Of a stretch of 64,000 nucleotides of DNA, positions 1-64,000 are shown piece by piece. A program made the position numbers and the translations under genes. Source of the stretch: Erwinia endophytica (GTDB lineage Bacteria; Pseudomonadota; Gammaproteobacteria; Enterobacterales; Enterobacteriaceae); contig NZ_RQVV01000015.1 of the NCBI RefSeq assembly GCF_009295515.1, positions 1 to 64,000 on the forward strand, written 5' to 3'. Below the pieces are notes generated by a model. The model worked only from the letters and a program-made list of their open reading frames with translations. It was not told the DNA's origin and did not search any database. Position 1 is the first letter of the stretch; each line of letters begins with the position of its first letter.

Positions 1-232
1 GGTCGCTAAACCGTTATTCCGTGTCAGTGGAGGCGCATTATAGGGGGTTCCTGACAACTGACAAGTGTTTCTTAAAAATAAATTGCCGACAGCTTCTTTT
101 TTCATCAGAAGAGGAAAAAAGCACCGATTCAAGAACCTGTTTACAGCAAAAACGCATCCCAAATCCTTTTCAGGCGCCATGATATCGATATCGTGTTGCC
201 AGGCATTTCTTTTTATATGTTAAGAAACGCAT
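1..232. other. Non-coding stretch downstream of rbsR
   Basis: This stretch lies 3' of rbsR, which is read on the minus strand, and runs to the window edge. I see no credible reading frame, tRNA or rRNA. Around 180-195 there is a short palindrome made of repeated GATATC, with no obvious function. A partner gene may lie outside the window. Confidence 0.4.
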
Positions 233-1234
233 TTAAATTTCTGTGACGGATCCACGTTCAATTAGCTCCGGCGTCAGGACCAGTAACTGTTGGCTGTCGC
301 CAGGTTCGGCCAGTCGGTGAATTAAAGTATCAATCGCCAGTTCCCCCAACTCATCTTTCGGCTGGTGAATGGTCGTCAGCGGCGGCGTCATATAACGGGC
401 AAGTTCGATATCATCATAACCAATCACCGCAATATCCCGCCCAGCGACAAGGCCAGCCTGAAACAGCGCATGGTAAACCCCAACTGCCATGGCATCATTA
501 CAGGTAAAGATGGCTTGCGGTAGAGGATTGATCGCCAGTAAATGGTTCATGGCGTTATATCCCCCCTCAAATTCAAAGTCACCTCTTACTATATAACCCG
601 GTAAGATTGGCAAATTGGCCGTTTTCATCGCCTGTTGAAAACCTTCAAGGCGCAAACGTGCCGGCGTCTTATCCTGAGGCCCGGCAATACAAGCAATACG
701 TGTATAACCACGCGAAATCAGATAACGGGTAGCCATTTTGCCACCCAACAGCGAATTATCCTGAATAATGTCGCTATCACCTTCAAAGGGTGCCCAGTCC
801 ATCATGACCGAAGGGATTGATGGATAGCGGTTGAGGATCTCTGCCGAAGGGATATGGCTTTCGGTACACATGATCAACAATCCATCAACCCGCTTTTGCA
901 ACAATGTCTCCAGACTGCGGTTCATGCGATCTTCATCGCCCTCGGTATTACACAACACCAGGCTATAGCCACGCTCGAAGCAACAGCGCTCCACGCCCCG
1001 AACCACTTCAGAATAAAAGGGGTTGCTGCTGGCGGTCAGCAGCATACCGATGGTTCTTGTCTGATTAAGCTTGAGGCTGCGGGCTAACGCCGAAGGCGCA
1101 TAATTCAACTGAGTAATCGCCGCAATGATTTTTTCCCGCACCGCTTCGCTCACGAAGCGGTTATTATTAATGACGTGGGAGACTGTAGACGTTGACACAC
1201 CAGCAAGCCGTGCGACATCTTTCATGGTAGCCAC
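233..1234 (-). CDS. rbsR: Ribose operon repressor RbsR (LacI family)
   Basis: LacI/GalR-family repressor that shuts off rbsDACBKR until ribose binds. The N-terminus (residues 1-25, [20 protein letters not shown]) is the LacI helix-turn-helix, followed by a hinge with LARSLK and a periplasmic-binding-protein-like effector domain with [10 protein letters not shown] and [10 protein letters not shown]. Length (333 aa) and sequence follow E. coli RbsR along the whole protein. It is the last gene of the operon and starts 3 bp after the rbsK stop, so it is probably co-transcribed and autoregulated. Two LacI-type palindromes upstream of rbsD (6052-6067 and 6134-6145) are its likely operators. Confidence 0.95.
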
Positions 1235-1237
1235 GAG

Positions 1238-2167
1238 TTACTCCTGCTGCAGCAAGAAGCTGTCAATTTCATCGCGCCAGGGTACCGAAGGTTGTGCGCC
1301 TGGCCGTGTTACTGCAATGGCCGCTGCGGCATGGGCAAAACGTACCGCCTGATCCATTGGCTTGTCTTCTAACAGTGCGGTGATCAACGCACCGTTGAAA
1401 GTATCCCCTGCGGCAATAGTATCTACCGCTTTCACCTTAAAACCGGCAATACGCTGTCCGTCGCCATTTTCACTTAACCATACTCCGCGATGACCCAGTG
1501 TAATCAATACGCTGGCAATGCCTTTTTCATGCAGCACGCTTGCTGCGTGTGCCGCGTCCTCATCTGACGTGATACGCACGCCTGTCAGGATTTCCGCTTC
1601 TGTTTCATTCGGCGTAATCATGTCCACCAGCGCCAGCAACTCATCAGATAATGACGTTGCCGGGGCCGGATTGAGAACGACCCGAGTCTGATGCTGACGG
1701 GCAATTTTCGCCGCCGCCAGCACGCTATCCAGAGGAGACTCTAATTGCATTAAAAGAACAGCAGCGTCCACAATGGTCTGTTGATGTTTTTCCACTATGG
1801 CTGGCGTCAGCGCCGCATTCGCTCCGGCATGAATCGCAATACTGTTTTCACCTTCCGCGTTAACAAAAATTAACGCCACACCGGTAGATTCTCCCGCCAC
1901 CACTTCAACTGGCGCCACATTAATATGGTCTTTTGCCAACTGCTGACGAATGTGCCCACCGATATTATCTTCACCCACACACGCAATAAAGGAAACGTCA
2001 GCCCCACTGCGCCCGGCTGCCACAGCCTGGTTAGCGCCCTTGCCACCAAAAGCCACCTGATATTGCGTCCCGAGAACCGTTTCGCCGGGACGCGGGAACT
2101 GGGCAAGGCTCAGGATATGATCTGCGTTGATACTGCCAAGAACAGCCAGTTTGCCGGTATTTTTCAT
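1238..2167 (-). CDS. rbsK: Ribokinase RbsK
   Basis: PfkB-family sugar kinase that phosphorylates ribose to ribose 5-phosphate in the cytoplasm. The N-terminal GSINADHIL, the GGKGANQAVAAGRSGA motif and the C-terminal anion-hole motif DTIAAGDTFNGA (catalytic Asp in AGD) are all intact. The frame stays open upstream to 2218, but I chose the ATG at 2167 because the protein then begins like E. coli RbsK and has 309 residues. The extra upstream codons run through the hairpin at 2182-2211. It sits between rbsB and rbsR. Confidence 0.93.
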   Translation of the reverse strand: MKNTGKLAVLGSINADHILSLAQFPRPGETVLGTQYQVAFGGKGANQAVAAGRSGADVSFIACVGEDNIGGHIRQQLAKDHINVAPVEVVAGESTGVALIFVNAEGENSIAIHAGANAALTPAIVEKHQQTIVDAAVLLMQLESPLDSVLAAAKIARQHQTRVVLNPAPATSLSDELLALVDMITPNETEAEILTGVRITSDEDAAHAASVLHEKGIASVLITLGHRGVWLSENGDGQRIAGFKVKAVDTIAAGDTFNGALITALLEDKPMDQAVRFAHAAAAIAVTRPGAQPSVPWRDEIDSFLLQQE

Positions 2168-2181
2168 CAGAGAATTATCCA

Positions 2182-2211
2182 GAAAAAGGCGCCACCTGTG
2201 AAAGGTGGCGC
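2182..2211 (-). terminator. Hairpin with U-tract between rbsB and rbsK
   Basis: On the minus strand a 9-bp GC-rich perfect stem (2189-2197 with 2203-2211) with a 5-nt loop is followed by CCTTTTT. It has the form of an intrinsic terminator. Lying inside the operon, just after rbsB, it probably acts as an attenuator that lowers rbsKR expression relative to the abundant binding protein. Confidence 0.75.
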
Positions 2212-2231
2212 GTGCCATGCTTTTCTTTGAT

Positions 2232-3116
2232 TTATTGAGTGACCAGTTTCAGGTCAACCGGATTGATCGCCTGAACATTCTGGCCCTTCAGGGCTTTATC
2301 AGCGATATCCACGCCGGTAATGCCGATCTTCTCTGGCTGTTGGGCCACAGTAGCCGCCAGTTTGCCACCTTCAACCGCTTTCACGCCATCAGCAGTGCCG
2401 TCAAAGCCAACCACTACCACATCAGATTTGCCCGCAGTTTGCAACGCACGGATTGCCCCCAACGCCATTTCGTCGTTCTGGGCAAACACTGCTTGCACGT
2501 CTGGATGCGCAGTGAGCAAGTTCTGCATCACGTTCAGGCCTTTAGTACGGTCAAAATCTGCCGGCTGACTGGCGAGGATAACAAATTTATGGGCATCTGC
2601 GGCAGTTTTAAAGCCGTCACCACGCTCACGAGCCACTGACGTTCCGGCAATCCCTGATAGCTCAATAACTTTGGCATGATCGCCGAGTCTTTTCGCGATG
2701 TAATCGCCAGCCATTTTACCGCCCAAACGATTATCTGACGCGACATGACTGACAACGCTACCTTGCGCCGCATTACGGTCGAGGGTGATGACCGGGATGT
2801 TGGCCTGATTAGCCATTTTCACCGCGTTACCCACTGCATCAGAATCCGTCGGGTTAATCATTAACAACTTTGTACCACGTACAGTCAAATCCTGTACATT
2901 AGCCAACTCTTTCGCTGGATTGTTCTGCGAATCCAGCACCACCAGATTGTAGCCCAGCTTATCAGCCTCTTTCTGCGCACCGTCTTTCAACGAAACGAAA
3001 AAGGGATTATTCAGGGTGGAAACCACCAACGCTATGGTGTCTTTCGCCATTGCATTAGCACTCAGCGTGACACCAAGCAGAACTGCAAAAACCGTCCGTT
3101 TATTCGTTTTCATCAT
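2232..3116 (-). CDS. rbsB: Ribose-binding periplasmic protein RbsB
   Basis: Periplasmic ribose receptor of the RbsABC importer. The first ~24 residues are a Sec signal peptide (MMKTNKR, hydrophobic core, ANAMA cleavage site), and the mature protein begins [16 protein letters not shown] as in E. coli RbsB. Later ribose-pocket segments such as [13 protein letters not shown] and VVVGFDG are present. Two adjacent ATGs (3116 and 3113) are possible starts. An AGGA ribosome-binding site at about 3121-3124 is slightly better spaced for the second; the difference is one Met. It follows rbsC by 19 bp and is the last gene before the internal hairpin. Confidence 0.95.
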
Positions 3117-3135
3117 AATGTCCTGTAGGGGAGAG

Positions 3136-4104
3136 TTATTTACTGCTTTTGTTATCTACCAGCACCGCCAGCAAAATCACTACAGCTTTGACGATCATTT
3201 GGTAGTAAGACGAAACACCGAGTAAGTTAAGGCCATTGTTCAGAAAACCCAGGATTAGCGCGCCGATCAATGTCCCCATAATACGTCCCTTGCCACCTGC
3301 CAGACTGGTACCGCCCAGTACCACAGCCGCAATAGCATCCAGTTCATACCCCGTACCCGCTGTCGGCTGAGCCGAGGAAAGACGGGCAACTTCAATGGTT
3401 CCGGCCAATGCGGCTAACATGCCGCACAGGGCGTAAACGATAATTTTGACCCGGTTGACGCGGATGCCCGACAAACGGGTGGCAGCTTCATTCCCGCCCA
3501 GCGCATAAATGTAACGACCCAAACGAGTGTGATGCAGCATGTACCAGGCCAGCAGGAATACTATCGCCATCAACCAGACTGGTGTTGGAACACCCAGTGG
3601 ACGACCAATACCAAACCAGCCAAACAGGTCGGCATTGTCATTGAATCCGGTATTGATCGGGCTACCGTTGGTGTAGACCATGGTCACACCACGTAACAAC
3701 ATCATCATGACCAGCGTGGCAATAAATGCCTGTACCCGACCTTTCGCCACCACGGTCCCGGTCAGTGCGCCAACCGCCGCCCCCAGTGCCAGAGAAGCCA
3801 CAACGGCTACCAGCGCGTTAACATTGAGCCCCACCAGCGACGCTCCCACCGCTCCCGTCAACGCCAGCAACGAACCTACCGACAGATCAATGCCTGAAGT
3901 CAGGATAACCAACGTCATCCCTACCGCCATAATGGCGTTGGCTGATGTCTGCTGCAGGATATTGAACATATTGTTGACGGTGAAGAAGTTCTGGCTCATG
4001 CCAGAAACAATGGCAATCAGCACTATCAGCGCGATCAGTGACTTCTGCTCCAGCAGCCAGGACTTACTGAAAAAACGGCGACTCTGAAGGGTTTGGGTAT
4101 TCAT
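3136..4104 (-). CDS. rbsC: Ribose ABC transporter permease RbsC
   Basis: Inner-membrane permease of the RbsABC importer, 322 aa and very hydrophobic throughout. The family motif [25 protein letters not shown] is followed by repeated transmembrane helices, and the EAA-like segment [17 protein letters not shown] lies near the C-terminus. It begins only 2 bp after the rbsA stop, so translation is probably coupled. Length and sequence match E. coli RbsC (321 aa). Confidence 0.95.
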
Positions 4105-4106
4105 TG

Positions 4107-5612
4107 TTATGCCAGCTCCACGCTATGTTGCTTACCTACCGCCGCCGCCATTAGAACTTCCTGCGAGGCCTGTTCAATAGGGAAATCACCGCTAAGGCGT
4201 CCCTCGTGCAGTACCAGTACACGATCGCTCATGCCCAACACCTCCGGCATTTCCGAGGAGACAAGGATGATGCTTAACCCCTCATCCTTGAACTGATTGA
4301 TTAACTGATAAATTTCTTTTTTCGCTCCGACATCCACACCGCGAGTCGGCTCATCAAGGATCAACACTTTTGGCCGGGTCATCAGCCCTCGGGCGATAGC
4401 GACCTTTTGCTGATTCCCCCCCGACAACAACCCGACGGGCTGGTCCATCGACGGGGTCTTAATATTAAAGAGTTTGATAAAATCGCTGACTGCCAGTTGC
4501 TCTTCCGCATGTTTCAGCCGCCCACCACGGTGGCTAAAGTAGTCCAACGCCGTGAGAGACATGTTCTCTTTCACCGACATCCCCAACACCAGTCCGTCGC
4601 GTTTACGATCTTCGGAGATATAAACAATGCCGTTTTGCAGCCCTTCTTCCGGGGAACGCATCAATATGCTCTTGCCGTCAAGCATGATACGGCCCGCACT
4701 ATGTGGCAGTGCGCCGTACAGTATCTTCATTAATTCAGTACGCCCCGCCCCCATCAGACCCGCCACCCCCAGAATTTCACCTTTGCGTAGCGAGAAACTG
4801 ATGTCATCCACTCCCGGTCCACTGAGATGCCCGACTTGCAGTCGAACTTCGCCAGGCACCTTATTAAGACGTGGATACTGCTCCTCAAGTTTGCGGCCTA
4901 CCATCATTTCAATCAGCGTATCTTCATTGAGGCTGTCAACCGTACGCTCGGCAATAAACTGTCCATCACGGAAAATCGTCACGTCATCACAGATTTCAAA
5001 AATCTCTTTCATACGGTGGGAGATATAGACAATCCCACAGCCCTGCGCTTTCAGCTCGCGGATCACCTGAAACAGCGAAGCGGTTTCGCTATCGGTCAAT
5101 GCATCAGTCGGTTCATCCATCACGATGACTTTTGATTCGAAGCTCAGTACTCTGGCAATTTCCACCATCTGCTGCTCGCCAATCGACAGAGAGCCGACCA
5201 ACTTGTGACTGCTGAAGCGCAAATTTAGTCTTTTCAGCAACACATCAGCCTCAGCATGCATCTTCTTCCACTGAATACGGCCAAATCTGTTCACAAACTC
5301 ACGACCAAGGAAAATGTTTTCCGCAATACTGAGCTGTGGAATCAGGTTAAGTTCCTGATGAATAATGCCAATCCCCGCATCCTGAGAGGCTTTTGGCCCG
5401 TTGAATGAGACGTTGTTGCCCAGCCAGGTGATAGAGCCGGCGTCACAGCGATAGATCCCAGTCATCACCTTCATCATGGTAGATTTTCCGGCGCCGTTTT
5501 CCCCCACCAGCGCCATCACGCGGCCAGGATAAACAGCCAGTGACGCTCCCGAGAGCGCTTTTACGCCTGGGAATGATTTATCAATGCCTTGCAGTTGCAA
5601 TAAGGGTTGCAT
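4107..5612 (-). CDS. rbsA: Ribose import ATPase RbsA
   Basis: Double-cassette ABC ATPase (501 aa) that powers ribose import. The first cassette has a full Walker A (GENGAGKST, about residues 37-45), the signature SIGEQQM and Walker [10 protein letters not shown]. The second has the degenerate Walker [12 protein letters not shown] and the signature LSGGNQQK with [11 protein letters not shown]. That asymmetry is normal for sugar ATPases of the RbsA/AraG/MglA group. It overlaps the rbs gene string without gaps: the stop of rbsD lies 7 bp upstream, and rbsC follows after 2 bp. Confidence 0.96.
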
Positions 5613-5619
5613 GGCGGCC

Positions 5620-6039
5620 TCAGAAGATCACACCAGCGTAGAAGATGACATTCGCATACGGAGAACACTCCCCACTGCGAATCACCGCATGACTACGCTG
5701 TGTTTGCTGTTTGAACTGATGATGACTGACGTACTGAATAGCGATAGTGTTCCCCTGATGTTGCTGCAGCACATTGAGTAGAGCCAGTAATTCGCTATGA
5801 ATTTGTGGGTTATGAAATTTGATCTCTTCCGCAATGACGGCTCTTTCAACCTGCATCTCTTCAGTCACCGCCTGTACCACCTGCATAAAGCTGGGAATAC
5901 CCTTGATCAGCGCCAGATCGATACGTTGCAATCCGGCCGGAACAGGCAGACCCGCATCACCAATCACCAGGCTATCGGTATGCCCCAGGCGGGAAATCAG
6001 GGATGAGATTTCAGAATGTAGTAAAGTGCCTTTTTTCAT
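5620..6039 (-). CDS. rbsD: D-ribose pyranase RbsD
   Basis: First gene of the rbs operon. RbsD interconverts the pyranose and furanose forms of ribose so that ribokinase can use it. It begins [22 protein letters not shown], with the conserved catalytic His of this family in SRLGHTD, and is 139 aa long like E. coli RbsD. A clear ribosome-binding site (CGGGAGTGAAAC) precedes the ATG. The start codon lies 12 bp downstream of the proximal RbsR palindrome. Confidence 0.95.
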
Positions 6040-6051
6040 GTTTCACTCCCG

Positions 6052-6067
6052 AGCGAAACGTTTCGCT
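6052..6067 (-). promoter_or_regulatory. RbsR operator, proximal
   Basis: Perfect 16-bp palindrome AGCGAAACGTTTCGCT, the LacI-family motif bound by RbsR. It lies between the rbs -10 element and the rbsD start codon, so a bound repressor would block transcription initiation. Confidence 0.9.
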
Positions 6068-6074
6068 GAGCAGG

Positions 6075-6104
6075 AGTATAGAAAACAGCAAGGGGAAAAA
6101 ACAA
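6075..6104 (-). promoter_or_regulatory. Probable rbs promoter
   Basis: On the minus strand TTGTTT (6099-6104) and TATACT (6075-6080) are separated by 18 bp, a fair sigma-70 promoter, placed between the two RbsR palindromes and just upstream of rbsD. The assignment rests on position and consensus only. Confidence 0.6.
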
Positions 6105-6133
6105 TCGACAAAAGGTGAAACTGTGATCAGCAT

Positions 6134-6145
6134 CGAAACGTTTCG
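6134..6145 (-). promoter_or_regulatory. RbsR operator-like site, distal
   Basis: Perfect 12-bp palindrome CGAAACGTTTCG, identical to the core of the proximal site. The two centres are 80 bp apart with the promoter between them, which suits repression by a loop or cooperative binding. Confidence 0.75.
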
Positions 6146-6167
6146 TTCACAATGACCACGGTTTGCC

Positions 6168-6455
6168 TTAAATAGCAGATAACACTAATGATAAAAAGAA
6201 TAGAGAGGATACCAACAGCATCACTGACCGGATGCAGACGCGCTGTATTTTCCCTCTGAGGATGCGCGTCATCAGCATGCCCGCAATACTATCCGGGCCC
6301 AGAAGCAGAGCCCGTGATACGGAAGGCGACCTGGTGACAGAACCAGAATGAACAAGACTTTCTCCACGCTCCCGCAAGGGATGAGACGCAGGCAGCGATA
6401 TCTTCCGGTTCAGAACGCCATCAGGCGCGACACTGAAAAACCTGGCGAGCCAGAC
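6168..6455. other. Non-coding stretch between rbs and ygiW
   Basis: About 290 bp between the rbs control region and the end of ygiW, which reads away from it. The open frames here (for example 6168-6377 minus) have no recognisable composition or ribosome-binding site. I see nothing I can assign. Confidence 0.4.
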
Positions 6456-6863
6456 TCAGCCCTGAATTTTACGGATCTGTTTAACATCCAGTTCGACGGA
6501 GTTATAGTTTTTATCCAGCTTGCCCTGTATTTCAACTTTGTCGGCTGGTGCCACGGTCTGGCCTTCCCAGCGTTTGTGGTCAATCTCAACCTTCATGACC
6601 CCTGAGGCATCGCGGAACAGGTAATCATCATCACCCACACGCTTTTCAATATTGCCGTGCATCGTCACCCAGGCGTTATCAGCCATATTCTGAGCCTGTT
6701 TCACCGTGGTCAACGCGCCGTTAGGGTTCACGAAGCCACCTTTCTGCGTTGATGTCGTTGGCGCATTAGGATCAATGAACCCTCCGATATGGGTAGCAAA
6801 TACCGGGGTGGAAACCAGAGCAACAATGGCCAGTAAAGCAGCATTCTTTTTCATTTTATTCAC
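6456..6863 (-). CDS. ygiW: YgiW/VisP family periplasmic OB-fold stress protein
   Basis: Small secreted protein of 135 aa. Residues 1-23 are a signal peptide ending STPVFA. The mature part carries the repeated GGFIDPN / GGFVNPN segments and an OB-fold with WVTMHGNIEKRVGDDDYLFRDASG and VEIDHKRWEG, typical of the YgiW/YdeI (BOF) family. Members help tolerate peroxide and cationic stress, and the family ligand is reported to be peptidoglycan for VisP. As in E. coli, the gene is divergent from qseBC and shares a 277-bp control region with it, so the pair is probably co-regulated by QseB. Confidence 0.88.
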   Translation of the reverse strand: MNKMKKNAALLAIVALVSTPVFATHIGGFIDPNAPTTSTQKGGFVNPNGALTTVKQAQNMADNAWVTMHGNIEKRVGDDDYLFRDASGVMKVEIDHKRWEGQTVAPADKVEIQGKLDKNYNSVELDVKQIRKIQG

Positions 6864-6912
6864 CTTTTTTGAATGGGTACGTTTTATTCAGGCGGAATTA
6901 AAACAAAAGGTT

Positions 6913-6928
6913 CTTAACAGGATCTTAA
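6913..6928. promoter_or_regulatory. QseB/PmrA-type box in the ygiW-qseB region
   Basis: Direct repeat CTTAA-N6-CTTAA. This matches the half-site arrangement used by QseB and its relative PmrA, and it lies 50 bp upstream of ygiW and 212 bp upstream of qseB. It is better placed to control ygiW than qseBC. Confidence 0.65.
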
Positions 6929-7140
6929 GGAACATGGCTTGGCTGGAAAATTTTATTATTTTGTCTAAAACGCGCGATTTTCGCTATTCGTGGGTATATA
7001 CCCTCAATAATTAAAGTTGCGGGACAGTGGCAATCGCAGGGATCCTGATACCCCGCCACCGTCCCTCTGTTTGCAGTATAACGACTATACAAAGGCAACG
7101 CGGTCTCGTATAAAACCGTTATTCACAGAAGGAATCTATC

Positions 7141-7803
7141 ATGCGAATTTTAGTCATTGAAGACGACAGGTTGATTGGCGACGGCCTCCGTGCCGGGCTG
7201 ATTAAGATGGGGTTCAACGTTGACTGGTTTACCAATGGCAAAGAGGGAAAAACAGCACTGGACGCCGCGCCTTACGATGCCGTGGTGCTGGACCTCAGCC
7301 TGCCCGGCATTGATGGACTGGAGATCCTACGCCAGTGGCGACAACAGGGTCGCGATGAGCCGGTACTGATCCTGACGGCAAGAGATGCATTGGAACAACG
7401 GATTAGCGGTTTACAACAGGGCGCGGACGACTACCTTTGCAAACCTTTTGCGCTTAGCGAGGTCGCTGCGCGTCTACAGGCATTGATCCGTCGTCGTCAC
7501 GGACAGCTTCACCCTTCACTGAACCACGGTGCGGTGGTAATGGAAACCGGTTCACGCACGGTCACGCTCAATGGTGATCCACTGCCGCTGAAGGCACGCG
7601 AACTGGCACTACTGGAACTGTTCCTGATGAATGCCGGTCGTGTTCTGACTCGCGATCAGTTGAAAGAGAAGCTTTATAGCTGGGATGACGACGTCTCCAG
7701 CAATACCGTTGAGGTACACATTCACCATTTGCGTAAAAAACTTGGCAGTCAGTTTATTCGCACCGTTCATGGCGTGGGTTATACGCTGGGAGAACCGTTG
7801 TGA
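7141..7803 (+). CDS. qseB: Response regulator QseB (OmpR family)
   Basis: OmpR/PhoB-type response regulator of 220 aa. The receiver domain (residues 1-115) has the acidic pair E7 D8 D9, phospho-acceptor D51 in VVLDLSLPG, and K101 in DDYLCKPF. The C-terminal winged helix ends [10 protein letters not shown]. Sequence, and the neighbours ygiW and qseC, identify it as QseB, which responds to its kinase QseC and cross-talks with PmrB. The stop overlaps the qseC start by 4 bp, indicating translational coupling. The ribosome-binding site is GAAGGAATCTATC. Confidence 0.93.
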
Positions 7804-9146
7804 ACAAGCTGAGTTTACGTCTGCGCCTGATGCTGGGTTTTATTCTGCTCACGCTGATTTGTGGGGGCGCGGCAAGCCTGGGGGCCTGGTGGCAGACGAG
7901 ACACAATATTAACAAGCTGTTTGATACCCAGCAGATGCTGTTCGCCAAACGTCTGGCGACAATGAACCCGGAGCAGATCAACACTCAACCACTCACCATG
8001 CCTAAAAGCAAAAGGATGCTCAAACATCATCACGGTGAGCAAGATGACGATACTCTGGCCTTTGCAGTCTTCACGCGTGACGGACGGATGGTAATGAATG
8101 ATGGTGACAACGGCAAAGACTTCCTTTTCCACTACCAGCGCGATGGTTTCACTGACGATAAGTTGAAGGACGATGATGACTTATGGCGGCTGGTATGGCT
8201 CAGTACACCAGATAACCGCTATCTGGTCGTAGTCGGTCAGGAATGGGAATATCGCGATGATATGACCAGAGATATTGTACAAACCAATCTGTTCCCATGG
8301 CTGATAGCCCTGCCGGTAATGATATTGCTACTGTTATGGCTGCTGACGCACGAACTGGCACCACTGAAAAAAATGGCCCACCAGCTCCGTCAACGTTCCC
8401 CAGATGATAGTTCGCCGCTACACGAGAAACGGGTTCCACAGGAAGTGCGTCCGTTGTTAGAAGAACTGAACGCATTGTTCGCCAGAATTGGCGAAATGCT
8501 GGTGCGTGAGCGCCGCTTCACTTCCGATGCCGCCCATGAACTAAGAAGCCCACTGGCAGCGCTAAAGGTGCAAACGGAGGTCGTACAACTGGCACATGAT
8601 GATGAAGCCTTGCGCCATCATGCATTGATCAATCTGGATAAAGGAATCGACCGCGCCACCCGATTGGTCGATCAGTTGCTAACGCTTTCAAGGCTGGAAA
8701 GCAGCGAAGAACTTGATAAACAGCCGGTAGATCTACAACCACTATTGCAACAGGCGGTGATGGATCACTACGGCAAAGCACGGTCAGCAGGGGTGGAAAT
8801 CATGTTAACTTCGCCAGACACACCGGTCATCTTTCCTGGTAATACACTGCTATTGTCACTGATGATGCGCAACCTGCTGGATAATGCCATTCGTTACAGT
8901 CAGGCTGGCGGCAACATTGAGCTGAAACTTTCACAGCATGGGATTGAGGTGGCGGATGACGGTAACGGCGTGAGTGCTGAAGACTTAAAGCGAATCGGCG
9001 AACGTTTCTATCGGCCACCGGGACAAGAGAAAAGCGGTAGCGGGTTGGGCCTGTCGATTGTCAGCCAGATAGCCCACTTACACGCAATGCAGGTGACATT
9101 TGCTAACCGGGAAGAAGGCGGCTTCATCGTACGGATTAGCTGGTAA
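7800..9146 (+). CDS. qseC: Sensor histidine kinase QseC
   Basis: Inner-membrane sensor kinase, 448 aa, GTG start overlapping qseB. TM1 is at about residues 8-30 and TM2 at about 163-183, enclosing a periplasmic sensor domain with the family segment [16 protein letters not shown]. After the linker come the DHp domain with phosphorylated H246 ([12 protein letters not shown]) and a HATPase domain with N-box [18 protein letters not shown] and SGSGLGLSI. It matches E. coli QseC over its whole length. QseC has been described as a sensor of AI-3 and catecholamines, and it controls QseB phosphorylation. Confidence 0.93.
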
Positions 9147-9212
9147 TTCACCGACGATAACGACAATGATCTCTTTCAGTGAACATCAATCAAAAAGTTA
9201 ACGCGCAGAAAC

Positions 9213-9232
9213 GACGGGCCGGCAAGCCCGTC
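9213..9232 (+). terminator. Hairpin between qseC and kup
   Basis: A 7-bp perfect GC-rich stem (GACGGGC with GCCCGTC) with a 6-nt loop lies between the convergent qseC and kup genes. A moderately T-rich run (CTGTTTCTGTGG) follows on the plus strand. It may serve both genes. Confidence 0.6.
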
Positions 9233-9245
9233 CTGTTTCTGTGGT

Positions 9246-11114
9246 TTAAATTTCAACCTGGGTTCCTAATTCGATAACCCGATTAGGGGGAATTTCAAAT
9301 TGATCCGGCGCACGCAGGGCGTTCTTTTGCAGCATCAGGAACAGCTTGCCGCGCAACTGCAAATACCAGGGTCGTTTGCCGATGATCAGCGACTCATGCG
9401 ACATAAAGAACGACGTTTCCATCATCCGGCAGTTCAGCCCTTCCAGCCCGCAACGATGGAAAATCTCTTCCACATTCGGCGTTTCACGCCAACCGTAACT
9501 GGCCACCACGCGCCAGAAAGTCGGGGAAAGCTGCTCAATAGTCACACGACGAACATTATGCACGTAGGGCGCGTCTTCAGTACGTAACGTCAGGAGCACT
9601 ACGCGCTCATGTAGCACTTTGTTATGTTTGAGGTTATGTAACATTGCGAACGGGATAACGTTCAGGGCCCGGGACATATAAACCGCGGTTCCCGGTACAC
9701 GCACCGGCGGTGATTTTTCCAGAGAGGCAATCATCGCCTCCAGAGAGTTGCCGTGCTCATGCATTCGACGCAGCAGACGGAAACGTTCGCTTTTCCAGGT
9801 GGTCATGATAACAAACATCACCAATGCCAAACTCAGCGGTAACCAGCCCCCCGAAAAGACTTTAATCAGATTTGCTGAGAACAGGGAAACATCAATACAC
9901 AACATACCAATAAGGATCAGCATCACCAGATAACGATTCCAGTGCCAGTTTTTAATCGCCACAACAGAGCAGAGAATCGCGGTCAGTACCATCGTGCCAG
10001 TCACGGCAATACCGTATGCCGCCGCCAGATTACTGGAGTGTTTGAAGTCCATAATGACGAGGACCACTGCGAAAAACAGGATCCAGTTGATCACCGGAAT
10101 ATAAATCTGTCCTGATTCTTCTTCTGAAGTATGCACGATACGCATCGGCGGCAGGTATCCCAAACGAACCGCCTGACGCGTCAGGGAGAAGACACCGGAA
10201 ATCACCGCCTGCGAGGCAATAACCGTCGCCAACGTCGCGAGGATCAATATTGGGATCAACGCCCAGTCAGGCGCCAGCAGATAAAACGGATTTTTAATAG
10301 CTTGTGGATTTTTCAACAACAGCGCGCCCTGACCGAAGTAGTTCAGCACCAACGACGGCAGCACCACTGAAAACCAGGCCAGGCGGATTGGTAATTTACC
10401 GAAGTGCCCCATATCCGCATACAGCGCTTCCACGCCGGTTATCGCCAGTACCACCGCTCCCAGCGCAAAAAATGAAACTTTTTTATATTCAACGAAGAAG
10501 TGTATTGCCCAGTAGGGATTCAACGCATGAAGAACATCAGGGTTATGCAGAATACTGCGCGCACCCATGACTGCCAGTACGATAAACCATAGCATCATCA
10601 CTGGCGCAAACAGTTTACCCACTATTCCTGTTCCATGCTTTTGAATAATAAAGAGTAAAGTCAGAACAGCAATCGCCAGCGGTACGATCCAGGTATCAAG
10701 ATTCGGTGCCGCAATTTCCAAGCCTTCAATGGCCGAAAGCACCGAAACAGCGGGGGTAATAACCACCTCGCCATAGAAAAAACTGCCGCCAGTCAATCCC
10801 ATGATCACCAATACTGCGGTGGCTCTGGCGCTGGTATTACGACCAGCCAGTGACATCAGCGTAAGAATGCCCCCCTCCCCAGCATTGTCGGCACGCATCA
10901 CATAGCTGATATATTTCAGCGAAACGACCAATACCAACAGCCAGAAAATCAGCGAAAGAAAGCCAAATACCGCACCACGCTCAACACCAAAACCGAACTG
11001 CCCGGAGAGGCATTCCCGCAAAGTATATAGTGGACTGGTTCCTATGTCGCCATACACAACACCAATGGCTGCTAACGTGACACCACCAAGGGACTGCTTT
11101 TTTTCAGAACTCAT
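9246..11114 (-). CDS. kup: Low-affinity potassium uptake protein Kup
   Basis: K+/H+ symporter of the KUP/HAK/KT family, 622 aa as in E. coli. The N-terminal signature [17 protein letters not shown] is intact, followed by about twelve transmembrane helices in residues 15-450 and a cytoplasmic C-terminal domain ending [12 protein letters not shown]. Kup is constitutive in E. coli and works at low pH or high osmolarity. It is divergent from ravA, sharing a 240-bp AT-rich region, as in other enterobacteria. Confidence 0.96.
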
Positions 11115-11358
11115 AAACTAATCTTTTGTTGGGGCTGAATTTTGCCGAATTGCTTGCAGCGTTATCAAACCGTCAAAAAGCGCACAGTATGCACGATTCA
11201 TCACGAATGCCTACCCCTAATTACGTTAAAAATAAAAATTTCAATGTCCTGTATCACCCTTTGATAAGAAAAAAGCTGACTCACATCAACACTTTCAAGC
11301 ATCATAACCCGTAATGTTTACGCTCGACAGACCGTAGAATAAGGATGAATGTTTGATT

Positions 11359-12852
11359 ATGCCTCAGCATCATGTACTTGCGGAAAGAATCGCTCGCCTG
11401 AGCAATGCCTTAGAAAAGGGGCTTTATGAACGGCATCATGCGATTCGCCTTTGTCTGCTGGCAGCACTCAGCGGAGAAAGCGTCTTTCTGCTTGGTCCAC
11501 CAGGTATAGCCAAAAGTCTGATAGCCCGCCGTTTAAAATTTGCTTTCCAACATGCCCGCGCTTTCGAATATCTGATGACCCGCTTCTCCACGCCGGAGGA
11601 AGTTTTCGGCCCACTGTCTATTCAGGCGTTAAAAGACGAAGGACGCTATCAGCGTCTGACCCGAGGCTATCTGCCAGATGCCGAAATAGTGTTTCTGGAT
11701 GAGATCTGGAAAGCCGGACCGGCCATTCTTAACACTCTGCTAACGGCCATCAACGAACGTCGTTTTCGTAATGGCGACCGTGAAGAAAAAATTCCGATGC
11801 GGCTGCTGATCACCGCCGCCAACGAGCTTCCCGAGGCCGACAGCGGGCTGGAAGCCCTGTATGACCGGATGCTGATCCGTCTGTGGCTGGATAATGTACA
11901 TGAAAAACAGAACTTCCGCGGCATGCTAACCCACCAGCAAGACGACAGTAATCCAGTGGCTGATTCGCTGCGTATTACCGATGAAGAGTACAGTGAATGG
12001 CAGAAGGGAATCGCCCAGGTTTCTCTACCAGATGAGGTGTTCGAGTTAATTTTCCTGCTTCGTCAACAGTTGGAGAACCATCCAGATGCGCCTTACGTCT
12101 CTGATCGCCGTTGGAAAAAAGCGATTCATCTGCTGCAGGCCTGTGCTTTTTATAGTGGCCGCAGTGCGATTGCACCGATCGATCTGATCCTACTGAAAGA
12201 CTGCCTGTGGCATGACATGCCGTCAATGAAGCTTCTCGATAATGAAATCGATAATCTGATGACGCAACAAGCATGGCAACAGCAGCCGATGCTGATAAAA
12301 CTACAGCAGATTGACTCCCGCCGCCTGGCGCTGCAACAGGAAAAGAACGTCGAACACGCTATCAGGCTGGAAAAACACGGCGGCATGTTCAGCCGCAAAC
12401 CACATTACGAACTGCCTGCCACGTTGACGGATGATCCCCTGATCCTGATGCTGCAAAAAACCCTGATATTGCACGATATACATGTAACGCATGTGGTTAT
12501 CACTCGCGATTCCCTGCATCACTGGTTGCAAAAAGGCACAGAGGTGCGTGGCAAACTGAATGGCATTGGCTTTTCCCAATCGCTGGATCTGCACGTGGAC
12601 AGCAACGACTGCCTGACGTTGCGGGATGTCAGCTTACAGACTTCCAGGCTGATGCTGCCCGGCAAGCAACAGGACAGCAGTCTACCGGAAGAAATTGAGC
12701 AGGCGCTTGATGAACTGGAGACGCAACTGCGTACTCAGCGGCTTCTTTTCAGCCAGCACCAACGTTGCCTGTTCATCAGTGATGACTGGCTGGCAAAGAT
12801 TGAAGAGAGCCTGCAGCAGGTTTCCGAGCGACTTAAGCAGGTGCGGCAGTGA
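11359..12852 (+). CDS. ravA: Regulatory ATPase RavA (MoxR AAA+)
   Basis: MoxR-subfamily AAA+ ATPase that forms hexamers with ViaA and, in E. coli, binds the lysine decarboxylase CadA/LdcI and respiratory complexes. Walker A is GPPGIAKSL, Walker B is [12 protein letters not shown], and sensor 1 is [10 protein letters not shown]; the C-terminal LARA-type region follows. I chose the ATG at 11359 because it aligns with the E. coli N-terminus. A TTG at 11353, two codons earlier, is closer to the AAGGA ribosome-binding site at 11341-11345 and may be used instead. The stop overlaps the viaA start. Confidence 0.92.
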
Positions 12853-14312
12853 TCTCGCTGGATACACTGAGCACTTTTCTGGCCATCAGTGAAAATGCGA
12901 TGATCGATGAGTTGATTCTGGCGTTACTGACCAACCCACAACTGGCGGTCTTTTTTGAAAAATACCCGGCCCTGAAAAAAGCCTTAATGCAGGATCTGCC
13001 ACGCTGGAGGTCCGAAATTCTCGAACAGTTGAAAACCAGCCCTGCCCCGGACGATCTGGCCGACGAGTTCACTCTTTTTCAGCAATGCCAACCGCTAAGC
13101 CGACCTGCATTTTGCCACCGATTAGAAGAAATACTGCAATATCTGGAACAACATCACTCCCCGTTCGCTAAAGAAGCCCGGGAACGGGTCGCCAATGCTT
13201 TTCCTGCCGATTCGCTCACAGAACCGCAGCACATCCTGTTTTTACAACGCTGGCGGCTCAGCCTGTCACTGCAAACCTTATCGCTAAATCAGCAACTGTT
13301 TGATGAAGAACGAGAAAAACTGTTGGCCGAGCTGCAACAACGGCTGATGATGAGTGGGCAACTGGCGCAGATACTGTCAGATAACAATGAAGTTGCCGCG
13401 AGTAGACTGTGGGATCTGACCAAAAATCCCCTACAGAGTGGTGATTATCAATTGCTGGTGGAATACAGTGATTTTTTGGCACAACAACCTACTTTGCAAA
13501 AGCTGGCAGAACAGCTGGGGCGCAGCCGGGAGGCCAAAGTGGTACTGTCGGAGGACGCACCAATGGAGGCTTTTCACCAGTGGGTCAGAGAACCCTCAAA
13601 TGTGCCGGAAGGCGTTAACGGGCTGCATCAAAGCGATGATATCCTGCGTCTGTTGCCCACAGAGCTGGCGACATTAGGCATCAGCGAGCTGGAGATGGAG
13701 TTTTACCGCCGACTGGTAGAAAAAAGACTGCTGACGTATCGCCTGCAAGGTGAAGCCTGGCACGATAAAGTCACCTTACGCCCGGTCACCCACCATCATT
13801 ATGACCAACAGCCTCGCGGGCCTTTTATTGTCTGCGTTGATACTTCTGGCTCAATGGGCGGTTTTAACGAACGTTGTGCCAAAGCCTTCTGCCTGGCGTT
13901 GCTAAAGATGGCGCTGGCTGATAACCGCCGCTGTTACATCATGCTGTTCGCCCACGAGGTTATCGGTTATGAGCTGACGGCAGATGACGGCATTGCCCAG
14001 GCCATCCGTTTCCTCAGCCAGCGCTTTCGTGGCGGTACCGATCTGCCTGCCTGCCTGGATGCAGTGCTGACAACACTGTCCACTCCCGGGTGGAATGACG
14101 CCGATGCGGTGATTATTTCCGACTTCATCGCTCAGCGGATACCGGAAGAACTACAAAAAAGCATCAAACGCCACCAGTCACAACAGCAACAGCGCTTCCA
14201 TGCTGTAGCCCTGTCCGATCATGGAAAACCTGGCATTATGCGCATCTTCGACCATATCTGGCGCTTTGATACCGGGTTGAGAAGCCGCTTGCGGCGCCGC
14301 TTGCGACATTAG
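12849..14312 (+). CDS. viaA: ViaA, VWA-domain partner of RavA
   Basis: Von Willebrand factor A protein, 487 aa, that stimulates RavA ATPase activity. The C-terminal half carries an intact MIDAS motif ([10 protein letters not shown], about residues 330-340) with the supporting RGGTDL and ADAVIISDF segments. The N-terminal half is helical, as in E. coli ViaA. It starts with GTG inside the ravA stop (GTGA overlap), so expression is coupled. RavA-ViaA has been linked to Fe-S respiratory enzymes and aminoglycoside sensitivity in E. coli. Confidence 0.93.
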
Positions 14313-14564
14313 TTTCCGATAGCAAAAATCGGGGCATGCTTATTTGCTATAGTCATGTGCATGAGATGGTTCTGTTGCCGACCGTTCGTGCCCGGCGAAA
14401 GGGTCGTGTTTGACACACTTCCATTTTAGCAGTCTGGCGTAAACGCCAGGACATCTTAGCGGATCGGGTATCCGCTGATGAATCAACAATAATATTGCCT
14501 GTCTGGTTAATTACCTTCACATTACGCAGTTATTCATTGTTCAATCATTAATACAGGAAGCGCC
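14313..14564. other. viaA-asnC gap where asnA would be expected
   Basis: In E. coli asnA lies between viaA and asnC. Here only 252 bp remain and no asnA-like frame is visible. Two small perfect hairpins occur: CTGGCG-TAAA-CGCCAG at about 14434-14449, and AGCGGAT-CGGGT-ATCCGCT at about 14459-14477. Neither is followed by a U-tract. The segment just before asnC presumably holds its promoter. Confidence 0.5.
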
Positions 14565-15026
14565 ATGGCAGATAATTTGCAAATTGATAACCTCGATCGT
14601 GGCATTCTCAACGCGCTGCTGTCCGATGCCCGCACCGCTTATGCTGAACTGGCCAAACAGTTTAACGTCAGCCCAGGCACTATCCACGTCAGGGTAGAAA
14701 AGATGAAGCAATCAGGGATAATCAAAGGCACGCGGGTGGAGATTGATCCCAGGCAATTGGGATATGATGTCTGCTGCTTTATTGGCATCATTCTGAAAAG
14801 CGCCAAAGATTATCCTTCTGCGCTGGCTCGTCTGAACAGTCTGGATGAAGTTGTCGAGGCATATTACACCACGGGTCACTACAGCATCTTCATTAAAGTC
14901 ATGTGCCGTTCGATCGATGCTTTACAACAAGTACTGATCAATAAGATCCAGACCATTGAAGAAATCCAGTCCACCGAAACGCTGATCTCCCTGCAAAACC
15001 CCATTATGCGTACCATCAAGCCCTGA
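14565..15026 (+). CDS. asnC: Transcriptional regulator AsnC (Lrp/AsnC family)
   Basis: Lrp/AsnC-family regulator, 153 aa. Residues 1-60 form the helix-turn-helix (NLDRGILNALLSDARTAYAEL and GTIHVRVEKMKQSG); the rest is the RAM ligand-binding domain with YYTTGHYSIFIKVMC. E. coli AsnC activates asnA and represses itself, with asparagine as the effector. Here asnA is absent from its usual place, so the retained regulator must act elsewhere or only on itself and mioC. The ribosome-binding site is ACAGGAAGCGCC. It reads toward mioC and oriC. Confidence 0.94.
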   Translation: MADNLQIDNLDRGILNALLSDARTAYAELAKQFNVSPGTIHVRVEKMKQSGIIKGTRVEIDPRQLGYDVCCFIGIILKSAKDYPSALARLNSLDEVVEAYYTTGHYSIFIKVMCRSIDALQQVLINKIQTIEEIQSTETLISLQNPIMRTIKP

Positions 15027-15039
15027 TCTGTGCACAAAA

Positions 15040-15048
15040 TTATCCACA
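15040..15048 (-). promoter_or_regulatory. DnaA box upstream of mioC
   Basis: Perfect DnaA box TTATCCACA in the asnC-mioC gap. A second copy with one mismatch (TTACCCACA) lies at 15217-15225. DnaA boxes control the mioC promoter in E. coli, and transcription from it runs into oriC. Confidence 0.8.
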
Positions 15049-15284
15049 GAAATATAGGCTTTTAATCTTACAAGTGTACGTGGCGTTTATAGTTGCAGGC
15101 CATTTTCGTTCAGCCAGCACACAGCGCCCGCAGCATACTTTAGTCTGTGAGGATCGCGAGCACTGTCCGGGCGGAAAATGGCAAGTAATAGAGCCCCCCA
15201 CCATTATTAACCCTACTTACCCACAGGTAGATCCCATATTGATCACAGCGTACAATATCCAACTTTGTAGAGCAGGGATCTGAC

Positions 15285-15728
15285 ATGGCTGACGTAACCT
15301 TAATCACTGGCAGTACCTTAGGCGGCACAGAATATGTCGCCGAAATGCTGGCTGAAAAATTAGAAGCGGCTGGTTTTTCAACAGAGCTGTTGCACGGCCC
15401 CGAACTGGACGAACTTTCCACAGAAGGTACCTGGCTGGTAGTGACTTCCACCCATGGCGCAGGTGATCTGCCGGATAACCTGCAACCGTTGTTTGATGCA
15501 ATAAAAGATAACCAACCGGATCTAAGCCGGGTTCGTTATGGGGCTGTGGGCATTGGCAACCGGGAATACGATACATTCTGCGGTGCAATAGATAAGATGG
15601 ATAATTTACTAACCGCTTGCGGCGCTAAACGGCTTGGTGATCGTCTGGATATTGACGTGCTGGAACATGAGATCCCGGAAGATCCCGCAGAGGTGTGGAT
15701 AGAAAGTTGGAAATTATTGCTGAACTGA
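15285..15728 (+). CDS. mioC: FMN-binding flavodoxin-like protein MioC
   Basis: Flavodoxin-fold protein of 147 aa with the FMN phosphate loop GSTLGGTEYVAE (residues 8-19) and ring-binding segments STHGAGDLPDNL and YGAVGIGNREYDTFCGA. MioC is an electron-transfer flavoprotein active with biotin synthase in vitro. Its placement between asnC and oriC is the standard enterobacterial order, and its transcription reads straight into the origin. Confidence 0.95.
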   Translation: MADVTLITGSTLGGTEYVAEMLAEKLEAAGFSTELLHGPELDELSTEGTWLVVTSTHGAGDLPDNLQPLFDAIKDNQPDLSRVRYGAVGIGNREYDTFCGAIDKMDNLLTACGAKRLGDRLDIDVLEHEIPEDPAEVWIESWKLLLN

Positions 15729-15820
15729 ATACCTCGGGTAGTCGTTGATTCTGGCTGCCCACATAATAAAAACCACGATAGTTTTGTAAATAATGCCCCT
15801 GTTTGTTCATTTTACCGGCA

Positions 15821-16080
15821 ATCAGTTGTGGATAAGTCTGCTTTATACCCGGTGATAACCGGTTGTTATCCCAATAACAACTTTCATACTTGCCAGTACC
15901 TGTGAATAACTCCATCTTTTGATCCCAGCTTATACGTGGCAGGATCACCGATCTTTCACAGCAAACGATCCTGCTTAAATCAATGATCCTGTGCAGGAAA
16001 AAAGGCTTATCCACAGAGATCGTCGATCCTAATAGAAGATCCAATAAAGAGATCTCTAAATAAAAAAGATCTTCTTTTTA
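15821..16080. other. oriC: Chromosomal replication origin oriC
   Basis: The mioC-mnmG gap has the layout of enterobacterial oriC, read right to left. Three contiguous AT-rich 13-mers each end in GATC (16029-16041, 16042-16054, 16059-16071). A perfect R1-type DnaA box TTATCCACA lies at 16007-16015, a perfect R4-type box TGTGGATAA at 15827-15835, and a one-mismatch R2-type box TGTGAATAA at 15901-15909. GATC Dam/SeqA sites are frequent. Replication starts here by DnaA-driven melting of the 13-mers next to mnmG. Confidence 0.95.
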
Positions 16081-16180
16081 ATACCTGCCGGGCCCTGTGC
16101 TTTCGCCAACGTTTAAAGTTGAGTAGAATCCACACTCCTGACAGAAATGACTCAATCGCACAACGGCGAGGTGCAGTACC

Positions 16181-18070
16181 ATGTTTTATCCAGATCCTTT
16201 TGACGTCATCGTAATCGGTGGTGGTCATGCGGGAACCGAAGCTGCAATGGCAGCAGCCCGAATGGGTCAGCACACCCTGCTTTTAACCCATAACATTGAT
16301 ACGCTTGGACAAATGTCCTGTAATCCTGCGATTGGTGGTATCGGTAAAGGACATCTGGTTAAGGAAGTGGATGCACTTGGCGGACTCATGGCCCACGCCA
16401 TCGATCAGGCGGGTATCCAGTTTAGGATACTAAACGCGAGTAAAGGCCCGGCGGTACGAGCGACTCGAGCTCAGGCAGATCGCGTGCTCTATCGGCAGGC
16501 CGTACGTACCGCTCTGGAGAATCAACCCAATCTGATGATCTTCCAGCAAGCTGTTGAGGATCTCATTGTCGAGAATGATCACGTGGTTGGTGCTGTCACT
16601 CAGATGGGGTTGAAGTTTCGGGCAAAAACCGTAGTGCTGACGGTCGGGACTTTCCTGGACGGCAAGATTCACATCGGACTGGATAATTATAGTGGGGGGC
16701 GTGCTGGAGATCCTCCTTCCATTCCGCTGGCGCGTCGTCTGCGCGAACTTCCTCTGCGTGTCAGTCGCTTGAAAACCGGTACTCCTCCACGTATTGATGC
16801 CAGAACCATTGATTTCAGCGTACTGACGCCTCAGCATGGCGATACGCCAATGCCAGTGTTTTCGTTCATGGGCAATGTCGCGCAGCACCCCCAGCAGATG
16901 CCTTGTTACATCACCCATACCAATGAGAAAACACATGAAGTTATCCGCAATAATCTCGATCGCAGCCCGATGTATGCTGGCATAATCGAAGGGATTGGGC
17001 CACGCTACTGTCCATCGATTGAAGATAAAGTGATGCGTTTTGCTGATCGTAATGCCCACCAGATTTTTCTGGAGCCCGAAGGATTGACCAGCAACGAAAT
17101 TTATCCGAACGGTATCTCTACCAGCCTACCCTTTGACGTCCAAATGCAGATCGTACGCTCAATGCAGGGAATGGAAAATGCTAAAATCGTCCGTCCTGGC
17201 TACGCGATTGAGTATGATTTCTTCGATCCTCGTGATCTAAAACCCACGTTGGAAAGCAAATTTATTCACGGTTTGTTTTTTGCCGGTCAAATCAACGGTA
17301 CGACAGGTTACGAAGAAGCCGCAGCGCAAGGCTTACTGGCTGGTCTGAATGCGGGGCGACTGTCTGCTGATAAAGAGTGCTGGGCTCCTCGCCGCGATCA
17401 GGCTTACCTTGGGGTCCTGGTTGATGATCTGTGCACTTTGGGCACCAAAGAGCCGTATCGCATGTTTACCTCCAGAGCAGAATATCGCCTGATGCTACGT
17501 GAAGACAATGCTGACCTCCGCCTGACTGAAGTCGGCCGGGAATTGGGTCTGGTGGATGACATTCGCTGGGCGCGCTACAATGAGAAACTTGAAAGCATTG
17601 AGCAGGAACGTCAACGTCTGCGTGATATCTGGGTTCACCCGAAATCCACTTCGGTTGAGGAAGTGAATAACGTACTGAGTGCAGCACTGACTAAGGAAGC
17701 GAATGGCGAAGATCTACTACGTCGGCCTGAAATGACTTACCAAAAATTGATGACCTTAAGTACTTTCACTCCGGCACTGAAAGATCCTCAGGCGGCGGAA
17801 CAGGTTGAAATCCAGGTTAAATATGAAGGGTACATCACTCGACAGCAGGAAGAGATTGACCGTCATTTGCGCAATGAGAACACTCTTTTGCCAGAGGATT
17901 TGGATTATCGTCAGGTGAGCGGCCTTTCCAATGAGGTCATCGCTAAATTGAACGATCATAAACCGGGTTCGATAGGCCAGGCTTCACGTATTTCCGGAAT
18001 TACGCCAGCAGCAATCTCCATTTTGTTGATCTACCTTAAAAAGAAAGGTTTATTGCGCAAAAGCGCCTGA
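16181..18070 (+). CDS. mnmG: tRNA uridine 5-carboxymethylaminomethyl enzyme MnmG (GidA)
   Basis: FAD-dependent enzyme, 629 aa as in E. coli, that with MnmE modifies the wobble uridine of several tRNAs. The N-terminal dinucleotide-binding motif is [12 protein letters not shown], followed by the family signatures [25 protein letters not shown] and [17 protein letters not shown]. It lies directly to the right of oriC, the classic gid position, and is followed by rsmG after 71 bp. Confidence 0.97.
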
Positions 18071-18141
18071 CAAGCGCGGTTCTTTTAGGTTGTGTTGTGG
18101 GGCGATGACTCGCCCTTATTGCTTGTTTACCGGAAATAATT

Positions 18142-18756
18142 GTGATTATTAAACTCACTTCTCTGCTGAAAACCGCTCATATTTCTCTGTCCGATCAACA
18201 AATACATCAGTTAGTGGCCTATGTCGAGTTGCTGCATAAATGGAACAAGGCTTATAACCTGACCTCTGTGCGTGATCCTCAGCAGATGTTGGTTCGCCAT
18301 ATTCTTGACAGTATCGTGGTGGAACCTCACCTGCAGGGACATCGTTTTATCGATGTGGGAACCGGTCCTGGGTTACCAGGCGTGCCGTTGGCTATCGTTC
18401 GTCCTGATGCCCATTTCACTTTATTAGACAGCCTGGGCAAGCGCATCCGTTTCTTAAAGCAGGTGCAGTACGAGCTGAAGCTCAGTAATATCACCCCGGT
18501 ACAGAGCCGCGTAGAGGATTTTATTGCTGAACCCCCTTTTGATGGCGTTATTAGCCGTGCTTTTGCTTCTCTCAACGATATGCTCAACTGGTGTTGTCAT
18601 CTGGCGGGTGAAAATGGCCGATTTTATGCGCTTAAAGGGGTTGTTCCTGAGGATGAAATTGCGGTTTTGCCTGAGGGATTCACCCTCGATAAAGTTCTCA
18701 AACTTTCTGTTCCACAACTTGAAGGTGAACGCCATCTGGTGGTGATCAGTCCCTGA
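18142..18756 (+). CDS. rsmG: 16S rRNA 7-methylguanosine methyltransferase RsmG (GidB)
   Basis: SAM-dependent methyltransferase that makes m7G527 in 16S rRNA, 204 aa. The SAM motif I is [17 protein letters not shown] (around residues 68-84), with HILDSIV before it and [11 protein letters not shown] after it. It starts with GTG; the aligned N-terminus supports this choice. The C-terminus ends two or three residues earlier than in E. coli. A weak hairpin (CATAAAG with CTTTATG) just after the stop may end the mnmG-rsmG transcript. Confidence 0.95.
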
Positions 18757-19404
18757 TGAATTATGTCCATAAAGTTCGTAGGTGCTTTATGTTATTGGAT
18801 TTTTAGTTAAGTTACGTAACTATAAATTTGTTGAATTAATCGCAGTGAAAACATGGCCAGGGAGGTGATGTAAATTTGACCTTTCGTGTGGAATTTATCG
18901 TTTTTTTTTGCTGGGGGATTGTTTCGGCAACGTTAAAACTAGCCGTTGAAATTATCAGACATACTCATTTACATTTAACCTTTTATGTACATTGGATTAT
19001 CAATACATTAACTATATCTAAGCTTTGTCTGATTTTTGATCGTCATGCACTGTAATCTATTTTGTTTATAAATTGAGATAAGTACTAATTGTGGTGTGGA
19101 AAATTAGTGAACTGACATGTCAATAAGTTCGTTGAAAAGATAATAAGGTGTCTTTTAAAAATAAATTGATATAATCCACTGAATATAAAATATTTTTAGC
19201 GTGGTTTTTGCTGTCATTTCAGGATTCTTACTGACTTTTTTTTGCGCGCGATATTACTTTAAGTGTGATCTTCTGCACGCTTTGCGACCCGTGTCTGATC
19301 GCTATTAGCATCAATTATCGGTAGTTTGATGATTTACCCAGAATTGAAAAATAGGGATCGCGAAAGAAATTTAAATAATTGTTCACCTTTTCGCTACTTA
19401 TCCA
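18757..19404. other. AT-rich spacer between rsmG and the atp promoter
   Basis: About 650 bp without a credible gene. The composition is strongly AT-rich, with T-tracts such as the one near 18899-18909 and stretches like TAAAATATTTTTAGC. No tRNA or repeat is visible. In E. coli too the rsmG-atpI gap is long and carries the atp control region, so bent or nucleoid-protein-bound DNA is plausible but not shown. Confidence 0.5.
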
Positions 19405-19432
19405 TTGAAATTACAGGGGCGCACCGTATAAT
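19405..19432 (+). promoter_or_regulatory. atp operon promoter
   Basis: TTGAAA at 19405-19410 and a perfect TATAAT at 19427-19432, separated by 16 bp. It stands about 90 bp upstream of atpI and is the best sigma-70 match in the region. Confidence 0.8.
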
Positions 19433-19524
19433 TTGCTCGTTTTTTGCCGCTTGACTCAAAAGAGCAAAGGCAGTTTTATACGACACGCGACATAGCCCCC
19501 GAGGGGCAGGAGAATTTCAGCGTC

Positions 19525-20732
<1,208 letters not shown>

Positions 20733-20763
20733 TTTTTTATCAACACAACTGCGTTTTAACTGA

Positions 20764-21038
<275 letters not shown>

Positions 21039-21125
21039 TAAACATAATGTTTGGCGATGAACGGCTTCTGTCGATTATTATTGATAACCGCAGAGAAAAG
21101 TTAACTTAACAAGAGGCATTGTGCT

Positions 21126-21596
21126 GTGAACCTTAACGCAACAATCCTCGGTCAGGCTATCGCGTTCATCCTGTTTGTAGCGTTCTGCATGAAGTACGTA
21201 TGGCCGCCGCTTATGGCTGCTATCGAAAAGCGCCAGAAAGAAGTTGCCGAAGGCCTTGCTTCCGCTGAACGTGCCAAAAAAGATTTGGATCTCGCGCAGG
21301 CTAATGTGACCGATCAGCTGAAAAAAGCGAAAGAAGAAGCTCAGGTTATCGTCGAACAGGCTAACAAGCGTCGTTCGCAGATCCTGGACGAAGCGAAAAC
21401 TGAAGCTGAGCAGGAACGTAACAAGATCGTTGCTCAGGCGCAGGCGGAAATTGAAGCCGAGCGTAAACGTGCACGTGAAGAGTTACGTAAACAAGTCGCG
21501 ATGCTGGCTGTTGCTGGCGCCGAGAAAATTATTGAACGTTCCGTGGATGAAGCTGCTAACAGCGACATCGTCGATAAACTGGTCGCTGAACTGTAA
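21126..21596 (+). CDS. atpF: F-ATP synthase subunit b
   Basis: Peripheral-stalk subunit, 156 aa, with one N-terminal membrane helix (about residues 5-25) and a long charged coiled coil that dimerises and reaches F1. It starts with GTG ([14 protein letters not shown]), as in E. coli. The 104-bp gap after atpE is one of the longer spacers in the operon. The C-terminus [14 protein letters not shown] binds subunit delta. Confidence 0.96.
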
Positions 21597-21610
21597 GGAG
21601 GGAGGGGCTG

Positions 21611-22144
21611 ATGTCTGAATTTACTACTGTAGCTCGCCCCTACGCCAAAGCAGCTTTTGACTTTGCTGTTGAGCATCAGAATGTTGATAGCTGGCAGCAG
21701 ATGCTGGCGTTCGCTACTGAGGTAGCCAGCAATGAACAGGTTGCAGAACTGCTTTATGGCGCGCTTGCGCCGGAAGCGTTGTCTGCACAGTTCATCGCTA
21801 TCTGTGGCTCGCAACTGGACGAAGCTGGTCAGAATCTGATCAAGGTAATGGCTGAAAACAAACGTTTACCAGCGCTTCCAGATGTTCTGGTTCAGTTTAT
21901 CCAGTTACGTGCCGCACATGATGCGATCATTGACGTTGAGGTAATCTCTTCCACTACATTGAGTGACGAACAGCTGACCAAAATCAGCGCCGCTATGGAA
22001 AAACGTCTGTCACGCAAAGTTAAGCTGAATTGCAAAATTGATAAGTCTGTAATGGCAGGCGTAATCATCCGTGCGGGTGATATGGTCATTGATGGCAGCG
22101 TACGCGGCCGTCTTGAGCGTCTTGCAGACGTCTTGCAGTCTTAA
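21611..22144 (+). CDS. atpH: F-ATP synthase subunit delta
   Basis: Peripheral-stalk connector at the top of F1, 177 aa as in E. coli. It begins [19 protein letters not shown] and ends with the OSCP/delta signature [23 protein letters not shown]. It starts 14 bp after atpF with a GGAGGGAGG ribosome-binding site. Confidence 0.96.
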
Positions 22145-22158
22145 GGGGACTGGAGCAT

Positions 22159-23700
22159 ATGCAACTGAATTCCACCGAAATCAGCGAACTGATCAAGCAG
22201 CGCATTGCTCAGTTCAATGTCGTGAGTGAAGCTCACAACGAAGGTACAATCGTATCCGTCAGTGACGGTATCATCCGCATTAATGGCCTGGCCGATGTGA
22301 TGCAGGGTGAGATGATCTCATTACCGGGTAATCGTTATGCCATCGCCCTGAACCTGGAGCGTGACTCTGTTGGTGCGGTGGTGATGGGACCCTATACTGA
22401 CCTCGCCGAAGGTATGAAGGTTAAGTGTACGGGCCGTATTCTGGAAGTGCCTGTTGGTCGTGGCTTGCTGGGCCGCGTGGTGAACACCCTGGGGGCGCCA
22501 ATTGATGGTAAAGGCGCTATCGACAACGATGGTTTCTCACCAATCGAAGTGATTGCCCCTGGCGTTATCGACAGACAGTCTGTTGACCAGCCTGTCCAGA
22601 CGGGTTACAAGTCAGTTGATGCGATGATCCCAATCGGCCGTGGCCAGCGTGAGCTGATCATCGGTGACCGCCAGACCGGTAAAACCGCGATGGCTATCGA
22701 TGCAATCATCAATCAGCGTGATTCCGGTATCAAGTGCGTGTATGTGGCCATTGGTCAGAAAGCGTCCACTATCTCTAACGTGGTTCGTAAGCTGGAAGAG
22801 TACAACGCCCTGTCTAATACCATTGTGGTGGTGGCGACCGCTTCTGAGTCTGCTGCATTGCAGTATCTGGCACCATATTCGGGTTGTGCCATGGGAGAAT
22901 ACTTCCGTGACCGTGGTGAAGATGCGCTGATCGTCTATGATGACCTGTCTAAACAGGCTGTCGCTTACCGTCAGGTTTCACTGTTGCTGCGTCGTCCGCC
23001 AGGACGTGAAGCGTTCCCAGGGGACGTGTTTTACCTCCACTCCCGTTTGCTGGAGCGTGCTTCCCGTGTGAGCGCCGACTATGTTGAGCGTGTCACTAAT
23101 GGTGAAGTGAAAGGTAAAACGGGATCACTGACCGCGCTGCCAATCATTGAAACCCAGGCTGGTGACGTTTCCGCATTCGTTCCGACTAACGTTATCTCGA
23201 TTACTGATGGTCAGATCTTCCTGGAAACCAACCTGTTCAACTCTGGTATTCGTCCGGCGGTTAACCCGGGTATTTCCGTATCCCGTGTTGGTGGTGCTGC
23301 GCAGACCAAGATAATCAAGAAACTGTCCGGTGGTATTCGTACCGCTCTGGCGCAGTATCGTGAACTGGCCGCGTTCTCACAGTTTGCCTCCGATTTGGAC
23401 GAAGCAACCCGTAAACAGTTGGATCACGGACAGAAAGTGACTGAACTGCTGAAACAGAAACAGTATATGCCTATGTCTATCGCACAGCAGGGGGTGGTAC
23501 TGTTTGCAGCTGAGCGAGGCTTTCTGAATGACGTTGAACTGGCGAAAATCAGCAGCTTCGAGACCGCTTTGCTGGCCTTCGCTGAGCGTGATTACGCTCA
23601 GCTGATGGCTGAAATCAACCAGTCTGGTAACTACAACAACGAGATCGAAGAGAAGTTAAAAGACCTCCTCGAAACGTTTAAGAAAACCCAGTCCTGGTAA
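22159..23700 (+). CDS. atpA: F-ATP synthase subunit alpha
   Basis: Non-catalytic nucleotide-binding subunit of F1, 513 aa, the normal length. Walker A is GDRQTGKTA (around residues 169-177), the signature [14 protein letters not shown] is present, and the arginine finger lies within it. It starts 14 bp after atpH. Confidence 0.98.
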
Positions 23701-23754
23701 TGTCTGGCGGCTTGTCCCTTAAGGGGCAGGCCGCAAGGCTTTGAGGAGAAGCTT

Positions 23755-24624
23755 ATGGCCGGCGCAAAAGAGATACGTAGTAAGATCGCAAGCGTTCAGA
23801 ATACGCAAAAGATCACCAAAGCGATGGAAATGGTGGCTGCCTCCAAAATGCGTAAATCGCAGGAATGTATGGCGGCTAGCCGTCCTTATGCAGAGACCAT
23901 GCGCAAAGTGATTGGTCACATTGCGTTAGGGCATCTGGAGTATAAGCACCCTTACCTGGAGGAGCGTGACGTTAAGCGCGTTGGCTACCTGGTCGTATCC
24001 ACCGACCGCGGGCTTTGTGGTGGTTTGAACATTAACCTGTTCAAAAAATTGCTGGCTGATATGAAAAGCTGGTCTGATAAAGGGGTACTGAGTGATCTGG
24101 CCATTATCGGTTCCAAAGGTCTGTCATTCTTTAACTCTGTCGGTGGCAACGTGGTTGCTCAGGTTACCGGTATGGGGGATAAACCAGCCCTGTCTGACCT
24201 GATTGGCCCGGTAAAAGTGATGCTGCAGGCTTATGACGAAGGTCGGATCGACAAGCTTTATGTGGTCAGCAACAAATTTATCAACACCATGTCTCAGACT
24301 GCGCAGATCAATCAGTTGCTGCCGTTACCGCCAGCAGATGAAGATGAAGACGTTGTGAATAAGAGTACCTGGGATTATCTGTATGAGCCGGATCCGAAAG
24401 CGCTGCTGGATACATTATTGCGTCGCTACGTCGAGTCTCAGGTTTACCAGGGGGTTGTAGAAAACCTGGCCAGTGAGCAGGCCGCACGTATGGTGGCGAT
24501 GAAAGCCGCAACTGACAACGGCGGAAACCTGATCAAAGACCTGCAGTTGGTATACAACAAAGCTCGTCAGGCCAGCATCACCCAGGAACTTACCGAGATT
24601 GTCGGTGGGGCCTCCGCGGTTTAA
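23755..24624 (+). CDS. atpG: F-ATP synthase subunit gamma
   Basis: Central rotating shaft of F1, 289 aa (E. coli 287). The N-terminal coiled-coil helix is [31 protein letters not shown] is the conserved core, and the C-terminal helix ends [15 protein letters not shown]. The ribosome-binding site is TTGAGGAGAAGCTT. Confidence 0.97.
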
Positions 24625-26159
<1,535 letters not shown>

Positions 26160-26161
26160 TC

Positions 26162-26339
26162 ATATATCCTGAATTTTTCGAGTTGCAGGACAAAAACGCC
26201 AAGGTGTTTTTGCATAGTACAGGTACTGGTTCCGCAGGATTGAAGCTGTCAGGCTGAATCGTGCGGTAAACGAGCGACCCCCTTAAGTCAGGGGTGAGTA
26301 AATGCAGTCAGGACTTATGCAGCTTGAAATATGACGGAG
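26162..26339. repeat. ERIC-like repeat between atpD and atpC
   Basis: The segment opens with a sequence like the ERIC terminus (ATTTTTCGAGTTGCAGGA) and closes with its counterpart (TGCAGCTTGAAATATGACGG). The centre keeps AAGTCAGGGGTGAG, close to the ERIC core. At about 178 bp it is longer than the usual 127 bp, so it appears to carry an internal insertion and has diverged. It lies inside the atp transcript and would form a long hairpin in the mRNA upstream of atpC. Confidence 0.7.
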
Positions 26340-26361
26340 AGAGTTTCCCTGGAGGTTAACT

Positions 26362-26781
26362 ATGGCCATGACTTATCACCTGGATGTTGTCAGCGCAGAA
26401 CAGCAGATGTTCTCCGGTCTTGTACAGAAAATCCAGGTGTCAGGTAGCGAGGGTGAGTTGGGGATTTATCCTGGACATGCCCCGCTGCTGACCGCCATTA
26501 AACCTGGTATGGTTCACATCGTTAAACAGCAGGGCGAAGAAGAGTATATTTATCTCTCCGGCGGCGTGCTGGAAGTACAACCTGGTGCGGTGACCGTGCT
26601 GGTTGATACGGCGATTCGCGGGACTGATCTTGATGAAGCCCGCGCACTGGAGGCGAAACGTCGCGCCGAAGAGCACATGAGCAGCTCTCACGGTGATGTG
26701 GACTTCGCGACCGCATCAGCTGAATTGTCTAAAGCGATCGCCAAATTGCGGGTGATTGAGTTGACCAAAAAAGCGATGTAA
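26362..26781 (+). CDS. atpC: F-ATP synthase subunit epsilon
   Basis: Regulatory subunit of F1, 139 aa, that inhibits ATP hydrolysis through its C-terminal helices. It begins [19 protein letters not shown] and ends [11 protein letters not shown], almost as in E. coli. The ribosome-binding site CTGGAGGTTAACT is strong. It is the last gene of the operon and is followed at once by an intrinsic terminator. Confidence 0.97.
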
Positions 26782-26799
26782 CTCAGGTTTAAGCGACAG

Positions 26800-26833
26800 A
26801 ATGCCAGTCAGGAAACTGACTGGCATTTTTTTT
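26800..26833 (+). terminator. atp operon terminator
   Basis: An 11-bp perfect stem (26800-26810 with 26817-26827) with a 6-nt loop is followed by eight Ts. It is a textbook intrinsic terminator just after atpC. Confidence 0.95.
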
Positions 26834-26979
26834 ACCTGATATCAGGGCGGACAAAGGATGAAAATTATGCCGCCAGGCGTTACTTTGTCTGTTGGGCTAT
26901 TTTTGGGGAGAGAAAAAAGTAGTAATTTTGCCCTTTAGCCGTTTTACTTCCGTCTATTAACAGAATGATCAGGATATCT

Positions 26980-28350
26980 ATGTCTAACAGCGCGATGAGC
27001 GTGGTGATCCTTGCCGCAGGCAAGGGGACCCGTATGTATTCCAACCTGCCAAAAGTGTTGCATCTGCTTGCGGGTAAACCCATGGTGCAGCATGTCATTG
27101 ATACCGCCAATGGTGTGGGAGCAGACAGGATTCATCTGGTTTATGGCCATGGTGGGGAGCTTTTGCAGTCAACCTTAACTGATCCCGCTTTGAATTGGGT
27201 ATTGCAGGATGAGCAATTGGGTACCGGGCATGCTATGCAGCAGGCTGCGCCGCACTTTGCTGACGACGAAGACATTCTGATGTTGTATGGCGATGTACCA
27301 CTGATTTCTGTTGAGACGCTAAAACGGTTGCGCGCAGCGAAACCGAAGGGGGGGATCGCGCTACTAACGGTTATTCTGGATAATCCAGGCGGTTATGGTC
27401 GTATTATCCGTAAGAATGGTGTGGTAGTGGGGATCGTAGAGCAGAAAGATGCCTCGCCGGAGCAGTTAACTATCAATGAAATTAATACCGGTATCCTGGT
27501 AGCCACTGGTGCGGACCTGAAGCGCTGGCTGAGCAAGCTGACCAACAACAACGCGCAGGGGGAGTATTACATTACCGATATCATTGCCCTTGCTCATCAG
27601 GAAGGTCGGATTATTGAAGCGGTGCATCCTTCCCGCACCACTGAAACGGATGGAGTTAATAATCGTCTGCAACTGGCAACCCTGGAACGCGTCTGGCAGG
27701 CTGAACAGGCAGAAAAGCTACTGCTGGCTGGAGTGATGCTGAATGATCCCGCCCGTTTTGATCTCAGAGGCGAGCTTATTCACGGTCGTGACGTAGTGAT
27801 TGATACTAACGTCATTATTGAAGGTAAGGTGACGCTCGGCGACCGGGTGAAGATCGGCAGCGGTTGTGTGCTGAAAAACTGCGTTATTGGTGATGATTGC
27901 GAAATCAGCCCTTACAGTGTGCTGGAAAATGCCGAACTGGCCGCGGCCTGTACGGTAGGCCCGTTCGCCCGTTTGCGCCCGGGAACCATGCTGGATGAGG
28001 GCGCGCACGTGGGTAACTTCGTCGAAATGAAAAAAGCCATGCTGGGCAAAGGGTCTAAAGCGGGTCATTTAAGTTATCTGGGCGATGCGGAGATTGGGGC
28101 TAATGTGAATATTGGCGCTGGCACGATTACTTGTAATTACGATGGTGCGAATAAGTCGCTGACTGTGATTGGCGATAACGTGTTCGTCGGATCTGATACT
28201 CAACTGGTGGCGCCTGTGACGGTTGCTACTGGCGCCACCATTGCAGCAGGCACCACGGTGATGAAAGACGTTACAGCGGAAGGTCTGGTGTATAACCGTA
28301 AAGATCAACAGCTGAAAACCGGCTGGCAGCGGCCGGTGAAAAAGAAATAG
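26980..28350 (+). CDS. glmU: Bifunctional GlmU, UDP-GlcNAc synthesis
   Basis: Bifunctional enzyme, 456 aa, making UDP-N-acetylglucosamine for peptidoglycan and LPS. The N-terminal uridyltransferase domain has [11 protein letters not shown] and [11 protein letters not shown]. The C-terminal left-handed beta helix does the GlcN-1-P acetylation (hexapeptide repeats and [13 protein letters not shown]). I use the ATG at 26980 ([14 protein letters not shown]), behind AGGATATCT, rather than an in-frame ATG five codons upstream. The C-terminus varies from E. coli but ends with the same PVKKK. Confidence 0.96.
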
Positions 28351-28385
28351 TCTTTTGTTTTTTTATAAAAATTAAAGCAGTCATC

Positions 28386-28492
28386 GCCTAAATAATTCGA
28401 GTTGCAGGAAGGCGGCCAGCGAGTAAATCTCAGGTAAGTGACGGGGGATGCTTGTGCAGCCAACGTGCCTGCAACTTGCAGTATCAAGGGTA
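28386..28492. repeat. ERIC element between glmU and glmS
   Basis: The left end (CCTAAATAATTCGAGTTGCA and the following GGAAGGCGGC) is the exact complement of the canonical ERIC right end. The centre has CAGGTAAGTGACGGGGG and the right end CCTGCAACTTGCAGTATCAA. At about 107 bp it is slightly shorter than the 127-bp consensus. It lies in the glmU-glmS mRNA spacer. Confidence 0.9.
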
Positions 28493-28602
28493 AATAAAAA
28501 TAACCCCACTCTCTACAAGGCTCGGGGAACCGGTCAATACCGGGCAATCAGGTCAGAAGACAAAGTTAATGGCCTACGCGCCATGACGTCAGGAAAAACA
28601 AT

Positions 28603-30435
28603 ATGTGTGGAATTGTAGGTGCAGTAGCACAACGTGATATCGCTGAAATCCTGCTTGAAGGGTTACGACGTCTGGAATACCGGGGTTATGACTCTGCCGG
28701 GTTGGCGGTGGTCTCCGCCGAAGGCGCGGTAACCCGTTTACGCCGTTTGGGTAAAGTGCAAAAACTGGCAGAAGCGGCGGAAAGTACGCCGCTGGTGGGG
28801 GGGACCGGGATTGCGCACACTCGCTGGGCAACGCACGGCGAACCTTCGGAAGCCAATGCTCATCCGCATCTTTCTGAACATATTATTATTGTTCACAACG
28901 GTATTATCGAAAACCATGAACCGCTGCGTGAGCAACTGATCGCCCGAGGTTATCATTTCACGTCCGAAACCGACACTGAAGTGGTCGCTCACCTGGTTCA
29001 CTGGGAACAAAAACAGTACGGTGGCTCGCTGCGTGAAGTGGTGCAGCGCATTATTCCACAACTGCGCGGTGCGTATGGCATGGTGATCCTCGATAGTCGC
29101 GATCCGTCGGTTCTGGTGGCTGCCCGTTCTGGTAGCCCGCTGGTGATTGGACGCGGAGTGGGGGAAAACTTTATTGCATCTGATCAACTGGCGTTACTGC
29201 CGGTTACCCGTCGTTTTATCTACCTGGAAGAGGGTGATATTGCTGAGATCTCCCGCCGTGAAGTGACTATCTTTGATCGTTGTGGCGAGAAGGTGCAGCG
29301 CAGCGAAATTGAATCCAGCGTGCAGTACGATGCCGGTGATAAGGGAATTTATCGCCACTATATGCAGAAAGAAATTTATGAGCAGCCGATGGCGATCAAA
29401 AACACCCTGAGTGGGCGTTTTAGCCATGGTGAAGTTGATTTATCCGAGCTGGGGCCTGATGCCAGCCAATTACTGGCGCAGGTTGAGCATATCCAGATCG
29501 TGGCATGCGGTACCTCTTACAACTCCGGCATGGTTTCCCGCTACTGGTTTGAAGCGTTGGCGAATATCCCCTGTGATGTAGAGATTGCTTCTGAGTTTCG
29601 CTATCGCAAATCGGCGGTACGTAAGAACAGCCTGCTGATTACCCTTTCGCAGTCTGGCGAAACGGCGGATACGCTGGGGGCATTGCGTCTGTCAAAAGAA
29701 CTGGGCTACCTGGGATCGCTGGCTATCTGTAATGTGGCGGGATCTTCGCTGGTACGTGAGTCCGATCTGGCGTTGATGACTAAAGCCGGTACCGAAATCG
29801 GTGTGGCGTCCACCAAAGCTTTCACTACCCAGTTAACCGTATTGTTAATGCTGGTGGCGAAAATTGGACGTTTGAAAGGCATGGCTCCGCAAATTGAGCA
29901 TGATATTGTTCATGGCCTGCAGGCATTGCCAAGCCGTATTGAGCAGATGCTGTCACAGGACAAGTTGATTGAAACGCTGGCGGAAGATTTCTCAGACAAA
30001 CATCACGCGTTGTTCCTTGGTCGTGGCGATCAGTATCCGATTGCTATGGAAGGGGCGCTGAAGCTAAAAGAGATCTCCTACATCCATGCTGAAGCTTATG
30101 CGGCGGGCGAACTGAAGCACGGCCCGCTGGCGTTAATCGATGCGGATATGCCGGTGATTGTGGTGGCGCCGAAAAATGAGCTGCTGGAAAAATTGAAGTC
30201 GAATATTGAAGAGGTACGCGCCCGTGGTGGCCTGCTGTATGTCTTTGCGGAACAGGACGCGGGTTTCAGTGACAGCGAAGGAATGCGTATCGTTCCTCTG
30301 CCGCATGTTGAAGAGATCATTGCGCCAATTTTCTACACTATCCCTTTGCAGCTGCTGTCCTATCATGTTGCGCTGATTAAAGGCACTGATGTCGATCAGC
30401 CGCGGAACCTGGCGAAGTCAGTCACTGTCGAGTAA
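28603..30435 (+). CDS. glmS: Glutamine-fructose-6-phosphate aminotransferase GlmS
   Basis: Makes glucosamine 6-phosphate, the first step toward UDP-GlcNAc; 610 aa. The catalytic Cys2 nucleophile of the glutaminase domain is in [12 protein letters not shown], and two SIS isomerase domains follow ([17 protein letters not shown]). The C-terminus ends [15 protein letters not shown], which encodes the region recognised by the Tn7 targeting protein. In E. coli glmS is regulated by the small RNA GlmZ acting on the glmUS mRNA. Downstream, pstS is displaced by about 11 kb of accessory genes. Confidence 0.97.
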
Positions 30436-30449
30436 TACGGCGTGGCGAT

Positions 30450-30493
30450 TAGGGATATATATACCCTGCAATTTTTGAAGTATTAAGGGTATA
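30450..30493. repeat. ERIC terminus remnant after glmS
   Basis: A run reading TATACCCTTAATACTTC on the minus strand, followed by an AATTGCAGGG-like stretch, resembles one ERIC end only. The rest of the element is absent. Confidence 0.5.
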
Positions 30494-30511
30494 AATCGGT
30501 GAACTGAACCC

Positions 30512-30550
30512 ATCCGGTAATGCTGCTCAAAAAGCATACCGGATTTTTTT
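30512..30550 (+). terminator. glmUS terminator
   Basis: ATCCGGTAATGCT pairs with AGCATACCGGAT with one bulged base, and seven Ts follow. It ends the glmS transcript and lies 70 bp before the 3' end of the opposing mocR-like gene. Confidence 0.9.
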
Positions 30551-30620
30551 ATGGACTGCCCCTGGTTTCCGGGACGGTTCAAAAAAACAGGATGAAACGT
30601 GATGAGCCGCTTATGTCACT

Positions 30621-32024
30621 CTAACGGATCATGCTCGCAAAGTGGTGCGGATGCTCAAGCATTTCCGCCACGGTCTTCAGACTCTCTTCACATTGTTCTC
30701 GTGATGCCGTGCCGCCGAGACAAAGACGCAGGGCATCGGGTGGATTGTTATCGGTACAGAATGCGGCGCTGGATACCGCGCTGACACCTTGTTCACGCAA
30801 TTTCACTGCGGCATCAGAGGGATTCCAGTTTAATGCTTTAGGTAACGGTAGCCAGAGATGAAAACCCTCGGCATCAGCCCGGAAAGGGATGCCCGCCAGA
30901 TAGTGTGAAGCCAGCTGTTGACGGATGCGGGCTTCCTGACGGATTGCCAGCAGCATACGTTCAGCCGTGCCGTCAGTTATCCATTGGCGTGCCAGCGCAT
31001 TAGTGAATGGACTGGACATGACCGTGAGTGCGCGCAGTGCGCCAGCCAGCAACTGGGTTGCCCGTTTACCGGGGCCTTTGACATAGGCGATGCGTAAACC
31101 CGGCCCAAAGCATTTCGACATACCGGTGACATACCAGCTAATTTCAGGTACCAGTTCGGTAAACGTTGGCAGTGTTTTTTGTGGTAACGCGGCGTAAGCA
31201 TCATCTTCAATTATCGGAACACTATAACGTCGGGCGATTTCAGCCAGCGATTCCCGGCGGTGCAGCGGGATAGTCAGGGTCGAGGGATTTTGCAGTGTGG
31301 GGTTGATATAAAAAGCGCTGACGCCGCCCAGCCGGCAACGATCTTCAAAAGCCCGCGGCAGGGGACCATTTTCATCACAGGGCAGGGCATGCAGCGAAAT
31401 ATTAAGCTGGCTGGCGATCGCTTTTATCCCCGGATACACCAGGTCACTCAGGCATATCGTGCCGCCTTTACGCCCCAGCAGGGTTAGCAGTCCCACCAAT
31501 ACGCTATGAATACCAGGGCATACCAGTACTTCTTCAATGTCACGAACCTTCAGACTGCGTTGTAGCCAGTGGATGGCCACGTTTTTATCTTCCGCCGTGC
31601 CGCCGAAATCCTGATAACGCATCAGGCTTAACATATCGCTATTGTTGAACAGGTTTAACGCTCCGCTGCGCATGGCTTCTTCCAGCACTATTCCTTCTGG
31701 CTCGATCGGCGCATTCATGGTCATCTCATAGCTACTGCCGCCGTTGAGGGGAATACCCGGCACCTTACCCCGGACAAAACTGCCGGTGCCAGGGCGAGAG
31801 TCAATCAGTCCGCGGCGTCTGGCTTCCGCGTATCCTCGCGTCACGGTGGTGTAATTGAGAGCGAGGACTAACGCTAAATCGCGCAGTGGCGGCAACCGAT
31901 CGCGAGGCTGTAATTCGCCGCTGTTAATTCCTTCCGCAATCAGGTCAGCAATCAACAGGTAAGCCGGTCGTTGTGATTGCTGTTGCAGTTTTTGCGCCCA
32001 GCGCGAATACAACGTTGTGGTCAT
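30621..32024 (-). CDS. MocR-type PLP-dependent transcriptional regulator
   Basis: Fusion of a GntR-like winged helix (about residues 15-90; LIADLIAEGINSGELQPRDRLPPLRDLA, then NYTTVTRGYAEARRRGLI) to a type I aminotransferase-like domain, the MocR/PdxR architecture; 467 aa. The PLP-binding lysine is in WYVTGMSKCFGPGLRIAYV and the cofactor Asp in PIIEDDAYAAL. It is divergent from the Nit1C cluster across a 370-bp region that holds direct repeats suited to MocR binding. I infer it controls that cluster in response to PLP or an amino-containing ligand. The known Nit1C clusters I recall use a different regulator type. Confidence 0.85.
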   Translation of the reverse strand: MTTTLYSRWAQKLQQQSQRPAYLLIADLIAEGINSGELQPRDRLPPLRDLALVLALNYTTVTRGYAEARRRGLIDSRPGTGSFVRGKVPGIPLNGGSSYEMTMNAPIEPEGIVLEEAMRSGALNLFNNSDMLSLMRYQDFGGTAEDKNVAIHWLQRSLKVRDIEEVLVCPGIHSVLVGLLTLLGRKGGTICLSDLVYPGIKAIASQLNISLHALPCDENGPLPRAFEDRCRLGGVSAFYINPTLQNPSTLTIPLHRRESLAEIARRYSVPIIEDDAYAALPQKTLPTFTELVPEISWYVTGMSKCFGPGLRIAYVKGPGKRATQLLAGALRALTVMSSPFTNALARQWITDGTAERMLLAIRQEARIRQQLASHYLAGIPFRADAEGFHLWLPLPKALNWNPSDAAVKLREQGVSAVSSAAFCTDNNPPDALRLCLGGTASREQCEESLKTVAEMLEHPHHFASMIR

Positions 32025-32095
32025 CGACCATCCTCACCATCAGCCAAAGAAAAGATATTGATGGCACATAACAACATGGTAAATCAATAAAAAAA

Positions 32096-32277
32096 TTGAT
32101 TGCATCATTGATTGCATATTGATTAAAAATTGTGTGCATAAATGGTGCAAAAAAGCGTCGTTTTGGTGCAAATAATCAGCACTGAACCGACGGGGAATAC
32201 GGTAGTTTGAGGGGATAAAGTGGACTGGAAATTTTTTTTGCCGTTTATTTGAGCAAATGATGGGCGGTTGATTGCAT
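32096..32277. promoter_or_regulatory. TTGATTGCAT repeats between the MocR gene and the nit cluster
   Basis: TTGATTGCAT occurs three times in the same orientation: 32096-32105, 32108-32117 and 32268-32277. A partial fourth copy (TTGATT) lies at 32119-32124, and two GGTGCAAA motifs lie at about 32144 and 32165. The first two are spaced about one helical turn apart. MocR proteins bind direct repeats of this kind, so these are the likely operators for autoregulation and for control of the cluster. Confidence 0.6.
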
Positions 32278-32394
32278 CCCCTTTTTTTACACTGGCACGG
32301 GGGTTGCTGAGTCTCTGTCATGCAGGGCAAAAAATTGCACTGCTAAGGGGAGCGATCCGTTCCTGAGAGAGACAATAATATTCTGGAGCACACC

Positions 32395-32877
32395 ATGCCA
32401 ACAGTGACCATGCCCGCCCATAAATCCGGTGATTTCCTGGTTGATTACGAAGAGAAAGTGTTTGAAGACGTAAAAGCGGAACCCGGCCAGAAAGCTCTGG
32501 TGACCTTTCATACCGTGGCATTTGAGGGCTCAATTGGCTTCGTTAATATGCTGCAAGCCACCCGTTTATTACGCAAAGGGTTTGAAACGTCGATTCTGTT
32601 GTACGGACCCGGAGTGACGCTTGGCGTACAGCGCGGTTTCCCGACCCTGGGAGCGGAAGCCTTTCCCGGTCATCAAAATTACAATAATCAACTGACCAAA
32701 TTTATGGCGGAAGGCGGCAAAGTCTATGCCTGCCGTTTTGCTTTGCAAGCGTTGTATGGCCACGGTGAACCCTCGCTGATTGAAGGTATTCGCCCAATCA
32801 ACCCGCTGGACGTGCTGGACCTCAAATTGCTGCACAGCCGTGATAACGCGCTGATCATTGACACCTGGACAATGTAA
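32395..32877 (+). CDS. MSMEG_0572/Sll0783 family protein (Nit1C cluster)
   Basis: First gene of the nitrilase cluster, 160 aa and soluble. It matches the MSMEG_0572/Sll0783 family, whose members always stand just upstream of the Nit6803-type nitrilase; the Synechocystis gene is linked to nitrogen-starvation behaviour. Visible landmarks are [22 protein letters not shown] and [16 protein letters not shown], resembling a DsrE-like small fold. Biochemical function is unknown. The ribosome-binding site CTGGAGCACACC is strong, and the next gene starts 12 bp later. Confidence 0.8.
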
Positions 32878-32889
32878 CGGAGGCGCGTT

Positions 32890-33888
32890 ATGGCTCAGTC
32901 ACGCATCGTGCGTGCCGCCGCCGTTCAGATCGCGCCGGATCTGCATGAGGCCAGCAAAACACTGGCCCGTGTTCTTGATGCGATAGATCAGGCTGCTGCA
33001 CAAGGCGCGGAGATCGTGGTTTTTCCTGAAACCTTTATCCCGTATTACCCTTATTTTTCCTTTATCACTCCGGCGATGACCGCCGGTAAAGCACACCTGA
33101 AACTCTATGATCAGGCCGTGGATGTGCCAGGGCCGATTACCCATGCGATAGCGGAGCGGGCTCGCTTACGCAGCGTGGTGGTGGTGGTGGGAGTCAACGA
33201 GCGCGATCACGGTACGCTCTATAACACCCAGTTGGTTTTCGATGCTAACGGCGAGCTGGTGCTTAAACGACGCAAAATTACGCCGACGTATCATGAGCGG
33301 ATGATCTGGGGACAGGGGGATGCCTCGGGGCTGAAGGTAGTCGGGACGGAAGTGGGACGTGTTGGGGCGCTGGCCTGCTGGGAGCACTATAACCCACTGG
33401 CTCGCTACAGTCTGATGACCCAGCATGAAGAAATTCATTGCAGCCAGTTCCCAGGCTCGTTAGTGGGGCCTGTTTTCGCTGAACAGATGGAGGTCACGAT
33501 TCGCCATCATGCTCTGGAGTCCGGTTGCTTTGTTATCAATGCCACCGGCTGGCTGGCTGATGAGCAAATAGAAGAACTCACCGCTGATCCGGCGTTACAA
33601 AAAGGGCTGCGTGGCGGTTGCCATACCGCAATCATTTCGCCGGAGGGGCGTCACCTGGCACCTCCGCTGACCGAAGGCGAAGGCATTCTGATTGCCGACC
33701 TTGATATGTCGCTGATAACCAAACGCAAACGCATGATGGATTCTGTCGGGCATTATGCACGACCGGAGTTACTCAGTTTGCAAATCAATGATCGTCCTGC
33801 CCATTACGCCGTTTACACATCGCAACTTGCAGGAGAGGAACATGAGCGCAGCCAAGCCGTCTCTGTCCAGACAACAACTGATAACTGA
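32890..33888 (+). CDS. Nit6803-type nitrilase (Nit1C cluster)
   Basis: Carbon-nitrogen hydrolase of the nitrilase superfamily, 332 aa. The catalytic triad is visible: E47 in [14 protein letters not shown]129 in [13 protein letters not shown], and C163 in [11 protein letters not shown]. The sequence around C163 and the neighbouring gene set place it with the Synechocystis Nit6803 group, which hydrolyses aliphatic and aromatic nitriles to acids and ammonia. Clusters of this type have been linked to growth on cyanide as nitrogen source in Pseudomonas. Its 3' end overlaps the next gene by 47 bp. The natural substrate here is unknown. Confidence 0.9.
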
Positions 33889-34954
33889 ATTGCTGACCCA
33901 GGGCGTTCGGGTTGTGAACCCTTCCGGGCAACATGTTAGCCGGCAGGGCGGCGCGGGTCCGTCCGATCATCAGGCGATGACTCTCGACGGCGTCACGGTG
34001 ATGGTGCCGATTTATACCCAAAGCGCCCATCATTCGGCTTATGAAATTGAGCATGACGGCAGTCGTACACAGTTGCTGAAAAACGCCATTCCGGTACGCG
34101 ATATTACCGTCGCGCATAAACCGCGCTTTTATGATTTGCATACCGCAGAGGGGATACCCTATTCACAAATCGCCACGCTGCACGGTACTGACGTGCTGGC
34201 GACAACGGTTTTGCAGACCTGCATACGCTATGAAAATCGGGCCAAAGCCTGTCAGTTTTGCGCCATCGGACAGTCGCTGGCGGCAGGACGCACCATCGCG
34301 CGGAAAACACCGCAACAACTGGCGGAAGTCGCCAAAGCTGCGGTCGAACTTGACGGCGTAAAACACATGGTGATGACCACCGGCACGCCATCTGGCAGTG
34401 ATCGTGGCGCACGTATTATGGTGGAAAGTGCAGAGGCGATTAAGGCGGCGGTTTCTCTGCCTTTACAGGGGCAGTGCGAGCCACCTGGCGATCCCCTTTG
34501 GTTTCAGCGCATGAAGGATGCCGGTATTGATGCGCTGGGAATGCATCTGGAGGCCGTCACGCCGGAAGTCCGTGCGCGCATTATGCCGGGTAAAGCGCAG
34601 GTTTCACTGGAATATTACCTTGAGGCTTTTGCCGATGCGGTGGCGGTCTTTGGTCGAGGTCAAGTGAGTACTTACATTTTAGCCGGGCTGGGTGATACGC
34701 CGGAAGCGATCCTGTCGTTGTCAGAAACGCTGATAAAACTGGGGGTGTACCCGTTTGTGGTGCCATTTGTTCCGATCAGCGGCACGCCGCTGGCACACCA
34801 TCCCGCACCTGATGCCGCTTTCATGTCCCGCATTTTGCAGCCATTGGGCGCCATGCTGGGTGAAGCGCAATTGCGTTCCAGCGATATCAAAGCGGGCTGT
34901 GGTCGTTGTGGCGCCTGTTCCTCACTTTCCAGCTTCGAAAAGGCCGTTGCCTGA
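33842..34954 (+). CDS. MSMEG_0568 family radical SAM protein (Nit1C cluster)
   Basis: Radical SAM enzyme, 370 aa from the ATG at 33842 ([12 protein letters not shown]), chosen for its CAGGAGAGGAAC ribosome-binding site; an upstream in-frame ATG would put 29 odd residues inside the nitrilase gene. The cluster-binding cysteines appear as C127-X9-C137-X2-C140 ([15 protein letters not shown]), not the usual CX3CX2C. Downstream are [10 protein letters not shown] and a biotin-synthase-like barrel with CEPPGDPLW. The C-terminus has a second Cys group, [11 protein letters not shown], possibly an auxiliary cluster. The product is unknown; it presumably modifies a nitrile-related substrate. Confidence 0.85.
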
Positions 34955-34963
34955 GGAGGAGAG

Positions 34964-35527
34964 ATGTTCAGCTATCCCAATTACACCGTGAAGTGGGTGA
35001 CGTTGCCATGGGAACGCGAGCAGGCTTATGCGTTACGACGGCAGATATTTTGTCAGGAACAGGCTCTGTTTGCCGGGGATGATCGGGACATGATTGACGA
35101 CCACGCGCAGTTGTTAGTGGCGTTAGGGGGATATGCGGGCTGGCACGAGGAAGTCGTGGGTACAGTGCGTATTCATCGTCGCGCTGAACGTGTCTGGTTT
35201 GGCTCACGCCTGGCGGTGGCTGAGCGCTTTCGCCGCCAGGGGCAACTCGGCTCGGCACTAATCCGTCTGGCGGTCAGCAGTGCCAATGCGCTGGGGTGTG
35301 ACGCGTTTTATGCCGATGTGCAACAGCAAAATGAGAAGCTGTTTCGCCGTTTGCACTGGCATACGCTGGATAGTCTGACGCTGCGCGGTATCCCGCATGT
35401 CCGAATGCAGGCGGATTTAACGCACTATCCACCGTGTCACGATCCGCACAGCGGTATGGTACTGAATATCCGCCCCCGTATCAGTACGGGCGATCTGGCT
35501 CCACGTCTGACTGGCGGTGTGGCATGA
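34964..35527 (+). CDS. MSMEG_0567-type GNAT acetyltransferase (Nit1C cluster)
   Basis: GNAT-fold N-acetyltransferase, 187 aa. The acetyl-CoA loop is visible as SRLAVAERFRRQGQLGSALIRLAV (R/Q-x-x-G-x-G/A motif at RRQGQLG), preceded by VVGTVRIHRRAERVW. This family is confined to nitrilase clusters and is fused to an AIR-synthase-like domain in Mycobacterium; here the two parts are separate, overlapping genes. The ribosome-binding site is GAGGAGGAGAG. The acceptor amine is unknown. Confidence 0.82.
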   Translation: MFSYPNYTVKWVTLPWEREQAYALRRQIFCQEQALFAGDDRDMIDDHAQLLVALGGYAGWHEEVVGTVRIHRRAERVWFGSRLAVAERFRRQGQLGSALIRLAVSSANALGCDAFYADVQQQNEKLFRRLHWHTLDSLTLRGIPHVRMQADLTHYPPCHDPHSGMVLNIRPRISTGDLAPRLTGGVA

Positions 35528-36483
35528 GTCCCTCACTTGAAACCCTGCTGGCGCAGGTACGCGAACACCGCGGCATCGCGCATAAACGTGATATTCAGCA
35601 GGTTGCCGACGCATTAGCAGGAAGCTGGCCTCACCCTTTCGCCAACGGCGATGACAGCGCAGTCATCGCTGAGGGCGAAGGCTATCTGCTGCTGGCCATG
35701 GAGGGGTTTATCAACGATTTCGTGGCGATTGATCCCTGGTTTGCGGGGTGGTGTGGGGTGATGGTGAATGTCAGTGATATTGCCGCGATGGGCGGCCGGC
35801 CGCTGGCGGTGGTCAATGCGCTCTGGAGCGCTGATCAACCTCATGCCCGTGAAGTATTGGCCGGAATGCGCGCAGCTTCACAGGCCTATCAGGTGCCGGT
35901 GGTGGGGGGCCATACCAATTTACACAGCAACCAGCCGCAACTGGCGGTGGCGATAGCCGGGCGCGCCGGGCGTCTGCTCGACAGCTTTGCCGTCCAGGCC
36001 GGTCAGGAATTGCTGGTCGCCATCAATCTGGCTGGCAACTGGCATCCACCGGGCCTGAACTGGGATGCCGCAACCCAGGCCGATCCTGCCGGATTGCGCG
36101 CGGCGATTGAACTTCTGCCCGCTCTGGCTGAATCAGGAGTATTAGTCGCCGCGAAGGACATCAGCCAGGCGGGACTACTCGGCACGTTGGTGATGTTACT
36201 GGAGAGCGCGCAATGCGGTGCAACGCTGGATCTCGTCGCCATCCCCAAACCAGACCATTGTGACTGGCGCGACTGGTTATGTGCCTTTCCCAGCTTCGGT
36301 TTTTTACTGGTATGCGAATCAGCGCAACGTGAAGTGGTTATTAAGCGTTTTGCCGATTGTGGTATCAGCGCCGCGAAAGTGGGGATATTTCACCCCGAAA
36401 AAAAATTGATGGTTGAACGGCAGCATGAGTCTGCCTGTTTCTGGGATTTACACCATGAACCGCTGACCGGTATGCGCCGGTAG
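35524..36483 (+). CDS. Sll0787-type AIR-synthase-like protein (Nit1C cluster)
   Basis: AIR synthase/ThiL/SelD superfamily ATP-binding protein, 319 aa. Landmarks are the N-terminal GDDSAVIAEGEGYLLLAMEG (metal/ATP site), VMVNVSDIAAMGGRP and VVGGHTNLHS, followed by KDISQAGLLGTLVMLLES. The ATG at 35524 overlaps the stop of the GNAT gene (ATGA), which fits the fusion of these two proteins in other bacteria. It probably phosphorylates or activates a carboxyl or amide of the pathway intermediate; this is inference from the superfamily. Confidence 0.82.
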   Translation: MSPSLETLLAQVREHRGIAHKRDIQQVADALAGSWPHPFANGDDSAVIAEGEGYLLLAMEGFINDFVAIDPWFAGWCGVMVNVSDIAAMGGRPLAVVNALWSADQPHAREVLAGMRAASQAYQVPVVGGHTNLHSNQPQLAVAIAGRAGRLLDSFAVQAGQELLVAINLAGNWHPPGLNWDAATQADPAGLRAAIELLPALAESGVLVAAKDISQAGLLGTLVMLLESAQCGATLDLVAIPKPDHCDWRDWLCAFPSFGFLLVCESAQREVVIKRFADCGISAAKVGIFHPEKKLMVERQHESACFWDLHHEPLTGMRR

Positions 36484-36497
36484 CCGAGGAGAACGTC

Positions 36498-36788
36498 ATG
36501 CCTGCTATGCACTTTATCGTCCGCTGGCCGGACGGCAGTAAAGAGACCTGTTATTCACCGTCCACTGCTATCGAAAAACATCTCAAAGTCCAACACCCTT
36601 ACACCGTGGCAGAGTTTGTCAACGTGACACAACGGGCACTGGCAGAGGCCAGTGAGCGGGTGAAGGAAAAGTTTGGTTTCCATTGTTCAAGTGCCATGGA
36701 CCAGTCAGCGGCAATCAATCTGAAAGCGACGCAGTTTGCGTCTGAACAATCGGTCATCGTCGAAGCCATCGTCCCGGCGAGTAGTTAA
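36498..36788 (+). CDS. MSMEG_0570 family small protein (Nit1C cluster)
   Basis: Small soluble protein, 96 aa, of the MSMEG_0570 family found only in nitrilase clusters. It begins MPAMHFIVRWPDGSKETCYS and contains CSSAMDQSAAINLKA. Family members have been named nitrogen-starvation-response proteins, but no activity is known. The ribosome-binding site is CCGAGGAGAACGTC and spacing to both neighbours is short. Confidence 0.8.
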   Translation: MPAMHFIVRWPDGSKETCYSPSTAIEKHLKVQHPYTVAEFVNVTQRALAEASERVKEKFGFHCSSAMDQSAAINLKATQFASEQSVIVEAIVPASS

Positions 36789-36806
36789 TTCTCAAGGAAA
36801 TCAGTT

Positions 36807-38060
36807 ATGCAAACACAACATTTTCCCGTCATTGTCGTCGGAGGCGGACAGGCTGGTTTGGCGATGAGCTGGTGTCTGACACAGCGGGGGGTTAAGCACA
36901 TTATTCTGGAGCGCAGTCACCTTGGCTGGGCATGGCAGGCGCAACGTTGGGACAGTTTTTGTCTGGTCACCCCAAACTGGCAGTGTCGTCTGCCGGGGTT
37001 TCCCTATGATGGCGACGATCCCGATGGTTTTATGGTGAAAGCGCAAATTATCGATTATCTGCGTCGTTACGCTGCCAGTTTCAATGCGCCTCTGACCGAA
37101 GGCGTCAATGTCGAGCGCATCACTAAGCAGGGAAACCGTTTTTACCTGGCGACATCTGTCGGGCCTTACAGCGCGGATCGGGTAGTGATAGCGGTGGGTA
37201 ACTACCATCAACCACGCTTTCCTGCACTGGCCGCGCGATTGCCGGAAGCGATCGTACAGGTGCACTCGTCTGCGTATCGTAATGCCGCGCAGTTGCCGCC
37301 GGGCGAGGTACTGGTGGTGGGATCCGCTCAGTCCGGCGCACAAATAGCGGAAGATCTTCATCTTAGCGGACGGCAGGTCCATCTGTGTGTTGGCAGTGCG
37401 CCACGGGTGGCACGCTTTTATCGTGGCCGGGATGTGGTCGCCTGGCTGGAAGATATGGGCCATTACCGCCTGACGGTAGATGACCACCCCCTGGGCGAGG
37501 ATGCGCGGCGTAAAACTAACCATTATGTCACCGGGCGAGACGGTGGGCGCGATATTGACCTGCGCGCATTTGCGTTACAGGGGATGAAACTGTATGGCCG
37601 CTTACTGGATTATGAGGGCGGTCAGCTTAGCGTAGCGGATGATTTAGCGCGCAATCTTGATGCGGCTGATGCCACCTCGCAAAAGATTAAAGACAGCATC
37701 GATCAATGGATTAGCGAACAGGGGATCAGCGCGCCGGTTGAACCGCGTTATCAACCGGTGTGGCAACCAACGGAAACGAGTCATCATATTGATCTCAGCC
37801 GGTTGTCAGCGATTGTCTGGGCGGTGGGTTTTCACACTGATTTCAGTTGGATTGATCTGCCGGCGTTCAATCAACAAGGATATCCACGACATCAACGCGG
37901 TATCTCTACCGTGCCGGGGCTTTATTTTCTCGGGCTGCCCTGGCTGTGGACATGGGGTTCAGGTCGTTTTGAAGGCGTCGGTGACGATGCGCAATACCTT
38001 GCGGCACAGATGCTGGCGGAATCGGAGAATCGCGATGTTCGCATCCCGCATGCCGGATGA
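36807..38060 (+). CDS. MSMEG_0569 family flavin-dependent oxidoreductase (Nit1C cluster)
   Basis: FAD/NADPH-dependent monooxygenase-like protein, 417 aa. The FAD motif is VVGGGQAGLAMS (residues 10-21), the second Rossmann motif is VVGSAQSGAQIAED (around residues 170-183), and VWAVGFHTDFSW with GLYFLGLPWLWTWGSGRFEGV follow. It belongs to the MSMEG_0569 family, the flavoprotein of Nit1C clusters, and could oxidise cyanide-derived or nitrile substrates. Its end overlaps the next gene by 26 bp. Confidence 0.85.
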   Translation: MQTQHFPVIVVGGGQAGLAMSWCLTQRGVKHIILERSHLGWAWQAQRWDSFCLVTPNWQCRLPGFPYDGDDPDGFMVKAQIIDYLRRYAASFNAPLTEGVNVERITKQGNRFYLATSVGPYSADRVVIAVGNYHQPRFPALAARLPEAIVQVHSSAYRNAAQLPPGEVLVVGSAQSGAQIAEDLHLSGRQVHLCVGSAPRVARFYRGRDVVAWLEDMGHYRLTVDDHPLGEDARRKTNHYVTGRDGGRDIDLRAFALQGMKLYGRLLDYEGGQLSVADDLARNLDAADATSQKIKDSIDQWISEQGISAPVEPRYQPVWQPTETSHHIDLSRLSAIVWAVGFHTDFSWIDLPAFNQQGYPRHQRGISTVPGLYFLGLPWLWTWGSGRFEGVGDDAQYLAAQMLAESENRDVRIPHAG

Positions 38061-39669
38061 ATACTGGTGTACGCAGGCTAATCGCCTCGACTGGTTTTCC
38101 CCCTGGCAAAAACTTCAGGTTGTAGATAACGGCGGTCCACGCCAGCGCTGGTTTGTCGGTGGGATAACCAACCTGTGCCATAACGCTCTTGACCGCCATA
38201 TCGCCCAGTTCGGTGATAAAACCGCCATCATTCATATTGCTGCTGATGGCGCTGAGAGCCGGGTCAGTTACCGGGAATTAATGGCTCGGGTACTGATGGT
38301 GACGCAGGCGCTATTGCAGCGAGGAGTGAAACGCGGGGATCGGGTAATGATCTGCCTGCCGGTCGGCGCGCAGGCTGTCGCCGCAATGCTGGCATGCGCC
38401 CGTCTTGGCGCGATTCATGTGGTGGTTACTGCAATGAGCACGGCGACGGGGCTGAGGCAGCGCATCGCGGCATGCGACCCGCAGGTGCTGTTGTGCCATG
38501 CCGCAACGGTACGTCTGTGCCAGGAGTCTGCCACCGCATCGCTGCTGTTGATGCTTACGGAAACGTTAGCAGATAGTGAGTGGCGGCCTTGCGAACCGAT
38601 GCCTGCCGATGCGCCATCACATATCCTGTTCACTTCCGGTACCACTGGCACCCCGAAAGGGATAGTCCGTGACACTGGTGGTTATGCCGTGGCCCTGCTG
38701 GCGTCCCTCGACAGCTTATTTCAGTTTGGCCAGGACGACGTGTTTTTTACCACCGCAGATATTGGCTGGGTCACCGGGCACAGCTATGGCGTTTATGCGC
38801 CTTTGCTGGCTGGGGCGACGACGGTCTTCATGACGCCCAGCGCGTATAATGCGCCGGGGCAACGCTGGTGGACATTACTCAATAAACTGGGCGTAACCCA
38901 CCTGTTGACCATTCCAGGAGCCATGCGTCTGGCGCGCCAGCAGGGCGCCCCACAGGTGGCATTACCACAATTGCGTGGGCTTTTCCTCGCTGGCGAGCCG
39001 CTGGATGTGCCGACATCTGCCGGGTTGCTGCAACAGGGTTTACCGGTAAAAAATCATTACTGGCAGACTGAAAGCGGCTGGCCGTTACTGGCGGGAGAAG
39101 GAACCCATTTATTACCGGTCAGACCGCGTCAGCTTGAAGTGCGAGATGAGAACACGGGGTTAAGGTGCGAACCTGGTGAAGCCGGTATGCTAGTGGTGCG
39201 TGACACGCTGGGGCCTGGCGGCATGCTGACGCTGTGGCGTGAAGATATCGATCACGATCAACGCTACTGGCGCTATGAAGCCGGAAGCTGGCTATATGTT
39301 ACCCACGATCGGGCCGTGCAATTTGATGATGGTTCGATGCAGTTGCTTGGGCGTATGGATGATGTCATCAATGTGGGCGGCAAACGCTTATCCACGGTAG
39401 AGATTGAACAGGCAGTACAGGATTTGGATGAGGTTATTGAGGTGGTGGCGGTGCGTTTGCCGCACGCGGTGCTGGGCGAAATACCCGGACTGTATGTCGT
39501 CATCGAGATAAAAGGGATAAACAATCTTAAAAAAATCAAAAAAAGACTGATCAGCCGTGTGCAGGAGCGATGTGGCCGCTATGCGCTGGTCAGGCGAGTC
39601 TGGTTTGTCAGCGCCATTCCGAAAACATTTTCCGGCAAAGCGCTGCGGCGAGAGATGGCAGGTCAGTAA
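38035..39669 (+). CDS. AMP-forming acyl-CoA synthetase/ligase joined to the Nit1C cluster
   Basis: ANL-superfamily adenylating enzyme, 544 aa, similar to acetyl/propionyl-CoA synthetases. Visible motifs are HILFTSGTTGTPKG (P-loop), YWQTESGW (A5), and the C-terminal PKTFSGKALRRE with the catalytic Lys. The frame is open far upstream, but the ATG at 38035 has GGAG 7 bp before it and makes a 26-bp overlap with the flavoprotein gene, so it is translationally linked to the cluster. An acyl-CoA ligase is not one of the seven core members I know for Nit1C, so it may activate the carboxylate that the nitrilase releases. Confidence 0.85.
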   Translation: MFASRMPDEYWCTQANRLDWFSPWQKLQVVDNGGPRQRWFVGGITNLCHNALDRHIAQFGDKTAIIHIAADGAESRVSYRELMARVLMVTQALLQRGVKRGDRVMICLPVGAQAVAAMLACARLGAIHVVVTAMSTATGLRQRIAACDPQVLLCHAATVRLCQESATASLLLMLTETLADSEWRPCEPMPADAPSHILFTSGTTGTPKGIVRDTGGYAVALLASLDSLFQFGQDDVFFTTADIGWVTGHSYGVYAPLLAGATTVFMTPSAYNAPGQRWWTLLNKLGVTHLLTIPGAMRLARQQGAPQVALPQLRGLFLAGEPLDVPTSAGLLQQGLPVKNHYWQTESGWPLLAGEGTHLLPVRPRQLEVRDENTGLRCEPGEAGMLVVRDTLGPGGMLTLWREDIDHDQRYWRYEAGSWLYVTHDRAVQFDDGSMQLLGRMDDVINVGGKRLSTVEIEQAVQDLDEVIEVVAVRLPHAVLGEIPGLYVVIEIKGINNLKKIKKRLISRVQERCGRYALVRRVWFVSAIPKTFSGKALRREMAGQ

Positions 39670-39872
39670 GCACTTACAAGTGATTACCCGATCCGGTGTA
39701 AGGTATGCGCGGTCACCGATGTTGTCATGTGCTGCCCGTTCATCCGTTGGCCGGTGATAAACGGGTATTATCTGGCTGGGACACTGCATTCTGGCACCGG
39801 AAAAATCCACTACGTCAGCGGCTGGGGGATTTGCGTGCTAAAACGCAGATAAAAAATCGCTGGGAACGGGCC

Positions 39873-40772
39873 TTATGCTTTCACCCTCTCCATCAGCACT
39901 TTTTTCACGCCGGTCACGGACGGATCGCGTTGGCTGTCGATGCGCATGGCGAGCTCAATAGAGAAGGTCGGCAAAGGAAGAGGGCATGGTACAACATGCA
40001 ATCCGGTTTGTTCTGCCAGCGCGTTGGCAGCATGGGTAGGGAGGGTGGCAAGAGCATGAGTCTCTTTAATCAGCCATGGCAGGATGGCGAAATGTGTGGT
40101 GGAAGCGATCACTTTGCGGTTCAGAGAACGAGCGGAGAGCTTCTCATCTACGATGCCGACAAAACCGCCGGAAGAGACAAGGATATGCTCACGTGTCAGG
40201 AACGCATGCAGATCAAGCGAACCAGTAACAGGCTCTGCCAGCAGACACGAATAGTCTCCTGAAGCCAATAACTCCCGGCTGAGCAGGGCTGACTTCACCC
40301 CGCCAGATGTGATAGCCAGATCCGCCTGGCGCAGGATCAACATATCCTCCACTAACTGAGCATTTGTCTGCCGGAACTGAATGCGCAGACCGGGCATTTC
40401 ACGGCGAACCGCATTGATAATCGCGCTGCCCCAGGCGATCTCAAAATCGTCTGACATCGCCAGAATGACCGTTTGACCTTCCCAGTGCCCGATCTCACCT
40501 GAAAAGGTAGCAAGCGTTTGTCGACACTGATTCAGAATAGCGGTGATGGTGGTTTTCAATTCGCTGGCTTTTGCCGTAGGACGTAACCCCCGTCCTGTAC
40601 GTTCAAATAATCTGTCATCATACACCCGACGTAGTCTGCCCAGTGCCGCACTGACCGCCGATTGTGTCAGGCCTAAGCGCACGGCCGCTCTGCCTGCCCC
40701 GCCTTCTTCGTACAGCGCTTCAAACACTTTGAGCAGGTTTAAATCCATATTATTGATATCAATATTGTTCAT
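39873..40772 (-). CDS. LysR-family transcriptional regulator
   Basis: LysR-type regulator, about 300 aa. The N-terminal helix-turn-helix reads NLLKVFEALYEEGGAGRAAVRLGLTQSAVSAALGRLRRVYDD, followed by a substrate-binding domain with AMSDDFEIAWGSAI. The frame continues upstream to 40913, but that part runs into the divergent gene. I favour the ATG at 40772, or 40748 (MDLNLLKVF), which is the usual LysR beginning; no clear ribosome-binding site decides it. It is divergent from the second nitrilase, about 80-100 bp apart, so it probably controls it in response to its nitrile or acid product. Confidence 0.8.
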   Translation of the reverse strand: MNNIDINNMDLNLLKVFEALYEEGGAGRAAVRLGLTQSAVSAALGRLRRVYDDRLFERTGRGLRPTAKASELKTTITAILNQCRQTLATFSGEIGHWEGQTVILAMSDDFEIAWGSAIINAVRREMPGLRIQFRQTNAQLVEDMLILRQADLAITSGGVKSALLSRELLASGDYSCLLAEPVTGSLDLHAFLTREHILVSSGGFVGIVDEKLSARSLNRKVIASTTHFAILPWLIKETHALATLPTHAANALAEQTGLHVVPCPLPLPTFSIELAMRIDSQRDPSVTGVKKVLMERVKA

Positions 40773-40849
40773 ATCATATAGCGCGTTAACTGGATTGATT
40801 GATAACAAATAGTATCTCAGGATGAGGAAAACACCACAGAGGAAAGAAC

Positions 40850-41773
40850 ATGTCCAGGTCACTTGTCGCTGCATTACAACTCGGTTCATCTCCTGCCGGC
40901 ACCGCCGAAACACTGGCGCAAATATTGTGTTATGAAGAAGAGATCCGTAGTCAGAAGATCCAACTGGTGGTGATGCCCGAAGCGTTATTAGGTGGCTATC
41001 CGAAGGGCCGCGATTTTGGTACCTATCTTGGGTTTCGTTTGCCGGAAGGTCGTGAACAATTTGCAGAGTACTTCGCTAATGCGATTGATGTTCCCGGCCC
41101 TGAAACCGATGCGTTAGCGGCATTTTCCTCGCGTACTGGCGCAGATATCGTGATTGGGGTTATCGAGCGGAGTGGCAGTTCGTTATTCTGTAGCTCTCTG
41201 TTTTTCTCCGCTGAAAATGGACTGGTGGCTAAGCACCGCAAGTTGATGCCAACCGGCACCGAGAGACTGATTTGGGGGCAGGGCGATGGTTCCACATTGC
41301 CGGTGGTTGACATGACCGCCGGGAAAGTGGGCAGCGCTATTTGCTGGGAGAATCATATGCCGCTGCTGCGCGCCGCTATGTATGCGAAAGGTGTACAAAT
41401 TTGGTGTGCGCCAACGGTAGACGAACGAGATGTCTGGCAGGCCTCCATGCGGCACATCGCGCATGAAGGACGGTGTTTTGTTATTGCCGCCTGTCAGGTA
41501 CAGCCTTCACCGTCAGCACTTGGTATTGACGTCGCTGGCTGGGATACGGAACGGCCGCTGATCAAAGGGAATAGCGTGATTGTCGGGCCTCTGGGTGAAG
41601 TACTGGCAGGGCCTTTGCTGAATACAGCGGGATTATTGACGGCCGAAATCGATACTGACGAGCTGATTCGCGCCCGCTATGATTTTGATGTGGCGGGACA
41701 TTATTCGCGGCCTGATGTTTTTTCCCTGAAAGTGGATGAACGGCCTAAGCTCAACGTGGAATTTGTGAAATAA
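40850..41773 (+). CDS. Nitrilase (aliphatic/arylacetonitrilase type)
   Basis: Nitrilase-superfamily hydrolase, 307 aa, converting nitriles to acids plus ammonia. The triad is E44 ([14 protein letters not shown]), K131 ([14 protein letters not shown]) and C165 ([12 protein letters not shown]), and [18 protein letters not shown] follows. It is closer to plant/bacterial nitrilases than to the Nit6803 type at 32890, so the window has two independent nitrilases. The ribosome-binding site GAGGAAAGAAC is clear. The divergent LysR gene is the likely regulator. Together with the cluster it suggests use of plant-derived nitriles or cyanide. Confidence 0.88.
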
Positions 41774-41910
41774 CAGACAGGAAACGGTGAAGGGCGGTTA
41801 CCGGTCAGCGAAGCGTTAAGGGCGAGACATTCCTGCTGCCTTTAATGCGATAAAACCGGAAACTCCGCCCGGTCAGAAAAGGGATCTGAGCCTGCTCAAA
41901 ACATAGCCTT

Positions 41911-41960
41911 CTGTCACATAACTGTCATATTAATGACATTTTACCGTCATTAAACTGTCC
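41911..41960 (+). promoter_or_regulatory. Pho boxes upstream of pstS
   Basis: CTGTCACATAACTGTCATA (41911-41929) matches the PhoB consensus, two 7-bp repeats separated by 4 bp. A second imperfect set (ACCGTCATTAAACTGTCC, 41943-41960) follows in phase. This is the same tandem arrangement as the E. coli pstS promoter, so the operon is induced by phosphate starvation. Confidence 0.9.
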
Positions 41961-42024
41961 TATTTTGCCTCTGGCAGCACGCATTATTCCTGTTAAGACT
42001 GACCTTGAATCCCCTGGAGGGAAT

Positions 42025-43065
42025 ATGACACTGATGCAAAAAACTGTGGCTCAATGTGTAGCAGTTGCTTTTTCTCTGAGCGCTGTTTCTGCTATCGCGG
42101 CTACTAATCTGACCGGCGCGGGTGGCACTTTCCCTGCGCCTGTTTATAACAAGTGGGCAGCAGAATATAACAAAGTCACTGGGGCACAGGTTAATTATCA
42201 GGGTATCGGTTCTTCCGGTGGTGTTAAGCAGATCATCGCTAAAACCGTTGATTTTGGCGCGTCGGATGCACCGCTGAAAGATGAAGATTTACAGAAAAAC
42301 GGCCTGTTCCAGTTCCCAACGGTGATTGGTGGTGTGGTACTGGCGGTTAATATTCCGGGTATTAAAGCGGGTCAGTTGGTTTTGGATGGCAAAACCGTGG
42401 GTGATATTTATCTGGGCAACATTAAAAAATGGAGCGATCCGGCAATTACCCGATTGAATCCGGGGGTGAAATTGCCTGATAGCAATATCAATGTGGTTCG
42501 CCGCGCTGACGGTTCGGGGACTTCCTATGTTTTCACCAGTTACCTGTCTAAAGTGAACAGTGACTGGAAGAGTAAAATAGGGGTAGGCAATACAGTTAAC
42601 TGGCCGACCGGTCTGGGTGGGAAAGGCAACGACGGCGTAGCCGCCTTCGTGCAGCGCCTGCCAGGTTCAATTGGTTATGTAGAATACGCTTACGCTAAGC
42701 AAAACGGACTGGCTTACACGAAGCTGATTGATGCTGATGGTCAGGCTGTTGAACCCAACGAAAAGAGCTTCAGCAATGCGGCGAAAAGCGCAAACTGGAG
42801 TGAGTCTTTCGCTCAGGATTTGACTTACCAGAAAGGGACTGATGCATGGCCTGTCTCTTCCACTACCTTCATCCTGGTGCAGAAAGAACAAGCGAATGCT
42901 GAGAAAGGCGCCGCCGTTCTGAAATTTTTTGACTGGGCTTACCACAATGGTGGCAACATAACTAACAGCCTGGATTATGCCTCTTTGCCTGATTCCGTGG
43001 TGGAGCAGATCCGCGCCGCCTGGAAAACTCATGTGAAAGATAGCTCAGGTAACGCGTTGTATTAG
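42025..43065 (+). CDS. pstS: Phosphate-binding periplasmic protein PstS
   Basis: Periplasmic receptor of the high-affinity phosphate importer, 346 aa from the ATG at 42025 (CTGGAGGGAAT before it), same length as E. coli. The signal peptide ends SAIAA, and the mature protein begins [19 protein letters not shown]. Phosphate contacts are in [23 protein letters not shown] and [13 protein letters not shown]. It heads pstSCAB-phoU behind Pho boxes. Confidence 0.97.
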
Positions 43066-43071
43066 TTGGTC

Positions 43072-43098
43072 GTAAGGGGCAGATTCTTGGGCCCTTAC
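43072..43098 (+). terminator. Hairpin between pstS and pstC
   Basis: GTAAGGGGC pairs with GCCCTTAC with one bulge and is followed by TTTTG. It lies just after pstS and probably attenuates read-through, giving more binding protein than permease. Confidence 0.6.
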
Positions 43099-43147
43099 TT
43101 TTGGGCGGCAGTGATGTCGCCCTGACACTTTCAATATCGAGAATTTT

Positions 43148-44110
43148 ATGGCTGCAAGTAAGCCGATATTTAAAGCTCCCGGCAAGCAAGGTGACATCAT
43201 TTTTGGTGCGCTGGTGAGACTGGCGGCACTGATTGTGCTGTTGCTGCTTGGTGGCATTATTGTTTCGCTCATATTCTCTTCCTGGCCGAGCATGCAGAAG
43301 TTTGGCTTCTCTTTTTTGTGGAGCAAAACCTGGGATGCGCCCAATGCGCAATTTGGGGCGTTGGTGCCGATTTATGGCACGGTCGTTACTTCCATCATCG
43401 CGCTGATTATCGCGGTACCGGTTAGTTTCGGTATCGCTTTGTTTCTGACGGAACTGGCGCCAAACTGGTTGCGTCGTCCCCTCGGCGTGGCGATTGAGCT
43501 GCTGGCGGCGATCCCCAGTATTGTGTATGGCATGTGGGGGCTGTTTATCTTCGCGCCATTGTTTGCCACGTATTTCCAGACCCCGCTGGGCGACCTGATG
43601 TCGAATATTCCTGTGGTTGGCGCGTTATTCTCCGGGCCAGCCTTTGGTATCGGGATTTTAGCCGCCGGGATTATTCTGGCGATTATGATCATTCCTTATA
43701 TTGCCTCGGTGATGCGTGACGTTTTTGAACAAACGCCGGTGATGATGAAAGAATCGGCTTACGGTATCGGTTGTACCACCTGGGAAGTGACCCGGCATAT
43801 TGTACTGCCGTTTACTAAAAATGGAGTGATTGGCGGCGTGATGCTCGGTCTGGGGCGTGCGCTGGGCGAAACCATGGCGGTGACCTTTATCATCGGTAAT
43901 ACCTACCAGCTCGACAGTGTGTCGCTGTTTATGCCGGGCAACAGTATTACTTCAGCGCTGGCTAACGAATTCGCCGAAGCGGAATCTGGCGTCCATACCG
44001 CGGCGTTGATGGAACTGGGTCTGATCCTGTTTGTGATCACCTTTATTGTGCTGGCGTGCTCTAAGCTAATGATACGTAGACTGGCGAAAAGTGAGGGTGC
44101 GAGCTCATGA
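43148..44110 (+). CDS. pstC: Phosphate ABC transporter permease PstC
   Basis: Inner-membrane permease, 320 aa with six predicted helices. It begins [16 protein letters not shown], and the EAA loop is [31 protein letters not shown]. It pairs with PstA. The stop overlaps the pstA start (ATGA), so translation is coupled. Confidence 0.96.
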
Positions 44111-44994
44111 CGACCATGGAAATGCAGGCTCGTGCCGAACGACAAGCTTCACGCCGAAAAATGCAGGCCTGGCGACGATTTAAAAACCGCATTGCCCTGA
44201 CCCTCTCGTTGTTGACTATGGCCTTTGGCCTGTTCTGGCTGGTGTGGATCCTCTGGGCTACCGTTTCCCGAGGCGTTAACGGGATGAGCCTGTCGTTGTT
44301 CACCGAAAACACGCCACCGCCCAATACGGCAGGCGGTGGTCTGGCGAATGCTATTGCCGGTAGTGGATTGTTGATTTTCTGGTCAACGGTAGTGGGTACG
44401 CCGCTGGGTATTATGGCCGGAATTTATCTGGCGGAGTATGGCCGTAAATCCTGGCTGGCGGAGGTGATTCGTTTTATCAACGATATTCTGCTGTCTGCAC
44501 CATCCATTGTGGTTGGCCTGTTTGTTTACACCCTGGTCGTGGCACAGATGCAACATTTCTCTGGTCTGGCTGGGGCGGTTGCACTGGCGTTGTTGCAAAT
44601 CCCGATTGTTATCCGTACCACCGAGAATATGCTCAAACTGGTGCCGGATAGCCTGCGTGAAGCGGCATATGCCCTGGGAACGCCGAAATGGAAGATGATT
44701 TCAGCCATTACTTTGAAAGCTTCGGTATCTGGCATTCTGACCGGGATACTGTTGGCTGTGGCACGTATCGCCGGGGAAACGGCGCCATTGCTGTTTACCT
44801 CGTTGTCGAACCAGTTCTGGAGCACCGACATGATGCAGCCGCTGGCGAATTTGCCGGTGACCATCTTCAAATTCGCCATGAGTCCATTTGCCGAATGGCA
44901 AAGCCTGGCCTGGGCGGGTGTACTACTGATTACCCTTTGTGTGTTGCTGCTGAATATTCTGGCGCGGGTGGTTTTTGCCAGCAGCAAACATTAA
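44107..44994 (+). CDS. pstA: Phosphate ABC transporter permease PstA
   Basis: Second permease of the Pst complex, 295 aa (E. coli 296). The N-terminal tail is basic ([20 protein letters not shown]), followed by six helices and the EAA loop [24 protein letters not shown]. It starts inside the pstC stop codon. Confidence 0.96.
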
Positions 44995-45025
44995 TTGCCA
45001 GGCGCGGCTGCGGCGGCGCACATAA

Positions 45026-45808
<783 letters not shown>

Positions 45809-45825
45809 TTTGACTGGAGAATACG

Positions 45826-46563
45826 ATGGATAACCTGAATCTGAACAAACATATCTCCGGACAGTTCAACGCCGAGCTGGAGCATATTCGTACCCAGGTG
45901 TTGATCATGGGCGGGCTGGTGGAGCAGCAATTAACCGATGCGATCATTGCGATGCATAATCAGGACGGTGATCTGGCGCAGCGGGTTATTGATGGTGACC
46001 AGAAGGTCAACATGATGGAAGTATCGATTGATGAAGCTTGTGTGCGCATCATCGCTAAACGGCAGCCTACCGCCAGCGATTTGCGTCTGGTGATGGCAAT
46101 CATCAAAACCATCTCTGAACTGGAGCGGATTGGTGATGTGGCGGAGAAAATCAGCCGTACCGCGTTGGAAAAATTTGGTCAGCAGCATCAACAGTTACTG
46201 GTCAGTCTGGAGTCTCTGGGTTACCACACCACCCAGATGCTGCATGACGTGCTGGATGCCTTTGCACGTATGGACCTGAGCGCGGCGATTGCCATCTATC
46301 GTGAAGACAAGAAAGTCGACCAGGAATATGAAGGCATTGTACGTCAGTTGATGACTTATATGATGGAAGATCCGCGTACCATTCCTAGCGTACTGACGGC
46401 GTTGTTTTGTGCGCGCGCCATCGAACGAATCGGCGACCGCTGCCAGAATATCTGCGAAATCATCTTCTATTTCGTCAAAGGGCAGGATTTCCGTCATGTT
46501 GGCGGCGACCAACTCGACAAATTGTTGACTGGCGACAATCGCATCGACAACCCTCCCGCCTGA
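45826..46563 (+). CDS. phoU: Phosphate signalling protein PhoU
   Basis: All-helical regulator, 245 aa (E. coli 241), that links Pst transporter activity to PhoR-PhoB and prevents toxic phosphate uptake. Two three-helix repeats are visible, each with the metal-binding E-R-I-G-D motif: [11 protein letters not shown] and [11 protein letters not shown]. It ends the pst operon. Confidence 0.96.
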
Positions 46564-46598
46564 TTCTCTGCTGGCCGGGTTTCCCTGTCCAGTACCCG

Positions 46599-46776
46599 TA
46601 CGAGAATGTACTGTTTAATCCTGGCCGGGGCGTCGGCGGTTTTGGGCCGCTGGCAATGGGCCTGCTGGCGGCGAATTTTTCGTTCGATGCGGCCATTACC
46701 TCGCTGGCGTTGATTTACCTGCTGGATATTGTCGCCACATGGTTCCTGTTGCCGAAAACGCAGGGGAATGATGATT
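46599..46776 (+). pseudogene. C-terminal remnant of an MFS transporter
   Basis: One frame reads ENVLFNPGRGVGGFGPLAMG followed by a hydrophobic helix and LLPKTQGND, the conserved end of a sugar/metabolite:H+ major facilitator. Nothing of the first eleven helices is present between phoU and here, and the frame then runs on into yieH antisense. I read it as the decayed 3' end of a transporter gene removed by deletion. Confidence 0.7.
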
Positions 46777-46832
46777 CACTGGGTGTTATAGGGTCATTGC
46801 GGCTGATCTATCCCGCGCGCCGTCAGTCTGTT

Positions 46833-47495
46833 TTAGCGCGTAATTTTCCAGCCTCTTTCCTGCCACAGACCGGGCAATTGCGCCATTGCGGTAAAGGGCG
46901 TCACCAGAGGGTTATCCAGTGGTTTGTTGTGCGCATCTGCACAGAAATAGAACACCGGGATGCCTGCGGCGATGCCCGCTTTAGCGCCCGCTTCTGAGTC
47001 GTCAATCAAAATACATTGCTCAATCGGTACTCCCATCGCCTCAGCGGCATGGAACATCAGTTGTGGATCAGGTTTCCAACTGGAAATAGTGTAACCGCTG
47101 TATAACCGGTCGCCAAACCAGGGCAGCATCCCTGTCAGACCCAGCGAGTGCTGCATTTTGCCGACCGTGCCGTTGGAAACCACGCACATCGGCACGGTGA
47201 TTTTCTCCAGCAGCGCTTTTGCGCCGGGAATCGGCTGCAGTTGTTGATCAAACAGGCGAGCCACTTCCTGGCGATAAGTCGGCTCCAGCTGCTCCCGGGT
47301 TGCGCTCAGGCTGTGTTCCGCACAGACATCCGTAATAATGTCGTACAGCTTGACGCCTTTGTACTTTTCGAACATTTCCTGTAGTGACAACGTTGCACCA
47401 AACTGTGCGAACGTATTGACGTAGGCCTGGGTACAAAGTCGTTCGCTGTCGACCAGCGTCCCGTCGCAATCAAAAAATACACAACTGACTGACAT
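46833..47495 (-). CDS. yieH: HAD-family phosphatase YieH (6-phosphogluconate phosphatase)
   Basis: Haloacid-dehalogenase superfamily phosphatase, 220 aa, with motif I FFDCDGTLVDSERL (nucleophile Asp9), motif II VVSNGT and motif IV LIDDSEAGAKAGIAAG. E. coli YieH acts on 6-phosphogluconate and other small phosphates. Ribosome-binding site AAGGATCAAGCC. The neighbour adeQ (yieG) and nearby yieE keep the E. coli yie gene grouping. Confidence 0.92.
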   Translation of the reverse strand: MSVSCVFFDCDGTLVDSERLCTQAYVNTFAQFGATLSLQEMFEKYKGVKLYDIITDVCAEHSLSATREQLEPTYRQEVARLFDQQLQPIPGAKALLEKITVPMCVVSNGTVGKMQHSLGLTGMLPWFGDRLYSGYTISSWKPDPQLMFHAAEAMGVPIEQCILIDDSEAGAKAGIAAGIPVFYFCADAHNKPLDNPLVTPFTAMAQLPGLWQERGWKITR

Positions 47496-47664
47496 GGCTT
47501 GATCCTTACTCGTTAACCGTCTTCTACTTTGACTTACCTGACACTGAAATGCGACCAGGAAATTATTCCCGTCATGTTTTCTTTCAGTGGCCGGTGTGTT
47601 GGCGGCGTTCCGTTCCCTGAATGATTCCCAGGGGAAGCTTATCGTTTTACTTACCGTGAGATTC

Positions 47665-47700
47665 AGCCTGATGGCCTCATTCCTTTGAGGCCATCAGGCT
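47665..47700. repeat. 15-bp perfect inverted repeat upstream of adeQ
   Basis: AGCCTGATGGCCTCA (47665-47679) and its exact complement (47686-47700) are separated by 6 bp. No T-run follows on either strand, so it is not a standard terminator, though it lies in the yieH-adeQ divergent region. It may act as an mRNA or protein-binding structure. Confidence 0.6.
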
Positions 47701-47775
47701 GTTGTGCAAATATAGCGGGTTCTTCCTGAAAGCTATACAAGGCGGCATTGCCACCATGCTTGCCAGAGGAAAGCA

Positions 47776-47791
47776 ACGCAATCGGTTGCGA
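47776..47791 (+). promoter_or_regulatory. PurR box upstream of adeQ
   Basis: ACGCAATCGGTTGCGA fits the PurR palindrome ANGCAANCGNTTNCNT at all but the last position. It is 84 bp upstream of the adeQ ATG. PurR repression of adenine permease AdeQ is known in E. coli. Confidence 0.8.
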
Positions 47792-47874
47792 AAAAACCGC
47801 CGCACAATCTACCAAATTAAAATTTATCGGTTAGGATAGCCGACGATAACTTTTCTCCGTTTTGGAATTTGATA

Positions 47875-49188
47875 ATGAACAATTCTGGTCTATTGCAGCG
47901 GGTCTTCAAACTACAGGAACACGGCACCACGGTTCGTACCGAAGTGATTGCCGGTTTCACGACGTTCCTGACCATGGTTTATATCGTCTTTGTGAACCCG
48001 CAGATCCTTGGCGTAGCGGGTATGAACACCCAGGCGGTGTTTATCACCACCTGTCTGATTGCTGCGGTTGGCAGTATTTTGATGGGGTTGGTCGCTAACC
48101 TGCCTGTCGCGCTGGCACCGGCAATGGGGCTGAATGCGTTCTTTGCTTTTGTGGTGGTCGGCGCCATGGGGATCTCCTGGCAGGTGGGGATGGGCGCGAT
48201 ATTTTGGGGAGCCTTCGGCCTGCTGTTGCTGACTCTTTTCCGCGTCCGTTACTGGATGATCGCTAACATCCCGGTTAGTTTGCGAGTGGGGATTACCGCC
48301 GGTATTGGTCTGTTTATTGCCATGATTGGTCTGAAAAATGCCGGGATTGTGGTGGCTAATAAAGATACCCTGGTGGCGGTGGGCAACCTGACCTCGCACA
48401 GTGTGTTGTTGGGGGCGCTGGGTTTCTTCATTATCGCTATTCTGGCCTCTCGTAACATTCATATCGCGGTCCTGGTTTCTATCGTGGTTACCACCTTGAT
48501 TGGTCTGGCCATTGGCGACGTGAAATTTGGCGGCGTGTTCTCTTTTCCGACGGGGGTTACCAGCGTCCTGGGGCAGGTTGACCTGAAGGGATCGCTGAAT
48601 ATCGGTATGGCCGGGATAATCTTCTCGTTTATGCTGGTTAATCTGTTCGACTCCTCCGGTACGCTGATTGGCGTCACTGATAAAGCGGGCCTGACTGATG
48701 AAAAAGGGACGTTTCCGCGCATGAAGCAGGCGCTGTTTGTGGACAGCATCAGCTCGGTGGTTGGGGCGTATATCGGGACGTCTTCCGTTACCGCGTATAT
48801 TGAAAGTTCTTCGGGGGTTTCTGTCGGGGGACGTACTGGGTTAGTCGCGGTGGTTACTGGCATCCTGTTTCTGCTGGTGATGTTTTTATCACCTTTGGCA
48901 GGGATGGTCCCGGCTTATGCCGCCGCCGGCGCGCTGATTTATGTTGGCGTATTGATGACATCAAGTCTGACTCGCGTGAGGTGGGATGATCTGACCGAAG
49001 CGGTCCCGGCATTCGTCACCACGATAATGATGCCGTTCAGCTTTTCGATAACGGAAGGGATAGCGTTAGGCTTTATCTCCTGGTGCGTGATGAAGCTGGG
49101 CAGTGGTCGCTGGCGTGAAATCAGCCCTTGCGTGGTCGTGGTAGCGCTGCTGTTTGTGCTGAAAATAATCTTTATCGACGCGCACTGA
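47875..49188 (+). CDS. adeQ: Adenine permease AdeQ (YieG)
   Basis: Nucleobase transporter of the AzgA-like NCS2 group, about 437 aa with roughly 12 membrane helices. Signature regions are LPVALAPAMGLNAFFAFVVV, FDSSGTLIGVTDKAG and GTSSVTAYIESSSGVSVGGRTG. It follows E. coli AdeQ (YieG) throughout; the closely similar AdeP cannot be fully excluded from sequence alone, but the yieH/yieE neighbours favour AdeQ. The ATG at 47875 is preferred to a TTG two codons upstream. Confidence 0.9.
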   Translation: MNNSGLLQRVFKLQEHGTTVRTEVIAGFTTFLTMVYIVFVNPQILGVAGMNTQAVFITTCLIAAVGSILMGLVANLPVALAPAMGLNAFFAFVVVGAMGISWQVGMGAIFWGAFGLLLLTLFRVRYWMIANIPVSLRVGITAGIGLFIAMIGLKNAGIVVANKDTLVAVGNLTSHSVLLGALGFFIIAILASRNIHIAVLVSIVVTTLIGLAIGDVKFGGVFSFPTGVTSVLGQVDLKGSLNIGMAGIIFSFMLVNLFDSSGTLIGVTDKAGLTDEKGTFPRMKQALFVDSISSVVGAYIGTSSVTAYIESSSGVSVGGRTGLVAVVTGILFLLVMFLSPLAGMVPAYAAAGALIYVGVLMTSSLTRVRWDDLTEAVPAFVTTIMMPFSFSITEGIALGFISWCVMKLGSGRWREISPCVVVVALLFVLKIIFIDAH

Positions 49189-49196
49189 TTTATTTT

Positions 49197-49228
49197 GAGG
49201 CCGGAAAAGCCGGCCTCAGAAGTTTTTT
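49197..49228 (+). terminator. adeQ terminator
   Basis: An 8-bp perfect stem GAGGCCGG / CCGGCCTC with loop AAAAG, followed by AGAAGTTTTTT. It is 8 bp after the adeQ stop. Confidence 0.93.
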
Positions 49229-49270
49229 GTGTATGTTGGTGTGTCCCATGTTGATGCTATGCTTACGCGG

Positions 49271-50020
49271 CTAACCGTTTTTCAGCGGCGAGCAGTATTT
49301 CTCGAGTGGCAGACTGGTTAACCGCAGCGAGCGTGGCCCCATGTTATGCGCGTGGGTCTGAATATTTAGCAGTTGCTTCCAGCTTTGCCCCCCATCAAAC
49401 TCCCACAGGTACAGCGGTTCGCTCATTGTTGATAGGGCGCAGGACCAGATTATTAATGCTTCAACGTCGGAAATTGCCTGAATATCCGGAAATTTCACTG
49501 AACGTAGTCGTCCTGACGCCGGATGCAGTTGTAGAGCGGGGCTGTCCGGCGTTTGACCTGTCAGTTTCAGTACGCTTTGGCGCAGTGTCCAAAGTTGAGT
49601 TGTCGCTTCATCAGGATCGGCTTGCGCTCTTATCCATGTTTTTTCACCGGAAGAGATCCCTCTGGAGTATCGCTCCAGCGTCTGATGGTTGTGCGAGCGA
49701 GCGATCTCCATTCCCAGCCCGACATGGCCCCCTTCTTCGGCCAGTAAAACGCCAACGATATTACCAGCATAGGCGATGCTGAAATCTGGCAGAGTGTCAT
49801 CGACAAAATGTGGTCGCCCAGTGTCAGAGGTGACCAGTGCAGGAAGTTGCGGAATACCATAAACACTCCATATCAGTTCAGCCAGCAGCATTCGTGAAGC
49901 AAGGTAACGGAGGCGGCGCCGTTCCGGGAGGTAGCGAGCATGATCTTCTGTTTGAAAGGGGAGTCGGTGTGTCGGGACGCTGGCATCCGTCAGGGACCAG
50001 CGAGCAAAATGATTTGCCAT
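49271..50020 (-). CDS. yieE: YieE-type 4'-phosphopantetheinyl transferase-like protein
   Basis: Putative phosphopantetheinyl transferase, 249 aa, matching E. coli YieE from its start (MANHFARW) through LASRMLLAELIWSVYGI and TLRQSVLKLTGQ. PPTases load carrier proteins with the 4'-phosphopantetheine arm. The family's metal-binding motif G-x-D-x-E reads VGLGMEIARS here, so the Asp expected at residue 103 is Gly (codon GGA) while the Glu remains. This would weaken Mg2+ binding, so the protein may be inactive or altered. The ribosome-binding site GGAGCGACAG is intact. Confidence 0.82.
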   Translation of the reverse strand: MANHFARWSLTDASVPTHRLPFQTEDHARYLPERRRLRYLASRMLLAELIWSVYGIPQLPALVTSDTGRPHFVDDTLPDFSIAYAGNIVGVLLAEEGGHVGLGMEIARSHNHQTLERYSRGISSGEKTWIRAQADPDEATTQLWTLRQSVLKLTGQTPDSPALQLHPASGRLRSVKFPDIQAISDVEALIIWSCALSTMSEPLYLWEFDGGQSWKQLLNIQTHAHNMGPRSLRLTSLPLEKYCSPLKNG

Positions 50021-50340
50021 CTGTCGCTCCGTGAAAATGGTCGGGAAATCATGCCCTGTATTATAAGAATTTTCTTAATGGATTTCATCTGACTTTGCGA
50101 ATTAGAGATGGATTTGGTTGGACACCGGGACATGTTCAACGCCACGAATCTGCTATCCGGTTACATCATAGCGATGTGGCACTGTGTAGTACCGGGTCGG
50201 CAGTAAAGCCTGTCATCGTTGGCGATGGTATGCATGGGAATCCACTCTTCAACCATATTGTCGCTCATTCTTTTGAACTGGCAATAGTCATACAGCCAGA
50301 AACGTGATGTTTAAAAAGGCTGATTTTAGGAATACACTAA
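50021..50340. other. Non-coding stretch between yieE and hmp
   Basis: About 320 bp between the divergent yieE and hmp genes. A 70-codon frame at 50095-50307 has no ribosome-binding site or recognisable motif. An AT-rich promoter-like stretch precedes the NsrR site. I see nothing else. Confidence 0.4.
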
Positions 50341-50363
50341 AAGATGTATTTTATATGCATCTT
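50341..50363 (+). promoter_or_regulatory. NsrR operator upstream of hmp
   Basis: A 23-bp site with arms AAGATGTAT and ATGCATCTT around a 5-bp centre, one mismatch from perfect symmetry. It matches the NsrR consensus (AAGATGCAT-like arms). It ends 22 bp before the hmp start, so bound NsrR would repress hmp until nitric oxide removes it. Confidence 0.9.
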
Positions 50364-50385
50364 TTAAAAATAATTGAGAAATTAA

Positions 50386-51669
50386 ATGATTACCTCAGAA
50401 CAGAAAGCACTCGTTAAAACTACCGTACCGCTTCTCAGAGAGAACGGTGTGGCACTGACGAATTATTTTTACCAGCGTATGCTGAAAAACAATCCAGGAT
50501 TGAAAGAAACTTTTAACATGGGACATCAACGCAATGGTGCGCAGGCGAAGGCACTGGCTGACGCTGTACTGGCCTATGCGGAGAGTATTGATGCTCCATC
50601 GGTACTTGCACCAATGGTTGAACTCATCTGCCATAAGCACGTCAGCCTAAATATTCAGGCGCCTGATTACGACATTGTGGGGGAAAATCTGCTGTATTCC
50701 ATCAGTGAAGTGTTCAGTGTCCCGATGGAAGACCCATTGATCGTCGCATGGGGTGCTGCCTATCAGCAGCTCGCTGATTTGTTCATTACGACGGAGAAAT
50801 CACTTTATGAGCAACAGGAAAAAATGCCCGGTAGCTGGCTGGGCTGGCGTGACTTTATCGTTGAACGGAAAGTCAAAGAGAGCAGTGAAATCACCTCATT
50901 GTATCTGGTAGCCAAAGACCAGAAAGCACTTCCGACTTACCAGCCGGGTCAGTATATCACTGTCCGTGTGACGGTTCCTGAGCTTGGTATAAAGCAACCA
51001 CGTCAGTACAGTCTTTCGGACAGCTCTAACGGTAAATACCTGCGAATTTCAGTTAAGCGGGAAGATGCCCGCGCAGAAAATCAGTCTCCAGGCTATGTCT
51101 CTTCAACGTTACACCATGTGATTGCGGAAGGGGATACCATAGAGGTGAGTGCGCCAACCGGTAATTTCTTCCTCGTCAACCCCGACCATAATAATGTTCT
51201 CATTAGCGCAGGTATTGGTTTGACACCGATGATCGCTATGTTGAACCAGCTTATCCCCGATCATGGCCGTCCTGAGGGTATGACTTCACGATGGGAGCCA
51301 CTGAAATCCCCTTTGCCGCATGCTGAAGAAAACAAAAAACAGATAAGTTTTATCCATGCGGCGCGCAGCCCGGATGTGCATGCTATGCGTAAAGAGGTCA
51401 GGGAACTGGCAGACAGACACAATAACCTTCACGTCTATGTCGCCTATGAATTCGTTACAGATAACCATGTACCCGGAAAGGACTACCAGATGTTGGGTCG
51501 GTTGAACCTGAAGGATGTACCAGCTCAGTTCCTGCCACAGGACGCGGATTACTATTTATGTGGGCCCATTCCCTTTATGCAGCATCAGAATGCAACGTTA
51601 CTGGAACTCGGCATTCCACAGGAAAGAATCTACAGCGAAGCGTTTGGGACCGGCGGGGTTTCTCTTTAA
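50386..51669 (+). CDS. hmp: Flavohemoglobin nitric oxide dioxygenase Hmp
   Basis: Converts nitric oxide to nitrate using NAD(P)H and O2. Residues 1-140 are a globin with the proximal heme His85 (ELICHKHVSLN). An FAD domain follows with RQYSLSD, then an NAD domain with SAGIGLTPM and DYYLCGPIPFMQ. At 427 aa it is about 30 residues longer than E. coli Hmp (396 aa). The excess is mostly one insertion around residues 291-319 (about 51256-51342) rich in Pro, Arg and Glu, within the NAD domain. Adjacent nsrR and the upstream NsrR site form a nitric-oxide response module. Confidence 0.92.
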   Translation: MITSEQKALVKTTVPLLRENGVALTNYFYQRMLKNNPGLKETFNMGHQRNGAQAKALADAVLAYAESIDAPSVLAPMVELICHKHVSLNIQAPDYDIVGENLLYSISEVFSVPMEDPLIVAWGAAYQQLADLFITTEKSLYEQQEKMPGSWLGWRDFIVERKVKESSEITSLYLVAKDQKALPTYQPGQYITVRVTVPELGIKQPRQYSLSDSSNGKYLRISVKREDARAENQSPGYVSSTLHHVIAEGDTIEVSAPTGNFFLVNPDHNNVLISAGIGLTPMIAMLNQLIPDHGRPEGMTSRWEPLKSPLPHAEENKKQISFIHAARSPDVHAMRKEVRELADRHNNLHVYVAYEFVTDNHVPGKDYQMLGRLNLKDVPAQFLPQDADYYLCGPIPFMQHQNATLLELGIPQERIYSEAFGTGGVSL

Positions 51670-51711
51670 GTCTGTTTTTGCTCCCCTGCGGGGAGCTTCA
51701 GTGAGAACGTT

Positions 51712-52164
51712 ATGAAACTTAACCAGTTTACAGACCTGGGGTTGCGCGCGCTTATTTATCTCACTCAATCGGCCCGCGCAACGCCCTTCACCATCAACCA
51801 GATGGCAACAGAGATGAATGTGTCGGCGCACCATCTGGTGAAAGTCGTGCATTTTATGGCCAGACAGGGGTGGGTTGTCACTTCACGTGGCCGTAATGGC
51901 GGCGTAGCGCTTGCTCGCAAACCGATTGATTATAAGCTCGGCACGGTTATCAGAATCCTGGAAGAACGGGCGGATAATTCAAATCAGTTGGTTAACTGCC
52001 ATCGTCCAGCCTGCCCACTCAGGTATAATTGCAACCTAAAATCGATACTTCATGGCGCCATGACAGTTTTCGTCGAATATCTTGAACAGTACACGTTGAT
52101 CGATGCTGTACGCGATCCGCAGGGGCTAAGTGAACAGGTGCATATTCCTGTCATCAATGTCTGA
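51712..52164 (+). CDS. nsrR: Nitric-oxide-sensing repressor NsrR
   Basis: Rrf2-family winged-helix repressor, 150 aa, carrying an Fe-S cluster that nitric oxide destroys. The cysteine ligands read NCHRPACPLRYNC, the C-X4-C-X5-C spacing of E. coli NsrR. The DNA-binding segment is VSAHHLVKVVHFMARQGWV. It lies 42 bp after hmp and probably shares its transcript, so hmp-nsrR would be autoregulated. Confidence 0.94.
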   Translation: MKLNQFTDLGLRALIYLTQSARATPFTINQMATEMNVSAHHLVKVVHFMARQGWVVTSRGRNGGVALARKPIDYKLGTVIRILEERADNSNQLVNCHRPACPLRYNCNLKSILHGAMTVFVEYLEQYTLIDAVRDPQGLSEQVHIPVINV

Positions 52165-52245
52165 GCGTTAATGGTATGGCCGCTGGCGGTTCGACCAACA
52201 TGATGTTTTAAGACGACTCAAAGTCACTCGGCATTGTGACCGGCA

Positions 52246-52350
52246 ATACTTCAAGTTGCCGGTGCGTTGTTTATACCGAGACATCTCAGTCATTTACCTG
52301 AGTCTGCGCTGTTCAACAACGCGTCAGCCTTTTTATCCTGCAACTTGAAG
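52246..52350. repeat. ERIC-like element downstream of the eagR-like gene
   Basis: Opens ATACTTCAAGTTGCCGGTGC and closes CCTGCAACTTGAAG, the two ERIC ends in inverted orientation, with a diverged ~105-bp body. It lies just beyond the 3' end of the EagR-like gene. Confidence 0.75.
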
Positions 52351-52364
52351 CCGTTAACTCCCTC

Positions 52365-52805
52365 TTATTCTTTCAAAATGAAGCTCTGTAGTACCTCATT
52401 CAACAGAGCATCATCCTGTTCATTAAAGGCATCGAGTTTGCTCATGGTAAAAATTAATACATCGATTTTATTCATCAGAAAAACCGCTTGTTTCTGCCAC
52501 ATGCGCTGGTTCGGTTGACGCAAGAAATTGTAAGTTATTTCTTCGCCAGGTACGGCTGTCGCCCCCAGATAAACGGGTTTACGTGGTTTTTCATGCCAGC
52601 CCGTGAGTTTAGAGGTCAGAATACTTAATTGCTGGTTGAGATAATCTTCCAGTGATGAAGTATTTGCACCCAGAGTATCGCGAGAAATATTAATTGATGG
52701 ACGCGAAGCGGTCATGTCGGCAATGACGTTAATAGAACGATCAACAAAATTTTCTGGTAAACGAAATTGACCTTCTTTGATGATGCAATAGGAGTTATCA
52801 GACAT
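52365..52805 (-). CDS. EagR/DcrB (DUF1795) family protein
   Basis: Small soluble protein, 146 aa, of the DcrB/DUF1795 family. The recognisable family pattern is YCIIKEGQFRLPENFVDRS, then INISRDTLG, SLEDYLNQQLSIL and a C-terminal NEVLQSFIL. Members called EagR are chaperones that bind the transmembrane segments of type VI secretion effectors. No T6SS or Rhs gene is in this window. It is the last gene of the minus-strand array and follows the exporter after a 170-bp gap holding an ERIC element, so it could have its own promoter. A chaperone role for the hydrophobic peptide encoded at 63780-64000 is my inference; other DUF1795 roles are possible. Confidence 0.75.
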   Translation of the reverse strand: MSDNSYCIIKEGQFRLPENFVDRSINVIADMTASRPSINISRDTLGANTSSLEDYLNQQLSILTSKLTGWHEKPRKPVYLGATAVPGEEITYNFLRQPNQRMWQKQAVFLMNKIDVLIFTMSKLDAFNEQDDALLNEVLQSFILKE

Positions 52806-52879
52806 AATATCTCTATGAAATTTGATTAAAGTAAACGAAACACTATAGTTAAAATAACGTTAATTTCACCTGGTTGACC

Positions 52880-52971
52880 TGTACAAAAGTCCCAGGAGCT
52901 TACATCAGTAAGTTCCTGGGGAACGATCATGCAGCCAACATACCTGTAACGTGAAGTATAATGGGTATAAT
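52880..52971. repeat. ERIC element between the exporter and eagR-like genes
   Basis: Carries the ERIC core TCCCAGGAGCTTACAT and AGTAAGTTCCTGGGG, and the right part GCAGCCAACATACCTG with GTGAAGTATAATGGGTATA. It closely follows the canonical core in the reverse orientation but lacks the outer left end. Confidence 0.9.
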
Positions 52972-52975
52972 AAAG

Positions 52976-55096
52976 TTATTTTAGGTCGCTTATTTCCTGA
53001 ATGTTACCTTGATTCAGAACAATAATACGATCAGCGCTGCGTATAGTTTCAGGACGATGGGCTACAATGATTCGGGTAATATTCATCGTCTTGATTGCTG
53101 AATTTATCAGACTTTCATTATTGACGTCCAGATGACTGGTTGCTTCATCCAACACTAAAATTTCGGGATCCCGATACAGGGCCCTTGCCAGAAGAATACG
53201 CTGAATCTGCCCACCCGATAAAAATGAGCCCATATCGCCAACCAGACTCTGATAATTCATGGGCATTTGCATAATATCATTATGAATCTGTGCCATTTGT
53301 GCGACACGATGGATTTTTTCATGATCAGGTTCTTCAGCGAAGAAGCTGATGTTGTCAGCAATTGAGCCAGAAAAAAGAATGTCATCCTGCATCACGCAGC
53401 CAATTCTTTCCCGATGTTGCTGCAAGCCCGCCTGAGCAATATTGTGTTTTCCAACGCAAATGGTGCCTTCCTGAGGATGTAGTAACCCCAGAATAACTTT
53501 TGCCAGCGTGGTTTTACCCTGACCGGATGGGCCAATGATGGCAACAGATTCCCCTGATTTAATCGTTAAATTAATCCCATCAATGACCCAGGGTTCGGTT
53601 TCCGCATAACGAAAGCGCAGTCCTTCAATGACAATATCACTATCGTGGCCATCATTTTTTCTGGGTACAACAATGCTGTCAGTTTCGGGTTCTGTTTCGG
53701 ATAGGGCAATGTCAGCCAGACGTTCACCATGAAGTCGCAGCATACGGAAATCAATCACCGAATTGATCAGTCCCGAAGCCCGGCTGATAAATTGATCGGA
53801 GAAACTGATAAATGCGGTTAGCATACCGGCCGAAAAATTGCCTTCCATGACTTGATTCGCAGCCAGCCAGACCAGCGCCACGCGCCCGACTGAAGAGATC
53901 AGCCCTTGCAGCGTACCGTATCCAATATTCAATTTCTGAATATTGACCCCTTTATTCGTGGTATCCACCAGATAATTCATATAAGTGGAGAGCCGGGTAT
54001 TTTGCTTGTTATTGGTTTTAACCGCCTGAATGCCGCGTAATGTTTCCAGTAAAGAGGACTGGGTTTTTGCCGAGCTGATTATCTGATCCTCCCGGGCCTG
54101 GCGCAGGGAGCGATAAGAGGAGAAACGGATAAGCGCATAAGCCACGAGCAGACCAATGACCAGCCAGGCGAGTTTCGCATTATAGATAAATAACATCACC
54201 AGGGTCACTAATGACATGATGCCATCCAGCACGGTGCTGATGAAGCGCGAAGTCAGGGTGTCCTGAATTGACCCCACGGAACCGAATCGGGACAAAATAT
54301 CGCCCACATGGCGTGATTCAAAGTAAGACAATGGCAACTTCAGCAGATGGCGACAAATATTAGTGGTCCATTGCACGCTTAGCAGGCTGGAAAACCAGGT
54401 CGTCACCCAGGACCGCAGCGCAGAAATCAGGTTCTGGAAGATGGATATCATGATAAAGCCCACGCCCAGCAACGTCAGCAGCGAGTGGTCAGCGGATACC
54501 AGCACCAGGTCCATAACCCATTGCATAAAGAAGGGGCCCAGAATGCCAAAAAATTCCAGTGAAACGGAGAGGATCAGTATCTGAGCAAACGCCGATTTAA
54601 TGCCCGTTACGCTACCGATCAGGCGTAGCATCGAGATACTTTCTTTCTCTTTTTTGGCAACGAAGGTTGAGGTGGGCACCAGTTCAAGCGCAACGCCGGT
54701 GAAACTTTGCGAAATTTCTTTTAGCGGAACAACACGGATCCCTTTTGCCGGGTCATGAATGGTTATCTTATTCTGATCGGCTTTTTTCAACACCACGAAG
54801 TGATTCATATCCCAGTGTAAAATACAGGGACACTTCAGTTTCGATAATTCTTCAACTTCCAGGCGTAATGCGCGAGCGGTTAAATCCAGACGCTGTGCCA
54901 CGGTAATCACGTCGGCAAGCGTCGCGCCTTTTAAAGAGGTTGAGAAGCGGCGTCGTAACGACACTATATCAATTTCATGGCCGTAGTAGTTGGCAATCAT
55001 CCCTACACAGGCAAGTCCGCATTCTGCTGCCTGGGATTGCCGGACAACCGGCAGACGCCGTTTCCAGCTAAAGTTTAAATTATCTAATAAAGACAC
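52976..55096 (-). CDS. Peptidase-containing ABC transporter (C39, CvaB/LcnC type)
   Basis: Bacteriocin-type exporter, 706 aa, GTG start (ribosome-binding site AAGG 8 bp upstream). Residues 1-130 are a C39 cysteine protease with Q20, catalytic C26 (QSQAAECGLACVG), H99 (MNHFVVL) and D115 (IHDPAKG), all intact, so it should cleave double-glycine leaders. Residues about 160-430 are membrane helices. The C-terminal ATPase has GPSGQGKTT, the signature FLSGGQIQRILLARAL and Walker B ILVLDEATSHLD. HlyB-like exporters and LapB-type adhesin exporters lack the catalytic Cys, so this is a true processing transporter. Adjacent HlyD and TolC-like genes complete the export complex. Confidence 0.93.
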   Translation of the reverse strand: MSLLDNLNFSWKRRLPVVRQSQAAECGLACVGMIANYYGHEIDIVSLRRRFSTSLKGATLADVITVAQRLDLTARALRLEVEELSKLKCPCILHWDMNHFVVLKKADQNKITIHDPAKGIRVVPLKEISQSFTGVALELVPTSTFVAKKEKESISMLRLIGSVTGIKSAFAQILILSVSLEFFGILGPFFMQWVMDLVLVSADHSLLTLLGVGFIMISIFQNLISALRSWVTTWFSSLLSVQWTTNICRHLLKLPLSYFESRHVGDILSRFGSVGSIQDTLTSRFISTVLDGIMSLVTLVMLFIYNAKLAWLVIGLLVAYALIRFSSYRSLRQAREDQIISSAKTQSSLLETLRGIQAVKTNNKQNTRLSTYMNYLVDTTNKGVNIQKLNIGYGTLQGLISSVGRVALVWLAANQVMEGNFSAGMLTAFISFSDQFISRASGLINSVIDFRMLRLHGERLADIALSETEPETDSIVVPRKNDGHDSDIVIEGLRFRYAETEPWVIDGINLTIKSGESVAIIGPSGQGKTTLAKVILGLLHPQEGTICVGKHNIAQAGLQQHRERIGCVMQDDILFSGSIADNISFFAEEPDHEKIHRVAQMAQIHNDIMQMPMNYQSLVGDMGSFLSGGQIQRILLARALYRDPEILVLDEATSHLDVNNESLINSAIKTMNITRIIVAHRPETIRSADRIIVLNQGNIQEISDLK

Positions 55097-55119
55097 TTAA
55101 TAAACCTTTTTTTATATGT

Positions 55120-56379
55120 TTAAGCAGATAAGTTATGACCTAATGCATAGAGAGGTTCTAATATCCACTCATACAAATGTCGTTTATCGACTAAAAAGTC
55201 AGCATCTAATGCCATTCCGGGCTTAAGATATTCATCGCGTGAGTAAACCTGAATATTTTGCTTATCCAGTTTCACTATGACCCGATATTGCTGTTCATGG
55301 ACGTTGTTGTTGCCCGTCAGGTTAGCGATCTCTTGCGGCGAAAGCGCGCTTCTGGAGACTTCAATAACCCGACCATACTGCTGGCCAAATTTTTGATAAG
55401 GGAATGCCTTGTAGCGCAAGACTACCCGCTGGTTAGGTTCAATAAAGCCGATTGCCTGGGTGTTGACCATCATACGTGCTACCAACTCACTGCCTGCTGG
55501 CAAGATGGATATTGCGGTATGACCGGCATTCAGGATCTGGCCTGTTTTCACCATAATAGTCCCGACGGTCCCATCCTGTGGCGCGCGCAACTCTATTGCC
55601 CGGCGGGATTCATTTTCGGCAAGAGACTGGCTGTTATCAGATAACTGTCTTTGTATATCATTGATTTTTTTATCTGTATTCAGCGGTTGTTCGCGAAGCT
55701 TTTGTTCCGTCTGCACAATTTGTTGCTGAATATCCAGCAGTTGCCGTTTGTATTCTTGCCATCTGGCTTGGGTTTCTAACAAGTTTGACTCTTGATCCTC
55801 AACTTGTTTGGTAGAGGCATAACCGTCTTTTAACATTTTCTGCAATTTATCCAGTTGCGTACGAGCTAATGCGACCTGCTTCTCGCGGTGCTTAACCTGC
55901 ATCGCCAACTGATCTTTTTGCAGCTTCATGCTGAGAATGCTGTTTGTTAACCCGGCAGTTTCCAACTCGCTCATCTCTTTTGCTGTCTGTAAATCAGCGA
56001 GCAGACGAGTACGTTGTTCCTTCAGCCGGTCTGAAATGACCTGCCGGGTTGGACCTAATGAGGTTGAAACTTCTGACGATAGCACCATCAATTTATCGCC
56101 CTGTTTTACCGTCTGACCTTCTTTAACGAAAATATGGGTTGCTGTACCGGATACTGGTGCGGAGATAGTCAGCATGCCTTCTTTAGGAATGAGCTCACCT
56201 GTTGATGTCTCATATTTGGTATAGCTGCCAAATATGAAAAACAGCAGGGCTGATAAGGTAATGAAGATGACCAGAGAAATGACCAGCCATCGCCATGGTG
56301 GGCAGTAAAGTGTGACTGTCCCCAAAGTGCCTTTATTATTGGCATCCAGTGCTTCCTGGCGGAATAGAGAGTTATCCAT
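55120..56379 (-). CDS. HlyD/CvaA-type membrane fusion protein
   Basis: Periplasmic adaptor of the type 1 export complex, 419 aa. One N-terminal membrane helix lies at about residues 30-53. Then come a lipoyl-like segment (ISAPVSGTATHIFVKEGQTV), a long coiled coil of residues about 115-245, and the second half-lipoyl LRAPQDGTVGTIMVKTGQI, followed by a beta-barrel. This matches CvaA/HlyD-like proteins serving peptide exporters. It begins 23 bp upstream of the exporter start and reads in the same direction. Confidence 0.88.
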   Translation of the reverse strand: MDNSLFRQEALDANNKGTLGTVTLYCPPWRWLVISLVIFITLSALLFFIFGSYTKYETSTGELIPKEGMLTISAPVSGTATHIFVKEGQTVKQGDKLMVLSSEVSTSLGPTRQVISDRLKEQRTRLLADLQTAKEMSELETAGLTNSILSMKLQKDQLAMQVKHREKQVALARTQLDKLQKMLKDGYASTKQVEDQESNLLETQARWQEYKRQLLDIQQQIVQTEQKLREQPLNTDKKINDIQRQLSDNSQSLAENESRRAIELRAPQDGTVGTIMVKTGQILNAGHTAISILPAGSELVARMMVNTQAIGFIEPNQRVVLRYKAFPYQKFGQQYGRVIEVSRSALSPQEIANLTGNNNVHEQQYRVIVKLDKQNIQVYSRDEYLKPGMALDADFLVDKRHLYEWILEPLYALGHNLSA

Positions 56380-56408
56380 TTAATTAACTCGAATTAATAA
56401 TTGAAGGT

Positions 56409-57731
56409 TTAACGACATTGGAAAATATCCAGTGAATCAATGTCAAGACTGCCGGTGTACAGCGAAAGTTGCAGTATGGCGGCCAGAAACTTGTATTTTG
56501 CTTCGGAATAATCCCGTAAGGATTCATAATATTTTTGTTGAGCATCCAACTCATCAGTGGTGGTCCTCAATCCCATATTTCTTTCGTACTGGATTGATTT
56601 CACTTTCTGTTGTGCCGAGTCGACGGCATGCTTCTGGGCCTGCATCAGCGCGACGCCATTTTTGATGCTCAACCAGGCTGAACGCGTATCCTGAATGGCT
56701 TTGCGTTGTGCTTCCGTAATATTGTCTTTCGCCGCTTCTTTGCGATAAGCCGCTTCAAACGATTGTGAGAGCTGGCCGCCGCCGGAAAACAGTGGAACAG
56801 AGACAGAGACGCCATATTGCAGGTTGGAACTTTTAGAACGCGTGCCGAAAATCGCGTCATACAGCACATTGTTATCAGCATCATTGCGGCTCCAGTTTTT
56901 ACCGTAACTGGCATACACTGACACCGTTGGCAGATGAGCGCCATCTGCTGCCAGCACATCCGCGCTGGCCTGTTCTGTCTGTAGTTGCGCTATTTTTACA
57001 GCGATATTATTGCGTTGTGCAGCAGACACCGCCTGATTGAGTGTGAGGGCAGGTTCGGGAGCAATACACTGAAAATTAATGGGTTCTACGCCTTCAGGAA
57101 TGGTACCTGTCAATTTCCTGAAGGCCTCGCCTGCCAGTAACAGATCATTTCTCGCCTGGATCTGCTTCGCCTGCGCCAGGTCATAATTTGCACGGGCTTC
57201 ATCGACATCCGTTCGGGTATTCTGGCCGTTTCGCAGACCCGATTGCAGACTGGTATATTGCGATTTGAACGTTTGGGTTGCCGATTGTGCCGCCTGTAGC
57301 ACTTCTTGCTGATACAGGACAGAAAAATACGCTTCTGAGACATCAGTAATCAGTTTTTGCTGTGACTGAAAAAATTGTGCTTCCGAGGTGTTGGCGATCG
57401 CATCGCCTTTTTTCCAGGCAGCAATTTTCGCCATATCAAAAACAGGCTGTTGCATCTCAACATTGTATGAGTGCCGGGTCACGCCTGTTTGGTATTTTTG
57501 GCTCGGTTGTTCCTGACGGTTCCAGCCACCCTGAAGATTAACGGAAGGCAACATGCCTGACACTCCCTGCCAGTAGCGTTGTTTATCCGCTTTCGTGGTC
57601 GCCCGATCTGATTGTAATGCGGAATCATAGGTAAAGGCGGCGACGACGGCTTCTTTAAGTGTTGTTGCTGGGGCAGTCATTGAAACAACCAAAGTGCTTA
57701 ATAGAATAAATTTATTAGAAAAGTTTTTCAT
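56409..57731 (-). CDS. TolC-family outer-membrane efflux protein
   Basis: Outer-membrane channel of 440 aa, with a signal peptide (MKNFSNKFILLSTLVVSMTAPA) and two TolC-type repeats of beta strands and long helices; the second opens TLNQAVSAAQRNNIAVKIAQ. It has its own gene here rather than relying on chromosomal tolC, which suggests a dedicated exporter. It lies 29 bp upstream of the hlyD-like gene and 87 bp downstream of the regulator. Confidence 0.85.
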   Translation of the reverse strand: MKNFSNKFILLSTLVVSMTAPATTLKEAVVAAFTYDSALQSDRATTKADKQRYWQGVSGMLPSVNLQGGWNRQEQPSQKYQTGVTRHSYNVEMQQPVFDMAKIAAWKKGDAIANTSEAQFFQSQQKLITDVSEAYFSVLYQQEVLQAAQSATQTFKSQYTSLQSGLRNGQNTRTDVDEARANYDLAQAKQIQARNDLLLAGEAFRKLTGTIPEGVEPINFQCIAPEPALTLNQAVSAAQRNNIAVKIAQLQTEQASADVLAADGAHLPTVSVYASYGKNWSRNDADNNVLYDAIFGTRSKSSNLQYGVSVSVPLFSGGGQLSQSFEAAYRKEAAKDNITEAQRKAIQDTRSAWLSIKNGVALMQAQKHAVDSAQQKVKSIQYERNMGLRTTTDELDAQQKYYESLRDYSEAKYKFLAAILQLSLYTGSLDIDSLDIFQCR

Positions 57732-57818
57732 ATTAGCTGCTAAAATTAATCAATTAATTATTGTCGTGGGAAACACGACATTATTTTTATCGCAATAATG
57801 TTATAAAGTATCACTGTA

Positions 57819-58481
57819 CTAAATGATTTTCTCTGAATAGGCGTATTTAATTAAATCTGTTGTATTGGTCAGAAGTAACTTACGCATTGCATTATATTTT
57901 TGTGTAGAAATAGTACTGACGCTCCTTTTGCGTGATTTGGCAATTTCAGTGAGACGGTAACCCAGTGCAATCTGGCGAATCACTTCCATTTCAGAAGAAG
58001 TCAATTCGTCTTTTCTTTTTGAATGTAAAGAATTTGATAATATCCGCTTGATACTGCTAGAAAGATAAGGTTCTTTCCGGTCTGAATTAGCGAATGATAA
58101 TGCATTAATCAGTTCTTCTCCCTCGTCATTTTTGCTGACAAGACCAGAAACTTTGTATTTAAGAATGCTGGTCAGAATAGCCATATTACGTTGTGAGGTA
58201 AGGATAATAATTTTTAATTCGGGAATTTTCTTAGTGAGTTCTTTTATTTTTTCGATACCATCAAGAGAACCTTCATCGTAACTTAATGAAAATTCAGTAA
58301 TAAGGACGTCAACCGGATGGCTTTTTATCTTGTGGAGTAATAATGCTCCTTCGAGAGGATAATTATGTATTTCTACCTCTGGGCAATAAGACGATAAAAA
58401 ATACCTGACAGAGCTCAAGATAAATGGGCTTTCATCAGATAAGGCTATTTTGTATTTAGATCCGATCGCATAGCTAGTCAT
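57819..58481 (-). CDS. RcsB-like LuxR-type regulator with Glu at the phospho-site
   Basis: Two-domain regulator, 220 aa: receiver-like domain (1-125) and LuxR helix-turn-helix (about 150-215, ELTSSEMEVIRQIALGYRLTEIAKSRKRSVSTISTQK). It lines up with RcsB/FimZ-type proteins. In RcsB the phosphorylated Asp is in VLITDLSMPG; here the line is VLITEFSLSYD, so residue 63 is Glu, a change that often mimics phosphorylation. The acid pair is also reduced (SDESP). The Lys in SGLVSKNDEG is kept. It is therefore likely a phosphorylation-independent activator. Position between the fimbrial and export genes suggests it controls both. Confidence 0.82.
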   Translation of the reverse strand: MTSYAIGSKYKIALSDESPFILSSVRYFLSSYCPEVEIHNYPLEGALLLHKIKSHPVDVLITEFSLSYDEGSLDGIEKIKELTKKIPELKIIILTSQRNMAILTSILKYKVSGLVSKNDEGEELINALSFANSDRKEPYLSSSIKRILSNSLHSKRKDELTSSEMEVIRQIALGYRLTEIAKSRKRSVSTISTQKYNAMRKLLLTNTTDLIKYAYSEKII

Positions 58482-58564
58482 TTGATTTCCCTATTAATGA
58501 ATATTTTCAAGGTGCTATCAATTACTTTGTTTCTAAAAAATCCCTGGAATTTTCTAGAAATAAA

Positions 58565-58590
58565 CAGGGTGCACATCCAGTGCACTCTGT
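58565..58590 (-). terminator. Hairpin after the tip-adhesin gene
   Basis: An 8-bp GTGCAC-centred stem (58567-58574 with 58580-58587) lies just downstream of the adhesin stop and is followed on the minus strand by TGTTTATTTC. It could end or attenuate the fimbrial transcript before the regulator gene. Confidence 0.5.
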
Positions 58591-58607
58591 TCTATAGGTT
58601 ATTATTA

Positions 58608-59642
58608 TTATTGGTAACTAATGGTATACGTCGCTGAGCTGTTGGCGACACCTGCGGTAATCGTATTCCCAGTCTGATAATAGCGGGCATAAAAAGGCAC
58701 GGTTACTGCCGCCGAAGACAACGGGAATGACGCCACAGTGAAAGGTGTGCTTAACGAAACAGGATTGTTGTTACCATCAAGCAGTTGTACCCCGACGTTG
58801 GTTGCCGAATTAGTACTCTCAGTTAGCGCCAGTACGCCATTATCACTAAAACCTGATACCGGCGTACCGTCAAATTGCAACATGACATCAAACGAACCGG
58901 ACAGCAATGCTTCGCAATCCAGTGCAATATTAAATGCGGTGGCAGGGCTGGTTGAGCCAATACCTGAGCCCAGTCCGCTGGTTGCATTGATCGAGTAACT
59001 TCCCAAATCCACTGTTTGATTGGCATCACCACTGACGGAACAGGTTTTACTCACTACGGAAATACCTGATTTAAGATTGGTTATATAAAATGCCAGATCT
59101 CCATCTTCAACGTAAGAACCCACCTTAAATATGATAACGTTATTCCTTATACCAGTGGTAGCACTTATTGATGACGATGTTTTTACAAGCCTAATGGGAA
59201 CGGTCAACTCAACGTCGGTATATTCCCCGAGACTAGAGGTGTAAGCAAACATCTCGATTATCTTACCTGTAGCAATACTGGCCACATCGGTGCCTATATC
59301 ACCATTATAGCCAGTGTAAAGCGTCAAGCCGTAACCCAAATCATCAGTAATGGCGACACGCTTGAAATAGACCTCAGCCTGCTGACCATCTAAATACTGT
59401 ACCAGGTTATTCAATGCGCACTGAAAATTTACGGTGGTCGTTCCCTCGTAAACTACAGTACCAATAGGGATGTCAGCAGATAAGGTTAACCCCAGGGCAC
59501 TGAAATCCACGGCATTCACGGTGGTCGAATTCCTACACTTCAACGTGACATCGTCAGATGCCTGTGACCCTGTTATTGTTAATAAAAGGAAGAGCGTACT
59601 AATAAAAACGATCAGTCCTTTGCGTAGTGGGGTAAAAAACAT
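58608..59642 (-). CDS. Fimbrial tip adhesin, FimH-like two-domain
   Basis: Secreted pilus tip protein, 344 aa, with a signal peptide (KGLIVFISTLFLLLTITGSQA). The N-terminal part has LKCRNSTT and VNFQCALNN, a disulfide pair typical of a receptor-binding domain. The C-terminal pilin domain has SKTCSVSGDA, ALDCEALLS and the terminal beta-strand ATYTISYQ that the usher-chaperone recognises. It follows the usher by 37 bp, as FimH-type adhesins do. The ligand is unknown. Confidence 0.82.
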   Translation of the reverse strand: MFFTPLRKGLIVFISTLFLLLTITGSQASDDVTLKCRNSTTVNAVDFSALGLTLSADIPIGTVVYEGTTTVNFQCALNNLVQYLDGQQAEVYFKRVAITDDLGYGLTLYTGYNGDIGTDVASIATGKIIEMFAYTSSLGEYTDVELTVPIRLVKTSSSISATTGIRNNVIIFKVGSYVEDGDLAFYITNLKSGISVVSKTCSVSGDANQTVDLGSYSINATSGLGSGIGSTSPATAFNIALDCEALLSGSFDVMLQFDGTPVSGFSDNGVLALTESTNSATNVGVQLLDGNNNPVSLSTPFTVASFPLSSAAVTVPFYARYYQTGNTITAGVANSSATYTISYQ

Positions 59643-59679
59643 AATAACTCTCCCTGGAATCCCTGTTATTGCTTCACTA

Positions 59680-62271
59680 TCATCCCTGTGGGGATGAAGC
59701 AGACTCTAATGTTGCCACATAACGGTTATGTGTATCCTTTTCTGCATGACATTTCGTGCTTAATCGAGCCAGGGTTCCGTTATCAAAATCTTGTATTTTT
59801 CCATTTTCCAGGTTTACGACACAGCTGTTTTCTTCACGACTTCCCCACGAAACCAGTAATTTAGGAATATCTTGGTTCAGGCGGGTATAAATTTGACCAC
59901 CTTGCGTCACGGTCGTTAAAGTATTGCCATTTTCGTCACTGACTTTGGCACCAAACGGTAATGCATTGCCATCAGAGAGACTGGCCCGAATTAAAATTGG
60001 GCGACCAGTGCTCGTTTTATATTTCACTTTCACCACTGAACCTTCGATGGGAACCACGCGTTGCGAGGTATATTCCATCTCAACATCCATTGGTAATCCT
60101 TTGGGGTCAATCGCCAGTTCATTTAATCTGTAGGGATTGAGATTAGGGACTATTGCATTTCCGCTGCCATCCAACGTGATATTCGGATAGCCGACAACAT
60201 GTGCGCCTGCTGCGTTATCAGCACTCACCACTGCCAGCGTATTGCTCTGGTATGCGCTGAAGGTCAGGCTGTCCGGTAAAGCCACCATAGACCCGCTGGC
60301 CCCGCCAGAAATGGAATGATAGCCCTCACCATGGCTATAGGCTAATTGCAATGCGCTGTAGGGGCTTCTGTATTGTCCGCTAACATTACCGCTGTATTTA
60401 TTCTCAGTGTCTTTGCTGACACCGACATTGTAAGTATATTGATTATATTCGCCAACGGTGCCATTTACAGCTGTTTGCGCACTCAGTCCATCTTTTGTTT
60501 GAGTGGCTGAACCGTTTAGATAATGTTTGCTGCCGCTCATGCTATTACCAAGTGGCACAGAAAAGTCCAGCGTAAACTGGGTTTCTGATGAACCGGTTGA
60601 ATAATGTAAACGATTAGCCGCCAGACTGTAAGAAACTCTCCCTAGCGTGTTATTGTATCCCATTTGATACTGGGTATTGGTCCCGTCCTTGTCCCAGTAA
60701 TCTTGCACATAGCCCGTGAGATATAAATTACCGTAAGTATCACCCAACCGCTGGTTGGCCGTAACGGAAAACCGGTCCTTTGGACGAGAAAGTGAATATT
60801 CCTCATCACTGTGCTTTTTTACATAGTTATTGATATGAATGGCATCACTATAACTGTAATAGCCAGAAGAAGAAAAGCGATATGTTGCGATCGAAATGCT
60901 AGTGTTTGATTCAGCTATTTTTTTACTATAAGTAGCACGGAAACTAAGCCCTTCATTCTCATTATTTCCGTACCGGGTTCGTGCGCCAGTGACATCGGCG
61001 GAAAAGGCACCAATTGGTAGCCCAACAGCCCCCCCCAACAACGCTGAGAAGTAATTGCCCGAGCCTAAAATACCGCTATAGACGCTCAGTGTATTACTGA
61101 GACCATGCTGGATTGTCGCCTGATAAATCTTTGGCGTATAAACCAGGTTGTCAATGCGTGAAACCCCAGCCATGGCGGTATAGTACGTCATGCCTGGTCT
61201 CTTAAGCTTCGCCACAGCGGCATAAGGGACTGAAAAATGTTTTTCGCTGCCATCGGCTTCTTTAACGGTGACATCAAGATCGCCGCCATAACCGGTAGGA
61301 TAAAGGTCATCGATCAGAAAAGCTCCGGGGGAAACGGTGGTTTCATAGATTTTTACCCCATTCTGTTTGATGCTGACCAGGGCATTGGAACTGGCCACTC
61401 CTCTGATCTCTGGTGCATACCCACGTTGCGAATCAGGCCACATTTGTTCCACCGTCGCCATTTGTACCCCGCGGAATGAAAGGGTGTCGAATAACTCGCC
61501 AGAGGTATTACCTTCCCCCAGTGTCAGACGCGACTTCAATAGTGGAATATCCTTTTGTACGTAGGTATTGACATTCTCGTAATGATGATAAGCGCTGCTC
61601 TGCTTCTGTTTATGCCAATTGAACGAACCGTCATGGCGGAACATCCAGCCCATGAAGTTGAAACCGACCAGTGCTTTAGCGTACAGGGATTCATAAGACT
61701 GATGGTTAGTCACCGAACGATAGCCATTGACGTTATAGCGCAGGCTTAACGCATTTTCTCCCTGGTCCCACAAGGTGGGATCGACAAAACCCCGGGCATT
61801 ACGGATCAGGTGAGCCTGGGGAATGGCGATATTCATACGCATATCAGCGGTATCGATTTGTGCGTTACTGTCATCCAGTAGCTCATTCAGGGCAACACAA
61901 CCTGTACCAGATTTGACGGCTTCAATTTTTTCTTTGGGGATCTCGTTGCTTTTTAAGGCAAGCTTTTTTAGCAGACTGTCGGAGAAACAAACTTTGGCCT
62001 TCCCCTGCTCACTGGCAACCCTGATTTTTTCCCGGCCGACCTGGTTGCCGTTCAGATACACATCCAGCACGTAGTCGCCAGGATCAATGGGGTTTTCTTT
62101 CGAAAAACGAGAGACGTCGATCTTTATCCCGGTCATGCTCTTCAGAAAAGAGTCATCAAAGGTGACTTCATCGGAACTGTCTGCAACAGCCCATAAAGGA
62201 AACATTGTTGCGAAAAGAGTCAGGCAGGCTCCCTGTATCGCCTTCCTTTTGATTGAAACATCCCTATTCAT
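59680..62271 (-). CDS. Fimbrial outer-membrane usher (FimD/PapC type)
   Basis: Large outer-membrane pore that assembles the pilus, 863 aa. After the signal peptide comes the N-terminal domain that captures chaperone complexes (VTFDDSFLKSMTGIKIDVSRF). Then come the beta-barrel with GFNFMGWMFRHDGSFNWH and FRGVQMATVEQMWPDSQRGYAPEI, the plug segment SSNALVSIKQNGVKIYETTV, and C-terminal domains ending LSTKCHAEKD. The ribosome-binding site is AAGGATGATGGC. It is the third gene of the fimbrial operon. Confidence 0.92.
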   Translation of the reverse strand: MNRDVSIKRKAIQGACLTLFATMFPLWAVADSSDEVTFDDSFLKSMTGIKIDVSRFSKENPIDPGDYVLDVYLNGNQVGREKIRVASEQGKAKVCFSDSLLKKLALKSNEIPKEKIEAVKSGTGCVALNELLDDSNAQIDTADMRMNIAIPQAHLIRNARGFVDPTLWDQGENALSLRYNVNGYRSVTNHQSYESLYAKALVGFNFMGWMFRHDGSFNWHKQKQSSAYHHYENVNTYVQKDIPLLKSRLTLGEGNTSGELFDTLSFRGVQMATVEQMWPDSQRGYAPEIRGVASSNALVSIKQNGVKIYETTVSPGAFLIDDLYPTGYGGDLDVTVKEADGSEKHFSVPYAAVAKLKRPGMTYYTAMAGVSRIDNLVYTPKIYQATIQHGLSNTLSVYSGILGSGNYFSALLGGAVGLPIGAFSADVTGARTRYGNNENEGLSFRATYSKKIAESNTSISIATYRFSSSGYYSYSDAIHINNYVKKHSDEEYSLSRPKDRFSVTANQRLGDTYGNLYLTGYVQDYWDKDGTNTQYQMGYNNTLGRVSYSLAANRLHYSTGSSETQFTLDFSVPLGNSMSGSKHYLNGSATQTKDGLSAQTAVNGTVGEYNQYTYNVGVSKDTENKYSGNVSGQYRSPYSALQLAYSHGEGYHSISGGASGSMVALPDSLTFSAYQSNTLAVVSADNAAGAHVVGYPNITLDGSGNAIVPNLNPYRLNELAIDPKGLPMDVEMEYTSQRVVPIEGSVVKVKYKTSTGRPILIRASLSDGNALPFGAKVSDENGNTLTTVTQGGQIYTRLNQDIPKLLVSWGSREENSCVVNLENGKIQDFDNGTLARLSTKCHAEKDTHNRYVATLESASSPQG

Positions 62272-62316
62272 GCCATCATCCTTAACAAATAATCACAGCC
62301 CTAAATAACGTGTCAT

Positions 62317-63057
62317 TTATTGGCCAGACAGGGTGCTATCCATACTCCTGCTGCTGCCATAGTCGTCAATATATTGATAGTGAATGTTGTTTTTTGTTGT
62401 CAGGTTATTTATTCCAGATACAGTAAATGTTTGTTCTCCCCCAGGGGCGACCATATTTCCTCTGACGCTGGTATGTTTTTTCCCTGAGTTGTCTTCTAAA
62501 TCAACACTGGCGACATTCACATGGTATGGCGAGTTATTATGTGCCGTTAGTGTGGATGTATTGCCATTACGCCGCCAGACCAGCGCTTTGGCAGCATTAT
62601 CCGCGCCTTCCGCAGTTAATCCATCAGGGCGATAAAATATTTTAATGCGACTTCTTATCGCCATTTGTAATTTATTTTTATTGGCTAGTGCCTTATTTTG
62701 TGGCGGCACATCAAGAACGTTTAGCCAAAATACAGATTCTTTGTCAGCGGGTAAATTCTCACCCGTATAAATCAGACGCAGTGTTTGCCCTTTATGTGCC
62801 TCCATCCTGAAAACAGGAGGCGTCAGAATAAACGGCACCTGTATTTTATCCAGTGGCTGATTAGGATCCCCGCTGTCAATCCAGGTTTGTACCAGCGCAG
62901 GTTTATTACTTTTATTATCAAGACGAACCGTCACTTCTTTTTCTTTCGCGGGATAAATAACGCGTGTACCGATGATAGTCACGCTTGCCGACGCTGGAAT
63001 AGCAACGCACATCGCCATTAATATACTGAATAATCTGGAGATGAATTTTTTATTCAT
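62317..63057 (-). CDS. Periplasmic pilus chaperone (FimC/PapD type)
   Basis: Periplasmic chaperone of two immunoglobulin-like domains, about 246 aa. It has the signal peptide MNKKFISRLFSILMAMCVAIPASA, then VTIIGTRVIYPAKEKEVTVRL and FWLNVLDVPP, the donor-strand region. Start choice: ATG at 63057, since the frame from 63069 adds only MFVT before MNKK and neither has a strong ribosome-binding site. It captures the pilin and adhesin subunits and hands them to the usher. Confidence 0.9.
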   Translation of the reverse strand: MNKKFISRLFSILMAMCVAIPASASVTIIGTRVIYPAKEKEVTVRLDNKSNKPALVQTWIDSGDPNQPLDKIQVPFILTPPVFRMEAHKGQTLRLIYTGENLPADKESVFWLNVLDVPPQNKALANKNKLQMAIRSRIKIFYRPDGLTAEGADNAAKALVWRRNGNTSTLTAHNNSPYHVNVASVDLEDNSGKKHTSVRGNMVAPGGEQTFTVSGINNLTTKNNIHYQYIDDYGSSRSMDSTLSGQ

Positions 63058-63086
63058 AGTTACAAACACGACCAGTGTCCATGATT

Positions 63087-63120
63087 AAAAAAAGACGAGG
63101 GATCACTGCTGATCCCCCGC
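63087..63120 (-). terminator. Terminator-like hairpin after the major pilin
   Basis: On the minus strand a GC-rich stem with GGGATCA pairing to TGATCCC and loop GCAG, extended on both sides, is followed by seven Ts. It sits between the pilin and chaperone genes and should let most transcripts end after the abundant pilin, as in many fimbrial operons. Confidence 0.85.
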
Positions 63121-63129
63121 CTTGTTTTA

Positions 63130-63669
63130 TTAGATGTACTCGATTGAATAGGTTACTGAAGTAGAAACAGTACCTGCACCCGCAGCGCCAGTCGCGTAAT
63201 ATTCAGCAGAGTAAGCCAGGGTGGCAGAACCACTACTCAGTGATTCTGCTACTGGTGATGTAGACTGGTCAGAGCTACCGATATTAATAACGGTGCCACT
63301 GCTGTCCTTCAACTGTACATCAACGTTAGTTGCAGTACCGTTGTTGGTCAGTCTGCCAGTAGTCGTATCAACGTTTGCACCACTTTCGAAGTAGGCATAA
63401 GCAGATGCGGTGAGGTTAGTACAAGAAGACAGATCAATAGTAAAGCTGGTAGCACCCGCAGTGGTACCAGTAGAATCCAGTGAGCCTGTGGAGAGCGTAG
63501 GCAGAGTTACGGTAGCATCGGCGCTACCGGTGCTGTTTACACCAACGTCACAAGTTGCGCTTGTCAGTTCACCATTGAAGGTGATTGTGCCATCAGACGC
63601 TACTGCGTTTGCAGATACAGTTGCCAGAATACCCGCAGCAACCAGAGACGAAATTAATGCGCTTTTCAT
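63130..63669 (-). CDS. Major fimbrial subunit (FimA type)
   Basis: Main pilin, 179 aa from the ATG at 63669 (ribosome-binding site AAGGATGGTATT); the longer open frame up to 63723 is not used. The signal peptide MKSALISSLVAAGILATVSANAVA is followed by GTITFNGELTSATCDVG, the beginning of the FimA fold, with partner cysteine in LSSCTNL. The C-terminal strand VSTSVTYSIEYI is the chaperone/usher recognition strand. It follows the small peptide gene by about 110 bp. Confidence 0.93.
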   Translation of the reverse strand: MKSALISSLVAAGILATVSANAVASDGTITFNGELTSATCDVGVNSTGSADATVTLPTLSTGSLDSTGTTAGATSFTIDLSSCTNLTASAYAYFESGANVDTTTGRLTNNGTATNVDVQLKDSSGTVINIGSSDQSTSPVAESLSSGSATLAYSAEYYATGAAGAGTVSTSVTYSIEYI

Positions 63670-63732
63670 AATACCATCCTTTGATATTGAACAATTAATT
63701 TGTAGCGCTGTCAGGGGCGCCAATCCTTTATC

Positions 63733-63765
63733 ACAGAAAACAAACCATCCAGGGTTATTCTCTGT
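63733..63765 (-). other. Imperfect inverted repeat between the double-glycine peptide and pilin genes
   Basis: ACAGAGAATAACC and GGTTTGTTTTCTGT on the minus strand pair imperfectly around a 6-base loop. It lies 15-47 bp downstream of the peptide stop. No U-tract follows, so it could be an mRNA processing or stabilising structure. Confidence 0.4.
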
Positions 63766-63779
63766 AATTCTGCACGGAA

Positions 63780-64000
63780 TTAAGCGAAAAGAGTACTCAG
63801 TGCAACAGTTGCTACAGCTAACACCGAAACAAGGCCTATTCCGAAAACTTCACCGCTAACAGGCGTTGCTTCCGGAATATCATCCGGACGCACCCAGTCA
63901 GCGTTACTTGATGAGCTGCTGCTTGTTAAGTCTTTAAAAAAATCCATAATCAACGTAGTTAGTGAACCACCACTAACAGATTTAATTTCTGATGTTTTTA
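63780..64000 (-). CDS. Double-glycine-leader small peptide, microcin-like (partial, 5' end beyond window)
   Basis: The frame enters from the window edge and ends TAA at 63780-63782; it is too short for a usual ORF cut-off. The visible leader end reads KTSEIKSVSGG, with E at -8, I at -7, V at -4 and G-G at -2/-1, the pattern recognised by C39 peptidases (ELxxVxGG). The predicted mature part has 61 residues: SLTTLIMDFFKDL, a run of six serines, an acidic middle (ADWVRPDDIPEATP) and a C-terminal hydrophobic helix (VFGIGLVSVLAVATV and onward to LFA) ending at the stop. The same-strand C39 exporter about 9 kb downstream is the natural processor. It resembles class II microcins in plan, but I recognise no family and no immunity gene in view. 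Confidence 0.75.
   Translation of the reverse strand, partial: KTSEIKSVSGGSLTTLIMDFFKDLTSSSSSSNADWVRPDDIPEATPVSGEVFGIGLVSVLAVATVALSTLFA

What the first reader, a model, noticed from the sequence alone, without database searches (positions are those of the whole stretch)
63780..64000. Unannotated double-glycine-leader peptide, truncated by the window edge
The leader end KTSEIKSVSGG fits the C39-peptidase recognition pattern at -8, -7, -4, -2 and -1. The mature peptide (61 residues) has a six-serine linker and a hydrophobic C-terminal helix running to the stop, a layout suggesting a membrane-active or membrane-anchored secreted peptide. A minimum-length filter would miss it. It lies upstream of, and on the same strand as, a fimbrial operon and a matching exporter. 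Seen: the frame, leader motif and stop. Inferred: secretion and toxicity or surface role.
Basis: partly seen in the sequence, partly recalled or inferred. Interest (0 to 1): 0.9.

Follow-up and report, generated by a model that had tools for sequence, protein, structure and literature searches.

The report
Paired secreted peptides tied to fimbriae
The peptide is real and complete, and together with a larger partner peptide, its own exporter, a hair-like attachment organelle and often a helper protein it forms a gene package that seems to move between bacteria as a unit, probably to act on neighbouring cells on contact; that action is untested.

Summary
The frame is complete 10 bases past the window: 76 aa (15-aa leader, 61-aa mature part) with a ribosome-binding site. 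Both precede a chaperone-usher fimbrial operon; a regulator, TolC-HlyD-C39 exporter and an Eag/SciW-type (DcrB) protein follow. The package recurs in Erwinia, Pantoea (LONG on 40 plasmid records), Mixta, Enterobacter, Intestinirhabdus, Burkholderia and Andreprevotia. In 20 of 21 modules with both peptides they directly precede fimA. Exporter and usher distances correlate after controlling for gyrB (partial r 0.96) and follow gyrB weakly. No immunity gene was recognised. Closest known: Cdz of Caulobacter, two glycine-zipper proteins, type I secretion, contact killing; its authors already noted adhesion genes near Cdz-like loci. Most likely the large peptide is a Cdz-like membrane-active effector, the small one its partner, the fimbria gives contact, and the Eag-like protein shields hydrophobic helices before export. 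Package and leader-exporter match are well supported; cleavage, export and killing are inferred. New variant of a known kind.

The parts
63780..64000 (-). SHORT: 76-aa double-glycine peptide of the finding; ORF continues to its ATG at contig position 64010 (10 bases past the window); leader MRELKTSEIKSVSGG, 61-aa mature part, hydrophobic C-terminal helix. Its partner LONG lies wholly beyond the window edge at contig 64053-64370, minus strand: 105 aa, leader MRELTFVEIEHVSGA, glycine zipper GxxxGxxxGxxxGxxxG at residues 60-76
   Evidence: SHORT; relatives. LONG; upstream GAGGAGG
63130..63669 (-). fimA-type major pilin (mechanical ORF starts at 63723; ATG with signal-peptide-like start at 63669)
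   Evidence: Pfam PF16970 and PF00419 (on the longer ORF)
63092..63123 (-). terminator-like hairpin right after fimA (14-pair stem, T run)
   Evidence: a simple scan finds hairpins after fimA in 16 of 25 non-redundant modules, this one included, and none in the other 9
62317..63069 (-). periplasmic pilus chaperone
   Evidence: PF00345, PF02753
59680..62271 (-). outer-membrane usher
   Evidence: PF00577 E 5.8e-157
58608..59642 (-). two-domain tip-adhesin-like subunit; C-terminal pilin domain, N-terminal domain (about 30-190) without a family
   Evidence: PF00419 on 194-344 only; PDB sequence matches lie in the pilin part, except one weak match to R.MvaI across both (E 0.0039); model pLDDT 78.6
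57819..58481 (-). response-regulator/LuxR-type regulator
   Evidence: PF00072, PF00196; RcsB model 7.4e-27, below its cut-off
56409..57731 (-). TolC-like outer-membrane channel
   Evidence: PF02321; TIGR01844 above cut-off
55120..56379 (-). HlyD-type membrane fusion protein
   Evidence: PF13437
52976..55096 (-). ABC exporter with N-terminal C39 peptidase
   Evidence: PF03412 E 1.9e-37, PF00664, PF00005
52365..52805 (-). DcrB/DUF1795 protein of the Eag/SciW type, candidate chaperone for the hydrophobic peptides
   Evidence: PF08786 E 1.4e-27; SciW E 3.5e-15

Best explanation
The peptide is the small half (SHORT) of a two-peptide cargo, with the glycine-zipper peptide LONG as the large half, in a mobile gene package that couples peptide secretion to a chaperone-usher fimbria. 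Mechanism, step by step. (1) Inferred from arrangement: LONG, SHORT and the major pilin are made together, with a hairpin after fimA damping the assembly genes. (2) Inferred: the Eag/SciW-like protein holds the hydrophobic helices of LONG (perhaps also SHORT) in the cytoplasm. (3) Supported by leader and neighbouring exporter, not shown: the C39 domain cuts after GG/GA and the ABC-HlyD-TolC complex exports both peptides to the cell surface. (4) Inferred from Cdz: LONG assembles through its glycine zipper at the producer surface and inserts into the membrane of a touching cell, SHORT acting as its partner through its single C-terminal helix. (5) Inferred: the fimbria with its variable tip subunit supplies the contact and so the choice of target. 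Confidence: package as a functional unit about 0.9; export by this C39 system about 0.9; contact-dependent antagonism of other bacteria about 0.5.
For: Leader and neighbouring C39 exporter; LONG and SHORT profiles align only over residues 1-20, so they share an export signal but are otherwise different. LONG-SHORT-fimA adjacent (counting module genes) in 20 of 21 modules that have SHORT, of 25 non-redundant modules, although the exporter block lies either before or after the peptide-fimbria block. Also in Burkholderia and Andreprevotia (L068, L077, L078). Partial Mantel given gyrB: HlyD-usher 0.96 (11 modules), SHORT-usher 0.82 (12), LONG-usher 0.61 (13), p 0.0002-0.0006; correlations of module genes with gyrB are 0.12-0.41 over the comparisons made. 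An usher lies near 25 of 31 exporters of this clade, against 0 of 26 other C39 exporters (limits told in Tried and rejected). In G161 the peptides stay with the fimbria while the genome's only C39 match is far away. LONG carries GxxxG runs of at least four steps in all 25 modules, which were chosen by a LONG profile. Eag-type protein in 15 of 25 modules, full-length match to SciW. Cdz: two glycine-zipper proteins, type I secretion, contact killing; adhesion genes near many Cdz-like loci (PMC5380434, sections 13 and 18 read).
Against: No activity data. No small membrane immunity protein recognised in the modules read, whereas Cdz has an essential one. SHORT has no glycine zipper (one GxxxG). 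LONG is not the fastest-changing part (mean pairwise identity 0.51; SHORT 0.35, regulator 0.33, tip subunit and DcrB 0.31), unlike a toxin in an arms race. The Eag-type protein was not found in 10 of 25 modules (two of these stretches lack the exporter or end at a contig edge) and SHORT not in 4 of 25. Of the polar Eag contact positions only Q59 is invariant in 10 module proteins; position 37 is Ser in 2, 41 is Ser in 5, 106 is Gln in 4. Nine of 35 clade exporters have no usher in the stretch held.
Confidence: 0.52

Rival explanations
1. The peptides are structural, not toxic: surface-retained hydrophobic peptides that coat, anchor or bundle the fimbria or promote cell-cell adhesion and biofilm, secreted by the type I system because the chaperone-usher route cannot handle them.
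For: Tightest linkage is to fimA, not to the exporter; no immunity gene recognised; LONG is well conserved; glycine zippers also drive aggregation (PMC5380434 passages).
Against: Leader-exporter-peptide layout is that of bacteriocin and microcin systems; two distinct peptides, sometimes further GG peptides (L044, L047, L078), look more like a weapon set than a coat.
Confidence: 0.27
2. Ordinary diffusible class II microcins whose genes happen to share an island with a fimbrial operon.
For: GG leaders and a C39 exporter; the module region has lower G+C (44.8%) than window 1-52000 (51.3%), as for an island; many class II microcin candidates are reported from Erwinia and Pantoea (PMC13174018 passages).
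Against: Peptides and fimbria stay together in distant genera with a rearranged exporter block; usher adjacency 25 of 31 against about 3% that I estimate from 7 usher matches in the own genome; no match to the microcin V family above cut-off.
Confidence: 0.1
3. The cargo acts on eukaryotic host cells (plant or insect), the fimbria giving host attachment.
For: Many of the listed carriers come from plants or insects by sample source or name; no immunity gene recognised, as expected if bacteria are not the target.
Against: Also on plasmids from human blood and wound samples; GG-leader peptides of this size are not a known host-effector class (recalled).
Confidence: 0.08
4. Secreted signalling peptides read by the linked response-regulator-like protein.
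For: A regulator gene is in 22 of 25 modules.
Against: No sensor kinase among the module genes; the receiver match is weak in the one relative scanned (L008, E 0.021), though clear in the window (1.5e-9); mature peptides of 61 and about 90 aa are large and hydrophobic.
Confidence: 0.03

Closest known systems
Cdz system of Caulobacter crescentus (CdzABCDI) and Cdz-like loci (Garcia-Bayona et al. 2017, PMC5380434)
   Same: Two small proteins with GG-type leaders, type I exporter, glycine zipper (LONG); adhesion genes reported near many Cdz-like loci
   Different: Here a chaperone-usher fimbria is part of the unit, the exporter brings its own TolC-like channel, an Eag-type protein is often present, the second peptide has no zipper, and no CdzI-like immunity protein was recognised
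Class II microcins (microcin V type)
   Same: GG leader, C39 ABC exporter plus HlyD protein
   Different: No family match above cut-off; two co-conserved peptides; fimbria; no adjacent immunity gene recognised
Eag chaperones SciW and EagT6 of the type VI secretion system
   Same: SciW: full-length sequence match; shared contact-region residues incl. an invariant Gln aligning with EagT6 Q58
   Different: Encoded beside a type I exporter and fimbria, with no type VI gene among the module's genes
Chaperone-usher fimbriae (type 1-like, four genes)
   Same: Pilin, chaperone, usher, two-domain tip subunit
   Different: Preceded by two GG peptides; tip domain of unknown family

Membership tests
Cdz-like bacteriocins (criteria of PMC5380434, section 13) | 60-151 residues | tested here: met
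   SHORT 76 aa, LONG 105 aa
Cdz-like bacteriocins (criteria of PMC5380434, section 13) | leader ending G[G/A/S] | tested here: met
   SHORT GG, LONG GA
Cdz-like bacteriocins (criteria of PMC5380434, section 13) | SHORT: glycine zipper not interrupted by proline or charged residues | tested here: not met
   one GxxxG only, GEVFG, with a charged residue inside; SHORT itself is therefore not filed as Cdz-like
Cdz-like bacteriocins (criteria of PMC5380434, section 13) | LONG: glycine zipper not interrupted by proline or charged residues | tested here: met
   G60-G64-G68 uninterrupted; the extension to G76 contains D71 in the window and several Pantoea sequences, Q or other residues elsewhere
[quoted passage not shown]
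   LONG ends in a polar tail of about 28 aa; SHORT of the window ends hydrophobic
Cdz-like bacteriocins (criteria of PMC5380434, section 13) | type I secretion genes within about 10 kb | tested here: met
   exporter block 52976-57731, about 6 to 11 kb from SHORT
Cdz (as characterised) | small transmembrane immunity protein | tested here: inconclusive
   none recognised by eye and a crude hydropathy count in L008-L010 and L041-L051; overlapping or distant genes not excluded
Cdz (as characterised) | contact-dependent killing by surface-held protein | not testable with these tools
   needs competition assays
Class II microcins | match to a known microcin family above cut-off | tested here: not met
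   SHORT none; LONG to MccV PF17508 E 0.31-0.5, 11.4-12.1 bits against a cut-off of 27
C39/PCAT-exported GG peptides | leader pattern plus linked C39 exporter | tested here: met
   cleavage not testable here
Eag/DUF1795 chaperones | sequence family | tested here: met
   PF08786 above cut-off; SciW E 3.5e-15
Eag/DUF1795 chaperones | linked to a type VI effector with prePAAR and transmembrane domain | tested here: not met
   the genes between 52365 and 64370 are the eleven listed; none is a type VI gene; genes farther off were not scanned for prePAAR
Chaperone-usher fimbriae | pilin, chaperone and usher families | tested here: met
   all above Pfam cut-offs

The most novel reading that the evidence does not exclude
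A fimbria-guided toxin system: a chaperone-usher pilus with a variable tip chooses and holds the neighbour, a conserved two-peptide glycine-zipper cargo held at the surface permeabilises it, and a chaperone of the type VI Eag family has been recruited to load a type I secretion system. This would be a chaperone-usher fimbria with a built-in toxin cargo, and an Eag chaperone working outside type VI secretion.
Probability: 0.35. Interest if true: 0.87.

Novelty: new variant of a known kind. Interest (0 to 1): 0.7.

Why it matters
Chaperone-usher fimbriae are treated as adhesion organelles and GG-peptide exporters as stand-alone weapon systems. A package that keeps both together in distant genera, on chromosomes and plasmids, makes the suggestion in the Cdz paper that linked adhesion genes help contact delivery directly testable, in a biocontrol strain. 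The Eag-type gene offers a clear biochemical test of whether that chaperone fold serves more than type VI secretion. A variable tip subunit with a better conserved LONG predicts where target choice may lie.

Tried and rejected
Rejected: SHORT as a member of a known bacteriocin or microcin family (Pfam and NCBIfam, no hit); a longer protein with an internal GG (start codon found); chance leader; accidental fimbria neighbour. LONG has only matches below cut-off: DUF5862 at E 0.00073 for the L009 copy (19.8 bits, cut-off 33.3) and 0.09 for the window copy, TraT at 0.026, MccV at 0.5. A nucleotide search of E. coli genomes gave no match and a scan of named genomes with SHORT alone none. PADLOC gave nothing for the two peptides, the DcrB protein or the adhesin. 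A class-wide sample found LONG (E <= 1e-6) in 1 of 369 genomes, the window's own; an order sample found SHORT in 2 of 394, own included, with a four-sequence profile, so the package is uncommon. Fold comparison of the two models could not be run. A tree of DcrB proteins did not settle whether module copies are one clade apart from type VI copies. A promoter-like site lies just before SHORT, but promoter-like sites in that stretch are at chance level (3 found, 3.3 expected).

Weak points of the counts: the 25 non-redundant modules were picked for having LONG (E < 1e-20), an ABC hit and an usher hit, so they speak for gene order and co-variation, not for how often the genes co-occur; the profiles were built from the window, L008, L009 and L010, which match by construction. 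In one search the exporter distances include an unrelated ABC gene of L044, and LONG rows of L068 and L077 were read from ORFs that begin too far upstream; one search leaves out L044 and L047 where the ABC gene is used, and the identities use 19 of the 25 modules (10 for DcrB) and leave out L068 and L077 for LONG. The hairpin scan is a simple one, and two of its 16 sites lie more than 50 bases past fimA.

Papers: PMC5380434 passages and sections 13, 18; PMC8386478 outline and part 1 of 9; PMC7773334, PMC13174018 and PMC10233263 passages only; PMC13101503 term search without hits; all others search listings only. In the listings I saw none that describes this package; these are the top rows from an open PMC library, and I read no supplements, so the package may be among the Cdz-like loci of the 2017 supplementary list or the microcin lists of PMC13174018.

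Full report
The ORF. On the minus strand the frame from 63998 to the stop at 63780 is open. The window is the start of contig C7 (96,025 bases) of a 4.23 Mb genome, and the rest of the contig was taken. The ORF starts with ATG at 64010, with AGGG upstream: 76 aa, leader MRELKTSEIKSVSGG, mature part 61 aa. A strict leader pattern finds exactly two ORFs of 40-130 aa in contig 1-80000 and none in 30 shuffles.

The partner. The second ORF, contig 64053-64370, lies just upstream with GAGGAGG before its ATG: 105 aa, MRELTFVEIEHVSGAG..., rich in glycine with GxxxGxxxGxxxGxxxG at residues 60-76. I call it LONG and the finding SHORT. Profile comparison aligns the two only over residues 1-20, so they share the leader and are otherwise different. 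Upstream of LONG comes mnmE (by reading the ORF).

The neighbourhood. Downstream on the same strand are a major pilin, chaperone, usher and two-domain tip subunit, then a LuxR-type regulator, a TolC-like channel, an HlyD protein, a C39 ABC exporter and a DcrB-family protein. The module region has 44.8% G+C against 51.3% for window 1-52000.

Relatives. SHORT has matches in 4 of 98 genomes searched, the own one and three others of the same genus. Contig length links one of these to Erwinia oleae (87,754 bases), so the genus is Erwinia; the species of the window was not determined. All three carry the complete set of eleven genes in one order. A profile of LONG over 392 genomes of the family matched 55 at E <= 0.01, of which 11 (own included) at E <= 1.7e-27; 10 of these 11 have the fimbrial operon beside LONG, the miss being G118. 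With the exporter as query, 80 named loci were kept of 528 matches; among them the module with LONG and fimbria is in Erwinia, Pantoea, Mixta, Intestinirhabdus, an Enterobacter sp. and a Pluralibacter bin, and in two Burkholderia spp. and Andreprevotia chitinilytica, the last two genera being betaproteobacteria (recalled). LONG is on 40 of 72,556 plasmid records, all Pantoea, and the three records opened show the same gene order as the window, the peptides annotated as hypothetical proteins.

Linkage. From the loci held, 25 non-redundant modules with strong LONG, an ABC hit and an usher were picked. SHORT was found in 21, and LONG-SHORT-fimA are neighbours among module genes in 20 of these 21; the exporter block stands either before or after the peptide-fimbria block. 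G161 has its only C39 match at C1:1158125, far from its peptides and fimbria near C1:4603000. Ushers lie near 25 of 31 exporters of the same clade with loci of 20 kb or more (26 of all 35) and near 0 of 26 other C39 exporters with such loci (0 of all 45) (cut chosen afterwards, taxa differ). The own genome has seven usher matches, so chance would give about 3% (my estimate). In 11-13 of 13 genomes per comparison, distances of HlyD and usher correlate at 0.95, and at 0.96 after removing gyrB distance; SHORT-usher 0.82, LONG-usher 0.61, LONG-SHORT 0.64 after removal; correlations with gyrB itself are 0.12-0.41 (SHORT-HlyD has 10 modules). I read this as a package that moves as a unit. Some exporters of the clade stand without recognised peptide or fimbria in the stretch held (L063, L079, L080), and L076 is fragmented.

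Transcription layout. A strong hairpin with a T run follows fimA in the window, and a simple scan finds hairpins there in 16 of 25 modules. No such site was found between SHORT and fimA on that strand. I infer that LONG, SHORT and pilin are made together in amount; no RNA data were available.

The DcrB protein. It matches the type VI Eag chaperone SciW over nearly its whole length (E 3.5e-15, residues 6-142 of 146) and, as a profile of ten module proteins, SciW (7e-17) and EagT6 (1.5e-8, first 95 positions). By my reading of the alignments, window residues I25, V27, S37, S41, Q59 and Q106 fall on EagT6 I22, I24, S37, S41, Q58 and Q102 (the last through SciW Q106), which the structure paper names as contacts to transmembrane helices, including GxxxG helices (PMC7773334 passages). 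Across ten module proteins Q59 is invariant, but position 37 (Ser in 2 of 10), 41 (Ser in 5 of 10) and 106 (Gln in 4 of 10) are not. The protein is present in 15 of 25 modules. The own genome has three further family members, one of them (L180) between a VgrG-like and a large Rhs-like gene (gene names by eye). That the module copy serves LONG is my inference.

Function. Cdz in Caulobacter consists of two small glycine-zipper proteins exported by a type I system that kill on contact, with an immunity protein (PMC5380434). LONG meets most of that paper's criteria; SHORT does not, lacking a zipper. No small membrane immunity ORF shared between the modules read was recognised. The tip subunit varies most among the surface parts (mean identity 0.31; N-terminal domain 0.30; SHORT 0.35) while LONG is at 0.51, which fits a constant effector with changing targeting but also fits a structural role. 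I therefore hold contact-dependent antagonism as most likely at about one half, a structural role at about one quarter.

Novelty. The parts are known kinds and the Cdz authors already noted adhesion genes near Cdz-like loci. What I did not find in print (listings from an open library) is the fixed package of two GG peptides, chaperone-usher fimbria, own exporter and Eag-type protein, its spread as a unit, or the specific peptides.

Noticed in passing
L176 3204-6994 (own genome C30): A second HlyD plus C39 ABC pair with its own LONG-like 118-aa GG peptide and no fimbrial gene found in the 14 kb read.
   Followed up: partly
L051 10184-10537 (own genome C24): A LONG-like 117-aa peptide without exporter or fimbria found in the 20 kb read; by eye like the peptides of L081 and L083.
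   Followed up: partly
L044 10632-10838, L047 9757-9984, L078 12728-12931: Extra small ORFs with GG leaders between LONG and SHORT: some modules carry three or more GG peptides.
   Followed up: no
L052, L081, L083, L084, L087: Related exporters sit beside a different fimbrial operon with two chaperone matches and a DcrB-type gene; L054 looks alike but no DcrB was found in its stretch. A sister arrangement.
   Followed up: partly
L053, L055, L056: More distant arrangement: fimbrial operon, LONG-like peptide, then HlyD and C39 ABC downstream (L056 shows only a 133-aa ABC piece there).
   Followed up: no
L042 4457-6454: The regulator and the TolC-like gene each appear as two ORFs, as if decaying; left as they are.
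   Followed up: no
window 49271-50020: An EntD-like protein (by eye) also lies near the modules of L044, L045, L046 and L049: a possible insertion hot spot.
   Followed up: no
L063, L079, L080: Exporter blocks of the same clade without recognised cargo or fimbria in the stretch held.
   Followed up: partly
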